From Trigonopsis variabilis (lineage: Eukaryota > Ascomycota > Trigonopsidomycetes > Trigonopsidales > Trigonopsidaceae): DNA of 64,000 nt. The position numbers and the translations under genes were made by a program. The stretch is from positions 744,001 through 808,000 of the forward strand of contig PPXM03000003.1 of NCBI GenBank assembly GCA_003707065.3. Reading direction: 5' to 3'. The notes beneath the pieces are model-generated. The model did no database searches. It worked only from the letters and a program-made list of their open reading frames with translations, and was not told the DNA's origin. Position 1 is the first letter of the stretch, and the number at the start of each line of letters is the position of its first letter. This document shows, piece by piece, positions 1-64,000 of this stretch.

Positions 1-2436
1 AACATAAGCTTGACCCTTTTCAAACACTCGCCCCAGATCCACTTTAACTCTATCTAAAGTCTGTCCTTGAGCTTTATGAATTGACAGTGCCCATGCAAGA
101 ATTAACGGTAACTGAGAACGCGACGCAAGAACCTTCCCATCTGCACCTTCTACCTTCCATTCCTCTTCCCGGATTAGAATCTCTCGAGTTGTCATATCAG
201 GTAAGGTGAACCGAACAACTGGATAACATTTTCCGAGGTCTGCTCCTTGCTTCTTTAATGATTCTAGTTCCCCATACAGCCGCTCTCGTATTCTATCTGC
301 ATTCGGTGTATCAGGGTCGACTATATCTTTTCCTGCCATCATGTCATTGAAAGCCTTGTCAACCTCTTCTTCATTCTCAGCCTCGTAGGACAATCTAAAC
401 TCTTGGAATGAATTCCACATAGTCATATCCATGAATCTTACTACTTTACCCAGAGAGCCGTTGACCAGTGTCTCATCCATATTTTTTATAAGCATCACCT
501 GACTATTGAGCCGCAGCTCCAGTTCTTTAGGAGCCATCAATGATTGTACCATCGAATTCCCTACTTTGGGGTCAAGACCTTGCGTAAAGTCATCCCTGGC
601 AATATATATCTGAGATTTACCATCGAGAGACTTCATCCTCATGCGATTCGCGCGTTCTACTTCTTCACGAGTAGGAAACAGTTCCGTAGGTAGTAGTCCA
701 TCGTTAAACTGTAGAGGGCGGCTTAAAGATTTAAATCGTGCAATACTGGCTGGTGAGAGTCGCCCCATCCTCATTTCGTTCAACATGTCAACAAATTCCT
801 GGTCTCGCTGTCGAAAAACATGCGTCAAAGCGATCGTATAGGGTATACACTCTTTCCACCGAACTGCATCGAAAGCAAAGCTGGCCTTTGATCCATTTTT
901 ACCCACTGGGGGCAGCTGGAAGAAATCTCCAGTGACCACCAACTGTATTCCACCAAACGGTTGAGGCTTTTTCCTGATAGCGCGAGCAATCGCGTCTAGT
1001 TTATCAAATAGAGAACCATCCACCATAGATACTTCATCTATAATAAGTACTTTGGTATTCACCCAGCGCTGCTTTGCCTTTTTATTGGTTTTGACCTTTT
1101 TTATTAACGCCTCAGTCGAAGTATTTCCTAGTCCGATGCCAGCAAAGCTATGAAGAGTGCATCCTCCAATATTACATGCTGCTAGGCCGGTACTAGCCGT
1201 TATGGCAACCTCGTCATGGTCGTATTTCTTTCTTAGGGCCCGTATTATTTCCTTGAGTAGAATGGACTTTCCTGTTCCTGCCGAGCCAGTGAAGAATACA
1301 CTCTGCTGCTTCTCGACCACCATTTTCAATACTAGCCGTTGTTCTTCAGATAAGAATATATGTGGCATCACTTTGGCTTTTGCTCTCTTTTTAGGGAGAG
1401 GAGCAGCCTCCTCAAAAGAAGGCAATGGTGTTGAATTGGTATCAGAAACAGTGATAGAGGATCGAGTGAAAGGGTGATCTTGTTTAGCATTTGATGGCAA
1501 CCGTTGAGCGGAACGGCGATGTACAGGAGGAATGGAAGTATTCTCACTCCTTTTGCTCACAACACGCTTCGAGGAAAGTGAATCCCATGGTAGCTTGCGC
1601 TTAGTAGTATTAGCAGAAAGACTGGTCGCGCAAGAGTTGTCAGTTTTCGTAGGTATAGTATCGGACAGATCAGATAAGGCGGTGCGATTCTTTTGCTGTA
1701 GCGAACCCAATGTTTCATAATAATGTTCTTGAGGGGAAGATGACCACGGAATTGGAGAAGAGGAGAATATATCTGTCAGTTTAGTAGATATATGAGTAAC
1801 ATTTTCGGAGGAAACTGACTTGTTGGCGCCGGCAGAATCAAATACGGGTGCGATTGGATTCATACTCTTGGCAGAATCATTGTCAAAAGAAGATAAGGAA
1901 GATGCATTAAGCAACTGTATGGGTCTATTCTGCAACTGTGTATGTTTATTATCCAGCGAGGCACCCTTATTGTCGGACAGTGCTGGCTTGCAAGTGGTAG
2001 TCGAGGGTCGAGACTCAGCAATCATTAAATCATTATCCAGACTAATCTCGTGACAGAAAGCCGCCATATCTGGGCTATCAAATAAGTCGTCAAAATAGTC
2101 GTCAGAATTAAATTGGCTAGCTTGCTTAATACTAGCCGAATGGGTATTGCTATTAGGAGAGGATGTCAGGCTGGCCAACGAGCCATTGTCAGAAATATTA
2201 GAAACCGCGCCCCGAGAGGTTTTAGAGGACGAAAATGGAAGGGAACGTCTAGCCAGGAATCCAGAATTGGGTCTATTAGATTTGCTGGCAAACGCATCAG
2301 TGACTTTCATATTTTCAGAGGCTCTGTCGTTTGTAGCAGAGCTAGAGACATTCAATAACGGCTGTTTTGCTTTAGCCTGGTGACGTTGGACGGCCTGAGA
2401 GAACATCAGACAGACTCGGCGAGACCAATTTCTCAT
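1..2436 (-). CDS. PIF1: PIF1 family 5'-3' DNA helicase (3' end cut by window edge)
   Basis: Pif1 helicases unwind G-quadruplexes, R-loops and telomere ends in the nucleus and maintain mitochondrial DNA. The frame is open from ATG at 2436 to the left edge (812 codons seen) with no intron. A serine-rich, poorly structured N-terminus (about residues 1-365) is followed by the helicase core: Walker A GSAGTGKS at 384-391, the adjacent TASTGLAACNIGG block, Walker B LIIDEVSM near 464, GGIQLVVTGDFFQLPPVG, and the C-terminal ALSIHKAQGQTLD motif at the edge. The core matches cellular Pif1 rather than the Pif1-like helicase of Helitrons, and there is no Rep domain nearby. The first residues (MRNWSRRVCLM) are basic and could be a mitochondrial presequence; Met11 is a second possible start. 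Only the last part of the C-terminus lies outside the window. Confidence 0.95.
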   Translation of the reverse strand, partial: MRNWSRRVCLMFSQAVQRHQAKAKQPLLNVSSSATNDRASENMKVTDAFASKSNRPNSGFLARRSLPFSSSKTSRGAVSNISDNGSLASLTSSPNSNTHSASIKQASQFNSDDYFDDLFDSPDMAAFCHEISLDNDLMIAESRPSTTTCKPALSDNKGASLDNKHTQLQNRPIQLLNASSLSSFDNDSAKSMNPIAPVFDSAGANKSVSSENVTHISTKLTDIFSSSPIPWSSSPQEHYYETLGSLQQKNRTALSDLSDTIPTKTDNSCATSLSANTTKRKLPWDSLSSKRVVSKRSENTSIPPVHRRSAQRLPSNAKQDHPFTRSSITVSDTNSTPLPSFEEAAPLPKKRAKAKVMPHIFLSEEQRLVLKMVVEKQQSVFFTGSAGTGKSILLKEIIRALRKKYDHDEVAITASTGLAACNIGGCTLHSFAGIGLGNTSTEALIKKVKTNKKAKQRWVNTKVLIIDEVSMVDGSLFDKLDAIARAIRKKPQPFGGIQLVVTGDFFQLPPVGKNGSKASFAFDAVRWKECIPYTIALTHVFRQRDQEFVDMLNEMRMGRLSPASIARFKSLSRPLQFNDGLLPTELFPTREEVERANRMRMKSLDGKSQIYIARDDFTQGLDPKVGNSMVQSLMAPKELELRLNSQVMLIKNMDETLVNGSLGKVVRFMDMTMWNSFQEFRLSYEAENEEEVDKAFNDMMAGKDIVDPDTPNADRIRERLYGELESLKKQGADLGKCYPVVRFTLPDMTTREILIREEEWKVEGADGKVLASRSQLPLILAWALSIHKAQGQTLDRVKVDLGRVFEKGQAYV

Positions 2437-2843
2437 AAATTTCTTTCAATTCAAATTCTGAGTCGCCATAAACGCAGGGAAAAAGTATACCCAGGTTAAC
2501 TCGTGTATCAAATGCTCGTCAAGTGTCACAGTAATCTCTTTTAATGTAGAGGTCGAGAATCGAAGGGGACGCGTGAATGTGTCACAGATACAAAGGATAA
2601 GCACATGATGCAACACAGTCTAATATATATCTAAGGTAGCCCACACATTTGTACATTTTTTGGCGGTAGTCTCGTTTTAGGTGGAAATCTTATTTCTTTA
2701 GACCACTCATATCTACGAAGACTTCATTTTCTCGTAGTTTTGACGCTCAGGACGATTCCTACTAATTGCAGTCTTCTCTGTTGCGAGGTTAAATTTTGTC
2801 AAGACCTTGCTGGAGGCCTCTCAGGCAAATTAACCTATAGGCC
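2437..2843. promoter_or_regulatory. Divergent intergenic region PIF1 / uL15m
   Basis: About 400 bp between two genes read away from each other, so it should hold both promoters. I see no further reading frame or RNA gene. TATA-like AT-rich patches occur around 2620-2640 and 2690. Confidence 0.5.
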
Positions 2844-3845
2844 ATGTTCCCATTAGCGTCTAGATGGTTCAAGACGATTAAGGACCTGAGTATCTCTCGT
2901 GGATCAGGGAGCATACGCCATTCTTCGATGCTATCGTCACTCAAGGAAAATAGAAAGGCTTGGGCATATGGAACTCGACTTGGTCGAGGTGCTTCTTCCG
3001 GTAAAGTATGCAGTGGTCCCAAAGGTGTTTCTAAGACTCTAGGGTAAAACTTCTGGAAGAGGTCAGAAAGGTCAGAAAGCCCGAAGCAGTGTAAAACCGT
3101 GGTTCGAAGGTGGTCAGACTCCCTTTTATCTCTTGTTCCGGAAAAGGGGTTTCTATAATCGGTAAAGCTTGTTCTCAGTTAATGTCTGGCTAATTTCTTA
3201 GTGGGCGACTTGACCTCTCTACAGTCAACTTGAGAAAATTGCAATATTGGATTGACCAAGGCCGAATCGATCCTTCCAAGCCCATCACGATGAAGGACCT
3301 ATTGGATAGTAGATTAGTCCATCAAGTTAAAGATGGTGTTAAGATACTAGGTGATGTATGTATAATGATCAAATTTTGGACGGTTTCTGACTTTCTAGGG
3401 TGCCGAGATCCTTACAGCCAAGATAGAATTGACCGCCTCTGCTGCTTCACAGTCGGCAATCAAGAGAATCGAAGAATTGGGTGGAAAGTACGAGTCCCGC
3501 TATTATAATAAATTGGGCTTGCAAGCTTTGCTACACCCTGAGAAATTCAGCCGTCTTCCTCGACAAGCTCTACCTACACATCGTCGCTTCATTCGGTATT
3601 ACCGTGATCCAAAAGTCAGAGGTTACCTTGCTAATGCTGCTCCTTTCACGCTACCTGACTGGCCTCGAAATCGAAGAATTCGTCTTGCCAGACGAGAAGC
3701 CAAGCGAGCCGGAGGAGATCGTAAACGATCAATCAATTTGGCCACAACCAGCTCCGACCGTTGGGGTATTATGTCCAATACTTCAAAAATGTCGTTGGCT
3801 GATTTCTTGGCGAAGAAACCTGATGCGGTCCAGCCTTCAGCCTAA
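2844..3845 (+). CDS. MRPL10: Mitochondrial large-subunit ribosomal protein uL15m
   Basis: Component of the mitochondrial 54S subunit. Four exons: 2844-3005, 3043-3161, 3202-3355, 3399-3845, giving 293 residues; the reading phases agree at every junction. The basic N-terminal stretch ([13 protein letters not shown]) suits a mitochondrial presequence. The first intron falls inside the L15 signature, and only the spliced frame restores [16 protein letters not shown] (residues 54-68), followed by [17 protein letters not shown]. The C-terminal part ([30 protein letters not shown]) is the conserved L15 fold plus a fungal mitochondrial extension ending at 3845. Introns are 37, 40 and 43 nt. The exact start is less sure than the rest, since a later Met (MLSSLKEN) is also in frame. 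Confidence 0.88.
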
Positions 3846-3925
3846 TATGTAAATAGAACGATTCTCGAATGGATTTATTCCTAGCGGCGCTTCTCCCTTT
3901 GACTAATTTACATTCTGATATACAA

Positions 3926-5518
3926 TCACCATCCATCAAAGTCAGCAAATCCTTTCTTTTTAGCCCTTTTAGGCGCTACGCTGGCGACCTCTTCTGCAGT
4001 AGCATCCTTATCCTCACCTTTGTCCAGCTTAAGATATTTTCCCACCATTGCTGCGCTATCGCCATTACTAGATGTTGGTCTGATGCGTTTTCCTGTCCAA
4101 GTCATGATATCGTCATCTCTAATCTTCTTCTCTTTACTCGATTCTTCGGTCTTTTTAGCCTCGCTAGCCTTGACTTCCTTCATGTATTCTTCAAACGGAT
4201 CAACAAAAACTTCTATATGTTTGATTTCGATCGGTCGTAGAGGACGATCTGTCTTATCAGTCGGGCAGAGCTCCATTGCTTCCAAAACGTCCATCCCACC
4301 GACTACTTTACCAAAAATGGTATGTTTCCTGTCAAGCTGTTCGGTACGGCGATAAGTAATGAAAAATTGAGAGCCATTGGTGTTCTTACCGTGATTGGCC
4401 ATAGACAAAATTCCGCGTTCGGAATGAGAATAGGGAGAATTAAACTCATCCTTGAATGGATGATTCCAGTATGACTGCCCTCCTTTCCCTGTACCTGTCG
4501 GGTCACCTCCTTGGATCATGAAATTACGAATATTCCGATGAAACACAGTCCCATCATAGTATCCTTTTTTTGATAATTGGATGAAGTTGTAGACCGCCTT
4601 TGGAGAAAATTCAGGCTCAAGTTCAATATTTAGGTTTCCCAAGCTGGTTTGAATTTGTGCATAGCCTTTGTTTGTGACTCTCTTAGGTTTAAGCATGAAA
4701 TCTTCGTCACTAATAACAGCTCGATCAGTAGTAGTATGGGGAGTAAATGCGGTCGAGGTAAGAGATGCAGCGGATTGTCCGGTAGTAAAGCGAGATGTAT
4801 TGTAACTCGGCTCCTTGGGTTTTGGTTTATCAAGCTTTCCTTCAGCTCTCAATTTCCTAGCTTTCTCCACAGCTTGTCTAGCATTCAAGATCTTCGACGC
4901 GGAACCTGTCGCGTTCAGATTTATTTTACTAAGAGGATCTTTTTCTTGCGCAATCACTTCATCACTGATCGTTGAAATGCCGTCCTTGAGGTACTTGAAT
5001 TCTGACAGGTTTCGAGTGCTCATGTTCATGGGATCCTGTATAGTAATGATATCAAACTTGGTAAAAGGTTGGTCGTTAATCAGATCTTTCATGTTCTTAG
5101 TCTTGATGTTCAACTGATCAATGGTGTCCCAAGAAAATACATTGCCTGTTGACTTAATCACGACTATATGGGTGCTATCAGTGAATACTTTAAACGTCAC
5201 GGGATCCATATAGTCGCCTTCTGCATTCTTATGGAAATAAAGTCGAGTCAGATCATTCATTGCTAGTTTCTCGCCCGTAACTGGATTCGTTCCATGCTTG
5301 CTGATCCATGGTATAATGGCTTTCAAGTCGAAAATATTCCCGTTTTTATCAACCAATGGCGTATCAAAAGGCTGCAAAGTCAAAGCGCAGTGAGTAAAAG
5401 GGAGTCGACGAAAAGGCACACTGACTTTCTTAACTTGTACGCCTCCAGATGCTCCATGTTTATCAGAACCTGCCCATTCGGAATGAGTAATATATAACTT
5501 ATCCGTATTTTTGCCCAT
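3926..5518 (-). CDS. cyp8: U-box cyclophilin, PPIL2/Cyp8 type (spliceosome-linked E3 ligase)
   Basis: 530 residues without introns. The chosen start, MGKNTDKLYIT, matches where this family begins; 61 more codons are open upstream but look like leader. Residues about 40-110 form the U-box (FRRLPFTHCALTLQPFDTP, PWISKHGTNPVTG), which binds E2 enzymes. A linker with TNKGYAQIQTS leads to the cyclophilin domain at about 284-440, with FHRNIRNFMIQGGDPTGTG and the SQFFITYRRTEQLD block. The tail KKKGFADFDGW is the family's C-terminal signature. The active-site tryptophan of cyclophilin A is replaced by Gln (TEQLD), so isomerase activity may be weak, as in human PPIL2. PPIL2 acts in ubiquitination and pre-mRNA splicing in the nucleus. 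It lies 189 bp downstream of GCD2 on the same strand. Confidence 0.95.
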   Translation of the reverse strand: MGKNTDKLYITHSEWAGSDKHGASGGVQVKKVSVPFRRLPFTHCALTLQPFDTPLVDKNGNIFDLKAIIPWISKHGTNPVTGEKLAMNDLTRLYFHKNAEGDYMDPVTFKVFTDSTHIVVIKSTGNVFSWDTIDQLNIKTKNMKDLINDQPFTKFDIITIQDPMNMSTRNLSEFKYLKDGISTISDEVIAQEKDPLSKINLNATGSASKILNARQAVEKARKLRAEGKLDKPKPKEPSYNTSRFTTGQSAASLTSTAFTPHTTTDRAVISDEDFMLKPKRVTNKGYAQIQTSLGNLNIELEPEFSPKAVYNFIQLSKKGYYDGTVFHRNIRNFMIQGGDPTGTGKGGQSYWNHPFKDEFNSPYSHSERGILSMANHGKNTNGSQFFITYRRTEQLDRKHTIFGKVVGGMDVLEAMELCPTDKTDRPLRPIEIKHIEVFVDPFEEYMKEVKASEAKKTEESSKEKKIRDDDIMTWTGKRIRPTSSNGDSAAMVGKYLKLDKGEDKDATAEEVASVAPKRAKKKGFADFDGW

Positions 5519-5707
5519 GCGCAGAAGTTCAAGGAGGAAGTGCCCGAGAGTGTAGCGGTAAGGTTTCTCCCAAACGAGCCCTGGTCGTCGCCACAAGATG
5601 TCGCACCCCATGTTGTCGATGAACTGCAAAGAAAAACAATTACTGCTGTTTTGTGACGTCAGAGAGGTACATCTAGAATGCTTCATTAAGTAATCATACA
5701 TTGTCTA

Positions 5708-7081
5708 CTATATCTTAGTGAACTCCCGAACGACAATAGGAACAGCACTAGGAGGTAAACTTCCCATTTCAGTGACGACCTTTTTGATATACGAAGCAGG
5801 AGTCAAGTCATACATGACATTTAGGAGCCGAAGATTTTTATCTTCCCTCCAATTAGCCAGCGGTCCTTCAATGCGGCGATCAGGGTCAATAGAAAGATCC
5901 ACCAAAGCATCAGGAGAACCAAGCTCATTTGTAGACACGGCATCGAGTTGGACACGATCGGAAAACTTAATACTCTCGCACAACACAATAACAGGAATGT
6001 TTTTATTTTTGGCGGCTAAAGCTATCATGGCAGTACCAACACGAGAGTAGAGATGTCCATTTGTCAATAAAGCATGCGCCCCGAGGAAGACAGTATTAAC
6101 GTCCCCGATAACATAACTGACCGCACTCAGATTAACAAGCGTACATCGAACTCCGGCGTCGGTCAACTGACGGACGCTCCGCTTGCCTTCATGTAAAGGG
6201 CGACTATCCACGACAATGACCCTGAAGTCCACGTTGGCTTGGCGGGCAGCAATAAGTGTATCGCAGATGACTTTTGAATGTGCGTAGGTTAAAACTACCG
6301 TCCCATTCTGAATATGGGTAAGAGCACTGTCAACGATGACTTTATCAGCCACGTCCAGACGCTCTCGTATGAAGGTATCAATTTCTGAGCATAAATGGGC
6401 CTTAGCCTCAGCTTCGTCAGCATCAGGGCTCACTGCAGCAATTTCTTGTTTGAGCCATCGAATAGCATTACCCATACTTGTGCTCAACGGTCGGGCTGTT
6501 TTCAGAACTTCAATTTGATTCCCTAAATGTAAGGTCATATTCCTACTTAATACGGCATCAGCAGGAGTCTGGTAGTCGCGGATCACATCTCGAAAAGCCA
6601 ACATGGCTTCCTTACACCGTGCCGTAGATCCAAGCACGGTAAAATCAGCCACTCGAAGAGCTAGAGCAAGAACAGCAGGGTGAATAGTGCGATCACCTCC
6701 TGCACTTACTTTTCTATTCAACGCAGTTTCCAAATGACGAAATAGAGATACCTGTCGTTCTCGCTCTGATTGGATATCTGATAACGGACCCTCCTCATTG
6801 GAGAATGTTTTCTTGAGTACCTTTTGCGTATCCTGGCTTTTATTGGTGGCTGGAGCCTTCTCTGATGGTCCGCTTCGTTCTCCTTGTCCGCCATTTTCCT
6901 TAGCTGCCGCCCGTCTTGCTGCCTTCTCCGCTTTTTTCTGGGCTTTCAGTTGCTTTGCCGATAATTGAGGACTAGAATTACTCCCATTATTAGGCACATT
7001 GGCGCCCTTGCTTCCTTGTGGAACTTGGGCCTCAGTCATGGCCAAGATTTTCTTAGTAACGCCCAGGATATCTTGAGTCAT
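5708..7081 (-). CDS. GCD2: Translation initiation factor eIF2B subunit delta
   Basis: Regulatory subunit of the eIF2B complex, the exchange factor that recharges eIF2 with GTP and senses phosphorylated eIF2-alpha. 457 residues from the first ATG (7081), no intron. A lysine- and alanine-rich N-terminal tail (KAQKKAEKAARRAAAKENGG) is typical of the delta subunit. The Rossmann-like C-terminal domain carries VVDSRPLHEGKRSVRQLTDAG, ALLTNGHLYSRVGTAMIA and VPIVVREF, all family hallmarks. The frame stays open a little upstream but contains no earlier ATG. Cytoplasmic. Shares an upstream region of about 520 bp with the small gene on the opposite strand. Confidence 0.95.
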   Translation of the reverse strand: MTQDILGVTKKILAMTEAQVPQGSKGANVPNNGSNSSPQLSAKQLKAQKKAEKAARRAAAKENGGQGERSGPSEKAPATNKSQDTQKVLKKTFSNEEGPLSDIQSERERQVSLFRHLETALNRKVSAGGDRTIHPAVLALALRVADFTVLGSTARCKEAMLAFRDVIRDYQTPADAVLSRNMTLHLGNQIEVLKTARPLSTSMGNAIRWLKQEIAAVSPDADEAEAKAHLCSEIDTFIRERLDVADKVIVDSALTHIQNGTVVLTYAHSKVICDTLIAARQANVDFRVIVVDSRPLHEGKRSVRQLTDAGVRCTLVNLSAVSYVIGDVNTVFLGAHALLTNGHLYSRVGTAMIALAAKNKNIPVIVLCESIKFSDRVQLDAVSTNELGSPDALVDLSIDPDRRIEGPLANWREDKNLRLLNVMYDLTPASYIKKVVTEMGSLPPSAVPIVVREFTKI

Positions 7082-7604
7082 GGCAGCGCCTCGACAAGAT
7101 AGACGCAATATCACTCCTTCTAGATTTCAGAGACCGGATAAACTGAATGAACATTGTGCATTGTAGTCTACGATATATTCATACTACTGTTTGGTTCTTC
7201 TAATTGGCCTTTAGTGTCCTTAGACACCTTTTTTCTTAGTAGAGCAAGGCCTAAATTCGATCACAAGACGGATTTCGAATATATCAGGGCCCGACTAAGA
7301 TAACAGCAAATACCAGTTAGGTCCATGAGACAATCATAAATTATTTGGGTGTAGCCTTCTTGAATGCTTCGTTGTTCAGTGCTTTCGCAAAACGTGGCTA
7401 TCTAAAATCTTTTAACTGAATATAAAATTCGCAGTTGGACTCATAGGCTTGCTTCTGCTGCATTATATACACTCATCGCGGGTGGTTAGACTAGTCCACT
7501 GAGGGAATGTAGACAGCTTGTTCAGGCCATTTGTTAGCACCACAGGCTGGTTGCTACCGGAGCCAATCAAACGCAACTCAAACCAAGAAATCCAAACGCC
7601 AGCA
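7082..7604. promoter_or_regulatory. Divergent intergenic region GCD2 / small membrane protein
   Basis: 523 bp between divergent starts. No extra gene seen. Just before 7605 the DNA is A- and C-rich and lacks T, which looks like a short 5' UTR. Confidence 0.45.
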
Positions 7605-7892
7605 ATGGGATTATTGACGCATCTTGTTGGATTCGGAGCCTTTGGTAAGGAAAGTTTACAACAACGTCTAATGACAGGCTTCTTTGCTCGAGCGATCCAA
7701 GTCGGGATCATGCAACGACCAGTCTTGTATAAGCCTGGTGTCATGGCGGCCAGTGTGGCAGCCTGGAGTGGAGTTGGCTATTTCATCTACAACTGGAGCG
7801 AGCGCGAACGAGAGATCCTCGAGCGACGAAAGAAAGCGCTGTTGGATTTGCGCAGCAAGAGACAACCCGCTATTGCAGCCGAGAGTGGCTAG
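7605..7892 (+). CDS. Small single-span membrane protein, probably mitochondrial (complex I accessory-like)
   Basis: Two exons, 7605-7644 and 7678-7892, giving 84 residues. Splicing out the 33-nt intron (GTAAGG donor, CTAATGACAG acceptor) gives MGLLTHLVGFGAFGFFARAI, then a GIMQRPVLYKP block, one hydrophobic segment (SVAAWSGVGYFIYNW) and a charged coiled C-terminus (SEREREILERRKKAL). This layout resembles a family of small fungal mitochondrial proteins that includes complex I accessory subunits of the NUXM type, but I cannot prove the assignment. The intron length is a multiple of three and contains no stop in frame, so the unspliced mRNA also reads through as 95 residues. Function is inferred only. 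Confidence 0.6.
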   Translation: MGLLTHLVGFGAFGKESLQQRLMTGFFARAIQVGIMQRPVLYKPGVMAASVAAWSGVGYFIYNWSEREREILERRKKALLDLRSKRQPAIAAESG

Positions 7893-8094
7893 ATGGGGGA
7901 GTTTGCCTAGTTGAATGCATCTGTATTAGGGAATTCTTTTTGATTATGGGCATGTTGTGTATGAGAGCTCCAGAAAACGTTATCTATACTACACATTAAA
8001 TAGTCATTAGACCTCCTCATAACTACCGCGCGTCCCAAGCCCATCTATGTACATGATGACAAGCTTCCACTGATTTTCTTGACCATGCCTGTGC

Positions 8095-9156
8095 CTAGTT
8101 TTCATCTTGTTTCCGTTGCTGCGACAGTCTATACTCATCAACTTCCTTGAGGATCGCAGCTCCTCCGTTGGATATAAGTTCATGAGCCACATCCATTCCT
8201 AACTGAATAGCTTCATTATCAGTTCGGACGATGGACTCTTTCGAAGCATTAACTAGTCGATCACCTGATAAAGAGATCACTCGGCCTCTTAAGGTTAACT
8301 GGAATGTCTTCTTTCCATCTTTGGTCTTCGTCCAAGATGACTCGACTCCCACAGGAACCGAACATCCTCCTTCAAGGGTTCGTAGCAAACTCCTTTCTGC
8401 CAGGCATTCAAGCCAGACATGCGTGTCATTAACCGTTTTCAATAAGGCCATCATCTCTCTGTCATCTTTGCGGATCTCAATTCCTAGGGCTCCTTGTCCA
8501 ACGGGGTACATGATGTCGGGGTAATTTAGATATTCTGTTATTCTATGGTCGAGATCGGCTCGAATCAAGCCTGCCGCTGCCAAAATAAGACATGAATACT
8601 CCGACGCAGGGTCATCAAGTTTGTTCAGTCGAGTATTGATATTACCTCTCATATCAGCAAACTTCAGGTCGGGATATCGCGATGCTATTTGAGACGATCT
8701 TCGAATTGAAGAGGTTCCTACAACTGACCCGGGCGGCAGTTCGGACAAACTCTTGTACCGCGACCCAGCTTTCATAACGACCGCATCGCGGGGATCCGAC
8801 CTATCCATTACAGCTCCTAGCTGACAAGTATCTGGTAGGATGGTCGGCATATCTTTCAAAGAGTGAACAATCATATCTATCCGGTCTGCCGAATCGCATT
8901 CCCCGGTTAAAAGGTTCTCAAGTTCTCTCGTCCATAACGCCTTCCCTCCAAAGCTATAAAGAGGCCTATTCTGTACCCGGTCTCCATATGTTTTCATAGC
9001 GACAATAGCAAATGATGCCTCCGGGAACTGCTTCTCGAGAGCAGACTGGACAATCTCAGTCTGAATAACAGCTAATCTTGATGTTCTTGTGCCTAGCTTA
9101 ATAACTCGGTTAGGAGCAATAGGAGCTGATTCATGATCTTCCAAATTCAAGCCCAT
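8095..9156 (-). CDS. HEM3: Hydroxymethylbilane synthase (porphobilinogen deaminase)
   Basis: Third enzyme of haem synthesis from aminolevulinate: joins four porphobilinogens into hydroxymethylbilane in the cytosol. 353 residues, intronless, normal length for the fungal enzyme. Seen directly: KLGTRTSRLAVIQT near the N-terminus, the catalytic-aspartate block HSLKDMPT (Asp102), substrate-binding arginines in VVGTSSIRRSSQI and DMRGNINTRLNKL, YPVGQGALGIEIR, and Cys265 in LEGGCSVPVG, the residue that holds the dipyrromethane cofactor. All key residues are present, so the enzyme should be active. The start at 9156 places the first beta strand 20 residues in, as expected. Confidence 0.97.
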   Translation of the reverse strand: MGLNLEDHESAPIAPNRVIKLGTRTSRLAVIQTEIVQSALEKQFPEASFAIVAMKTYGDRVQNRPLYSFGGKALWTRELENLLTGECDSADRIDMIVHSLKDMPTILPDTCQLGAVMDRSDPRDAVVMKAGSRYKSLSELPPGSVVGTSSIRRSSQIASRYPDLKFADMRGNINTRLNKLDDPASEYSCLILAAAGLIRADLDHRITEYLNYPDIMYPVGQGALGIEIRKDDREMMALLKTVNDTHVWLECLAERSLLRTLEGGCSVPVGVESSWTKTKDGKKTFQLTLRGRVISLSGDRLVNASKESIVRTDNEAIQLGMDVAHELISNGGAAILKEVDEYRLSQQRKQDEN

Positions 9157-9907
9157 CTCGTCTGGGCGATAGGACTGAAAGATGGATTTATGTAACGTTG
9201 GCTCGTGACGGATCAGGAAAAGTTTTGCAGGCTATCCAACGAAAGTCGAGATAAATGTAAGCAACGCCGGTGAGCCATTCCGGCAGATTCTCCGTCAGTA
9301 ATTCGACTATACCTCGACGCTCTGATAGTGTTTTGAATCATTTAAACCGTTTTTTTACCCTACTCTAATCATTATTCAATGCATGATACATCTTGTTTAT
9401 GCTCTGTCATTTCGTGGCGTGGTACCACTTTATCCGTATCGTATCGTCTGTCGTAGCCTCCGTACGGTGAGTCCGAAGAAAACGGACAAGACGACAGGAT
9501 CTGTTACTTCTATAGTAGCTTCATTTCCAACTAGAACTTGGGAGTGATTGCTGGGAAAATTTAAAAAGATCTTAAACTGACTGGATTGTATTAGAAGAGA
9601 TGATCAGTCAAATAGTTTAATGATGCTTCAGATGGTTTCTCTTTCGTGCTTCATCTTTTTCTATTGAAGATGCTCTTTAAAGGTCTAGTTCATCTTAAGC
9701 CCTGATAGGAAACTTTTCATCGTGGCATCTCTTGTAGACATGGTCAACTAGGGACTCGCCCGCAAACTGAGTGAAATGATAGAGCAGATACATCTACTTC
9801 CAGGATATTCACTCTAGATAGCTTCAATGACATTATTTCATTTCATATTATATACAAATTCGAACAAACACTCGAGCCTGTCCTGTTTCTAGACTAAGAT
9901 GGACGAT
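9157..9907. other. Intergenic region upstream of HEM3
   Basis: 751 bp between HEM3 and the 3' end of the bS6m gene. It should contain the HEM3 promoter. No convincing reading frame, tRNA or box C/D RNA was found; an ATGATGC/CTGA pair near 9620-9705 lacks a recognisable rRNA guide. Confidence 0.4.
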
Positions 9908-10320
9908 CTATTTCACCTGTTGAGTATAACCTTTAGTTGCATATTCCTCCAATCTGCCGTTAATAACAATCTAGGTTTGCACCTACGTTGAACCAAGCCT
10001 GAATAAAGTGGACCGGACAAAGCGAGAGTCCTTCTGGACTGACTTTCGAATGAGGTGTTGAACACTAACGGAAGAGTAAAACTGGATTGAAAAGTAGAAT
10101 GCTTCCACATGCGTCGCTTTATCTTTCTTCATAGGGTATGGTAATGGCCGCCGACCTAGGTTTTCTACCACTTTGATGATTCCACCATTTTTAAGAATTA
10201 GTTCACCAGTCGTGGTGACTAGCCTGCCCGTCAGATCGATCTCTCTAGATGCTCATACTTCTTAATCTCTGTGATCTCTTTAGGATTCACTCTTGCGAGC
10301 GCAATCAATTCATAGAGCAT
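9908..10320 (-). CDS. MRP17: Mitochondrial small-subunit ribosomal protein bS6m
   Basis: Component of the mitochondrial 37S subunit. Three exons on the minus strand: 10259-10320, 9987-10223, 9908-9953, giving 114 residues. It starts MLYELIALARVNPKEI, exactly the bS6 beginning, then ELILKNGGIIKVVENLGRR, LPYPMKKDKATHVEAFYF and DSRFVRSTLFRLGS, matching yeast Mrp17. The two introns are only 35 and 33 nt and hide the gene from simple frame scans; removing them restores phase at both junctions, and the second adds the tail LEEYATKGYTQQVK. Divergent from the H-protein gene, another mitochondrial gene. Confidence 0.88.
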
Positions 10321-10921
10321 TGCTGGATATCCTGATATCCTTTTGGTCGAGAATGGAAGGGGAAAAGTCCTCGAGGTACGTGACGACAAAGTGTACTGTC
10401 TAAAATAGCCCACTCTGGCGATCCAAAGATTATAGTATTACTCTCATTAATTATTCGAACACTAGCATATTGTATTTTTCATATTACAATGTATATAAAA
10501 CATTATTACTCCAGATTAATCCGACTATTTAGGAAACTGAAGCTGCTGCCCTAGATGTCAGATATAAGAATAGCCTTCTATAATATCAACCAGCAAACTA
10601 ATTAAAAGCAGCTGTGACATTTTATAATTGGAATGGTAAGAATGCGTAGCATAGAGAGTGCCCAGTCGATCAATGAGATGATCTGCAATTTCTTTGGCAC
10701 GATATCGGGCTGGTTCCGTTCATCACTAGAAAAACACAATCAAGTGTGTCCAGTACTATGCTTAGCCACGTTCCATTTTGGCATTATGTTCCTTCAATGC
10801 ACCCAGCTAGCTAGTCGTCTAATCTATGGGAGCAGTTTCGTGGGCTGAGTGTTACAATTACCCTACCTGTCTAATCCCATCTTTGACTTCAACGCTGGTT
10901 TCTATCACTTAACTATCATCT
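10321..10921. promoter_or_regulatory. Divergent intergenic region bS6m / GCV3
   Basis: 601 bp between two divergently read genes for mitochondrial proteins. AT-rich, with TATA-like runs around 10480-10500. No further gene seen. Confidence 0.45.
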
Positions 10922-11634
10922 ATGGCTTTTGTTCGATCTGTTTACTCGCGTTCTGCCCGTTATATCTACCGCGCCAATACATTCCCTACTCTCCGGCTAG
11001 TTGGCCATAGGTTCAATTCTTCCGCTGCTCCTTTTTCGGCGGATTCTCCAGTGATCACGTACTCTCAGGAGGCTCCCAGTAAGAAAAATTTTCATGAGTT
11101 TACTGCTAACAATCAGTCGTTCGTTTTTCTAAGGAACACGAGTGGATTGTCGTTCACAAAGACGGAGTTGGTAGGTCACCAAGGGCGTCGGACATACATG
11201 TGCGAAGCGCTACACATGATGGATATGTTATCGACCCTCAAGGGCAACCCTTGTGGTCAATTACCTCGCCATGCCTAGATTCTTGCTAACTCAAAGGTTT
11301 CTTAGGCCTTACCAAGCATGCAGTCGACTCTCTGGGTGATTTAGTCTTCATCGAGACTCATCCTGAGGATGATCCTATCGAGTTGAAGAAAGGTGAAGAG
11401 GTTGGTGCTGTGGAGAGCGTCAAGAGCGCGTCGGAGATCTATACTCCTATTACTGCCATCTTCACGGAGGCCAATAAAGAGGTCATTGCTAAACCCGGTC
11501 TGGTTAATAAGGAACCCTACGGACGAGGCTGGATCACCAAGTTTAAGATTGAGAGCTTCGATGTTCTAAAGGATGACGATTTGTTGGATGCACCTCAATA
11601 TGAGAAATATGTGGAGGAGAGTGAGTCTCACTAA
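10922..11634 (+). CDS. GCV3: Glycine cleavage system H protein, mitochondrial (with a one-base frame break)
   Basis: Lipoyl carrier that shuttles the aminomethyl group between the P, T and L proteins in the mitochondrial matrix. Best model: exons 10922-11078, 11117-11170 and 11298-11634. Exon 1 gives an Arg/Ser-rich presequence; exon 2 opens with VRFSKEHEWIVVHKDGVG, the H-protein start; exon 3 continues FLGLTKHAVDSLGD and then VFIETHPEDDPIELKKG, with the lipoylated lysine in GAVESVKSASE. Between LGD and VFIE one base appears to be missing (GGTGATTAGTC at 11336-11346, where the family expects DLV), so the frame shifts there. The break sits in a short T run, so a sequencing or assembly error is likely; a real null allele is the alternative. 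Intron 2 is 127 nt. Confidence 0.85.
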
Positions 11635-12002
11635 TGGGATGATTGGTCCAGCTTCCTTCGACTCGTAGATAAACTCGTATCACTTTACCATAGATCATGG
11701 AGCTAACGACGCAACACGATTATTTTATGTTGATGCTAAGATGCTCTCAGCCTTGAATCAATTAATTTTATTAGACTTGCATTCATTTTTCTGCCTCTAT
11801 CTAGGTGTGGATGGAATGATCGATGCGATATCTTACATCTAGGACCCAACGACAAGTGATTAAGCAGTCATATTTCACAAAGAACTTGCTCACTGTATTT
11901 TCCTAGTTACTACTGATTGACATTCTCACCAGTAGATACATTGTTCAGCCTTCTCCAGAAAATAACCGTAATATCCTTCTAAATTATATACATTTTAGTT
12001 TC
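11635..12002. other. Convergent 3' region GCV3 / FZO1
   Basis: 368 bp between two stop codons; holds both 3' UTRs and AT-rich possible poly(A) signals. Nothing else seen. Confidence 0.4.
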
Positions 12003-14538
12003 CTAGATCATGAGACTATCCAAATCGCAAGCTTTGACTTGCTCTAATTGCTCCAAAGTTTCAGCCTGTAGGTTGGTGAAGGCGGTCTGAGCATTTAGGC
12101 ATTCTTCCTTGTCATTCAGCGTCTCTTGAAGGGCCTCAAGCTTCTTATCGACTTGTCGCTGCAGTAAAGAGTCAATCTCATCAGTAGGATACTTCAATAC
12201 CCGCCCTACTTCCCGACTTATTCGAATGCAATTGGAGTGGATGTAATCCTCCTCTTCAAGTTGTCGGCGAATCTTATGAGATAATCGTCTAGCAACCGCA
12301 TAGGGTATATCTAACACCACCCACAAAAGACCAGCCACAGCAGTAGCGCCTAATAGAGGAAAAGCCAACCGAGCCACCTGGTCGAAATCAAAGAGATGAA
12401 GATATCGGATTAGAGGTGCAACCCAAGCCTGATGAGTGACCACTTGCCCTCCACCGGCGACTGTTGCGATCGCTAATGCAGTTGCGGTCGGGCTGAAACC
12501 AGAGCCAATCGAAGGCACAGATAAAGACAGATTAGGTTTAAGAGTCGAAGATCTAGCAGATGATGGCCGACCATTCAGTGCAGGGCGGGATACTCCAATA
12601 GGTTTATCATAACGATTATAGAAATCGACAAAGTCACTCAAAGATAATGGAACGTCAAGACTCTTGGCCAAAAGATCCCTCCGCCGAGTGAACATGAGAT
12701 GAGATTGGAAAACCTTGTCTGGATAAGACATCTTGAGATTAGATATGCCAACGTTTCTAACCTCATCATAACCTTTGATGGTCTTTTCACGCGCGTATTC
12801 CTCACACTCAGTAACAGCATCTTGGATTCTGCCTAGAATAGCATCACTAGTATCACAAGCATACTTCAAAGCTTGGAAAATTCCAGGATAAGGGATCAGA
12901 GGCTTGTCAACGATCGAGGAGATCGTATATAAGAGCTTTGCTCTTGTGTATTGGTAGACATCATCCACAAGTTCATCATTAGCTTGAGACAAACTTTCAG
13001 TAATAGCACTTTTCTGGGCAAGCGAGGAGTCTTTTTCATTATTCAAACTATCAATCTGTTCATCAAGGCTTGCGACTTTCTCGTTAGCCAAGGCGGTGTT
13101 AATGGAGACCAGTGTGTCAATATCGCTAAGGACATTGAGAAGATATTTACGGGCCGGCGAAAGCTTCGACAATGACCGACGCCCAAGGACGAAATTTCGT
13201 AGACATTCCTGCAGCCGGTTAAAGTCTGGGTCTGGTCCTGGTGGGCCGTTACCATTGTCATTAGGGTGAGGATCACCCGGTCCATCATCTCCATGAGGAA
13301 GAGAATTTGCCGCACTAATAAAATGAACCAAATGCTTTGAATCTTCAAATGTCTGAGGGCTCAATTGGTGAATTTGACTAAGAATTAATCGTCGACATTT
13401 TTCCTTATTTCGGATATTATCGAATTTGTTGACGACAATAAACATATACTCTTTTTCATGTGCAGCAGTTTCAATAAATTCTCTAGCTGATAAAGTCAAA
13501 TGATTTTCAGCATTAACCACAAAGACGACCACGTCAATTTCTTCCTGACGAGCAAAGACGTTGGTTGTATGGACAGTATCAATATTTAAACCAGGGGCAT
13601 CAATCAAGGAGATATCGACCACGCCATTATGCAGAAGGTTCTGTTCTCCGGCTCGACCGTCTTGAACGTAAACGATCAGCAACTTGAATTTGGAAGTCTC
13701 CTCGACCAAGGAAGAGAGATCTTTCAAGTCAAAGATTTCGTATGTAGACTGATCATTCATGGCATAATCATGATCCAGCAGCACTGCATGCACCTCTTCT
13801 TTTCCCTCATTTTTTCGGGCATCTTGGATCTCACAAAATACTTCCGTGCAGGGCTGTTGATCTTGAGGTAATAAATTACGTTCTAGTAATGCATTACAGA
13901 ACGTCGATTTTCCGGCATTCAGATCTCCAGTGACAAGAACTTTGGACGACCGATCCTCGATTCTTTCTCTCAAAGATAGCAAGTGTCGAATAACATGAGA
14001 AATCTTGTCATCTAATAAACTGGCAACAGCTTTGGATTCCAAAGATTCAACTACATCATCCCCAGGCTGACCTCCCATCCGCAGATTTAGCCGTAGCACG
14101 TTCAGTTGCTCATATGACGGAGGAGCAATTAACCTCGGAGGCTCTGTGGTATCATTGATGCCAGCAGAAGGTAAGAAATCATCATGTTCCATTGTTTTTG
14201 TTCGATTTCCGGCATAGTAAATAGGCCAGGTTTTGTTGACGCTCTGAATCTGCCGAAGAAGTCCCATTACATTGGTCATCACTCTTGCCAATGTAACCCG
14301 ACAGTCATTATATAGATATTCTTGAGTTTCAATACTATTATCTACAAGTTATCAGTGGTGTGCTGAGATGAAAAAAGAACTCACCATTCTGTATCGATCG
14401 TCTATTTTGATCGGGCCCGATATTCGGAAAGTCTGACACAGATGATCTTGTTCCAGAAGCGAAACTGTAGTTTGTGAACGAATCATCATTTTCGCTATCG
14501 GATCTGTTATCAGAACTGTTCTTATCCTCCTCTGCCAT
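12003..14538 (-). CDS. FZO1: Mitofusin, outer-membrane fusion GTPase
   Basis: Dynamin-like GTPase that tethers and fuses mitochondrial outer membranes. Two exons, 14385-14538 and 12003-14341 (43-nt intron), giving 830 residues, close to yeast Fzo1 (855). The acidic, Ser-rich N-terminus is followed by the GTPase domain: P-loop GDLNAGKST at about 190, DAPG at about 299 and NKFD at about 356. Heptad regions flank it, and two hydrophobic segments (about 662-680 and 705-725, GATAVAGLLWVVLDI) form the U-shaped membrane anchor. The C-terminal coiled coil ends near residue 830. The 5' exon adds the acidic Ser-rich N-terminus. Confidence 0.95.
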
Positions 14539-14846
14539 GCTGGTGGCAATTTGGAGATGTAACGGTTGTTTGTGTCAAAGGTATGTCATTCGACAAGACC
14601 TTTGAGTACGCCAAAACGGTAAAGGTCTTCTACATTATAATACGTCATTTATTAATTCTAATATATTCACTAGGTTTGAGTATACCTAATGTCTAGACAC
14701 TTTTAACGTATGACCGAAGGCCAATTTTAGTGTTGGCGTTTGCAAGAAAAGTCCACTACAGATGCAACCGTGTCAAGCCACCCCTAACGAAGGACAGTGG
14801 TATTGCCCTCCCAAGTGTTACTGTGCATCTTATCGCAACTATCGAC
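14539..14846. promoter_or_regulatory. Divergent intergenic region FZO1 / VPS2
   Basis: 308 bp shared by two divergent genes; AT-rich around 14640-14690. No motif that I can name with confidence. Confidence 0.4.
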
Positions 14847-15730
14847 ATGAATGTTATCGAGTGGGCATTTGGGAAACGGCTCACGCCACAGGAGCGATTA
14901 AGAAAAGTACGTTGGTTCTTTCTTGAAAAAAGGATTAACTTTGAGCATCAACGGGCATTGGAGAAGGCTCAGCGAGAGTTGGATAGAGAGCGGATGAAGC
15001 TTGAGCAACAGGAAAAGAAATTGATTAGCGATATCAAGAAATCAGCTAAAGCAAATCAGCTAGGAGCTTGTAAGATACAAGCTAAAGATTTGGTTCGAAC
15101 CCGAAGGTGAATGATAGAGCCGTTAGGACCATGCTGACTTCAAGATATATCCAGAAATTTTATCAAATGAGAACCCAGCTTCAAGCGGTGTCGTTAAGAA
15201 TTCAAGTATTATCCTGATAATGTGACATTTTTTAACCTATAGACTGTTCGAAGCAATGAACAGATGATGCAAAGCATGAAAGGTGCTACCAGAGTAAGCG
15301 CAAGCTTTCTTGCGAGCTGACATGTTTAGTTACTTGGTTCAATGAATAAGAGCATGAATCTCCCTGCTTTGACTCGAATTGTCATGGAGTTTGAAAAGCA
15401 AAACGATATCATGGACCAGCGCCAGGAAATGATGGATGATGCTATAGATGATGCAATGGAAGATGAAGAAGGTATGTGAGCTTCTATAAACTGTTGCTAA
15501 CTATGCAAGAAGAATCAGACGAAATCGTTAATCAAGTTTTGGATGAAATTGGAATTGACCTGTCTCAATCAGTGAGTTATAGCGTGTTAGATGCTGTCTT
15601 ACTTTTTTAGCTCAAGGACACTCCTTCTACGCTTGAAGTAGCACAAGCCAACAGCCCACAGAAGTTAGCCCAGCCGATAGGAGGTGGTGATGACGATCTG
15701 ATGTCGCGATTGGATGGATTGAAACGGTAA
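14847..15730 (+). CDS. DID4: ESCRT-III subunit Vps2/Did4 (CHMP2)
   Basis: Polymerises on endosomes with Vps24 and Snf7 and recruits the AAA ATPase Vps4 for vesicle scission. Seven exons: 14847-14906, 14946-15106, 15145-15205, 15243-15293, 15330-15471, 15510-15571, 15611-15730; all six introns are 36-39 nt and phases fit throughout, giving 218 residues. MNVIEWAFGKRLTPQERLRK is the Vps2 start, then a long basic helix (RALEKAQRELDRERMKLE), AKDLVRTRRYIQKFY, MKGATRLLGSMNK, an acidic turn (MMDDAIDDAMEDEEEESDE) and the C-terminal MIM1 motif (DDDLMSRLDGLKR) that binds Vps4. Intron density is the highest in the window. Confidence 0.94.
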
Positions 15731-15865
15731 CGGTCGAGTTATTTCTTAATATATACGTACTTTCTATGAGCCTCGGCTTCGTACATCATGAATCTTTTTG
15801 TTATTTAACATAACGGGCTTTGCAAGTTTAGTATACTGTTCCCTTTTGTTCCGCACGGCTTCCAT

Positions 15866-18089
15866 CTAGTCATCGACCTCTTCTTCCTTCTCCTCAATGA
15901 TCTCCTCAACGTACTCTTCAATCACCTTTTGATCACCCTCCTTGGCTTTTTGCTTGCGTAGCTCACCAGTATCAACAGGGACACCAAGAGGAGTCAACTC
16001 TTCATAGAGCTTCTTGCGCCAAGCCCGCCATTCGCTGAGCAAACGTCTTTGGGTCTCGATTTGTTCTCGGCTAGCCTCAGAGCGTTCAAGGGCATCAATT
16101 TGATCGTACCGTTTACTATACTCTCGCAAATTCTTTCGGATCTTTTTCTTCTGCTCCTTTGAAAGTAATGACTCAGGTCGTGGTCGCCATATAAATTCCT
16201 TAAATCCTGAAACGTTCGAGGAGACCAACTGGGTACCTTTGAAGTCCCAAATCTTGTAACCATTCTCGACTGTATGTCTCCAGGCAGAAGAGTGGGTAGC
16301 AACAAATCGACCGCTAGGATCCCAATTGACGTCAGTGATACCGTAGATCTCTAATGAGTTGATCAGCTGGATATTGCAGGGCACATCCTTGCCCTCACCT
16401 TCATCGGTCTTCTTTTCACCTTCAAAATTCATATCCCAGAAATCCAACTCGGACTTGGAAGACATGTTGATAGCAGCCGTAATGACAAAGCGACCCTTAG
16501 GGTTCCAGAAAATAGAGTTAGCCCCCTTTCTAACTGCAGTCTCCACACACTTAAATGTACCAAGCGGTCCTTTTGCTCGCTCGAGTCCATAAAACGATAC
16601 AGTCGTTCTTGTGACTGTTCCTCCACTAGCGCCGCCAAGAGCGAGAATAGGGCCTGATTGAACTTCTCCAGTAGAGATAATAACAAATCGATCTCCATTA
16701 GGTTCCCAAGCAAAATTTGACACAACGTCCTTCAGTTCAATTAATTCAGTCGGGATTCCTTTCTCTTTAAGTCGAAAGATTTCCAATACAGTGAAAAGGG
16801 ATTTCTTGGTCTTGGTATGACGGTCCACCTTGACACAAAAGAACTCTCCTTTAGATTGCCAATGCAATTTGCAGTCCGAGACGTTGAAAAGATTTCGCGA
16901 TCGGACAACTTTTTTGTCCGGGATGGTCAAGACGCTGACACGAGCCGACTGATTATTAATCTCGGGTGTCCAGTAACCAAGGACGTGTTGGGCAGCACCT
17001 TTAGATTCCAAATCCAAGCCTATCGGAGCCCATTCGAAATCCACAATACCTTCAATCTTTATAGTTTTCTTGTCAAGCATGTTCATACTGGGTGTTTCAA
17101 AGACTGATAAGGATTGTCCAGGAACGACACGAGCCACATATTTATCATCATAAGACCATTTAAACAATGGCCAGTCAATGATCCGTTTACCAGGTTCAAC
17201 TTCTTGTCCAACCATACCAAAGGTTCGTAAAGGAAGTCCAGTTGAAATATCCCAAATAACGATTTGCTTGCCTTCATCTTGGGGACCAAAAGGAGGAACA
17301 GGCTTTTCAATCTTTTCACTGGACCAAGTGACGAGATAGTTCTCATTAGGAGAAAAGTCAATCAGTGATACTCGACTTTGAGGAAAGGCAGCCAATTGTT
17401 TGAATGAGGGCCCACCAAAAATCCTTATACCACGCTGATGAACAGTAGCTAAGTAAGTACCTTTGGGAGACCATTTGGCATACTTTTCCGTCCAATTCCT
17501 TCGCACTTCAACTTTCTCAGGACTATCGTGCTTTTGATGCCAGAACACTCCAACATCATCATCCTTATGCAGTAATATTTGATCTCGAAGTGAAGGGTCT
17601 AGTAGCCAGCTCTTTAAATGTTCACTGTCACCCACTTGTTCTCGTTTCGGTTCATGATATACTTCATCGACATTGCCTTCCGCGCCAAACTTGCTGATAT
17701 CTCCAAAATGATTCAATAGCAATGTATGATTCTGATCCAGACGTTTCCTACTTAGAGCCTTAATGGCACTTGTGGCATCCTTGGCAGACTCAAACTCAAC
17801 GAATACAAATCTTTTCAAGTTAGCTCAAATTCGCAGTAACCTCAGCTTACCCTTCAGTCTTGCCGTTTTCACCTAATGGCATAAAAATACCATCTTCTTT
17901 CACTTTGCCAGCAGTGCTAAGTAATTTTCGTAACACTTTTGTGAGAGCAGTGATTTTGCTTTCTGGAATCACAGGAGCCCCATCAATCACTACAAAATTG
18001 TCTAAAGACACTTCCTCAGGAACTGAGTACTTCTTTTCCAAGTCGGAAAAGTCAATCTGAGCCGGATCGACTAACAAAGTGTCGCCCAT
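15866..18089 (-). CDS. PRT1: Translation initiation factor eIF3 subunit b
   Basis: Core scaffold of eIF3, which loads mRNA and Met-tRNA onto the 40S subunit. Two exons, 17851-18089 and 15866-17810 (40-nt intron), giving 727 residues. The N-terminal RRM spans the intron: DNFVVIDGAPVIPESKI in exon 1 and, after splicing, TEGFVFVEFESAKDAT. The nine-bladed beta-propeller follows, with WSPKGTYLATVHQRGIRIFGG, FSPNENYLVTWSS, WDISTGLPLRTF and FVITAAINMSSKSELDFWD. The C-terminal helix (RRLLSEWRAWRKKLYEELTPLG) binds eIF3g/i, and the protein ends in an acidic tail (EEIIEEKEEEVDD). All parts of the family are present. Confidence 0.97.
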
Positions 18090-19976
18090 CTTGATCCAGT
18101 TCGTTGATAGACTCTTGCGGTGCTAAAAATTTTCTATAGCAACGACACGTGAGAAATCGTTACACAAGTCAAGGCGGCGAATCGTATTCTTATAATGAGA
18201 CGAGACTACTTCGATCTGAATAAGAGATGAACCAAAAAAAACAAACCTCTACTCTGTCGAGGATTTTTAATTTAGAGGTAACGAGGAAATTATTGAGCAT
18301 TATCGCGAAGGGATACCTGTGGGCTTGATATATTTATACTTTTCGCTTGCATACTAGTGTCTCGCCTTTTTTTTCCCTACTTTAAATCGCGACTTTCTGG
18401 TCGTTCTCATTTCTGTGTAGATTCATATGTTTCTAGTACAGACTAAGATACGGACAAGTTGTGCAGGGAGTTATTGTAGTATGTCCACTTGTCCTCTCAC
18501 ATAGTTACGATGCCCCAGAATGATATCTTTATTGGTCTTAGATCACTGCTATAGAGATTTAAGTACTTGAAGAAGGCTCAGGTGCGCTTGTGACCTCAAA
18601 CCAAGTCGTCGTCTGCCCTTGACCAGACATAATTAGCACAATGGTCTTTGATTACCGATTATATGATACCATCTGAGACACCATTGAAACACCGTTTAAA
18701 GCATATGCCTATAAAGCACTATCGGACTTGGTTTTGTGCCAGTTATCCTTATCGGTTGAGCAAATAGGGCAAGAACCAGCTGCAATGCTAAAACAAACAA
18801 AAGTAAATGAAAAGAGCCTGGTGCGTCAATGTCTTGGTATCTAGGTTTAGCTATTTACGATTCGCAAAATTGGTCGGATTGGGACCTGCTGTTATAATCC
18901 ATTTTATCATATAGAGTATTGATCTCGCAACTCACTCAACAAAGGCGACTTTACGGCATGATGAAAATGCTTCCCCTAGATATCTCATTTATACGACCTG
19001 ACCCAAGATAAGTTTCTGGCGATTTTCACGCATGTACGATCGATCACCTTTGGCCTTCAATAGTCACTTCCTGTTTAGTATTTTGTAGCATGATATCAAG
19101 CTCGTAATCATGAAGAAGCAAAAATGTAGTTGTTTATTGTAATAGAGCTTCCTTGGTCGTGAGAAATGATAATCTTGGTCTGAAAATAGTCATAGATTTC
19201 AAAACTTGTCGTAAAGGGTTCGCAGAGGATTAGAGTTTTGTTACTTGCTTCTACCACCATGACAACCCTCGTAACACAACAATCACCTAATCAAGTAGAA
19301 ACACTTCCATACTTGTGTCAAAAATACACAGTCATACAGGCTAGCAAAGTTAAAGAGGACTTCCCATAGAGGGAGACCAAGGTCAAATCGCTAAGACAAA
19401 GGGATGCTCTACGCTAGGATGCCAATTGCAGCAGAGAGCGTGAATATGCTCTCAGGTCCTCATGAACTATGTAGATATAAGAAAAGTAAAATGCCTCCAA
19501 GCTATGCATTCATGCCTTGGCGTGCTAAAGCCAGTTAAACTCTATGGTAATTCAGTGAAGTGAGTATGGGAGACTGATCTCCCTCAAGGAAACTCGGGGA
19601 AAGATTGATTGATTCAAGAACAGTGTGGTTCCTGGGAAGCAGTGAATCGATGAAGGCTAGGTCTTAGACTCAAGACCAAACACAGAATTGTCAGAAAAAA
19701 AGAAGATATTCTTATGGTCTTGTTACGAACTATAATTAAGGAAAGAATAATAGAGAACTGTTGTAATCTACTCGTGCTCAAGATGGCTGCCATAATTAGC
19801 CTCAGTAGCAGGATATCTTGTATAGCAAACATAGCTAATCCTCTTATATAGCAGACAGTTGCTTCTGCTATATTCGCATAGAGAGACCGAACTAACTATC
19901 TGTGTTTCTTACTTTTCAGAGTGCCCGTTCGTTGGTTAAAGCGACGTCAACCAGACTGTGATACCCTGGCATCGAC
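18090..19976. other. Gene-poor 1.9 kb interval between PRT1 and GET4
   Basis: Largest gap outside the transposon island. It contains the divergent promoters of PRT1 and GET4. I saw no frame above 72 codons, no tRNA, and no snoRNA with a recognisable rRNA guide. A few short open stretches on the minus strand (for example a CPIC-containing 20-residue stretch near 18720-18790 and a 23-codon ATG frame near 18630) have no family match. It could be degraded sequence or hold an unrecognised non-coding RNA. Confidence 0.35.
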
Positions 19977-21136
19977 ATGGCGACCAAGATTCTAAAGACT
20001 CAAGCCAGAGTCGAGAAATTGTAAGTCCAAGATTTATTATTGTATATGCTGATCGTTTAGAATAGAGGAAAAGTCCTTTTACGAGGCCCATCAAGCTCTA
20101 CGAACTGTTGCTGCTCGATACGTCAAAGGTCATGACTATCCTTCAGCCATCCAAGTTCTCTTCAATGGGTCTCAGAGTTTATTTAAAGCCGGAGAAGGCG
20201 GAAGTGGTGGCGATTTGGCATTGTATATGATTGAGGTGATCAACGAAGATGCGCAGGTCGATGAAGAGACTAATGAGTCAAGATATCGAGAAATAATCTG
20301 TACGAATAATACACATGCTGATATTTGCTAACCAAAAGCTCGAATTATTGAATTAGTACCTCTTTTTCCTTCCACAGAACCTTCGAGAAGGATCTTTTTC
20401 CATAACTCTATCAGGTACTGAATGCCTGCGTGAGTATGCTAACATTATAGCTGGAGTTCAAAAGCCGGTCTGGTTAACGCTGGGGACCCGGAACTTCACA
20501 AATTTATCGGTGCAACATTAGCTAAAGAAGGGGATGTCTATGATGCTGAACGACATTTGTTACTGAGTCGGGATGGATATAGTGTCTTGACCAGCGTGCT
20601 GTATGAATGGTACTTAGAAGATCAGGATATGCTAAGCGCTCCCTTCTATATTGCACGTTCGGTTCTGGGATTCTTGGCTGTTGGAAATGTGCGCGATGCT
20701 AATAAATCTTTGACCATTTTTATAGACTTGGCTTCGAATGGTCCACGCTCGGAGGTTTTTAGCGACAAGGAGATTCTCAATGATGAAGGCATGGAAATCA
20801 GTTATTACCTTGAAATGCCAATATTAAACTTCCTTCAGCTCCTTTTATTGGCCGCTGATTATAAGGCGGTCGATATGTTCAAAAGATTGCAAAGCCGCTA
20901 CTCTCCAGAATTTGCTAACTCTCGTAACATGTTTTTACCGGTGAGTATTGCATTCATGCAGATAATATTCTAATAGGCAGATTTTAGACAGAATCGGCAG
21001 TGTTCTTTTTGGTATTGAAAAGAAGGCCCCTTCAAATCCCTTGCAAGATCTCATGTCTAGCTTTTTTGGTGGAGGAATGGGAAGTTCAGGAAGTCATGCT
21101 CCTCAAAAGGCTATTGCACAGGTCGATATGGATTAA
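19977..21136 (+). CDS. GET4: GET4/TRC35, tail-anchored protein targeting factor
   Basis: Cytosolic partner of Get5 that hands tail-anchored proteins from Sgt2 to the Get3 ATPase for insertion into the ER. Five exons: 19977-20020, 20061-20299, 20339-20414, 20451-20940, 20981-21136 (introns 36-40 nt), giving 334 residues. Seen: an alpha-solenoid with EEKSFYEAHQALRTVAARYV (first repeat), LHKFIGATLAKEGDVYDAER, HLLLSRDG, LEMPILNFLQLLLLAAD, and the family's C-terminal signature ILDRIGSVLFGIEKK then LMSSFFGGGMG. Length agrees with animal TRC35 (about 327). Confidence 0.92.
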
Positions 21137-21541
21137 AAAAGCATATATGTCTAGCTCAAGACTTTTTGGTCCGCTTCACTGACTTATACTCAGTTTCATA
21201 GCCCTTATGCAGTGGACTAAATCTGAGTCTCTATTATTCTGGTACGTAAGCACGGTAGTGTTCGTGCTAAGAGATTTTTGACTCTGTAATCTCTAAGGTA
21301 TAAAACAATAGACCCATTCTCGTATGACAGTTAGCAAGTTAAATGCCGTGTCCTTTCATCCTAGATATTACAGTATGTAACCATAATCTCGTTTATTTTT
21401 TATAGCTCTATTATATGCACTTTATTCTTCCGCCTATGCTATTGAAACGCCTAGTTCTCCATCAAAAGCTCCGTAACAGTCCATTCACATAGAGATGAAG
21501 CAGAAGATTAAGATGATACAGCATACTTTATATAGTAGTCT
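21137..21541. other. Convergent 3' region after GET4
   Basis: 405 bp, AT-rich, between the GET4 stop and the stop of the small minus-strand gene. Nothing else supported. Confidence 0.35.
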
Positions 21542-21936
21542 TCATAAAAGAATCTGCTCATCTTCATCGATACTTCTAACAAGATAATTGAGACTTAGGA
21601 TAACTAGTTTCTGAAGCTCTGATCATTAGACTCTTACCAAAGCGACTTACCTTCATTCTGTTGCATTTTTGGATTTTCATATGCCAGCTGCAACGCGTCA
21701 TTATGTTGTTTTCGTTCAGCTGCTGTAAGCAAATAATTGTGCATCTGTTTACCTTCCGCCTTCAACACTTCCGGGTTGATAGGAACTGGCGTATCTAAAG
21801 GTGGAAGTCCAAGGCTCCCCGAGGATGTCCGAATAATAATACTATTACTATTCTTATGTTGTTTCTTCGATCCTTTAGCTTTAGAAGTCGATTGAAAGAG
21901 CTTTTTCCGAATATCGGCTCTGTTTGCAAATGACAT
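21542..21936 (-). CDS. Small basic protein of unknown function
   Basis: Two exons, 21651-21936 and 21542-21603 with a 47-nt intron (GTAAGT donor, TAG acceptor), giving 115 residues. I do not recognise the family. Seen: a lysine-rich N-terminus (RADIRKKLFQSTSKAKGSKK), a Ser-rich stretch, a conserved-looking block PPLDTPVPINPEVLKAEGKQ, an amphipathic helix (MHNYLLTAAERKQHNDALQL) and an acidic C-terminus (LVRSIDEDEQILL) that appears only after splicing. No signal peptide or membrane segment. The consistent codon frame over both exons and the good splice sites support a real gene. The start could also be the in-frame ATG-less extension upstream, but 21936 is the first clear ATG. Confidence 0.55.
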
Positions 21937-22591
21937 GGAGGTCGACGTAACGGTGAAGGCTGATGTCAGCCAGTTGGGAGGAGTAATTATCAGTATCATT
22001 TATTCTTCATTAAGGGAAAGAAAAGATAACTTGTAGGGAAATCTCAGCGTGGGATGCGAAGCGGTATAAAATAGAAGAGCACTGGCGAATCAATCGGCTA
22101 TATTCGACTGAGGCAGCTGCTACTCAATCATTATATTTTGTCTACGCCGCAAGTGCTTACTGAAGTCTTCGATTGATTATTACCAGTCATTTCTATATAA
22201 TATAATGAAATCAAGGCTTTCAAGTAGCAAGTGTGACAATAATGACCCACCAAGATGGGACTGAAGTTTATTTCGCTTCTCCATTTTTAGCTTACGATCT
22301 GCGCGTGCTCGCTAGAAGGCCAGGGTACGCTACTAGCTGCTTTATCCTATGTAAGCGAGGTTATTTAGTGGATAACGAGAATATATGTTACGCTTAAATT
22401 TGTGTCAGTATTGTATTCTCTTATCGTGTTGACACAGAACATAAATAAGGGCAGATAAACCCACTTGTACTTCATACCACTGTCGCTGAAGAAGTAGCGT
22501 TAAAGTTGTTACATACTCCATTGATCTAGCACTAACGACGACTACGATCTGAGACTTTCGACATATACTGAGAGAAGGATTATAGAAGACC
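21937..22591. promoter_or_regulatory. Divergent intergenic region upstream of RAI1
   Basis: 655 bp between divergent genes. A 51-codon ATG frame (22242-22397, plus) is open but has no recognisable content. Otherwise nothing seen. Confidence 0.4.
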
Positions 22592-23806
22592 ATGTCCGCT
22601 CTTGCCGGATTATCTATGCTGGGAGCTAATGACGGGTCTACGCCCAATTCGAGCCTGTTCCTTCCGATATCGACTCGAGAGCCAAAGGCTGAAGTCGCCA
22701 GTCCAAAGCAAATTGCCTACTATTCGACAACTGAAAACGGCGAATACAGTTTTGATGCGTCTTCACTGAGCTACTACTATCTGCCTATGCCACAGAATCA
22801 GAATGCAGACCTAAGCTTGGGATTTGAGCAATGGAAAAGACAAGAGTCTGATGGACATATAGATAATTTGTTGAAGTGTTTGATTGATCTAGAGACAAAG
22901 AATGGAAAGAAGACTAGTGCTAAGATAATATCATGGCGAGGGATGATGACGAAGTTGATGACTTGTTGCGAAGATCTGAGCCAAGGATTCGAAATGAACT
23001 TGACATATTTTGATGAGCAAATCTTTATTGAAGAAAACTATCCCTACCGAGCGATCAGGAATCAGAACCAAAGCAAAAACCCACTGAGCGAGCAACTCAC
23101 TTATTCGGGATATAAGTTTGAGCGAGTGGCATTGTTGCCTAAACCATGGGCACTATGTTCACGAGATTACATAGAGTCCAGATATAGGCTCCCAGTCGAG
23201 ACAGAGAGGCAATATTGTGTTGTTGTGCGTACGGCAGTCGGTGGCATCAGGATGATTTTGGCAGGAGAAGTTGATGCCGCATGGGATTATTTACCTCAAG
23301 CAGACGAAAAAGATGATAATCCTCTATCTCATTATGTCGAATTGAAAACTAACAAGGTTATAAACAATCCTAAAGCTCAGCAGCAATTCGACAGAAAACT
23401 TCTAAATGTCTGGGCTCAGTCATTCTTGTTGAATATCCCAAAAATCATTTTTGGTTTCAGAAGGGATCATAAGTATCTTGATAGTGTCACAGTGAGTTCC
23501 TAAAGTTCATAATTATATCCTCTTCTAACGATCTAGGAACTCGAAACCCAGAAAATCCCCGCTTTCGTGAAGAAAAATGCTCAGGCTCTTGGTAGGCCCT
23601 CGTGGAATGCAATGGACTGTTTAAAATTCTACCAAGCCGCCATCAAATGGATCAGTGAATCATTAGAGGGAAAAGAAGGAGTATGGAGATTGAGTCATGC
23701 TCCAGGCGATACTAAACTTAGTCTTAACCCTCTTCTTGAACACCAGTCTTTTCTTACTCCCGAATTTATCTCCTGGAGGAAAGAATTACGAGACAAGACC
23801 GAATAG
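22592..23806 (+). CDS. RAI1: Rai1/DXO decapping nuclease
   Basis: Removes faulty or NAD-type 5' caps and stabilises the 5'-3' exonuclease Rat1 in the nucleus. Two exons, 22592-23491 and 23537-23806 (45-nt intron), giving 389 residues, like yeast Rai1 (387). The family's catalytic motifs are in place: arginine in KIISWRGMMTK, GYKFE at 173-177, GEVD at 225-228 and ELKT at 250-253, where the acidic residues bind the two metal ions. Near the C-terminus WRLSH follows. All metal ligands are present, so it should be active. Confidence 0.95.
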
Positions 23807-24216
23807 GATAATCGAATTTGACTAGATAATAGACGAATAGGCTAATCGTGTCTTGACTAGACGCGCTCGCAGAATAGCAGCCTCTTATTGCATACAGCAA
23901 GGGAGTTTGTATGCACAAGATCAATGTACCATATACTCTGTGAGTCACATTAGTTATAGTGCTTGTGTAATGATATCTCTTTCGACTTCTATCCACCGTG
24001 CATCCTCATTAAGCCCAACTGATTGACTCATCCAGACTCATTTCCAGTGATGACTCATCCTAAATATTAATCGGCTTCTTGATTTCGTTTGACTTTAATT
24101 AATAATTCCTCGAGCTAGTTTGTCTGCAGGTGTTACTGATTACCCTTTTCGGACATGCTGAACTCTTTAAATGGGAGTATTTTTTTCCTCTCCTAATAGA
24201 TTCTCTCTTTCTTCTA
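23807..24216. promoter_or_regulatory. Upstream region of CDC123
   Basis: 410 bp between two genes on the plus strand. T-rich before 24217. A C-box-like GTGATGA (24047) and CTGA (24136) pair has no recognised rRNA guide. Confidence 0.35.
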
Positions 24217-25389
24217 ATGGGCATGACAGTGGATCCTGGAGATCACCCCGAATGTCAAACATCCTGTACTCATGACAGTTTACCTCTGACTCGAGATCAA
24301 GTCATGAACTGTTCGTTCTCGTCATGGTACTGGAAATATCGTCGTCTTATTCCTAAAGCTCGAATTATTGCACCTCTACCGCTCGATTTTATCGACTACT
24401 TGAAGGAGGATGGTATCTATATGCCAGCAGGAGCGCCAGGGTAAAATTTATTGTTGATGTTGCTGATTTTCATAGTGGTGAATGGAGTGACGAAGAGAGC
24501 TGGCCAGACAGTGATGAGGACTCTCCTGCAGATGGACAAGTACAGACCAGCTTGCTTCTCACGTTCGCTAACTTTTAGCTACCTCAAGATCGATTTCCTA
24601 AGTTGTATAAACAAATCCAAGCCTCGATCGACGAGTTAGGAGGTGCCGTGGTACCAAAGTTGAATTGGTCTTGTCCTAAGGACGCCACTTGGATGACCGC
24701 AAATTCTCTGAAATGTACTACGCCCGATGATATTTTTCTTCTTCTAAAATCTTCTTCGTTTGTTTCTCATGATGTTAATGAGCCTTTTGAGGACTGCACT
24801 GACGTTGACCAGTCCGCCATATCGTCCGCTTTTTGGAGCCATGAACTTGTTCTTCGTGAATGGTTTGATCTGAAACCTTCTGTGGAATTCCGTTGCTTTG
24901 TCAAAGACCGCGAGCTCATCGGCATTTGCCAGAGAGATCCGAATTTCTACGACTTTCTAGATTCGTTGCGGGACACGCTTCTCTTTGAAATCGAAGAATT
25001 CTTCGAAAATTACCTCCAAAAGTCTTTCGCAGACAAGGACTGTAAGTATATTTATCCTATGTTTACTGACCGCGCTAGTCGTCTTTGACATTTACTTTCC
25101 CGAACCCTATAACCGGATCTGGCTTATCGATATCAACCCTTTTGCTCCTAGAACTGACTCTCTTCTTTTCGACTGGGACTTTCTCAGCCAAATAGATCCA
25201 CTCGCACCTGATTTTGATGTCATCATTCGCCTGGTTCCCCAAGAGAAGAGCAACCATGGCTTCTGTTCCACCCAGTATTCGGCCCATAAGATGCCAAAAG
25301 ACATTGTTGATGCCAGTGCAACTGGAGAAGGTATAGCTGAAATGCTCAGGAACTTCCAGCAATTCTCTTCTCTATCCTCCCAGAACTAA
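24217..25389 (+). CDS. CDC123: Cdc123, eIF2 assembly chaperone
   Basis: ATP-grasp-like protein that joins the gamma and alpha subunits of eIF2; needed for cell-cycle entry. Four exons: 24217-24440, 24476-24539, 24579-25041, 25079-25389 (introns 35, 39, 37 nt), giving 353 residues. Family blocks: CSFSSWYWKYRRLIPKARII, GEWSDEESWPDSDED (acidic loop, formed across introns), GGAVVPKLNWSCPKDATWM, LKCTTPDDIFLLLKSS, LVLREWFDLKPSVEFRCFVK, and the ATP/Mg site FVFDIYF then WLIDINPFAPRTDSLLFDW. A second in-frame ATG two codons in (24223) could serve as the start. Confidence 0.95.
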
Positions 25390-25791
25390 TCTCAACTTGC
25401 ATATCCCTCATTTGGTGTTTGTTTGCTTGTTCTTTTTTTTAGTGTGTTCTTTTGTTCTTTTCTTGTGCACTTAATCTGTTATTTGTCGTTCTACACCTCG
25501 TATTCACATAAAGACCAAGTATTTAAATAACTATCCCCCTCAACCAATTCTCGCAAAACTAATATAAAAACGCACGCAAGGATTACCCATATCGAAGCAA
25601 TATAGAGGGAAGAAGCTTCTCTGAAAAGAAAAAGAAAAAACAAAACTAATACTAATCAAGATAGCGCCTTAAGAGAATAGAAGCTCCATCTCTATAAGAA
25701 TAAGACTAAAAAATGAGGTATATAAAGAAAGCATAGATATGCATTCATGTATTCTATGAGTATCTTCGCGCAAGTCCATTCCCTAGAAACT
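25390..25791. other. Convergent 3' region CDC123 / MEI2
   Basis: 402 bp with a T-rich run (25420-25480) on the CDC123 side and an A-rich, purine-rich run (25590-25720), as expected for two facing 3' UTRs. No gene seen. Confidence 0.4.
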
Positions 25792-28095
25792 CTAACGATG
25801 ATAGAGGCCAACACTCCGTTTAATGCCATTCTGCTGAATGGTAGCAAGTGATCTTAGCTTTCGGTTTAGATTATTCGGAGGAGGAAATTCTTCTTCTTCA
25901 CCAGCATGAGAGCCTTCAGTGATATATAGCTTCGGGCGGTATGCAGGATCTTGGTCCATGACACTTGAATTTCTAAATTTTTCAATCAAACAGTCTCTTC
26001 CTTGGATATTAGCGTATGAGATATCGCAAACTTTTTCGGAGTTGAATCTATTCCATTTAGTCCCAGAACGAGCAGTAGCAAAAGTTATAATATGCTCAGG
26101 AGAGGTAAACGATATGAAAGCATATCCCACATTGCACTTGTTGGCAAAATCTATTCTAAGGTATAGAAAGTCATAAGTGTTTTTATTGGTAACATCAATA
26201 TATTCTTTAAGTATCTGTTGATCTACCTTATTCGGTATATTTCGTAACATCAACGTTGTGCGGGTATCAAGTCCCCGAGCGATGCGATCAAGATCAACCA
26301 TGTTCTTCTTGGGAACAGGAGCACAGGTGACTGTTGAGCATGTCGCCTGATATCGCCTCCCCAGAGAAGCCTCACTGTGAAGAAGCGGGCCAGAATCTTC
26401 CAGAATCTGGTACCAATCACAATGGCGCTTTCATATATCGGGTTCCTCGTTAAGCTTCAAATCAAGATCGCCTGTTCCAGTGTTAAGTTGGCCTGTAGAT
26501 GCGAGAGACAACTTCGAGTCATCTATGCTATTCTCACCAAAGCCCAAGTCACCCATCAGAGATATAAGATCAGATTTATATGCAGCAGGTGAGAGACGGG
26601 GAACATGAGTAGACGTGGAGCCCCGGTTGCGGCTTGACTGGAGAGCTTTTAAGTAGCTCTGGACGAGCTCATTTACGTTAGTCATACCGTAGCGTAGAGT
26701 TGGCCCTTGGTTAGGCGACTGCATAATGGATGCAGCCTTGATAGTCTCAAAAATCCCATTATCGACGAATTGAACACGCAGAAGAAATTTTTCCAAGATT
26801 TGTCCGTCAATGGTAGTGACAGCAGCGACAGCGGCGCGAATATCAAAGAATTCACAAAGAAAAAGAGAAGAATTATCCGAAAAAGACAAATCTCGAAGCA
26901 TACGTATCGGTCCAAATGTAGACAAGACTTTACCCAGAGAATTCCGGAAGTCAATATTCCCGTTCACTGTAATGGAGATGAGTCCAGTACTTTCAAGGAA
27001 CAGCGGCAACTCTAGGCCGTTCGCTAAGAGCGCCGATAGGTTCTGTTCTGAAAGAAATTCAACGGCGAGCATAATTCCATCAAAAACAGGTTGGCTTTGA
27101 AGCTTGGCAAAAACCTTGATAGAATCAGCAAGATCACAATAAGCAAGGATTATAGAGCCTTTGGATTCAAGCTCCATAGCCCCTACACCATTCAAGTCTC
27201 CCAAATCTTGAAAGAATTCGACCAACTGAAGGGGATCGTAGTAGTTTGGGATTCTCGAGATGCTGAGGAAGCGTGATGGCGTGGAGCTCCAGCATGATTG
27301 AGCTTTCTCATTAAAGGCTAAATGAAAAGAATCAGAACAGATGGATTTCTGAAAGTTTGGTTGTTCCATTAGTACAGTAGGTTTTGTGCCCCACGAAGTC
27401 ATATTCATACGGTCATAATGTTGAGAGTGAGCGTCACTGTTGTTAAAGGACCGCTCAGACTTAAGAACAGGTAAATGAATAGAAGAGTTTAGCAATTTGG
27501 GTGGATCTTTATTAGGCAACACAGCCAAATTTGTCTGGCCGCTAGAGATTGAAGAAGTCAAAGTAGAAGTAGCTTCATCGAGCGAGCTAGGGAACAACTT
27601 CGAGTTTGTACTAACTTGTGAATCCGACTTCCAAGGTTCACCTCCATTTCTATTTTGGTCGCAGGATAAGGACTGTGACGCAAGGGAACTGAGAGTTTGA
27701 ATATTGCATATATCTAGAATATCAGTATTGCGAAGAGCACCAAGCTCACTTGAGTCACGGGATAAAGAGATAGGTACCGTAGGATCAAGACGAGGGGAAT
27801 CTAGCAGTTTAGAAGGTATGGCTGTGTTTTCATCAAAGTCCAAGTCAGTAGAGGAGAAAGATTGGATATTCTCTTGATTTTTATTAGTCCTCTGATTAAG
27901 CTCCCATTCCTGAGGATCACAAAGGAATCCTCCAGGAATATTATGGAAGTGAGATGTATCTTGGTCATTATCACTGCATACAGTAATTGTTATAGGTTTA
28001 GGTATATCTTGGACTTTATCATTAATCGAAAGTCGGCGACGTTCCACCTCCAGAATATTGGCGGATTCTTTAGGGAATAAAAAAGGATGACTCAT
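25792..28095 (-). CDS. mei2: Mei2-like RNA-binding protein (meiosis regulator)
   Basis: Mei2 proteins bind non-coding RNA and drive entry into meiosis in fission yeast. The N-terminal frame (28095 to 26431, 554 codons) has a Ser/Thr/Asn-rich region and two weak RRMs (about 275-350, FLSISRIPNYYDPLQLVEF; about 365-440, ISITVNGNIDFRNSLGKVL). The C-terminal frame (to 25792) carries the highly conserved third RRM: TLMLRNIPNKVDQQILKEYI, YDFLYLRIDFANKCNVGYAF, KVCDISYANIQGRD and FPPPNN. The two parts are in the same frame, parted by one TGA at 26431-26433. A strong donor (GTGAGA, 26537) with in-frame acceptors at 26397 or 26331 would remove it as a 141- or 207-nt intron. If retained, the stop cuts off RRM3. 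Confidence 0.88.
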
Positions 28096-28599
28096 TAGTC
28101 TGACCGTTTTGAAAGCCTAATGATTCGAGAGAAGCACAAGTGTAAAGGTCAGATCAAGAGGGCGGGGAGTAAGGAAGACGGTCAAGTGCATATACTAATG
28201 ATCCCACAACAATGACAAGTTTCCCCAGCAACACTAACATCGATCTAATCATAAAGGACAAGGCAATCATGAGATTAAGTGCGAAAAGCGGGTGAGACCA
28301 AAGGTAGAAAAATATTCAGGCGACAAGGCAAGGATATCTTATAACCAATTAGGGACAATACAACTAATAAGAGAAAAAATTGTTATAGTCAAATTTATAT
28401 ACGTCAAAGGGCCATTGATTAGTAGATTCGAACAAGTCGCTTGAAGCCTAGATTTTATTTTTAGTCTGACGCTGCTGGGCGGAGTAAAGGTGAAGGCTAC
28501 GCCAGGCGCTCCGTTAATGAGGCTCATTTATTACATCTGTCCGCCGTTACCAATCCGGGATAACTTCAACCATCATTCGCCCTTTCTGCCTAAGAAGTC
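28096..28599. promoter_or_regulatory. Divergent intergenic region MEI2 / SEC15
   Basis: 504 bp between divergent genes. No additional frame or RNA gene supported. Confidence 0.4.
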
Positions 28600-31203
28600 A
28601 TGGATGAACAGGATGACAAGAGGTCAGACGTGGCCTTAATACAACTGCAACAAGTTAGAGCGGGTGCGATATATAATCTAACTGTTAGACCCTATTATTG
28701 AATTCAGACTCGTCTTCGAATAACAAAATATCGGGAGATGGGTATTTAAGTCAAATGGCTCCTCTGTTGGAGGAATTTCTTGCTAAAGGCAAAACAGATG
28801 AACTGCTAGATCAATTGGGCACTATAGCGGAGGATAAAACTCGAGAGATTGAGACGTTATGTGGATCCAATCAAAATGTATTTTTGAATTCTTGCAACTT
28901 ATTAACATCTTAGGAATACGTTCGATCAGTAATCAAAATCAGCATGATTAAGCAAAACGCTGACCAGATAAAATCTATGATACTAGACTATAATGATCGT
29001 TTACAAAGGACTGGCCAGGCTGTTACTGAAAAGGTTTGTTAAAGAGTTTGTTAAGTGTCTAACGGATGAAAGAAACGGACACTCTTAGGGATTAAAACTG
29101 TTCGAAGAAATATTGCCGAAGCCAAAAAATCGTTTGAGAATTGTTTGAGAATTCTTTACTTGGTCAATAAAATACACGAGTTATCGCAAGCCCGCCGACA
29201 TTACGAAGCTTTAAAGGTAATAATGATAAAACTTGATTGACAATAATTTCAGGCTATTGATGAACTTGAGAGTATTTACCTCAAGGAGGTTTCGCAATAT
29301 GAATTCTCAAAACGGATACAAAATGCTATTCCATCCATGCAACAGACCGTTAAGGAAGATGTCATGTCTCAAGTGAGAACGTGGCTTTTAGAGTAATAAG
29401 CTAGTGCTGAGTTGATCTAATGTTAGCATTCGTGAGAAATCTCGTCCCATTGGACTGGCTGCATTTAAAAAAACTGAACAGCGTCGTATCAGATGGAAAG
29501 AACGGGTTGAAAAAAATAAAGACTTGGCAAAATATAAGTTGAACTCTCCCATCGAGTCTGTTTTATCTGAAAGTGATGATTTAGATATTTTGAATACCCC
29601 CGAAACTTTTATTGATTTCACTCCTCTTTACGAAGGAATGCACATTTATTCAACTTTGGGCCTCGCTAGTGAATTCCAAAAAACTTACGAGAACGATAGG
29701 CGGACCCAAAAAGACCTGTTATTACCCTCATCTCTCACAATAACCGATTCCAATATCAATCCGTTTTTCAACACTCTCCATGATATTGCTGGCTTTGCTA
29801 TTATTGAACGTGTCACGGAACAGGAAGCACCGAATTTTCGAATGGCTACTGAAGTGGAGGAGCTCTGGGATTCCATGTGTCAGCGGCTCATTTCTCTTTT
29901 AGTTCCTGTTTTGCCGAACCTTACGAATGAGAGTACGATCATGGCCGTCTTGAGTTCTCTTAATCTTTTCATCCAGACTGTCGAGACTTACCAATTCTCA
30001 ACTATTCGCCTCCAGACTTGTATGCTTGAACTTCTCGAAAACTATATCACGCTGCTTAAGCAGAGCTTTGTCGCCGAGTTTAAAAATACGGTTGCTGAAG
30101 ATGACTATATGCCTATGGTGATTGGTGATCAGCTTTTATGGAACAAAGTTGTGGGCGCATGCTGGTATAAACCTGGGGAAGCCGATCTTAAGAAGAAGTT
30201 TCCACGCGTTTTACCGTTTTCTGAAGTTTATCCCATTGCATGTGCTTCAATTCGGAATTTTCTTACTCAGATGATTCGATTCATAGACGGATATTCTGCA
30301 GAAACTAAAGCGGCAGCCGAGAACATTATTAAACGGGCTTTGGATGATCTTTTGGTTGATGTCGTCTGTAGAACACTAACTGATCGACTCAGCGATACTT
30401 CTAGGGAGCAGATCGTGCAAACTCTGGTGAATCTAGAATACTTCGAGAAAGCTTCTATCGAGTTACAGCGTTTATTAATTTCTAATCGATCCTCAACTTT
30501 CTCTGGAGATATCTACCTCAAAGCCCCTGGTGAGTTTTCTCAAGCTCGGAACCGGGCGGAGAAAATGATCTTTGATCTGGTGAATGATAAGATAGATGGA
30601 TTCTTGGATATCAGCGAGTACGACTGGCTGACTAGAGAGGTCAACGGACAGCCAAGCTTCTATTTGATAGATATGATGCAGTTCTTGGAGACTCTTGTTG
30701 ACAATACCCTAGTTAACCTTCCTGCTAGCATACAAGATCTTGTCTACATAGGTGCATTCAAGCATCTTGTTTCCAGTTTGAAGCACACTCTTCTATATGA
30801 CTCGGGATCCCAGGTAAGTCAAGAAGCCTTAGATAACTTTGATCTCGACATTCAATATTTGGAGAATCTGGTGTCTAAGCATTTGACAAGTCATAACCAA
30901 GCCTTGGAAGCAGGCTTTCTTGAATTAAGACAATGTATCGACCTCGTCCGATCAGTTAATGGTGATGAAGAATTTGGAAATAACGACCAACGGAAGCAGA
31001 AGTATAGTCGCGTGAGCTTACAGGATGCCGAGCGGTTACTCGACAAGAGAGTTATCAGAACCGCTACAGGCTCGCCTAACGTTGGACGACAGCTGTCACC
31101 TAACGTTGGACGACAGCTGTCACCTCCTGGAACGCCGAGTCCTCGGACGTCAATGTCGGCTCGGGTGTCATCATCGATGCGGGAAAGGTTTGGAAGAGGA
31201 TGA
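28600..31203 (+). CDS. SEC15: Exocyst complex subunit Sec15
   Basis: Rab (Sec4) effector of the exocyst, tethering secretory vesicles at the plasma membrane. Six exons: 28600-28663, 28708-28877, 28914-29037, 29089-29216, 29253-29392, 29427-31203 (introns 34-51 nt), giving 800 residues with consistent phases. The N-terminal coiled region is split over the small exons (NIAEAKKSFENCLRILYLVN, then LESIYLKEVSQYEFSKRI); the large exon holds the Sec15 helical-rod domain: IREKSRPIGLAAFKKTEQRR, DFTPLYEGMHIYSTLGL, LDLDIQYLE-like block and the C-terminal QKYSRVSLQDAERLLDK. The junction of exons 3 and 4 (donor 29038) is the least certain. A perfect 24-nt tandem duplication near the C-terminus repeats SPNVGRQL. 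Confidence 0.9.
31075..31122 (+). repeat. Perfect 24-nt tandem duplication in SEC15
   Basis: Two exact copies of a 24-nt unit (31075-31098 and 31099-31122), each encoding an eight-residue block with a Ser-Pro pair (SPNVGRQL). Perfect identity suggests a recent slippage event. Confidence 0.95.
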
Positions 31204-31352
31204 AGTGTACGATATATTATTAAGGGTCTAGATCATGAATTTAAACAGCAGCGACAAAATATAATACATCATAGTCATAACCTCATAAAGAACCGGGGGC
31301 TAACAAAAAAAAAAGACAACGGAATAGGACATCTAGTATTCGAGACAAAAGT

Positions 31353-32192
31353 TTAATAATGATAATTCGGATATACTCCATCCAGAGAACCGTAAATCTG
31401 GTTCCCATAGCCATCGTTATAGACTCCGTCATTCTGGTCTTCATTATCTGCCGATTGACGGTCACTTGGTTGAGACTCTTCCGGCTCGACAGATGGCCGT
31501 CCTTCAAAGATGTCCTGTTCAGAGGGCTCCTGCTGGGAGTACGTCTGATTCACATTAAGCGGTTGAGAAGTAGACTGAGGCGGTTGACGGAAGTATTGGG
31601 TAGATTGAGAGGACTTTCTAGTTGTAGGGACAGCATCCTCTCGAGGAACAATATCTATAAGAAAATCAAACATGTCACTCTTCTGTAATGCGCAAGCAAT
31701 GTCGCTTCGCTGCAGTGTTCGTCGTTTATTCATTTCGGCATGGATCCACGCCCTCATGGTCAGTTCCGTGATAAAAATATCGCATCCTTTTGCAAAAAGA
31801 ATCGGAGCCTCTGCACTAATCATCTTGACATCTTCGTCAGCTTTCATAACCTTTTTAATACGCGCCAAAGGCAGTTGATGGACCTTGAAATCATGGTCAT
31901 CTTGCTCAATGGAGTTTATGGTTTCTTGCCAATAGGCCATCAAAATATTCCGGTATTGACCTTCTAGACCTTGCGTCACATTGCTAAAAGTACCACTAAT
32001 TAAACCACTCTCTGGAGGAATGGCTCGAGCTGCCGCTGAAGCAGCTCCATAGTGACCTCCGGTCGGTAAGACTTCCTGATATCTTTCCGAGATAGATTCG
32101 TTTGTTCCATTATTATTCGATTCATTTTGACCCTCTCCAGATAGATTCTCCAGAGATTGGTCAAATGGAAGCTCTGATTGGGTGTATTCCAT
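31353..32192 (-). CDS. HAP5: CCAAT-binding factor subunit Hap5 / NF-YC
   Basis: Histone-fold subunit of the HAP/NF-Y complex that binds CCAAT boxes with Hap2 and Hap3, and in fungi controls respiration and iron genes. 279 residues from the first ATG (32192); the frame is open 12 codons further but without ATG. The histone fold (about residues 110-195) shows [40 protein letters not shown] and [20 protein letters not shown], all highly conserved. Flanks are Gln/Ser/Asn-rich and likely disordered. Nuclear. Divergent from FCF2. Confidence 0.95.
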
Positions 32193-32489
32193 CGAATGGG
32201 CTCCGGGGCTCGTAGTATTGATGCTCACGACGAGATGGTTGCTATGGCAGAAAATTTCTATCCTTCAGTACGCTTCCTCTTTCCCTTCGGCTGAGTTGAC
32301 GGATTTCCATTTTTTTCTTGGTTGGTTTAAGTCGCATAGCCTATTCAATATTCTGTGACTCTTACCTCGTTAGTCTTATAGAAGATATCCACTTAGGTTC
32401 TATTCTATTGAGTCTGGGAATCTGTGCTGCTGTCAGTTGATTGTCGCTGTTGCATTAAAAGGCTCATTTACACGAAATTTCTTGATCTA

Positions 32490-33484
32490 ATGGGGCTACT
32501 TTCACTTTTCTCCTCCTCAAATGCACAAGCTGATTTAAGGAAGCTGCCCATGAAAGAGGGAAAAGGGACAACTGTGGATCAAATAACTGAGTTCCTGGAC
32601 TGTCAAGAACAGGAAGAAGATTCCCTCGATGCATTGTTCAATGAAGCTGAAAAATCATTGTCAAATAAAGTCAAGACATCGAGTGAGCCAACGATTTTTG
32701 ATGAGATTATGGAGTTTGAGCGGAAGTCGTGGAAGAAAATACCAGAGCTGCGGGCAAAGGATGAAGAGATGGACTATGACAACTTAATACATAACCTCCC
32801 TCTGAAGCATACTAAAAATGGTGTTGCTCATGTCGACACTGCGGTTTTTGCCAGGGATAAGAATGCTAAAGCTGCGAAATCATTTGAGACTATAATAGAT
32901 CCTATCATAATGGCTAAGCAGCCTTCCAAAAAGGTACGTGATTTCTTAATCTGTTCATTTATCGGTCGATGATGATGTTTTTCTTTAATACACGCGAGCA
33001 GTACAAAGAGCCCGTTATGGTGTCTCCGGCTGTTGTGAACTATTCTTATTGTCATAGTTACACTGAGGCCACGATTATGGACAGCCATCATAAAATCATT
33101 ACTAACTTACAGGAACCGGTAACGGCCGGAAAGAACTGGTTTAATATGCCCGAAACAGAAATCACTCCTCAGATAAAGCGGGATCTGCAACTTCTTAAAA
33201 TGCGGCACGTTCTCGACCCCAAACGGCACTACAAAAAAGACAATTCAAAAAGCTTTCCGAAATACTTTCAAACGGGAACCATTGTGGAAGGTCCAACTGA
33301 GTTTTACTCGGCCCGGCTTTCAAAGGCTGAGCGAAAACAGACTCTTGCCGACGAGATCCTGGCAAGTGAGGAAGCAAAGACATATTTCAAAAGAAGATAT
33401 GCCGAGATTCAGACCAAGAAGACGTCGGGCAAGAAAGGGCATTACAAGCGGCTGCAGGCAGCTAGGCACAAGCGGGGATATTAA
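32490..33484 (+). CDS. FCF2: Pre-rRNA processing factor Fcf2
   Basis: Nucleolar SSU-processome protein needed for early cleavages that make 18S rRNA. Two exons, 32490-32933 and 33113-33484, giving 271 residues. The N-terminal half is acidic and coiled (LDALFNEAEKSLSNKVK). The Fcf2 domain lies in exon 2: TAGKNWFNMPETEITPQIKR, LQLLKMRHVLDPKRHYKKD, FPKYFQTGTIVEGPTEFYSA, KAERKQTLADEILASEEAK and a basic tail. The intron (32934-33112, 179 nt) is about five times longer than the typical intron of this window and carries a box C/D snoRNA. The ATG at 32490 is the first in frame. Confidence 0.95.
32961..33075 (+). ncRNA. snR63: Box C/D snoRNA in FCF2 intron, snR63-like (guide for 25S Am2256)
   Basis: C box ATGATGA at 32969-32975 and D box CTGA at 33063-33066. 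The nucleotides around them can form a short terminal stem (GGTC at 32964-32967 with GGCC at 33067-33070, plus ATC/GAT outside it). Directly upstream of the D box, 33051-33061 (GTCATAGTTAC) is a perfect 11-nt complement of GTAACTATGAC, the universally conserved helix 69 of large-subunit rRNA. The fifth base before the D box (T at 33058) pairs with the A equal to yeast 25S A2256, the site set by snR63 (human A3739, SNORD46). The methylation rule and site numbers are known biology; the ends of the RNA and its processing from the intron are inferred. It sits 28 nt from the donor and 37 nt from the acceptor. Confidence 0.85.
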
Positions 33485-33554
33485 GGGTTTGCTCAGTTCA
33501 GGAATTATCTTACAGGTGTACTATATGTGGGCGGAATTCTAATATATCATGTCA

Positions 33555-34319
33555 TTATTGTTCACTGAGCATTTTTTTGATCATCGAGCCCCATCCTTCT
33601 GCCTGCGAGGTGGTGGGTATGACGATCTTGTAAGGAAACAACGTTGAGTCGACTGCCGTAATGGGAGGTATGTGGTCGCGATTTTCGTTTGCAAACATGA
33701 TAATCTCCACTAAGGCTCTTCGTAGTTCCTGCTCGGTTTCCTGGCGCAGAGCTATCTTTTCATTGTCGCTCCTTCCGGGCCCCAGGGCGGTGATGTTAAA
33801 GACCCATTGTTCCCAGCATTGGTCTTCGCCTTTGAATAGCCAACCAGGTCTTCGACCTTCTGATTTTTTTTCAAAAAATTGGATAATTAACTGAGTAGAC
33901 GAGTTTTGAGGTATTTCCAGACTTGAGATTAGTGATGATGACGATTGCAAAGACCGAGGGTGATTCCCTGATTCAGGAGTGCTTGAATCTTGAGTTTCCT
34001 CAGCCTGTGGCACTGAAGGGATGGTGTCCAAGATTTTAGCGAACTGAGAGACCTTGTCATTGATCTGAATTGTGACCTGAGGGACGTCAATGGCCATCTA
34101 GAGACTTAGAAGACGCTCCACGTAGTAAACTTACATAAGTCACATCGAGAACTTCTCTCATAGTCTTGAATGGTTGGACTGAACCAAAATAACGCTGAAA
34201 AAAGACAGAGTTTATCAATGCTAGTCATGTCAGTAGAGAAGTCAAAAAGTGACGGTTTTACCTTTGATAACATCAGAGGCTTGAGATCTATCTAGTCTAA
34301 TATCAATCACAGCATTCAT
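33555..34319 (-). CDS. atg101: Autophagy protein Atg101
   Basis: HORMA-domain partner of Atg13 in the Atg1 initiation complex; absent from budding yeast but present in fission yeast and most fungi. Three exons: 34262-34319, 34135-34220, 33555-34097 (introns 41 and 37 nt), giving 228 residues. Spliced N-terminus reads MNAVIDIRLDRSQASDVIK then ALINSVFFQRYFGSVQPF and EVLDVTYMAIDVPQVTI, matching the family. A Ser-rich insertion follows, then LIIQFFEKKS, WEQWVFNITALG, ELRRALVEIIMFANENRDHI-type helix and the C-terminal FPYKIVIPTTSQAEGWG. Phases agree at both junctions. Confidence 0.9.
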
Positions 34320-34889
34320 CACTCGGGTTTGATTGTTGAGAGCGACAGCCTATGAGTTGAGCTATCCTAGACTTTCGTAGTCACAGGATCTATAGAAACG
34401 CAGCGAGCCCTAGAAAGAAATCGATGAAGACGAAAGTTTAAGATAGTGAGAGCAAAGACCTCAAGAGGCTCCGAAAGAAATCTAAGGGAAAATGGCCTTG
34501 AAGACCCTAAGATGACCAGTCGATGATGGGTTGGAGCGAGTAACGGTTCAAAGACAAGTCAAGAGAAACCGAACCCATAGAGATAGCGACTATAGATCCT
34601 TCTTTCTTCTTACGAAACGTTTTCAATTTGACCACAGGGTAAAAATACGTCAATAGGAGGATGAAAAACCTCAGACCGTTTTGGTAAGAGACATGCTAGT
34701 TTGTTGGTGACTTAGAGAGGGGTTGCCTAACGCTACAATAAGATGCATTAGGAAGGGGGGAATTAGCCGTTGCTCGCTAGTTAGGGATGACTGTAGTGAG
34801 GTAGATAGGTGTCAAGGCGCCGTCCAGGGTGCGACTAACGTCGTTGGGTCTCACAAGATAAACCACCTCCGCATTCTGCAATTCCCATC
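34320..34889. promoter_or_regulatory. Divergent intergenic region ATG101 / PEX3
   Basis: 570 bp between divergently read genes for autophagy and peroxisome biogenesis. Purine-rich on the plus strand around 34380-34560. No additional gene or RNA seen. Confidence 0.4.
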
Positions 34890-36329
34890 ATGACCAGATT
34901 TATGGAACGGCATCGAAAGAAAATCCTGTGGGGGACAGGCATAGTCACTTTGATTTACTTTGGATTTCAGTATGCGAAGGCTAAATTGTTTGAGATCCAA
35001 GAAAAATTGGCCTTGGACAGGCTAGCGCGAGAAAAGTAAGAGTGGCATAAAGGGACGCGAACGTGAATACTGATTTCCTAGTCTTCGGAAGCGATTTGAT
35101 CAAAATCAACAGGATGCTGCTTTTACGGTAATTGCTCTTTTACCTAGTCTATGTGATCCTATCATGACTGCGTATCCGGTTGAACAAATCACCAAGGAGC
35201 TTCAAGCGAAAAAGAACGATAAACTAGCAAGAAGCACTGGCTTAGCCGACTCTCCAGTAGTCGTAAAGGATGACGATTCGGCTTCAGTTAGATCAGGATT
35301 GAGTGAATCGGGTCAAAAAAGTCGTTCTCAATTATGGAACGATATAAAAGTACAAAGTGAGTTCTTTATAATGCGATCTTTTCGAGTTACTAATACTCCT
35401 CAGGCCTTACAAGAGCCCTTACATGTATTTATTCCATCGTTCTCTTGACGTTTTTTACTCGACTTCAACTCAACTTACTGGGACGCAACAACTATCTCGC
35501 ATCAGTCACTACGTTGACCGAATCAAGAGCGGCCAGATCATCTTTACTTTCGGGCTCTTCTAAGCAAGAAAGCGATACCAGCGAAGATGATGATTACAGG
35601 CAGGTTCTTGATGAGCAAACAGAGTTTGATCTTAGTAGACAATACTTGACTTTTTCTTGGTGGCTTCTTAATAGAGGATGGAGGTTATTGGCTCAGAGGG
35701 TTGAATTAGCAGTTAAACAAGTATTTGGTCCCGTTGATCTTAGAAAAGACTTGTCAATCGATGATTTCGCCAATCTTTTAAGTAAGGCCCAAGCTTTAAT
35801 TGAACAACCGCCTACTGGGCCATCAGCTTCCAGCTTTTTGGATTGTCTATTACCACCGAAAGACCTAGAAGCTTTTGTATTGGCTCAAGCAAGTGTGAAC
35901 GATGATGAAACTCCCGAGCATGGGCTAGCAATTGATGAGAATCTTCGTCATTTATTAGATGAGACAGCTGATATCATTGAATCGCCGCAAAGTTTGATCA
36001 CATTAGAAAGGATGTCGGCTGCTGGGATTACATTTTTCCTCGACCAATTAGCTTCTTTAATGGTGAATAATCCGTCTCGACAGACGCCTTCGATATCAAG
36101 TTCTGGTCCATCTGCGATGACTTATTCTGAACCCACACAAATTCTGCCTAGCTCTTTTTTTCCTAATCGTGTCAAATTCGCTAGCCTACTCGCTCTTATT
36201 TCTCGTGAAAGTCGTCTCATGACCTCGGCCAGGCCTAACACCTGTTTTGAGGTTGTCCAAGGTGTTGACGAATTAAGGGGATTAAGTGCCATGATATACT
36301 GTTTAGTCGATTGGCGCGAATACGCATGA
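34890..36329 (+). CDS. PEX3: Peroxisomal biogenesis factor 3
   Basis: Membrane anchor for the import receptor Pex19 and founder of peroxisomal membranes. Three exons: 34890-35035, 35082-35356, 35404-36329 (introns 46 and 47 nt), giving 448 residues. A short basic lumenal end (MTRFMERHRKK) precedes a transmembrane segment (residues 12-29, ILWGTGIVTLIYFGFQYA), the normal Pex3 targeting signal. The cytosolic domain shows LRKRFDQNQQDAAFTVIALL, LTRALTCIYSIVLLTFFTRL, LNLLGRNNYL and YLTFSWWLLNRGWRLLAQRV, all hallmarks of the family. The stop at 36329 leaves a normal C-terminus. Confidence 0.95.
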
Positions 36330-36503
36330 TATAAGAACTCTCTCAAGAAACAATAATCTCTTGCCCGACACGAGCTCTCTGACTTGGGTTAATGAATATT
36401 TATAGGTGTAGATTACGGGGCAAGAATTTGTAACGACTGTCATAGGACATTGATTAATATATATCTAAGCTTTTTCATCAAAGCCTTTTCTTTTTGCCTT
36501 GAT

Positions 36504-37004
36504 TCATTCGTTATGCGAGTGATCAGCAACTTTAGTTTGTAAAGGCTCTCTAAAGTGCTTTGCAGCGATAGGGTGCACAACCCGGTTATAGATAAACTGT
36601 GCTCCCGAAAAAGTGGGGAGACCAAGCCAAAGTAGAAAAACGACTTTAAAGAACCAATAAAATGGAACCCAATATAGTATGACTCGTGACGCATATTCGA
36701 CTAAGGAGAAAATACCGTAGATAACCCAGTAAGTGAGGTATTGTGTGTCATCATTGGTTCCAGGCGATTCAATTGCTTTGATTGAGAAATACCCTGGAAG
36801 AGCAACTCCAGTCAAGTTTGCAAAAAAGCCGCCAAGCCCTCCCAAGTTAAGAAAGATTAGGAAAAAGTATCCTCCAGCTAAACCAAGGAAGATATAAGCT
36901 TTAGAAACGCCGATCCTTTTCTCGATATTAACGCAAAGGGGATACTTTGCAAGCTCATTGTCGAGCTGAGAAACGAACTGCGAGGCCTGAGTGACGTAAG
37001 ACAT
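36504..37004 (-). CDS. YOP1: Yop1/REEP ER-shaping protein
   Basis: Hairpin membrane protein that bends ER tubules together with reticulons. 166 residues, intronless. TB2/DP1/HVA22 domain: LAKYPLCVNIEKRIGVSKAY at the start, hydrophobic hairpins (IFLGLAGGYFFLIFLNLGG; TYWVIYGIFSLVEYASRVIL; WFFKVVFLLWLGLP), the Pro/Gly pair PGYFSIKAIESPGTNDDTQY, and FSGAQFIYNRVVHPIAAKH. Length fits yeast Yop1 (180). Its start is 531 bp from that of RFX, on the opposite strand. Confidence 0.96.
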   Translation of the reverse strand: MSYVTQASQFVSQLDNELAKYPLCVNIEKRIGVSKAYIFLGLAGGYFFLIFLNLGGLGGFFANLTGVALPGYFSIKAIESPGTNDDTQYLTYWVIYGIFSLVEYASRVILYWVPFYWFFKVVFLLWLGLPTFSGAQFIYNRVVHPIAAKHFREPLQTKVADHSHNE

Positions 37005-37282
37005 AAGGTTGGGCTCATTTTGCCGTGGGATATAAAAGCATCGTCACGTGAATGTATCACCGCAAAAAATAGGAAACCTGTTAAGCATTCTATCATGATA
37101 GAACTGAAAAATATCTTTTATCAAATTGGTTGATTATCAATTCTAAATCCCGACAACCCAATCTACCATGTTGAAGCGGATATCCGTTTACCGTTTAGGG
37201 TGCATTGTGATTACGGTATCGCAGCAGCCTTTGGGCATCTTATTCCCGATTACCACGCTCACGATCACATCTACGCTTCCAC

Positions 37283-37348
37283 GGCAACGCCAAATTCTCT
37301 CCCCACCCCAGCAACCGTTGCCATCACCGTGAGAGTAGTGGTTGCCAT
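37283..37348. promoter_or_regulatory. Cluster of three RFX (X-box) half-sites
   Basis: GTTGCC half-sites occur at 37283-37288 (minus orientation, GGCAAC), 37317-37324 (GTTGCCAT) and 37341-37348 (GTTGCCAT), with an extra GCAAC at 37311. The X-box consensus bound by RFX proteins is GTTGCCATGGCAAC. They lie 190-250 bp upstream of the RFX start and could also serve YOP1. Confidence 0.6.
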
Positions 37349-37535
37349 GACTTCCGTAGAAAGATGGATGGAGATGATTTGAAGCCGGTCTAAAGAATAG
37401 CGTGAAAGATAAAGGCTTGGTGTAAGAACTGATGCATTGTAACGGGCCCCTAAGATGGCTGATGATTGGTCGCCACCGTAACCCCCCGTTACCAGCCGGT
37501 GCGTGTTTTTCTTTTCCTCCTTCCTCACTACCACC

Positions 37536-39625
37536 ATGAACGACGACAATCTTCTGGCGCTGGACGACCACGAGGCGTCGTCAGCGCCTCCATCCTTTGC
37601 CATCGATCCTGCTTTAGGTGGTTCTGGTGCCGTCCCCCGGCCGACTGATGATCATGATGGTGAACATTCCCACCAGCTCGAAGCTCTCTTGAAAGACCGA
37701 TATGATGAAATTGAGCTGGCTCGAGCAGTCACACAACAGCAACAACAGGAAGCATTAGCTCATGTTCACGGTCACCACGGCCACCCTCATAACGTTCTTC
37801 CCCATGCTACCCATCCTCAATTGGTCGGGGTACGCCGACCCGAAATAACTGGTCAAGTACACGCTAAGCCAAGAGCTCGAAAAAGCATGGGTGGGCCAGA
37901 AGAAACCGAAGATGAACTTAAGCGGATTGCAGGAGAGTTTCTGAATGTGAGCGTTGAGGAGCTCGCCCAAAAAGTGCGATATGATGATACGCTACCGAGC
38001 GCGGAAAAGACGCGTCAAGTCTTTGGAATGAATTGGCTGATGCGGTCATGTGAACTTGTGCCTGATAAGGCCGTTCCCCGAAACCGGATTTATGCTCGGT
38101 ATGTGAACGTGTGTGCTTCGCTTCAAATCAAGCCCTTGAACCCTGCATCTTTTGGCAAGCTGGTGCGGATTGTTTATCCTGATATAAAAACTCGTCGGTT
38201 AGGGGTACGGGGTCAGTCGAAATATCACTATTGTGGCATCCAACTACTGGATGAAGGACCTACAAACTCGGGTACGGAGATTTGAAGGGCTCTGGTGCGT
38301 CGTGTGGGTTTGCTGGGCTTTATGATTTCTGGTTTTTCTTGTGCGTTTAGCCCTCACGTCCACCACCCCTAGTGACGCTTGTACATCTACTAATACATAT
38401 GCTTTCGTTGTTCCACACAGCCAACATTAGTCTTTCTTCTTTTGGCTCGCCCTTGGACCAGTCCTACGATTTCGACGACTCACCTGTTCATCAATCTGAC
38501 TCTACAAATCAAGAGAATCTTTTCAGTAGCAAACAGCAAGTTCCGGTCTCAGATTCTGTTTCTGTCGACCTGAAGGCCAAAGTGTCTGTTTCGTCAGATA
38601 CCCAACTCCGCAAGGAAGGAGAGAGTATCTCTACTGAATGTTTACTGCCTGATATCCGCCCCTACCTCCCTGATGGATTCGATGAAGACGCAGCTGTGAC
38701 TTTGGCGGCTTTATATCAGTCGTACTGTCATTCGCTTGCCGAAAATATTCGTTTTATGCAGCTCAAACAGTTTAATGTCAATTGTGTTTCCTTTTATCGA
38801 CAACTCACTGTTCCCGTCCAGCGTGTCCTGGCCCAACCAACAGTATGGCAATGGATCCAACGCGCCGATTGGATATTATATAAGGTCATTCTTCGTCTTC
38901 TAGGACAGCTTGCTCTTAGTATTGTTCCTCCGAATGTCCTTCAGCTTCTTCGGTCCTTCTCCCTCACTCTTCAAGATACCATCGAAAACACGTTTGCTCA
39001 AGTTTCTCCTGAACTTGTTCGTCATAAATTAGTGCCTGCCTCAAGGTTTTGCCAGCTTTTAGGCCGATTATTACGCGTAAATGAAACTGCTCATGCAGCA
39101 GGTAAGATTTTAGCCCATGATCCTGATCGAGAGTTGATGAAAACGGACTGGACGAAATACGTTCAAGGTAAAATGATAAGTGAACAAGATGCTCCTTGTG
39201 AGGCCGTAAAGGTGGCAGATATTCTTGATAACGATATGCCTCAATTATTGACGGTACAGGACAAGAGCGAGTCTGAAGGAATAATTGAAGTGTGGGCTCG
39301 ATATTTGGAACAATTGCCTCGTCAATTTGAACATATTTCTCCCCGCTTATATTTGGTGTGCTCAAGTACAATTATGACTAGTGCCTTACGAGAAGTGACG
39401 TTAAATGGAGGAGCAGCGTTTGGAGCATGGTGGGTGATTCGATGTTGGATGGATGAGTGGTTACTGTGGAATGCCGAATGGGCAGCTTTTATGGCTACGG
39501 AGTATGTCGACCCTCTGACTAGATGCGATTTAATCAGTCAAGCTTCATATTTGAAAGGTTTTTCTATCGCTCGTGATAAAGAGCCGGAGTTATATAAAGC
39601 GTTAATGCATTTGCCTCAGAATTGA
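37536..39625 (+). CDS. RFX family winged-helix transcription factor
   Basis: RFX proteins bind X-boxes; relatives are Crt1 in budding yeast (DNA-damage repressor of RNR genes) and Sak1 in fission yeast. Three exons: 37536-38271, 38351-38380, 38421-39625, giving 656 residues; exon 2 is only 30 nt and is needed to keep the frame. The DNA-binding domain is at about 163-237 (FGMNWLMRSCELVPDKAVPR, IYARYVNVCASLQIKPLNPA, RRLGVRGQSKYHYCGIQLL). The N-terminus is His/Gln-rich. The C-terminal half (residues about 300-650) holds the RFX dimerisation and extended helical region. Intron 1 is 79 nt, intron 2 is 40 nt with an ACTAATA branch site. Own promoter contains X-box half-sites. Confidence 0.92.
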
Positions 39626-39837
39626 CTCTAAAAAATGTTTTCAAAAGATACTGGTGACTAATTCGAAAGTGATGTATAGTTGGTGTATAAGGAATGTTGC
39701 TATAATGAGGAGCTGGCGAGTCCATGCCTACTGGATGTAGTTAGCAGAGAATAAGCGTGCGACAGGTGCGATGACCGTAGCATCTAAAGTGTCACATTTC
39801 AGCTATGATGCAAGAGCATCCACTTTATACTGAGATG

Positions 39838-39882
39838 GAATGTTCTCGAGTCGGATCATCCCCATAGCAACGCCTATATAAA
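39838..39882 (+). promoter_or_regulatory. Heat-shock element and TATA box of SIS1
   Basis: Three alternating heat-shock units at 39838-39850 (GAA-TG-TTC-TC-GAG) are followed by TATATAAA at 39875-39882. The ATG is at 39913, only 30 nt after the TATA box, so the 5' UTR must be very short. Confidence 0.7.
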
Positions 39883-39912
39883 GTACTCCCCAAGCCCTCT
39901 TGGTACCGACTA

Positions 39913-41013
39913 ATGGTTAAAGAGACTAAATTATATGATTTATTAGGTATCAACCCAGATGCAAGTGAGCAGGATATCAAGAAAGGATACAGAAAAAATG
40001 CCCTGAAGTATCATCCGGATAAGAACAGCGACAACCCTAAGGCTGCCGAGAAATTTAAAGAGGTTTCAGAAGCATATGAGATTCTGAGTGATCCAGAAAA
40101 AAAGAGTATTTATGATCAATATGGACTGGAATTTGTTCGCCATGGTGGTGTTCCTCCTGGAGCAGGTGGACCCGACGGAAGCGCTGGAATGGGAGGTGCA
40201 GGAGCTAGTGGGTTCCCTGGTGGATTCTTCTCTTCGGGTGGTGCTGGCGGAGGCCCAACATTTTCATTTAGTTCTACTGGTGGTGGACGTCCTGGAGGAT
40301 CGTTCCATGGCTTTCATTCACGTGACCCTAACGATATCTTTGCTGAATTTTTCAATACATTCCAAGGTGGTGGAGGACCTCGGGGATCTAGTTTTGATGA
40401 TGATGATGTTTATTCTTCAGGAGGTTCTCCTTTCGGTGCGGGCTCAAGTGGTTTCTCCAGAAGTAGGCAACCACAACATGAAGAACCTCCTCCACCCCCA
40501 TTTACTGTCAAATTACCGGTCAGCCTTGAAGACTTAGCGACTGGTGCTACAAAGAAAATGAAGATTAAGCGACGATTAGCTAACGGTCGAACAGAGGACC
40601 GTATTGTGAAAGTTGATATTAAGAAGGGTTGGAAAGCAGGCACTAAAGTAACCTTCCCCGGAGAGGGCGATGTCTTACCTAACGGGCGATCTCAGGACGT
40701 CGCCTTTGTCATTGAGGAGAAACCTCACCCAGTATTTACTCGCGATGGGAATGATCTCAAGTGCAAAGTCAAGGTCTCTTTCAAGGAAAGTCTCCTTGGA
40801 TTTGAGAAAGTCTTGACGCTACTGAGCGGAAAGCAGCTATCAATCTCGTCTAAGATTCCCACTCAACCTGGCCGTGTCATCACATATCCAGGTTTAGGAA
40901 TGCCAATTAGCAAGCAACCTGGTCAGTCAGGTAACCTTTATGTGACTATAGATGTTGACTATCCGATTTCTCTCACACCAGCTCAGCGGGAAGCCATTCA
41001 GAAGAATTTTTAG
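39913..41013 (+). CDS. SIS1: Type II Hsp40 co-chaperone, Sis1/DNAJB1
   Basis: Stimulates Hsp70 ATPase and passes on unfolded clients in cytosol and nucleus. 366 residues, no intron. J domain at about 5-70 with HPD at 34-36 and the start [21 protein letters not shown] Gly/Phe-rich region (about 75-185, with [12 protein letters not shown] and [12 protein letters not shown]) marks type II; there is no CxxCxGxG zinc finger. Two C-terminal beta-sandwich domains follow ([40 protein letters not shown]) and the dimerisation end ([16 protein letters not shown]). It is preceded by a heat-shock element. Confidence 0.96.
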
Positions 41014-41150
41014 GAACGCTTTGTATATAGTGGCCGGAGCGAGCCGGTGCGAAATTGGAGAGACTGTTTCAAGAATTAGAGTGAGGTACGTGTGGGTAAT
41101 AGGTATTATTATGTATCTTCTATTCGTAACTTACATTATTCCAATCTAGT

Positions 41151-42755
41151 TCATTCGTTTCTTTTTCGTTTGCGTCCACTTTCATCCAGTTTTTGTTCGT
41201 CTCTAGCTGGCCAGGAATCAATCATTTCAAGAGCTCGTTGAAGAATATCTTTCTCTCCTCGAATGACCTCTGCCGCATTTCGAGCGTTGAGGCTATCTTC
41301 GGCTTGCAAGGCTGGATATTCCTGCAAGCGAGCCTCCAAAAGAGCTTTCCAGCACTCGAGACATTCCTTAGATTTGGGTCTAAGAGGACCACCTGGAGGA
41401 CTTTTTCGACTTCTTGCCCTGAGCTTTTTGTAGAGAGTCTTGGCCAGGTTTGTTGCAAGCTTCTCAGAGGGTTGCGGTTTTTTTGACTTCTTTCTGGACG
41501 TCGAGTCTTTTATCGAAGGCTCATTGAGCCCCCGCATTTGACGAGCAGCGTTAAGAGCAGTTTTGAAAGTCTTGGAATCCACTAAAAAACATTCTATGAT
41601 CAGCTGAAGTTGTCGAGGTAGCTCTAACTCCGTAGCTTCCATATCGTAGGTTCCAAAATCACGGCTCCCCAAAGGAGGCAGAGTTTGGAAGTATTCGTCA
41701 TCTCCATCGTACTCTTCATCGAACAAAGACGGATCAACAAGCTGAAGAAACTCCAGTCGGGATAGTTTTTGGGCCCTTGAGAGTTTCGGAAGAAAAGATC
41801 GTTTAGAATTCAAAAGACAGACAGAAGAAAGCACTGTTTCTATTGGGATCTCGACCGAGTCATAAGGCGAACCGCCTTGTTTAACGTATCCATAGCGGCG
41901 CAGCATATCAGAATTAGGTAATTCGCCGTAGGTGTTGAAGACTTGAGTTCCTTTAGGGATATCAACGGTGGCTTTCATTTGGAGAAAAGGGCTCTCTAGA
42001 GTAGGATAGTAAAGATGAGCATTGCAATCAACGACATCTGCGTTTAAGAGATCTGCGAAAGGCACCATTGCCTTTAAGCCGGAATAATTTGATTCAGATT
42101 CATCATCAGCAACGGATTCAGACTCCAGTTCCGAGTCAGACTCATTGTCTTCCACAAGGACATCATTTTCATCTAATGGATCATCGATAGACAGTTGATC
42201 CTGAACCAACTCATCGCAGTCAAAGGAGTATGACATGACGAGAGAAGCAGCATGGTGAAATGTATCAAGGTTGAGGAGATCAGGAGAAAATATGTCTGGG
42301 TGAGATAGTAGGATTGGTTTAAGGACTTCGTGAAATTGCTGTTCCGCTTCATTTTTGCCAATTCTTCGCACCATTAATGATCCCTGCAGATAATGGAGAT
42401 CATGATCTGACCAAAATATCGGGATTGTGAACTCGTTGGGAAGAAGATCTAGATAAGGTTTCCAAAAGGAAGACAGACCCTGGCTTAGCAGAACGGCCAC
42501 TAGACCCATCCATGGTTCAAGGGTTGATAGTTCAGGAACTTTGTCAGATAATTTCGTAGTTTGAAGGTCAAGTAGTAATTCTCTCGGTATCAAGAATAGT
42601 TCTTCTCCTTCTTTTATATTTTCTATGGCGATAACACCCCGTCCCATTGCTTCTTGTCGATAATCATGGATACCGATCTTTGATGATACTGTCCCTCCAT
42701 GAGCCTTGAACCAGTCGAGAAAACGGTCACTAAGGTTTTGGAATTGATCAGTCAT
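41151..42755 (-). CDS. RKM4: SET-domain ribosomal lysine methyltransferase, Rkm4/SETD6 type
   Basis: Rkm4 methylates a lysine of 60S protein L42. 534 residues, intronless. The SET domain is split by an insert, as usual for this class: GVIAIENIKEGEELFLIPRE near the N-terminus, LVAVLLSQGLSSFWKPYLDL, and after an acidic insert (ESDSELESESVADDESES) the SAM/catalytic block VPFADLLNADVVDCNAHL and FNTYGELPNSDMLRRYGYVK. The C-terminal Rubisco-LSMT substrate-binding helices follow, ending in a basic tail. The asparagine and tyrosine of the core (NTYG) are present. Substrate is inferred from the family. Confidence 0.88.
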   Translation of the reverse strand: MTDQFQNLSDRFLDWFKAHGGTVSSKIGIHDYRQEAMGRGVIAIENIKEGEELFLIPRELLLDLQTTKLSDKVPELSTLEPWMGLVAVLLSQGLSSFWKPYLDLLPNEFTIPIFWSDHDLHYLQGSLMVRRIGKNEAEQQFHEVLKPILLSHPDIFSPDLLNLDTFHHAASLVMSYSFDCDELVQDQLSIDDPLDENDVLVEDNESDSELESESVADDESESNYSGLKAMVPFADLLNADVVDCNAHLYYPTLESPFLQMKATVDIPKGTQVFNTYGELPNSDMLRRYGYVKQGGSPYDSVEIPIETVLSSVCLLNSKRSFLPKLSRAQKLSRLEFLQLVDPSLFDEEYDGDDEYFQTLPPLGSRDFGTYDMEATELELPRQLQLIIECFLVDSKTFKTALNAARQMRGLNEPSIKDSTSRKKSKKPQPSEKLATNLAKTLYKKLRARSRKSPPGGPLRPKSKECLECWKALLEARLQEYPALQAEDSLNARNAAEVIRGEKDILQRALEMIDSWPARDEQKLDESGRKRKRNE

Positions 42756-43142
42756 TATTAGACTCGGTGCTGAAAACCTTCAAGCTCAACAAACCCGAGA
42801 ATTCGATCAAATCCGGCCACTGTAACGGTGGGATCAAAAAATTCCCTTTGGCACGCGGGTGAGGAGGACTGATACATATATTGTTGCTATCGTTTAAAGG
42901 GAACGACATCTCTACACTGTCTGAAATCGTCTTTCGTCTGCTCTTACTTGCCTGAACAAATTAAAGGAAACAATTCATTTTGTTCATTTTGTTCTTCTCT
43001 ACTAAGGAAAATTCTAAGGACCTGAGAAGTTGCTTAGCTGGTTGATAACTTTCGCTTTGTAAGACGGTCATTTACGAGTTCCCGAATAAGGCACTTTAAA
43101 CGCAATAAGACGGCTTATAGTATTACATAAAGATTTTATTAA
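42756..43142. promoter_or_regulatory. Divergent intergenic region RKM4 / PBN1
   Basis: 387 bp between divergent starts; AT-rich near 43090-43140. No further feature seen. Confidence 0.4.
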
Positions 43143-44951
43143 ATGCCTGAACTTGCAAATATTATGCTTGAACCAATCAAGCGGCGCCATACATTTCTAT
43201 TTCCCTTCAAGGAAGGAGATGCGGTTGAGAACTTTCGCTTTGCAAGCTCGAAATTTCCATCTACTGTCCAGATCGGGTCCTCATTAACATTCCAGGCTCC
43301 AATTGATAAGATCTATATCGATGAATTTGACTCTCTACGTCATGACAGGTTCACCTTTCCTGCGAGTCGATTGCCAAAACCGGTGAGGTGCCTAGCATGA
43401 ACCAAGTTCTAATCCTAGATCCAAGCCCTTTTGACGACCTATAAATCTTTCGATGTCTACTGGTCTTCACCGGAGACAGTTTTGGATCGAGTCCCTTTTG
43501 TTAGTCCATATTCTCCTGGGCTCTACGTGGTAGTGGAGCCTACGACTAATCTTCGTTGGCATCAATTAATACCTTGGCTAGAAACCGTAGGTGCGACTGG
43601 ACTGGGTGATTCAAATGAGTTTGTTCAATTAGGCGATAAACGTCACCTTTTCTACCAACTTACTGGTAATCCGCAAAACTTTGCCGTCACCTTGGATGCC
43701 AAATTTTGTGATACGGATGTCTGTACAGATCAAATACACGAGCTATACTATGCTGATGCTTATTCTATTCATTATCAACAACCACGGGATGATTCTGAAC
43801 CTCAATTGATTGTCGAAGCGTTGTGGAAAGACCGGCATCGAATTAGAGACTCTGACCTTGGCCCTTCGGGTCCAGGCAATGGTATGAGGAGGTTGGTTCG
43901 GGAGGGCGATCAGACTTTAGAACTAGGGGTCCTCAGTGTCAACCCCGGTTGGCAGGATCGTTCAGAAGTCATCCTCGTTGGTCGTTTGTGGTTCTTCGAT
44001 GATAAATTTGATAACAACACTAGTCCTATTGAACAAGAGGCAGAGAACACCCTCTTTAGCGTCAACCCCAGACATTTGCCTTTGGCATACTCAGGGTCCC
44101 ACAACATCTTCGACGAAAAGTTTGCACGGTCTTCGACTGGTAATTATCGTTGGCATATTGCCCTCCCGCAAGGTTTTCATCCCCATTTACATCTTGTTCT
44201 CGATCGCATACCTTCCAGGCCTCTCAAGACCTGTTTTGAAAATGATCGTTGTCATTTACTCGCCATGCTGACTCTACCAAAGCACATTTTTATTGATAAA
44301 TATCAAATTGCAGGCCTTGCTGCTGAGCGAACTAATCCTATTGCTGGTATAAAGTCTCTCTATCCTGGTGACCCAGACCTCGAAGCCCCCGACTGGCTAG
44401 AATCTCAATGGGGAAGCTTGGCAATCTTGGAAATTGATCTTGAAGCCTTGAAGCACCAGTCTGGCCATGAATTTACGATCGATATCCCTCTTCACCTCCG
44501 ATATGGTGACCCTTCGAGTGATAGCTTTGCTTCTTTAGAGGGCCCTCATCGTTTCGAATGGCTAGCGTGGCCCACTGTGTTTTGGGCCTGCGATAGGTCT
44601 AATAAACGAAACGGGGATCTAATGGCTGACTGGGCTACCGTGCTCGACTCCAACCCCTTTCGCGAGGGCGATGGCATCTTTGAGCAGCTGACTAAAAACC
44701 TCTTTCCTGCGGACACAACATTCCACCACTTGAACCCACATCCTCTGCCTGAAAATCTTGCTTCCCAAAAGGCCTGGAGTCTTTTGAGTATCGATGTTCC
44801 TGTCGTCTACTTACAAGACTGGTCTCTTGTACAGAACTGGACAATTGCCGTGGTTCTTTTCGGCTTTTTGATCGTTGCCGCAAAGTTAATACATGTTCTT
44901 TACCGATCACTATTCGCGCCGTCGCCTCCTCCTAGTAAGAAAAAGCAGTGA
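43143..44951 (+). CDS. PBN1: Pbn1/PIG-X, GPI mannosyltransferase I subunit
   Basis: ER membrane partner of Gpi14 that stabilises the enzyme adding the first mannose to GPI anchors. Two exons, 43143-43382 and 43419-44951 (36-nt intron), giving 590 residues. The PIG-X domain is in the C-terminal half: LPQGFHPHLHLVLDRIPSRP, HLLAMLTLPKHIFIDKYQIA, LEAPDWLESQWGSLAILEID and IDIPLHLRYGDPS. A single membrane segment near the end (LVQNWTIAVVLFGFLIVAAK) with a short basic tail (PSKKKQ) gives type I topology, and the KKKQ end resembles a dilysine ER-retrieval signal. No clear signal peptide at the start. Confidence 0.85.
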
Positions 44952-45109
44952 GTTTAACGTTTGTATATAGTATGGTTGTGCCCGGGTTACTACGCGAGCC
45001 CAGCGTAACGTCGATGCCCTCCATCTTTGCCATGAAGCCAAACTCCCAACGTGACCTCATCTCTCGTCGTTACGTAACCGGAGAATTGTTTTGATCTTCT
45101 CGGGCCAAC

Positions 45110-45823
45110 ATGTCAGTTTTGTTCTCTTCTCGACTGTATTCGCATGCTACTCGCAAGCCTGTTCTCCGTGCCTGTTCGAGATCCTTGGCAACGTCATCGA
45201 TTCACGTCCGATCTAGGACGCTTCACTGGTTAGTTGGTGGTGGATTGGTTGGTGGCACAGGGCTAGTCTACTATCATAGGGATTTGATTAAACGGGACTT
45301 ATATAACGAGTTTTGTCGGTTCAGGTCTTCAGTTGATACGATTATTGACGACTTGAAGTTCATGCTCCTGCCGACCTTTTTGTGCGACCGTCGCCCAAGC
45401 TCAGTGCACGCGTCTTCGTCAGACTATGTGACAATTCCACGGGACAGCAAGGAAACCTTTAGCTCGGGTGAGGAGGAAGAGAAAGTTCCAGTTCAGGTCA
45501 AGCGTCACTGGCTTTACCGTCAAGTGACCCTGGGAAGTGCGTTCGGGGCATTTATTGGATATATTAGTGGAGAGGTCGCAAAGATTATCATTGGATTGTC
45601 ACTTTCAGTATTTCTGTTTTTACAGTTTCTGTCAGCTAGAGGATTTATGAAAGGGCCTAGTCCTAAACAATGGGCACATGATCAACAGTTATCGAGAGCT
45701 TCTGAGTATAAGAATGGGACGTTCGATAAGGCCAAAGACGCTCTGACTGCGCTCCTCAAGGTGAACCCTCCGTTCGAAGCGGCTTTTACTCTTGCATTCG
45801 TTATCTGTGCTTTCGCAGCATGA
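45110..45823 (+). CDS. FUN14-domain-like mitochondrial membrane protein
   Basis: 237 residues, no intron. An Arg/Ser-rich N-terminus (LYSHATRKPVLRACSRSLAT) suits a mitochondrial presequence; a glycine-rich hydrophobic stretch (HWLVGGGLVGGTGLVYYH) may be a first membrane span. After an acidic loop comes the FUN14-like core: VTLGSAFGAFIGYISGEVAK followed by the hydrophobic GLSLSVFLFLQFLSARGFM, and a last hydrophobic segment (AAFTLAFVICAFAA). FUN14 proteins (yeast Fun14, animal FUNDC1) sit in mitochondrial membranes; in animals FUNDC1 is a mitophagy receptor. I see no obvious LC3-interacting motif, so that role should not be assumed. Confidence 0.7.
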   Translation: MSVLFSSRLYSHATRKPVLRACSRSLATSSIHVRSRTLHWLVGGGLVGGTGLVYYHRDLIKRDLYNEFCRFRSSVDTIIDDLKFMLLPTFLCDRRPSSVHASSSDYVTIPRDSKETFSSGEEEEKVPVQVKRHWLYRQVTLGSAFGAFIGYISGEVAKIIIGLSLSVFLFLQFLSARGFMKGPSPKQWAHDQQLSRASEYKNGTFDKAKDALTALLKVNPPFEAAFTLAFVICAFAA

Positions 45824-45974
45824 TCGTCAATGACTAAATCATACCGATAGCAGTGAAGACCATGTAGACAGGAAATCTAGTCCCACCCAAGATGATAAGA
45901 CCAAGACTAGCGTATAATCATTGAGTTACGATGGTTACGCAGAGACAGTCATCATAGTAATATTAGCTACCTCC

Positions 45975-47075
45975 TTATTTCTCTCCTGCCAGTCCAGAAA
46001 TGGACAAGTCTCTCATTCCTTGGAGAACCTGTTCAACCTTATTATCTAACTGGCCACTGGCATATTCCTCTCTAGTACTAGCATCCATATATTGTTGTAC
46101 TTGAGCCAATCTCGTATAGCTCTCCGTACAGAAGCGTAACTGGATCTTCACTAGAGCTTCGAAACTTGGGTCAAAATAAGGAACCCTCAGGTCAATTAAC
46201 TGTGGTAACTCTTGGCTTAATTGATTATTAAGCTCATCATAAACTGCCTTTGCAGCCTCCAATTCCTTCTCAGCCCTCGGCAGCTTATGTGGATCATCTG
46301 ATGGTTTTTCAATCAATTTCCTAACCTTTGCCCTCATACCATCGTAATCCAATTGTTTATGAGCTCTTTTCTTGATTGCATCATTGATGTTGGAAAAAAA
46401 GGCACAAAATCGAGATATAGGGTCCAGGACTGTCTCCCTATACGGACCATCTAATGCTTTCACTGTTTCGGCATCTAGCTCTTCAACAGCCGTCAGATAG
46501 TATTTGGAGATTCCATCTCTGGAGCCACTATCTCCGTAAAATGCATCAATAGTTTGAGCTATGCTTGTCTGAGCAGCTGTCATAGCCCTTAATGAGTCCA
46601 AAAATCCTTTGGCTTCCTTTTGAAGCTTATTCGCAGATGCTTCTAGCCTATATAGTTAATCTCTCTCCCTCTTGGCCTCAACTTACGCCCGATACCTCCT
46701 CTCCTCTAGTTCGTATTCACGATCAACTGTCCTCTCAACTCGGCCCGTCTTCATCATGACCTGCCATTAGCGCTGAAATCAAAATCTTTCGAGAGTTCCC
46801 ATGAGCTCCCACTGATCGCTTCATATCCCAGGCCCAATCCATCTCTTAACCCAAAAGAACCATATCCTTGCGAGACTCAATTAAATTTAGCAGTTATAAC
46901 CATAAACTTGAGTGAATATCAACCATCGATATCTTTTAGCCAAACGATCCGAGGTTGCCTCTCGACGATCGGTACCAACCAATCGACCCTCTTAGCGCGA
47001 TATTTATTATCGCCTATCTGTACTCACCGATGTTCCCGCTCTATTGACCGCCTTCTTAAAGCCAGTCCAACTCAT
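45975..47075 (-). CDS. RVS161: BAR-domain amphiphysin-like protein Rvs161
   Basis: Bends membranes in endocytosis and acts with Rvs167. Three exons: 47028-47075, 46687-46760, 45975-46647, giving 264 residues, identical in size to the yeast protein (265). The spliced start reads MSWTGFKKAVNRAGTS, then VMMKTGRVERTVDREYELEE and ANKLQKEAKGFLDSLRAM, as in all Rvs161 proteins; the rest is the coiled BAR domain (YDGMRAKVRKLIEKPSDDPH, LRVPYFDPSFEALVKIQLRF, YTRLAQVQQYM). Intron 1 is 267 nt, much longer than usual here; intron 2 is 39 nt. No SH3 domain, as expected for Rvs161. Confidence 0.95.
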
Positions 47076-47326
47076 TTTCCTTAGTTATTCGCTGTGTTCT
47101 GATAACGTAGTAGCCGAAGGTATCTAGGTAGGGTAAACCATTCGGCCGAGTCGTCGTCAGCTCCAGGGGGCCTTCGGGAGTTCGAAGATCTTTACGTCAG
47201 CAAGCCAAGATTGGACTGAAAACTTCCTACAGAATTTAATAAATGTACAGAGAACATGATTCATGACCTTTTATCCTAGCAGTAGCTAGTGGAACAAACC
47301 AGCCGCCACAGCACTCAAGATGCCCT

Positions 47327-49219
47327 TCAAGTGCCGTGCTCGCCTGCCTCACACACACGAATCTCCCGACCCCATTCTGAATTAAGAACCTGCTTTCCAG
47401 ATATGCGCCGAGATGACACTGGATCAAGGATCGAATAGATCACGTTGCGACATTGCTCACGTTGAAGTTGCTCTATGGGCTCATACCCAGCCTCATCTTT
47501 TCTGCCTTCCAAGTATCGGTCGAAGAACTCGTCCTCACCGCTCTTGGCAAGGCGCCACAAATGCCTTCCAGTTCGCATCGCCATGTAGATCACTCCTGTA
47601 GCCCAGATATCAACCTTTCGAGGGTCGAACTCTTTCTCTGTATATTCTTCGGGAGCAATGTAAGGAGCAGAACCACAGATACCGGAAGTCATGTGGATTT
47701 GAGATTCCCAGGCCATACGGAAACATTCGCCATTGCCAAAATCAGTGATCTTCAAAGCACCATGAGAGGTCAGCAGCAAGTTTTCCGGTTTGAGGTCCCT
47801 GTGCGCGACACCCATCTCATGCATGTAGACTACTCCTCGCATCAATTGCTTGAAGAAGCAATCGGCCTCAGCAGGTTCTAATCCTTGGCCAGAAGCCAGA
47901 ATCAAGGTGTAGAGGTCTCCACCAGAGCAATATTCCATCACCTCGCAGTATTCACCCTTGTCATCTCGGAGAAGGTCCAGGGTATGAATGACATTAGGAT
48001 GCCGAAGAGACGATGAGATACAAAATTCGCTTGTTAATCGCTTTGTATACCGTTTTTCGCTCTCATTGGACTTCCGTCTAAACTCTTTGACCGCATAAAG
48101 CTGTTGTCTCAACGAATTCTTGGGATCAGTTTTATGCGAAATTCTAACCACTCCAAACGCCCCTCTCCCAATCACTTCTTGGCATTTTCCATACTTCTCG
48201 ACGAATGATGCACAACTTGGTGGCTTCGTCAGCGGAGTCCCTGGAGTCTTGGGCAGAGGAGTTCCAAGAGGATTGTCATTGTTCTCCTTCACCCAGTCAT
48301 GTAACAACCACAGATTTTCTCCCTCCATTGCAATTTCTTCTTTTTTCCTTCCCAGTAGATCCTTTAATAAGGTACCTAATCTCTCTTGACGACGGACAGC
48401 CTTTAGGATGTGCTCATGAGTATGATCAGGATGGACGATAAACCTTTTACTAGCAGCGCTTGAAACAACTGAATCTTTGCTCTTATCTTTATCGGTCTCC
48501 CTGTCTTTTTTATCAGCTAACGAAGAAGTTGATCGGGGAGTCTGAAGCCCGAAAAGATGAGAAAGATGGCCATGAGATTGGACAGGAGCTTGAACATCCG
48601 AAGGTGCTCGAGCACGCCCTCCCTTCTTAGACGTCCGCCGAGTCAATGAAGTGACGCTCGGAGCCGGAGTGGCACTTGCAGGCCTTGTCGACGAGTTGAC
48701 ACCTGTAGACGCCTCGTGTTCAGAGAAGTCGGCAGGTGATGACATTGGAGGACGCCGATCAGGATACAAAAGTGTATCCGCTGACATAGCCTGAGGGATT
48801 ATATTCTTTGCAGGAGGAGGTGAAGGTCTGGCAGTCTCGACCGGGGTGGCAATAGGAACGGGAGAAGGAGTCGAGTTAGAAGTTGAAACATGTAGAGAAG
48901 GACGACTCGCAACTTTGCCAGAAACAACTTCTGTGACTTGGTCCTTCTTCAAAACCGCCGGTGGAACCTGGCTGACAGCTGGACCCAGAAACGGAGAGGG
49001 AGCAGGTGATGGGATATTCCCACCGCTAGAAGCAGCAGATGGGGGAGAATATTGAGACCCCTTGGATTGAGAGAACATCCGAGTAAGTCGAGAAATGGTG
49101 TTAGGCTTCTTAGGGGCGGGTGAAGCTGGAGGAACTTCACCGACAGAGCTGCCTTGAGAGCCTGGTTGTGGGCCCCCGTTAGGGGTGTCCACGATCGAAG
49201 ATCGGGAATCGAGAGCCAC
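47327..49219 (-). CDS. HAL4: Hal4/Sat4-type serine/threonine protein kinase
   Basis: Fungus-specific kinase of the NPR/Hal family; Hal4 and Hal5 stabilise the potassium transporter and other nutrient transporters. A long Ser/Pro-rich N-terminus is followed by the kinase domain: VIGRGAFGVVRISHK (P-loop), VKEFRRKS (VAIK lysine), HRDLKPENLLL, the family-typical DFGNGE in place of DFG-x-S, CGSAPYIAPEEY and VDIWATGVIYMAM. The end ISGKQVLNSEWGREIRVCEA plus AGEHG is the clade's C-terminal signature. The frame is open to 49219 and the upstream codons look coding (APKKPNTISRLTR), but the first in-frame ATG is at 49078; the true start may be in an undetected exon (a CTAAC plus CCAG acceptor-like pair lies at 49160-49185). 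Confidence 0.9.
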   Translation of the reverse strand: MALDSRSSIVDTPNGGPQPGSQGSSVGEVPPASPAPKKPNTISRLTRMFSQSKGSQYSPPSAASSGGNIPSPAPSPFLGPAVSQVPPAVLKKDQVTEVVSGKVASRPSLHVSTSNSTPSPVPIATPVETARPSPPPAKNIIPQAMSADTLLYPDRRPPMSSPADFSEHEASTGVNSSTRPASATPAPSVTSLTRRTSKKGGRARAPSDVQAPVQSHGHLSHLFGLQTPRSTSSLADKKDRETDKDKSKDSVVSSAASKRFIVHPDHTHEHILKAVRRQERLGTLLKDLLGRKKEEIAMEGENLWLLHDWVKENNDNPLGTPLPKTPGTPLTKPPSCASFVEKYGKCQEVIGRGAFGVVRISHKTDPKNSLRQQLYAVKEFRRKSNESEKRYTKRLTSEFCISSSLRHPNVIHTLDLLRDDKGEYCEVMEYCSGGDLYTLILASGQGLEPAEADCFFKQLMRGVVYMHEMGVAHRDLKPENLLLTSHGALKITDFGNGECFRMAWESQIHMTSGICGSAPYIAPEEYTEKEFDPRKVDIWATGVIYMAMRTGRHLWRLAKSGEDEFFDRYLEGRKDEAGYEPIEQLQREQCRNVIYSILDPVSSRRISGKQVLNSEWGREIRVCEAGEHGT

Positions 49220-49857
49220 GATGATATAGAGTCAAACTGGCGTGACCAGAGGTCGACGCACCTAGAAAGCGGACAAAAAGTTGAAAAGTGTGAGTTGAAA
49301 GGAGGAGGAATTTTCTGGCGTTGCCAGGAGCCCACCACAAGTATGAAACACGTGACGTGTGTCCATGAGGAACCAGGTCCCAGGGCGCCGAACGTTACAT
49401 GCCTCAATGTATCCCTTAGTAATTTACATCAGCTCTCATTGCAAGCCTTCCTATGCAGTCTAAGTCATCTATTATGGACGAAAAGTAAACTTATATCTAT
49501 TTGAGTCGTCGTACCGTTCGAGATAAATCCCGCACAGCAACAGAGTGATCTGCGAATAGAGACACTATCCCTCTTTTATGTGTATTAGTATCACTCTATA
49601 TATGTAATCTCCACAGGTGGACAGAGTCTCTTAAACGCAGCCAGGCATCACCTCGGCTCTATCGCTCCGGCTCTACCGATGACGTCTATAGAACATTAAT
49701 TAAGAGATTGTATGACTCAAAATTATGACGTGACAATAGCTAGCCGTGCATGGCACGTAGAAGCTTAAGTCAGAAAAGAAGCTCCTCTTTCGCTCGATCC
49801 GGAACCGTAAGTTTTTGCAATAAATATTGAGCTTAGAATTAAATCTAATCACCAAGA
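49220..49857. promoter_or_regulatory. Upstream region of the HAL4-type kinase
   Basis: 638 bp between two minus-strand kinase genes. Probably HAL4 promoter plus the 3' UTR of the CaMKK-like gene. A CACGTG-like CACGTGACGTG run lies at 49350-49358. No coding frame of note. Confidence 0.4.
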
Positions 49858-51854
49858 TTATCCTAAGCCTAATTTTAAAGCAACCAGCGTAGAAAGATCG
49901 GGTTTTCGACCTGTAGTTTCATCGCCATCGCAAGAACCCAAATGTCGAGCAGATGTACATGGCGACGACGCTGGAGTGCTTCGGGTTTCTGAGTCATCTC
50001 TTGAATCTTTCGAGTTCAAACTCTCTGCCGAGATGCGCGCTTGATCAGGACCTGATGTGACGAAACCATCGGCTTGTGTTCTAGGCGATTTACACGACCC
50101 TTCACTGCCATTGTCAGCAGGGAAACTAGATGAGCAGAGTTTCGACCGACCATGGATAGGAGAAGGTTGTCGAGTGACAGATTTTTCTGCTTCAACATGC
50201 TCCACCGCTGTATCAATATCAGCTTGAGTAAGAGGACCAGAGTCGTCTTTGATATTCTCCTCTTCTGGCAACAGCATGTCACTACCATGCAGAGTAATCC
50301 AAGGATGGTTACGTAGGCTTCGCATATCCAGTCGCTTATCGGGATCTTTAGCCAAAAGGGATTGAATCAGGTCCGAAAGGTCGCGATTGACATAAGAGGG
50401 GATCTCTACTTCTTCTTCGAGAATAGCATCATACATTTCCCAGACGTTGTCGCGGACAAACGGGAGACGGCCAAAGGCAAAACAATAGAGCACAACACCC
50501 ATAGACCATATATCGGCAGCTTTGCCGGAGGCTTTGCGAGCACTTTTAGCAGACATGCCACATAATTCCGGAGCCATGAACGCCGGGCTACCTGCTGATG
50601 TCGTGACGAAGAAATCATTCCCCTTTTCAAACATTTCGGATACCCCAAAATCAGCAATCTTAAGGGTATCATCCTGAGCCAGCAGGAGATTATCCGGTTT
50701 TATATCACGATGTACTATACCATGTGCATGAAGATATTCGATGCCCAGCATCAAATCTCGGAAATAAAGTCGACACTTGCCCAAGTCAAGTCCACCATAA
50801 TTTGTGTGGTCGTTTGCCGCTCTGCCAGTCGAAAACTGAAGAGGACTACTTCCACCTGAATCTAATGTGATTTTCATACTAACGCCTTTGGCACAGTATT
50901 CGAAAACCATATATAAGGTATCCCCTCTAGGTTCGTCAAGTACTTCGATCAATTTAACAATATTGACGTGATGTAACTTCTTCATTATAGCAACCTCCTG
51001 CTTCATTAAGTCCAAAGGGTTTTTCTCTTCCATATCAATTGTTTCCCTTCGCTTTTGTCGTCCTCGTTGGCGCAAAAGAGCTGACCGTTTCAATCGTCGA
51101 AGACTTGCCTTTGAGAATTCTTTGATAGCCTTAAGTTAGTGCTGCATTCCTTTAATATGATGCTGGCTTTCATTGATCAAGTAAGAAGACTATTCTATAT
51201 CAGAGAGCAGACGCCATAAACAAGAAAGAGTTTTCTGTAAAACATCTAAATAGAAGCGAATGAATAACTGAAGATAATCAAAATATAAGTGATACATATT
51301 GGACAGGATTCATAAAATCAGAGGATTTTCGTTATAGCGCCAACAAAAAATGGTCCAAGAATAGGATGCCGCCCTGGCCATATGAGAGATAAATACTTAC
51401 AACTTCTTCGCCCGTTAAGATGTCCGTAGCAAGATAGACTGATCCAAATGATCCTCGACCGATTTCATGTCGAATTTCATACTGGTTTAGCTTCCATATT
51501 CCATTATCGTAATTGGATGAAGCATTTAAAGTTTCCTGCCGTCAATAATACAGAAAACACCTCCACACTTACCTTAACTTTTCGTGGGATACTCGGAGCT
51601 CTATAATGTTGACGATTAGGAGAAAGAAGAGGGCGAAAGGAGAAGTCATTGAGGACTTGAGCCGACGGTTTCTTGATTTCTGAATCATTATCCAAAAGAA
51701 TTAATTCGGGAGGACGGCGGCGGTTAGCCTGGCCTCCACCAGAAACCATTTTTCCTGCTCCGATAGATGTAAGTGGTGATGATGGGCCTTTGAGAATCTC
51801 AGTGGGCTGTTTGCTTGCCGTGCAGTAGTCGAGATTCGACACACCCATTGACAT
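49858..51854 (-). CDS. CaMKK-like protein kinase (Ssp1/Sak1 class, upstream kinase of AMPK)
   Basis: Fungal CaMKK-type kinases (Ssp1, Sak1, Tos3, CmkC) phosphorylate the activation loop of Snf1/AMPK and CaM kinases. Three exons: 51573-51854, 51401-51535, 49858-51129, giving 562 residues. Exon 2 carries the P-loop (HEIGRGSFGSVYLATD), exon 3 the VAIK lysine (AIKEFSKASLRRLKRS), the basic insert typical of CaMKKs (RQRGRQKRRETIDM), HRDIKPDNLLL, DFGVSEMF, GSPAFMAPELC and WSMGVVLYCFAFGRLPF. The Ser-rich C-terminal tail lacks a clear calmodulin-binding site by eye. The start is uncertain: ATGs at 51893 and 51854 are both in frame. Intron 2 is 271 nt, far above the local norm. Confidence 0.9.
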
Positions 51855-52849
51855 GGAAATTAGTGTTACCGTCCCCACTAAAAAATACTTCAACCAGAGT
51901 TGCTGGTTATAAGGGAATGTCTAAATCTATGGATGTCTCAATAGTTGAATGTGGTAGAAATGTACTTTGGAAAGAAGTTTGCTACGGACATTTTATGAGA
52001 ATGATGTATGTCTCGGAGAGCGTCATTAGTGTCAATAGTCTGCCAGATCAGTTCCGAAATTATATCCCGCTCTACTCTCGAGACAAATGGTTGGCCAACC
52101 TGGTAAGAAACATCTGCTCACCTATCAGATCCTTCGACTCTCGTCTGCCTAGCGATCTGCTTGGCATTGGAAAGGCAAAATGAATTCTAGCAAAAAGCTG
52201 CCTCAGAGCAAAGGCTTGCTTCACTTGCATCCCAAGAGGAACCTTCCGTACTCTAAACCGTCATATATATCGTTCCACAAGATCAACAACTAACAGGTCA
52301 TAGCTATTTAACTGGGCTACAAATGGTTAGTTATCTGGCTGAGTTGTAATGCGTATCTTCGTGGAAGGATATGAAACGACGTTTTTTAGAAGATCGAAAA
52401 ACATATAGTAGTTTGCATATATGGAGTGAAATCATGTACGTCCAATACGACTTATTTTAAAGGAAGACGTGGGGCGAACTATGGATCGGGACAGTAAGAA
52501 GATGTTCACTTTCACCGGCCCGAGTGTCAAAGCCTATTAAATCCATCAGCCCGAAGAAGCCGGGAGCTTGAAAACTTGTTCCACCTAAATGAGAAATCTA
52601 ATGGATACATTTAGGTATTGCATTTATGATATATCTCAAAGTTTCCATTGTTTATATTATAAGTTGTGCAATAAATGACCATTGTTGGGCTTATACGGTC
52701 GATCTTATGTCATACAGGGTATTCGCCTCAAGCTTTTGACTCAGCTGTGGAGGGCTGACTACCCATCTGAGCTTTAATCCATTAAACATTACCTAAACAC
52801 TGCTATTCTTGTACTATCTGTTAAATGGCTCACAGATCATAGAGGATCT
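51855..52849. other. Upstream of CaMKK gene and left flank of the transposon island
   Basis: About 1 kb without a supported gene. The part next to 51855 should be the kinase promoter; from about 52200 the DNA may already belong to the Mutator-like element, but I could not find its terminal inverted repeat by eye. Confidence 0.35.
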
Positions 52850-52857
52850 CGGATGAG

Positions 52858-53510
52858 ATGTGGCGGAGGGTGTTCTTCCCAATGCAGAATCAGTTTCTCT
52901 GGACTATTAGGTCATCTTGTATGCTTGCAACCCCGAAAGGATATCTCATGCCAGATATCCCAGCGACGAGACGACCTTGCGGGCAAAGCACCTACGGATG
53001 CTCTGTTAAGTCAGCTAAGAAAGGCTTCTGGAATAGATTTCGTGCTGATCAATATAGCCGCGTTCGAGCGGTTATGTTTGCCCGTCCTAACTCAATTGGA
53101 TACTTGCAGGAGCGTCCAGAAGTTTTATTATTAGGTGGCAGCTACAAAACCAAAAGATTTGGTGCCATTGCTAGATATCATTGGTATCGATAGGTACAAT
53201 TGGTCTTTCTGCATTACCTTTGCCTTCCTGAGAGGAGAAAGTGCATGGGATTATTTATGGGCTCTTGGGCTGCTCAAATCTCTCTACAAGGCCCGCCGAA
53301 TCAAGGTACCCTCTGTTGTGCTCATTGACTGTGCGGTCGCATACATAAATGCAGTGAATATGTGCTTTCCTGATTCAGTTTCTCTGCTCTGTCTTTAGCA
53401 TGCAAACAAAGCTGTTCTGACAAAATGCCGGCCAGCATTTGTCTCCTCCAAACTCGGTCTAGATCGGTCTAATCACGAGAAAAATGGAGAGCGTTCTTCA
53501 GCCATTGGCA
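52858..53510 (+). mobile_element. Mutator-like (MULE) transposase, left part
   Basis: DNA-transposon relic. Pieces of a MULE transposase in more than one frame: VLLLGGSYKTKRFG (first catalytic Asp region degenerated to Gly), then PLLDIIGIDRYNWSFCITFA, FLRGESAWDYLWALGLLKSL, PSVVLIDCAVAYINAV (second catalytic Asp) and HANKAVLTKCRPAF. The order and spacing are those of the MULE core domain. Frames shift at least once near 53135, and the D of the usual LLLDATY block reads G, so it is inactive. The sequence stops matching near 53510, where the LTR-element relic begins; it resumes at 55033. Confidence 0.85.
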
Positions 53511-53539
53511 GTCTGTCACCTATTCAGTGGACAAGACCA

Positions 53540-55032
53540 CTTTTAGGCGGCATTAACATAGAGTAACTTTTATTTTTTGAAAGGCTGAATCTCTCTCGGG
53601 ATTCCACGTCCAGATTATATCCTTTTTTAGAAGTTGCGACAGGAGTCGAGCATGCCTTCCAAAATCTCGGATGAACCTCCTATGATAGCCTCTTTCAAAA
53701 GAATCGTATGTTCGACGTCCTTCTCCGGTGGAAAGGTAGTCGGTAGGTGGTCAGTAATTACATCCGCATATTCTTCTATTGTCTCGGGAATATCTTCTGC
53801 TTTTTTGAAATTGCTTCTGTTACCCAAACCATGAATGCGTCAGATTTCTTCTTCAGCGACTTATTCATCGTTCTTGGGTTGACCACCTCGATTTTCTGTT
53901 GGTGCTCCTGGAGGTGTCCCTGATCATCTTTGTCCAAAGAGATATTTATGTCTTTCTGGGAAGAGCATTCCCAGCAAGAGGGAATTCGACCCCATCCTGG
54001 TCACTCCGGCAAAGGTCGAGTCCTCCCAGTAATTAACTTTATAGGTATCTCGACCGCGTTTTTTATAATTTTTTCTGTTTTTATGTCCAGATGACACTAT
54101 CTGGGGATCTTTTGAGTCTTAAGAATTTCAATTTTAGATTTTCCGCAAGATCTTCGTCAATCAAGGAGATCATACTGCGCCTGTGTCTAAGGTCGCTAGC
54201 ATCTCCTCCCACATATTTCTAATGGATCCTTCCATTGGGCCTCATGGGGAGTTCGACCGTTGTCTCCTCTTGATCAACGCAGTCCTTCGTTGTTTTGGGA
54301 GTTTTTGTCGACTAATCTCTCCGAGTCCACACGGTCCTTCGTGCTACTTTCTGGAGCTTTATGCTCTCCCTCTTTCATAGCAAGCAGCTCCACGCTTATT
54401 GTGTGCCGTCTTTTTTGGGCAAACGTTGGCAAAGTGGTTTGCGTCACCACAAGTAAAACAGCGCTTGCGCTTCTTCTCGTCGGAGCGCAGTGGGATGTAT
54501 TTTCCCTTTTGATCTCCTGAGGGTAGCCCTTGTCCGGGTATCGATTTTTCAGTACCAGATCGGCTGTTTCGAATTTACGATATCTTCTGCGTCGGTTTGA
54601 TCACCTTATAGTCCTTGCTTGGGTTTCGACTAGCATGTCTCTGGCGATTTCGTTTAACGCGAGGAAGTCATCTGCTTGTTCAAAACCTTGCCTCTCCCCG
54701 GTTGATTGGAGCGTAGTGACCTCTGAGGCCAGCAGTACTGGATCTTGTCCTGTGTCCAGTCTGAAAGGTGTGGAACCTAAGGCCTTGGCCTCGTGCTTGT
54801 CGTTATTATAAGCAAACTCAGCAGCTGCTAGACATTTATCCCAGTTTGTCTGTCTGGTATTGACGTAAGGTCGCATAAGTTGTTCTATGATGCGATTTAA
54901 CCTTTCAACTTGTCCATATGTTTCTGGGTGTTCTGGTGTTGACATATGTAGGGATGTACCTAATCTCTTCTGCAATGATGGCCAGAACTCACCCGTAAAT
55001 CGACCATCTGAAGTCCACATGACTTGACCCAT
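53540..55032 (-). mobile_element. Ty3/Gypsy LTR retrotransposon relic inserted in the MULE
   Basis: Fossil of a Metaviridae-type LTR element on the minus strand. Recognisable parts: integrase core (54601-55032, with TSDGRFTGEFWPSLQKRLG and STPEHPETYGQVERLNRIIE), a gag CCHC zinc knuckle (about 54400-54480) and the leading part of the reverse-transcriptase region (about 53627-53827). The order of parts is not that of a complete element, so it is at least two pieces. It is clearly broken, with many breaks; no LTRs were recognised. The integrase piece is still fairly readable, so the insertion is not very ancient. Confidence 0.8.
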
Positions 55033-55794
55033 TTAAGGAGATGCTTGTGAAGGCTTGGATTGACCAAAAGACTGACCAAAACCGCTACTTTGTTGTTGTA
55101 ACTACTTCCCAGGTTGAAGGAATCCACAGCATGCTTAAGGGGCACCTGAAGGCCTCTAACTTGGACCTCTTAATAGCTTGGGGTGCTATCAATTGGGCGT
55201 TAGTGAAGCAGGTAAATGAGCTTCGCGCAAACAAAGCGAAACAAGAGGTGCGTACCGCAATCGAACTCTCAAAAGCCTTATATGGTAGTGCCCAGAGTTT
55301 TGTGACCTATTATACCCTGCGAAAAGTTGAAGCTCAAAGAAAACGACTTCTTTGTTCGGAGGAACCGCTTGCTCCCTGTACGGGGCGTGTTTACTAAAAC
55401 ATATGGGCTACCATCTGCTCACACTCTTAAGACAGTCAGAGATCAAGGAGGTATACTCCACCGTGATTGTTTTCACGAGCACTGGCATCTCCATAAGCAA
55501 GGGGTGCCAACCCCACTTCTAGAGCCTCGAAGCATGGTGACGGTAAGAACTGCTAGACCCAGACAAGCTGCTAGATCCAGGCAACCTGTTTCTAGTACAA
55601 GGAGGTCACCAAGTTCTTTCCAAGCTGTCGAAGCTATTGGCAGGACTCTCCCGAGGGCCCCACCGAGATGCAGCAGATGCAACCAGGTGGGGCATACAAT
55701 GGCATCACGTTCATGTCCTCGTCGACATCAACAGCTTGTAGAAGAGGTTGTCCAGGAGCAGGGGCAGGCAGACTTGCCTCGCGAGCGGTAATAT
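55033..55794 (+). mobile_element. Mutator-like (MULE) transposase, right part
   Basis: C-terminal half of the same kind of transposase: LVKAWIDQKT, then VTTSQVEGIHSMLKGHLKAS (block with the third acidic residue region), NLDLLIAWGAINWALVKQV, a charged helix, YGLPSAHTLKTVRDQGG and a C-terminal zinc knuckle (CSRCNQVGHTMASRSC). The upstream part continues in one frame to 55397 and the knuckle part in another (55327-55794), so at least one frame change exists. Together with 52858-53510 it forms one MULE cut in two by the LTR relic. Confidence 0.82.
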
Positions 55795-56429
55795 CCATAT
55801 AGCATCACTGAAGAGATGGCGTTTGATTCAGATATTGAACGTATGTGCCTTTGTTGGCCACGATATTCATCATGTAGCAGCAATTTTATTTCGAATAGTT
55901 TTATTGAAGTCATCGCTTTATAAACTGTATCTGTTTAGGCTCTGTAAATGCTCATTTATAGTATCCGGGGAGAAAGCGTGAGAATATGACAGCCTTTGAG
56001 TTTAATAGATACACTCGTAAGGGGGCACCGAACATCAAGAATGCACTTTTGTTCTTCATCCTTCTGTATAGAATAGTGGGATACAAAACTTTGCAAACAC
56101 TATGTACTATGTAGGGCTTTCGAGAATTCGATAGGAGTGCGAGCCTCGTACTTCGCTTTGTTTGCACGAAGAGAAGTAGCTTGTTGTTTGACTAAGGCCT
56201 GATCGATAGCGCTTCAGACTATAAAGAATCCAAGTTATAGGTCCTACAGATTGAGTCAGGAATAGTGTTCCGCTATACCGCTACAAGAGTGTCCAAACCC
56301 GTCCAAGTAACGCTTTTGCCCGGACCCGTCCCTCTAGGCGCCCAGACTATTAGGGTCGCGTTGTGTAGCAGAAAACCAAGCAAGAGCCTGAGAACTGAAA
56401 AGATACGTCTTTGATCAAAACAAAGAGCA
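55795..56429. other. Right flank of the transposon island / BET5 promoter
   Basis: 635 bp without a supported frame. Probably the right end of the MULE and the BET5 promoter. A repeated CCCGTCC word occurs near 56298 and 56325. I could not find an inverted copy of the left flank. Confidence 0.35.
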
Positions 56430-57010
56430 ATGACAATTTATAGTTTTTGGCTGTTTGATCGTCATTGTAAGAGTTTTTGAGGTAAAGTGGCTGACCTCTT
56501 CTAGGTGAATGTGTATTTAATCGTGATTGGAATCCTCAAGCTACCGGTAAAACTCGCGCCCCGCGGTTTGGAATTGTTCGCAAGTTTGAGAAATTGGCTA
56601 CTCAGGATGAAGCCAAATTGATTTTTGGAGCAGTCATTTCCCTTCGAAACATGGGGAGGAAACTCTGCGATGAGTGGGTAACTTAGTTTGATCATTTTAA
56701 CAAGAGTTTCGACGATTATTTCACTTATACTACATCAGCTTATCGTTTGCACTGCTTTGAAACTCCAACCAATTTAAGGTTCGTTCTATTAACTGACCCA
56801 TCTGTCGGATACATCCGCGAAATCCTTCATCAGATCTACGTGGGCTTATATGTGGAGTATGTCGTAAAAAAGTATGTTGTCAAAGCTCAAGGCCACTTCT
56901 GACATTATAGTCCACTTGCCCCGGTTGAGCATGCAGGAGGGGCAGGCGTCAACAATGAGTTATTCGTCCTCGGTCTAGATAAATTTGTTCATACCCTTCC
57001 TGTGGCTTAA
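56430..57010 (+). CDS. BET5: TRAPP complex subunit Bet5/TRAPPC1
   Basis: Longin-fold core subunit of the TRAPP tether that activates the Rab Ypt1 at the Golgi. Four exons: 56430-56466, 56505-56673, 56707-56871, 56911-57010 (introns 38, 33 and 39 nt), giving 156 residues, the usual size. Spliced start MTIYSFWLFDRHCECVFNRD is the family signature; then DEAKLIFGAVISLRNMGRKL, TSAYRLHCFETPTNLRFVLL, TDPSVGYIREILHQIY, VGLYVEYVVKNPLAP and LDKFVHTLP. The second junction could instead use a 27-nt intron, but 33 nt fits the local minimum and gives a better alignment. It lies directly beside the transposon island and seems intact. Confidence 0.92.
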
Positions 57011-57136
57011 GAAGCCCGCTTTATTTAGAAGAAAGCTTGATAATCCAATTTGGATCTCACGCATTTATTAATTCGTCCCCGGGTTTATTAATTAAGAGAA
57101 TCACAAACCAACTTGTTCTGAATCTTGCACTCTTAC

Positions 57137-57372
57137 ATGGAATCGAAAGAGGCTGGTCATCCTTCAAGTGATAAAAACGATAACTTATCCAAGGCTGAGG
57201 AGGAAGACCTCAGCCAAAATGTAGAACACTTCAAAAGCCTGGTTTATAGGTAATCAGCTTTGTGAAGAAGACTAATTCTAGACTGGGACGAGCAACGGAG
57301 ACCTTAGAGGCACTTGTGGAAGCCACTAAACAAAAAAGAGAGGCGAAATCGGTTCGCAACTTCGAAGATTGA
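57137..57372 (+). CDS. Small acidic coiled-coil protein of unknown function
   Basis: Two exons, 57137-57249 and 57282-57372, with a 32-nt intron (GTAATC donor, ACTAATTCTAG branch and acceptor), giving 67 residues. I do not recognise it. The N-terminal half is acidic and disordered (HPSSDKNDNLSKAEEEDLSQ); the rest is one predicted helix (NVEHFKSLVYRLGRATETLE then ALVEATKQKREAKSV). Size and heptad-like pattern resemble small coiled-coil subunits of larger complexes, but no family can be named. It begins 127 bp after BET5. Confidence 0.6.
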
Positions 57373-57712
57373 CACCTTCTCGAGGTCGCTCAGTTATCCA
57401 CATCTCCAGATTTGTTCAATAGAAGAGGTACTTGAGATAGAAAAAACGAAATTTTGAAGTTAAATAATGTAAAACTGTTTATTGCGATCACGAATCATTG
57501 CTTATCGAAATTTGAAAGCTGTTGTTACTGTGCCATGACAGTTGATTGGTGGTTGTTTAGAGTATGATTACGCGCAGCTGATACCTCAATATATTTCGCG
57601 TAAGCCACTGAAATCAGTATATCTTTACTCTAGTAGACAGTAAACAATATGCAGGTAGGTCGGCTGTTGGCCGAGGTCAAATCTGTGACCGTATGTTTGT
57701 CCATCCAACTTC
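57373..57712. promoter_or_regulatory. Upstream region of APC4
   Basis: 340 bp, AT-rich; presumed APC4 promoter. A small upstream ATG (57650, followed by GTAGGT) could be part of an alternative first exon, unproven. Confidence 0.35.
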
Positions 57713-59759
57713 ATGTCACTTGCACCAACGGAACTAAATCCTATAACCGACAAGCGATTAAAAAAACAGGTATTAGGTGAATTGATCTCATGGTGTCCGC
57801 GTTTTGATTTGCTTGTCATTGTCAATGAAGACTCAACATTTGCTCTTTTTCGACTGAGCGGACAATGCGTCTGGGAAAAAAGTATCAAATCTCCAGCAAA
57901 AATCTGTAAGGTGACTTGGAGACCAGATGGTAAATTGTTCTAATAAACAATATTGACGCATAGGCTCCCAATTGTCTATCTTACTAAGCGACGGCTGCTG
58001 TCAATCATATCTCTGCGAAAATGGAAAACTACTGTGGAGGCTAGACCTATACTCTCACCCTGAAGGTCCCTCTACCTTGTTAGCTTGGGACATACCCGAT
58101 CAGATCGTACAAGACCCTGGGCTGAAGTTAGATCTGATCTCCAAACTCCCCCGTCTTGGACCGTTTGCAAAATCTTCTGCACCTTCCAGTCTTTACACAT
58201 CAAAATCTTACGTTGATTCAACTCTAAATTGCGACGAGTCAGCCGATTCTCTTGGTCATACCTTTTTATTAGCTGCATTTGGTCAAGATCTCTCGGTTAC
58301 CGTCTCAGATTCCTTTTCTCTGGGATCCTTTAAATTGTCTAGCTCTGACTATTGTTTTATCACCCATGATTCTTCTAAATCCCTCTCTCTACATCTACTG
58401 ATTTGTCGGTCCTCTATTGCAGTGGAACTACTACCTCTTTCATTTCGCTTCGTTTCCAGATATGGGTTTTATCTCGATAGGATATCCATCTTGGCAGGAA
58501 AATCAAAAGCATTGTTGGAATATCTTTCTGACGGCATTTCTTGTTGTCAGCATGACTTTCTGGTTATGAGACAACAAGAACGAGCTTGTTTTTCTGGATT
58601 GGAAAATCCAAGCGCTTGCTTATATGAATTAATGGCCACTGGTATTCCTGGTCCGCAAGTCATGGAATGGTTGCCAAATCTTGGAGATAAACCTATCAAA
58701 AAAGTTCGCCGAACGTGTTCTTCCAATTACGACTCGATCCGACAGTTACTTTGTACGTGTATAATCCCAGCTACTCAGCGGCTCTCTATCCTGTTGTCTG
58801 AATTGAGAGGTCTGGCCAACTGGGAACAAAGAGGCGGGCCTTTAGGGCTACAACCGATAATGTTCTCGTCCATATTGGATTTGCTTAGTGAATTCACAAG
58901 GCTTTGCTGGAAACTAGTCGCTACCGTTAACAAGGAGCAAGTAGATTGCATTTCTTTTTTTGACTGGCTCTTACAAATGAGTGATGAGATGATCGAAGAA
59001 TCGTCCAATCTGGTCGATGTCGAACATGCTTCTAGATATTTCATGCGTCTGAAGAGAGGGTCTGATCTAAACAGTTTTCTAGATGCGAATGGCAAGGAAA
59101 ATTTGTCACAACAAGTTGAACAGTCCCTCAAAGCTGCTAACTCTGCTTTCCAATCTGTGGCTCAGACCATGAGGGGACAGATCAGCGCTCTGCCAAGCCG
59201 AACAATTATTGATACGTCCAATTTCGAAGATCTAGCACAAGTAAAAGTGATTACCAGAATCATTAATGACCTCTTTTACATTGTTTTATACTCTCCTGGT
59301 GCACCTGGTATCACTTGCCTCTATTATCATTTTTCTGAAAATCCAGATACCGTTGATCAAACCTTCTCCGCTGTCATGTGGTCTCTCTCGCCATCTTATT
59401 CTACCATCTCTATCGGCTTTGTTGATGATGAGACCTTGATGGTCTTGGCAGACGGTGGGCAAACTCAGCATCTTTTGACCTATGATTATCATGATTTAGA
59501 CTATACACAATTCGCATCATCCTTAGGACAGAGTGCTCTCTCGACAATTAATAGCCTTGTTCCCATAGATCTGGCACCGGTGAAGATCCTAAGTCTGGGA
59601 AATTTCCACGCATGTGCGATGACTTTGAATGGTCGCAAGGGCCGAAGAGTGGGATGTCTACTTGAGGAGAAAAAGGCCAGATATCTAGTATTTGATATCG
59701 ACGGGTCAAGTAAAGAAGATGACTCGGAACTAGAAGACCAGCTTCCGGCTCCCAACTGA
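57713..59759 (+). CDS. APC4: Anaphase-promoting complex subunit 4
   Basis: Scaffold subunit of the APC/C platform with Apc1 and Apc5. Two exons, 57713-57929 and 57964-59759 (34-nt intron), giving 670 residues. The N-terminal WD40-like propeller begins ISWCPRFDLLVIVNEDSTFA, FRLSGQCVWEKSIKSPAKIC and VTWRPDGSQLSILLSDGC (across the intron), which is the Apc4 opening. The central helical bundle holds YELMATGIPGPQVMEWLPNL, a strongly conserved Apc4 region, and LRGLANWEQRGGPLGL. The rest resumes the propeller. An APC10 gene follows on the same strand 195 bp downstream. Confidence 0.88.
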
Positions 59760-59954
59760 TACTTTTTGCTTTGCGGTTATAAATTTATGTATATTAGAGC
59801 TTAGGTATAGAACGGTTTGCATAGTAAGTTAAGGGTTATAGGCAGCTTGGGAACGTTGTTACATTGTGTATTTAGTGAGAGTCCATTTCCCATGTCATGG
59901 TCGTCTGGTCTCCAACTTTGACCTATCGCAAATTGATTGAAAACTTATGAAAAG

Positions 59955-60618
59955 ATGGAACAATTGTCTGAAGAAATCAGTCAAATTAGTGGTAAAAGCA
60001 ATATTTAGGAGCCGGTTAGTCTAACTATATAGATGAAGGTGACTCAGTGAATGACGTTCTATACCTGGGTGATACTGATCTGACTGAAATCGGCAACACT
60101 GCATCATGGTCAGTAAGCTCGTTTAAACCAGGCTGTGGAGTTGATGCCTTGATAGACGAATCCTTGGAAAAGTTCTGGCAGTCGGATGGTCCTCAACCTC
60201 ATTATGTGGACATTATGTTTAGTAAACTCGTGAGCGTGGAGAGAATATGTCTATATTGTTCCTACGAACGGGACGAGTCTTATACTCCTTCAGAGATAGC
60301 GATCTGGGCGGGAACGGGATACAGCGACCTCCAGAAGGTAACAACTTGCAGTCTGAATGAACCCCCAGGATGGATTCATTTCAAGATGGATGAGTTCACA
60401 CGTAGAGGAGTGCTTGAGGCATATCTCTTACGGGTTCAAGTGTTGTCAAATCATCAAAATGGAAAGGATACACATATTAGGGCTATCAAAATACTTAGTC
60501 CTATCAAAAAGTGAGTAAACCTGGAAGCTTAGTTAAGTTGACTCGCAGAAACTTCCTCTACAGTGACGAGCTCCCGTTTACATCCATTCAAATGATATCA
60601 GAGCAATGTGTTAGGTGA
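59955..60618 (+). CDS. DOC1: Anaphase-promoting complex subunit 10 (Doc1)
   Basis: Processivity factor of the APC/C; its DOC domain helps bind D-box substrates with Cdh1 or Cdc20. Three exons: 59955-59991, 60033-60510, 60549-60618 (introns 41 and 38 nt), giving 194 residues. DOC-domain features: IGNTASWSVSSFKPGCGVDA, LRDESLEKFWQSDGPQPHYV-type block (seen as LIDESLEKFWQSDGPQPHYV), MFSKLVSVERICLYC, YERDESYTPSEIAIWAGTGY and HIRAIKILSP. Without the last splice the protein would stop at 60514; splicing adds NFLYSDELPFTSIQMIS and a C-terminal Val-Arg, comparable to the Ile-Arg tail with which Apc10 docks on Apc3. That supports the third exon. Confidence 0.9.
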
Positions 60619-60765
60619 TTCGAATAAGCATTGAGGCTATTTATGTTTAGCTTGTGTTGCATGGTCTATTGGAAGGAGTACGCATGGTTGGTTTTGCTGA
60701 TGACGACTGAATGAAAGCAGATCAAACTTGTAGAGGATACTTTAATACCTTATAACATCATAGAT

Positions 60766-61881
60766 TTATTTTGACCATTCTTGTCGAAGAATTCGTACAA
60801 CGGCATCACCGATATCTGAGGTCGACGCTGAACCACCAAGATCACCGGTGCGGATTCCAAGTCCACCAATCTCGGGGTCATCAATTGTCTTTTTCACAGC
60901 TTGCTCGACAGCAGTTGCTTCTTCGCCAAGATCAAGAGATAGACGAAGCATCATGGCAGCTGACAAGATTGTAGCAATGGGATTGACCTTTCCCTTGGGT
61001 AGATCAGGTGCGGATCCATGACAGGGCTCGTATAATCCCAGAGCTCGGTTTGTATCAGGGAGAGAAGCAAGAGACGCAGAAGGCAAAAGGCCAAGAGAGC
61101 CTGGGATCACTGAGGCTTCATCGGAAATGATATCGCCAAACATATTTGTTGTAATGACGATTCCGTTAAGACTTCGCGGGTTCTTAATCAAAACCATAGC
61201 AGCAGAGTCGATCAGGTGGTGCTCGATACTAAGCTTGGGGAATTCATCTTTGATAACCCTCTCAACCGTACGTCTCCATAATCGTGATGTGGCGAGAACA
61301 TTGGCTTTATCTAATGAAAAGACTTTCTTGGGAGGATTGCTTTGCATTGCCATATATGCAGCCACTCGCACAATCCGTTCAATCTCTGGAACGGTGTAAA
61401 CTTCAGTATCCGACGCTATTCCGCTACCGTCGTCTTCCGTTCTCTCACCAAAATAGATGCCGCCCGTTAACTCTCTCACAACAACAAAGTCGACTCCTTT
61501 GACGATGTCGGCCCGTAGGGGACTCAATTGGGTCAGCGAATCGCTAATAAACTGACATGGTCGGAGATTGGCATACAATCCAAGCTCTTTCCGGATCTTC
61601 AGTAAACCCTGCTCGGGGCGAACTTGTCCAGTTCCCCACTTGGGACCTCCCACAGCTCCCAATAAAATTGCATCAGCAGCCTTAGCAGCAGTCAGGGTCT
61701 CATCCGGCAAAGGAGATCCAGTGGCATCTATAGCACTGCCGCCAATCAGATGTTCTTGAAAATCAAACTCAACACCTCTCAGCTCGCCGATTGCCTTAAG
61801 AACTTTGAGTGCTTCTTCAATCACTTCTGTTCCACAGTGGTCTCCTCGTAAAACGACAATGGTACGCTTTGATCCAGCCAT
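60766..61881 (-). CDS. LEU2: 3-isopropylmalate dehydrogenase
   Basis: Third step of leucine synthesis: oxidative decarboxylation of 3-isopropylmalate with NAD. 371 residues from the first ATG (61881), intronless, standard length. Seen: [20 protein letters not shown] with the substrate loop, [10 protein letters not shown] (arginine), [18 protein letters not shown], the Lys/Asp block [37 protein letters not shown] (metal aspartates), [28 protein letters not shown] and a normal C-terminus. The first nucleotide-side loop reads [12 protein letters not shown] where most fungi have a Pro in place of Arg. Likely cytosolic, since there is no presequence. Confidence 0.97.
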
Positions 61882-61964
61882 ATTTGCAATAGTACTTGAT
61901 GCCTTGGTCTTGGTGATCGGCTGCTTCCCCACAGCGTCCCTTTTGCCTTGGGTTTATATTGTAT

Positions 61965-61973
61965 CCGATTCGG
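61965..61973. promoter_or_regulatory. CCG-N3-CGG inverted triplets upstream of LEU2
   Basis: CCGATTCGG lies 84 bp before the LEU2 start, next to a TATA-like AATATAAA. Zn2Cys6 factors bind such inverted CCG triplets; the classic Leu3 site has four bases between them, so the match is imperfect. Confidence 0.35.
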
Positions 61974-62174
61974 ACAATTATGACCCATGTCCTCTGTCAC
62001 CGTCCCGCATTCCTGGTTCGCAGCCGATCTTTAGTCTACTTTTATGAAGATCTACGATGACCCAACTAGTTTAAATGAATCATGGTACTGTTCCAAAATG
62101 AACCATCCCAGTGATTATATCTATGCTCTTATAAATGCTCAAATTGTGACCGTTGGTACCCTCTCCGCATCTCT

Positions 62175-64000
62175 TCAGCTCCACACCAGCTTCGGCCCCT
62201 TATGCCTTGACGAACGCTGTATATCCACCCTCTCAGAAATTGCCTGATTTGTCATTCCATCTGCTGGTCTTGGTTCATCGGGGAGCCCCGCAGACGGTCC
62301 TTCTTGGGCCGGGGCCGAAGACCGGTCCGATGTCGGCAGCAAAGGATCAGTCTCGGTTGGAGCTTGTGTAGGCTTAGACCGGATAAACGTAAGACAAAAA
62401 CAGACTGCTATGGTGACAAAAAATACTATAAGACCGATTATCACTCCAATAGCAACTGCTATCCATGTTTTTATATGAGATCCTTCTCGGACAAGCCAGT
62501 CGGGAAAGATCTCCTTGTCAAGAAGGACAACAGAGCCTCCCGCAGAGGTGAAACCAGTATCAACAACTCGAACAAGCTTAGAAATGCCGGCAGAAAATCG
62601 CAACGAATAAAAATTGTTTGTGATTTCGGTCGCAGTGACGTGGACACCTGTCAGGGTGGAGAATTGGGACCCATTAAAAGCATTTTCATACGGGCCAGTC
62701 TCTATTACATGAGCTTTCAGCAGAGTATCCAGAAGAGGGGTATCTTCAGTGATATTATCGAACCGTAGAGCCGAATCGAGAGGTACCAATATCGTATACG
62801 AAAGGTCGTCGTCAAGGACGTATGACAAATTCCGTCGCTCTAGTAAGCTGACTAATTCTTTTTGACCAGCAGCGTCTATTAAATTCCGCGGTGTAACTCT
62901 CATGTCCTCAAGTAAAGGAGCCTTGTCTAAAATATGGACAGGTCCCCGGGACGACAACAGATCGACTTCTTTAGTCTTATATTGTATTCCATTTAAAACA
63001 AACAGAGAACCGTCTGAAGAGCATGAAACGTTTGTTGTAGTCCCAGCAAGATTAGGGAATGTTCCATTACAATTATCAGTATAGACGGTCTCTGACAACA
63101 CCATTGATCGAATCGTTTCGTTTAGTAGGGTTTGATTCTGTTCCAGATAGCTTTTGACTAACTTCAAGCTCTTCCATGCTGGGTTCAACGGCAGAAAATA
63201 TGTGAGGCCTTGAGGAGCATTATAATTAAACAGATCCAAGTCACTAAAGTACTCATAGCTTTGTGAAATATGATAGGTTTGGCCAGCAACAGAAGCAGTT
63301 GAAGGTGGAAGTTTGATATAATCGCTCACCAAGAAAATATGAGTATTTCCGATCTTATAAGGACCATCCAAGATCTCAAATCTATCATTCAAGTACCACG
63401 AATCGTGCCTTTTTGATAATTTCATTCGTTGGCCGCGTTCTAAATGCTTCAACTTGGCAAATGTGTCGAGCAACATAGGACCATCATCAAGCTGCACATG
63501 TCCGCGGACAAATTGATAGCGAAGATGAGTCTTACCTGTTGGCCCGCTCTCAATTGTAGGTTCATTGTCAATAGGAGCTAAGATCGTCATCGGGGTTTGC
63601 ATATCCTGAGCCAAAGTCTGTAACTTTCTAAAGGAAAGGACTTCTGCGAAATCAGAGCATCCTAGGCCGTATAGATACTTGAGTGGAGTGAATGCTAGGT
63701 CATCATGGTTATATATTAGGTCACCAACAAGATAAATGACACCATTATCACCTAGAAGATCCGCTTGGTCGGTGGTGAGGTTCAGATGATGGTAAAGGAT
63801 TCGAACATTTTCCCCGGCAACTGAGACATCTAGACTTAGGTCGTTTATAGTTTTAATAACATCTTGATGATCTTCAATGATTTCTTGAACCGTTAAAGGC
63901 TGAGAAAGGATCTGAGAAGAGATCAGAGCATCCAAGTCAGCTAAACCGTATGCACCAGTCAAATAATCCCATTCTATCTCGTTGAATGCCTCGAATGCTC
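62175..64000 (-). CDS. Fasciclin (FAS1) domain membrane protein (5' end cut by window edge)
   Basis: The frame is open from the stop at 62175 to the right edge (608 codons), without an ATG start inside, so the N-terminus is missing. It contains at least two FAS1 domains: FEAFNEIEWDYLTGAYGLAD then HLRYQFVRGHVQ, and a later one with YTILVPLDSALRF, LLKAHVIETG and FSTLTGVHVTATE. Several N-glycosylation sites (NLT, NQT, NET, NGT, NIT) point to a lumenal part. Near the C-terminus a transmembrane helix (WIAVAIGVIIGLIVFFVTIA) and a cytosolic tail with an acidic dileucine-like signal (ETDPLLP) suggest sorting to the vacuole, as for fission yeast Fsc1, needed for autophagosome-vacuole fusion. The role is inferred from that relative. 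Confidence 0.88.
   Translation of the reverse strand, partial: AFEAFNEIEWDYLTGAYGLADLDALISSQILSQPLTVQEIIEDHQDVIKTINDLSLDVSVAGENVRILYHHLNLTTDQADLLGDNGVIYLVGDLIYNHDDLAFTPLKYLYGLGCSDFAEVLSFRKLQTLAQDMQTPMTILAPIDNEPTIESGPTGKTHLRYQFVRGHVQLDDGPMLLDTFAKLKHLERGQRMKLSKRHDSWYLNDRFEILDGPYKIGNTHIFLVSDYIKLPPSTASVAGQTYHISQSYEYFSDLDLFNYNAPQGLTYFLPLNPAWKSLKLVKSYLEQNQTLLNETIRSMVLSETVYTDNCNGTFPNLAGTTTNVSCSSDGSLFVLNGIQYKTKEVDLLSSRGPVHILDKAPLLEDMRVTPRNLIDAAGQKELVSLLERRNLSYVLDDDLSYTILVPLDSALRFDNITEDTPLLDTLLKAHVIETGPYENAFNGSQFSTLTGVHVTATEITNNFYSLRFSAGISKLVRVVDTGFTSAGGSVVLLDKEIFPDWLVREGSHIKTWIAVAIGVIIGLIVFFVTIAVCFCLTFIRSKPTQAPTETDPLLPTSDRSSAPAQEGPSAGLPDEPRPADGMTNQAISERVDIQRSSRHKGPKLVWS

Follow-up and report, generated by a model that had tools for sequence, protein, structure and literature searches.

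Guides of helix 69 and their host genes

Methylation of A2256 in helix 69 of 25S rRNA (Am2256) is guided by snR63 (extracts of PMC5199042 and PMC8307265), and Psi2258 and Psi2260 of the same helix are given as targets of snR191 in the available text of PMC8307265. In the accessible part of PMC8817022, a table row pairs the snR63 site with Am3739/U46, which by reading of the columns is the human site. Relatives of snR63 have been described in other hosts. In Neurospora crassa, where 45 of the 55 C/D snoRNAs are intronic, CD33 is a 102-nt intronic RNA with a D guide directed at 26S-Am2218 and is listed beside snR63/U46 (PMC2780460, available portion). The chicken homologue GGgCD47 resides in introns 2 and 3 of RPS8 and pairs over 11 nt at 28S-A-3249 (extract of PMC2653536). 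Vertebrate U40/U46 (SNORD46), listed beside snR63, is intronic like the candidate described here, with a ribosomal protein gene rather than FCF2 as its host. The loci hosting intronic snoRNAs are strongly enriched for ribosome biogenesis, according to the available text of PMC12309372, so that a ribosome-assembly gene is the expected kind of host. Such is the case for snR191, whose host in yeasts is NOG2 (PMC4202332, in extract).

Fcf2 is a nucleolar protein present on 90S particles and required for 40S synthesis and 35S processing, as described in the accessible parts of PMC9196750 and PMC2749941. No earlier report of FCF2 as a snoRNA host was found in the openly licensed literature, and the available parts of PMC3596301 and PMC8536713 do not name a host for snR63.

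The FCF2 gene and its intron

The window analysed here is a single 64-kb stretch of Trigonopsis variabilis DNA, in which FCF2 lies on the forward strand as two exons separated by a 179-nt intron. Exon 1 (32490–32933, start codon at 32490) was delineated from the spliced frame and protein alignment, and exon 2 (33113–33484) contains the Fcf2 domain (Pfam PF08698, protein residues 152–243, E = 1.9e-42). The intron (32934–33112) was defined by direct reading, a splice test, and gapless alignment over the junction. Its signals comprise the 5' splice site GTACGT, the branch site TACTAAC at 33100–33106, and the acceptor CAG at 33110–33112, and its termini, read directly, are GTACGT and TACTAACTTACAG. 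Once 32934–33112 is spliced out, 271 residues stand in one open frame, whereas the unspliced frame hits stops within the intron. The spliced product aligned without a gap at the splice junction to eight fungal Fcf2 proteins, which were picked by hand among the 120 matches listed, of 635 in total; identity over the alignment was 42–49% to proteins of Lipomyces, Sugiyamaella, Trichomonascus, Limtongia, and Dipodascopsis and 39–40% to those of two filamentous ascomycetes, values that point to a probable early-branching budding yeast or a near relative of one. With its CTAACTT...AG end, the FCF2 intron also resembles the introns proposed around U14, snR190, and U24 of the same genome. Divergently from FCF2, about 260 bp off its start codon, the reverse strand carries a histone-fold ORF (31353–32228), which we take, by eye, to be HAP5/NF-YC-like.

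A candidate box C/D snoRNA in the FCF2 intron

The intron contains a predicted box C/D snoRNA of the snR63 type, extending over approximately 107 nt from inner stem to inner stem (32964–33070, forward strand) and recognised by its boxes, guide, and stem, and by a sub-cut-off match to the Rfam snR63 family. A C box, ATGATGA, that fits RTGATGA perfectly lies near the 5' end (32969–32975), and a perfect D box, CTGA, lies near the 3' end (33063–33066), as in box C/D RNAs generally. Directly upstream of the latter, and separated from it by one base, an A, is the guide GTCATAGTTAC (33051–33061). All three elements are inside the one intron; the preliminary description had placed the 179-nt FCF2 intron, the C box at 32969, the D box at 33063, and the 11-nt guide just so. 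Measured from its inner stem, the candidate is separated from the 5' splice site by 30 nt and from the 3' splice site by 42 nt; U14 of this genome gives identical distances between its Rfam ends and its proposed splice sites.

The guide is the complement of GTAACTATGAC, the conserved helix 69 stretch of yeast 25S rRNA. Box C/D guides are expected to offer at least 10 nt beside the D box and to set the target nucleotide opposite the D+5 base; here, relative to the yeast sequence, 11 nt pair, with a mismatch on either side. The fifth base upstream of the D box, T33058, is opposite the fourth base of GTAACTATGAC. When the published assignments of Am2256/snR63, Psi2258, and Psi2260 are mapped onto this conserved yeast sequence, the faced base is the A2256 equivalent, at which an snR63/SNORD46 guide would be aimed. 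The D+5 count, the Am2256/snR63 literature, and the Fcf2 domain match thus bear out the target, the D+5 position, and the host gene that had been proposed from a first inspection.

Searches with the 5.8S family and with a 128-base yeast 25S fragment gave no match in the assembly, the fragment search being run without a positive control, and the exact target word occurs at seven places in the genome, none of which is rRNA as judged by its flanks. Eukaryotic rDNA likewise gave no match in viral contigs. It is likely that the rDNA array is missing from the T. variabilis assembly.

Pairing of the intron flanks and folding

The short closing stem noted earlier is present and proved longer than described. 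The inner stem is formed by GGTC (32964–32967) and GGCC (33067–33070), and it is continued outwards as a composite closing stem, the 5' arm of which (32951–32967) consists of CTGTTCAT at 32951–32958 followed by ATCGGTC at 32961–32967, and the 3' arm of which (33067–33084) consists of GGCC, GAT at 33073–33075, and ATGGACAG at 33077–33084. The three segments, of 8 bp for CTGTTCAT/ATGGACAG, 3 bp for ATC/GAT, and 4 bp for GGTC/GGCC, add up to 15 bp, beyond which five outer pairs join 32940–32944 to 33093–33097. The duplex energy of the whole flank pairing, outer pairs included, is −17.2 kcal/mol; dinucleotide shuffles averaged −8.4, and 2 of 500 were as good. The terminal or external stem that joins the C and D boxes in this class of RNA is therefore provided by the flank pairing, the inner stem being absent from minimum-energy folds. 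Comparable flank pairing was obtained for U14 of the same genome (3/500 shuffles as good), whereas that of snR190 and U24 was unremarkable (86/500 and 116/500, respectively).

No excess fold stability relative to shuffles was found, either for the snoRNA (z = 0.64) or for the whole intron (z = −0.27). The whole-intron fold keeps the 8-bp part of the stem, and GGTC/GGCC is formed in neither the snoRNA fold nor the intron fold. In these folds the guide sits in a local hairpin, in which it pairs with GUGAACUAU upstream. The latter was considered as a target mimic and rejected, since 635 of 1000 shuffles pair equally well.

Comparison with snR63 and its relatives

No Rfam family reached its own cut-off in the 64-kb window. 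The snR63 family matched at 32968–33068 with 13.8 bits (E = 0.31), against a cut-off of 50, which is a curation threshold rather than a biological criterion and which the candidate does not reach. The alignment covers the model from position 1 to 255, end to end, with 57 nt standing for 201 model positions, and outside the guide the candidate and the model have six bases in common, namely CUUAU just upstream of it and the A before the D box. Other weak matches were to snoR442, which has the same guide, and to SNORD116, ceN44, and MIR529, which were taken as chance; the snR63 score is below such chance-level scores of unrelated families (17.4 bits for SNORD116, for example). When the whole genome was searched with snR63 at E = 0.001, no match was returned, the FCF2 site included, and the controls of that search gave no signal either. 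The same comparison applied to control snoRNAs of this genome showed U14 (54.2 bits, cut-off 64), snR191 (38.8, cut-off 46), and snR190, itself weak (24, cut-off 40, E = 0.043), to fall short, and U24 (49.6, cut-off 41) and snR87 (47.8, cut-off 37) to pass. With three of the five controls and the snR63-type candidate below threshold, it can be concluded that, in this genome, certain RNAs of this kind escape detection at the Rfam cut-offs.

The yeast snR63 gene is independently transcribed and the snR63 model has 255 positions, whereas the candidate is intronic and has about 107 nt. Its predicted target is that of snR63 of S. cerevisiae (RF01259), Am2256 (available parts of PMC5199042 and PMC8307265), and it shares with snR63 the guide, the ACACTGA context, and the upstream CUUAU. 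In size and intronic setting, the candidate matches CD33 of N. crassa, the pairing of which is 13 nt as compared with 11 nt here (PMC2780460, in extract). The designation as the snR63 orthologue, put forward earlier, holds as regards the predicted target; a possible common descent would draw on that target, on the end-to-end, sub-threshold Rfam alignment, and on the six non-guide bases.

Other snoRNAs in proposed introns of the genome

A match to snR191 was found in a proposed 289-nt intron of an NGP1NT-domain gene (domain E = 1.4e-56; locus L039, G000:C5, 3151–3439). This gene is presumably the NOG2 homologue. As in yeasts (PMC4202332, in extract), and judging here by sequence, a ribosome-assembly gene would thus carry a helix 69 guide within an intron. 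In this snR191 is like the FCF2 candidate, from which it differs in being a box H/ACA RNA, in directing pseudouridylation, and in its host. The proposed intron bounds at the snR191, U14, snR190, and U24 loci were read from splice-site and branch-site words, and U14 and U24 both lie between splice-like sites.

At a second locus (L040, G000:C8), an snR190-like sequence (1307–1431) and U14 (1501–1610) occupy tandem introns, 1273–1470 and 1471–1652 by splice-site words, which abut at TAG/GTATGG with zero exon between them. Intron–intron snoRNA clusters have been published for other fungi (available text of PMC3596301). At a third (L041, G000:C6), the stretch around U24 (1501–1578) is intron-like, 125 nt long, and starts with GTACGT straight after the GCAG following snR87 (1363–1470); this junction is possibly another zero-length exon, although towards snR87 a canonical branch site was not seen.

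Chance occurrence and rival explanations

The genome searched comprises 11.35 Mb in 15 contigs. The guide-plus-D word TCATAGTTACNCTGA occurs there once exactly, three times with one mismatch, and 70 times with two, as compared with 107 places within two mismatches for the reversed control word. A full RTGATGA at 46–135 nt upstream of the D box accompanies 1 of these 74 near places, that in the FCF2 intron. Thirteen further places, each differing from the word at two positions, show a 6-of-7 C box, in 7 cases with a 4–5 bp stem, and these were counted as background. The guide-to-D spacing was fixed at one base in this search, other spacings being covered for the exact 11-mer alone; among the seven places of the latter, CTGA stands beside the guide in the FCF2 intron alone, and CTGT follows directly at one other. 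That a different locus carries the only A2256 guide had been named as an outcome that would speak against the proposal. In the part of this check that was run, which covered CTGA-type guide-plus-D words at the one-base spacing, exact or with up to two mismatches, and the exact 11-mer at any spacing, no second place combined this guide and D box with a full C box.

Under a Markov-1 model, the combination of C box, guide, and D box is expected 3.5e-6 times by chance in the 64-kb window, both strands included. Since the choice might as well have fallen on any of about 100 known methylation sites, correction for these brings the expectation to approximately 3.5e-4. The guide-plus-D word with up to two mismatches was found once in the window against 0.09 expected, with at least one occurrence in 9 of 100 shuffles. 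Prokaryote genomes, in which no such snoRNA is expected, were also searched, over 257 billion bases, for a pattern of TGATGA, 70–100 nt of any sequence, guide, and D box; the pattern returned two records, both from Porphyromonadaceae and with the same 97-nt span, which were treated as background. The snoRNA pattern gave no match in viral contigs. C...D pairs with a stem of at least 4 bp number four in the window, the FCF2 intron one included. The other three, with 4–5 bp stems, lie at 33935–34065 and 37981–38037 on the forward strand and at 46240–46190 on the reverse strand and were taken as chance. Boxes and stem alone accordingly prove little, and the case rests on the guide and the intron.

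These counts bear on the possibility of an ordinary intron that happens to contain C-like, D-like, and guide-like words. The number of C...D pairs in the window, the 6-of-7 C boxes at 13 of the 74 near places, the sub-threshold Rfam score, and the folding without excess stability are what would be seen in that case, but the very low expected number of triples, the single exact word in the genome, the full C box at 1 of 74 places, the wholly intronic position of the motif, and flank pairing equalled in 2 of 500 shuffles make it very unlikely. We consider it just as improbable that the sequence is a decayed snoRNA, a former A2256 guide now unexpressed or unused: its pairing is shorter than the 13 nt of N. 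crassa (PMC2780460, in extract), but boxes and guide are intact, the flanks still pair, and no other guide-plus-D word with a full C box was found in the genome, so that loss of the FCF2-intron RNA would leave the site with no visible guide. Least probable of all is that A2256 is a secondary target and that the D' region of the RNA serves a different or a further one. The approximately 75 nt between C box and guide would leave room for a D' guide, and by eye they contain a D'-like CTGT (33030) and degenerate C'-like words (5 of 7 bases, beginning at 33014 and 33032), but no CTGA-type D' beside a C' was found by eye, snR63, U46, and CD33 each being given the A2256-type site only in the available parts of PMC2780460, PMC5199042, PMC8307265, and PMC8817022.

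Proposed function and significance

The FCF2 intron most probably encodes a box C/D snoRNA of about 100–107 nt that works like snR63/U46. The intron, the boxes, the guide, their spacing, the pairing flanks, and the genome-unique guide-plus-D word are present in the DNA itself; what is known of the family allows expression, assembly, trimming, pairing with the rRNA of this species, and methylation to be predicted. The FCF2 pre-mRNA would be spliced, the complementary intron flanks would bring the C and D boxes together for assembly of the C/D core proteins, and exonucleases would shorten the debranched intron until the protected snoRNA is left. In the resulting snoRNP, the guide would then pair over 11 nt with helix 69 of 25S rRNA, upon which fibrillarin would methylate the 2'-OH of the A2256 equivalent.

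The coupling of guide and factor supply through the intron, raised in the preliminary description as something that could occur, is an idea that applies to snoRNA hosts in general (available text of PMC12309372). Fcf2 acts on the 40S/35S side (extract of PMC2749941), whereas the predicted guide would act on 25S rRNA. It is conceivable, although doubtful, that two helix 69 guides ride the introns of assembly genes here, snR191 in NOG2 and the snR63-type RNA in FCF2, such that modification of the intersubunit bridge is kept in step with 60S- and 40S-side factors and the FCF2 intron is retained for its RNA. The prevailing view of how guide RNAs work is unchanged by this locus. What the candidate would add is a host gene, FCF2, for a conserved methylation guide of helix 69, and, together with snR191, U14, and U24, it suggests that this fungus keeps several of its guides in introns.
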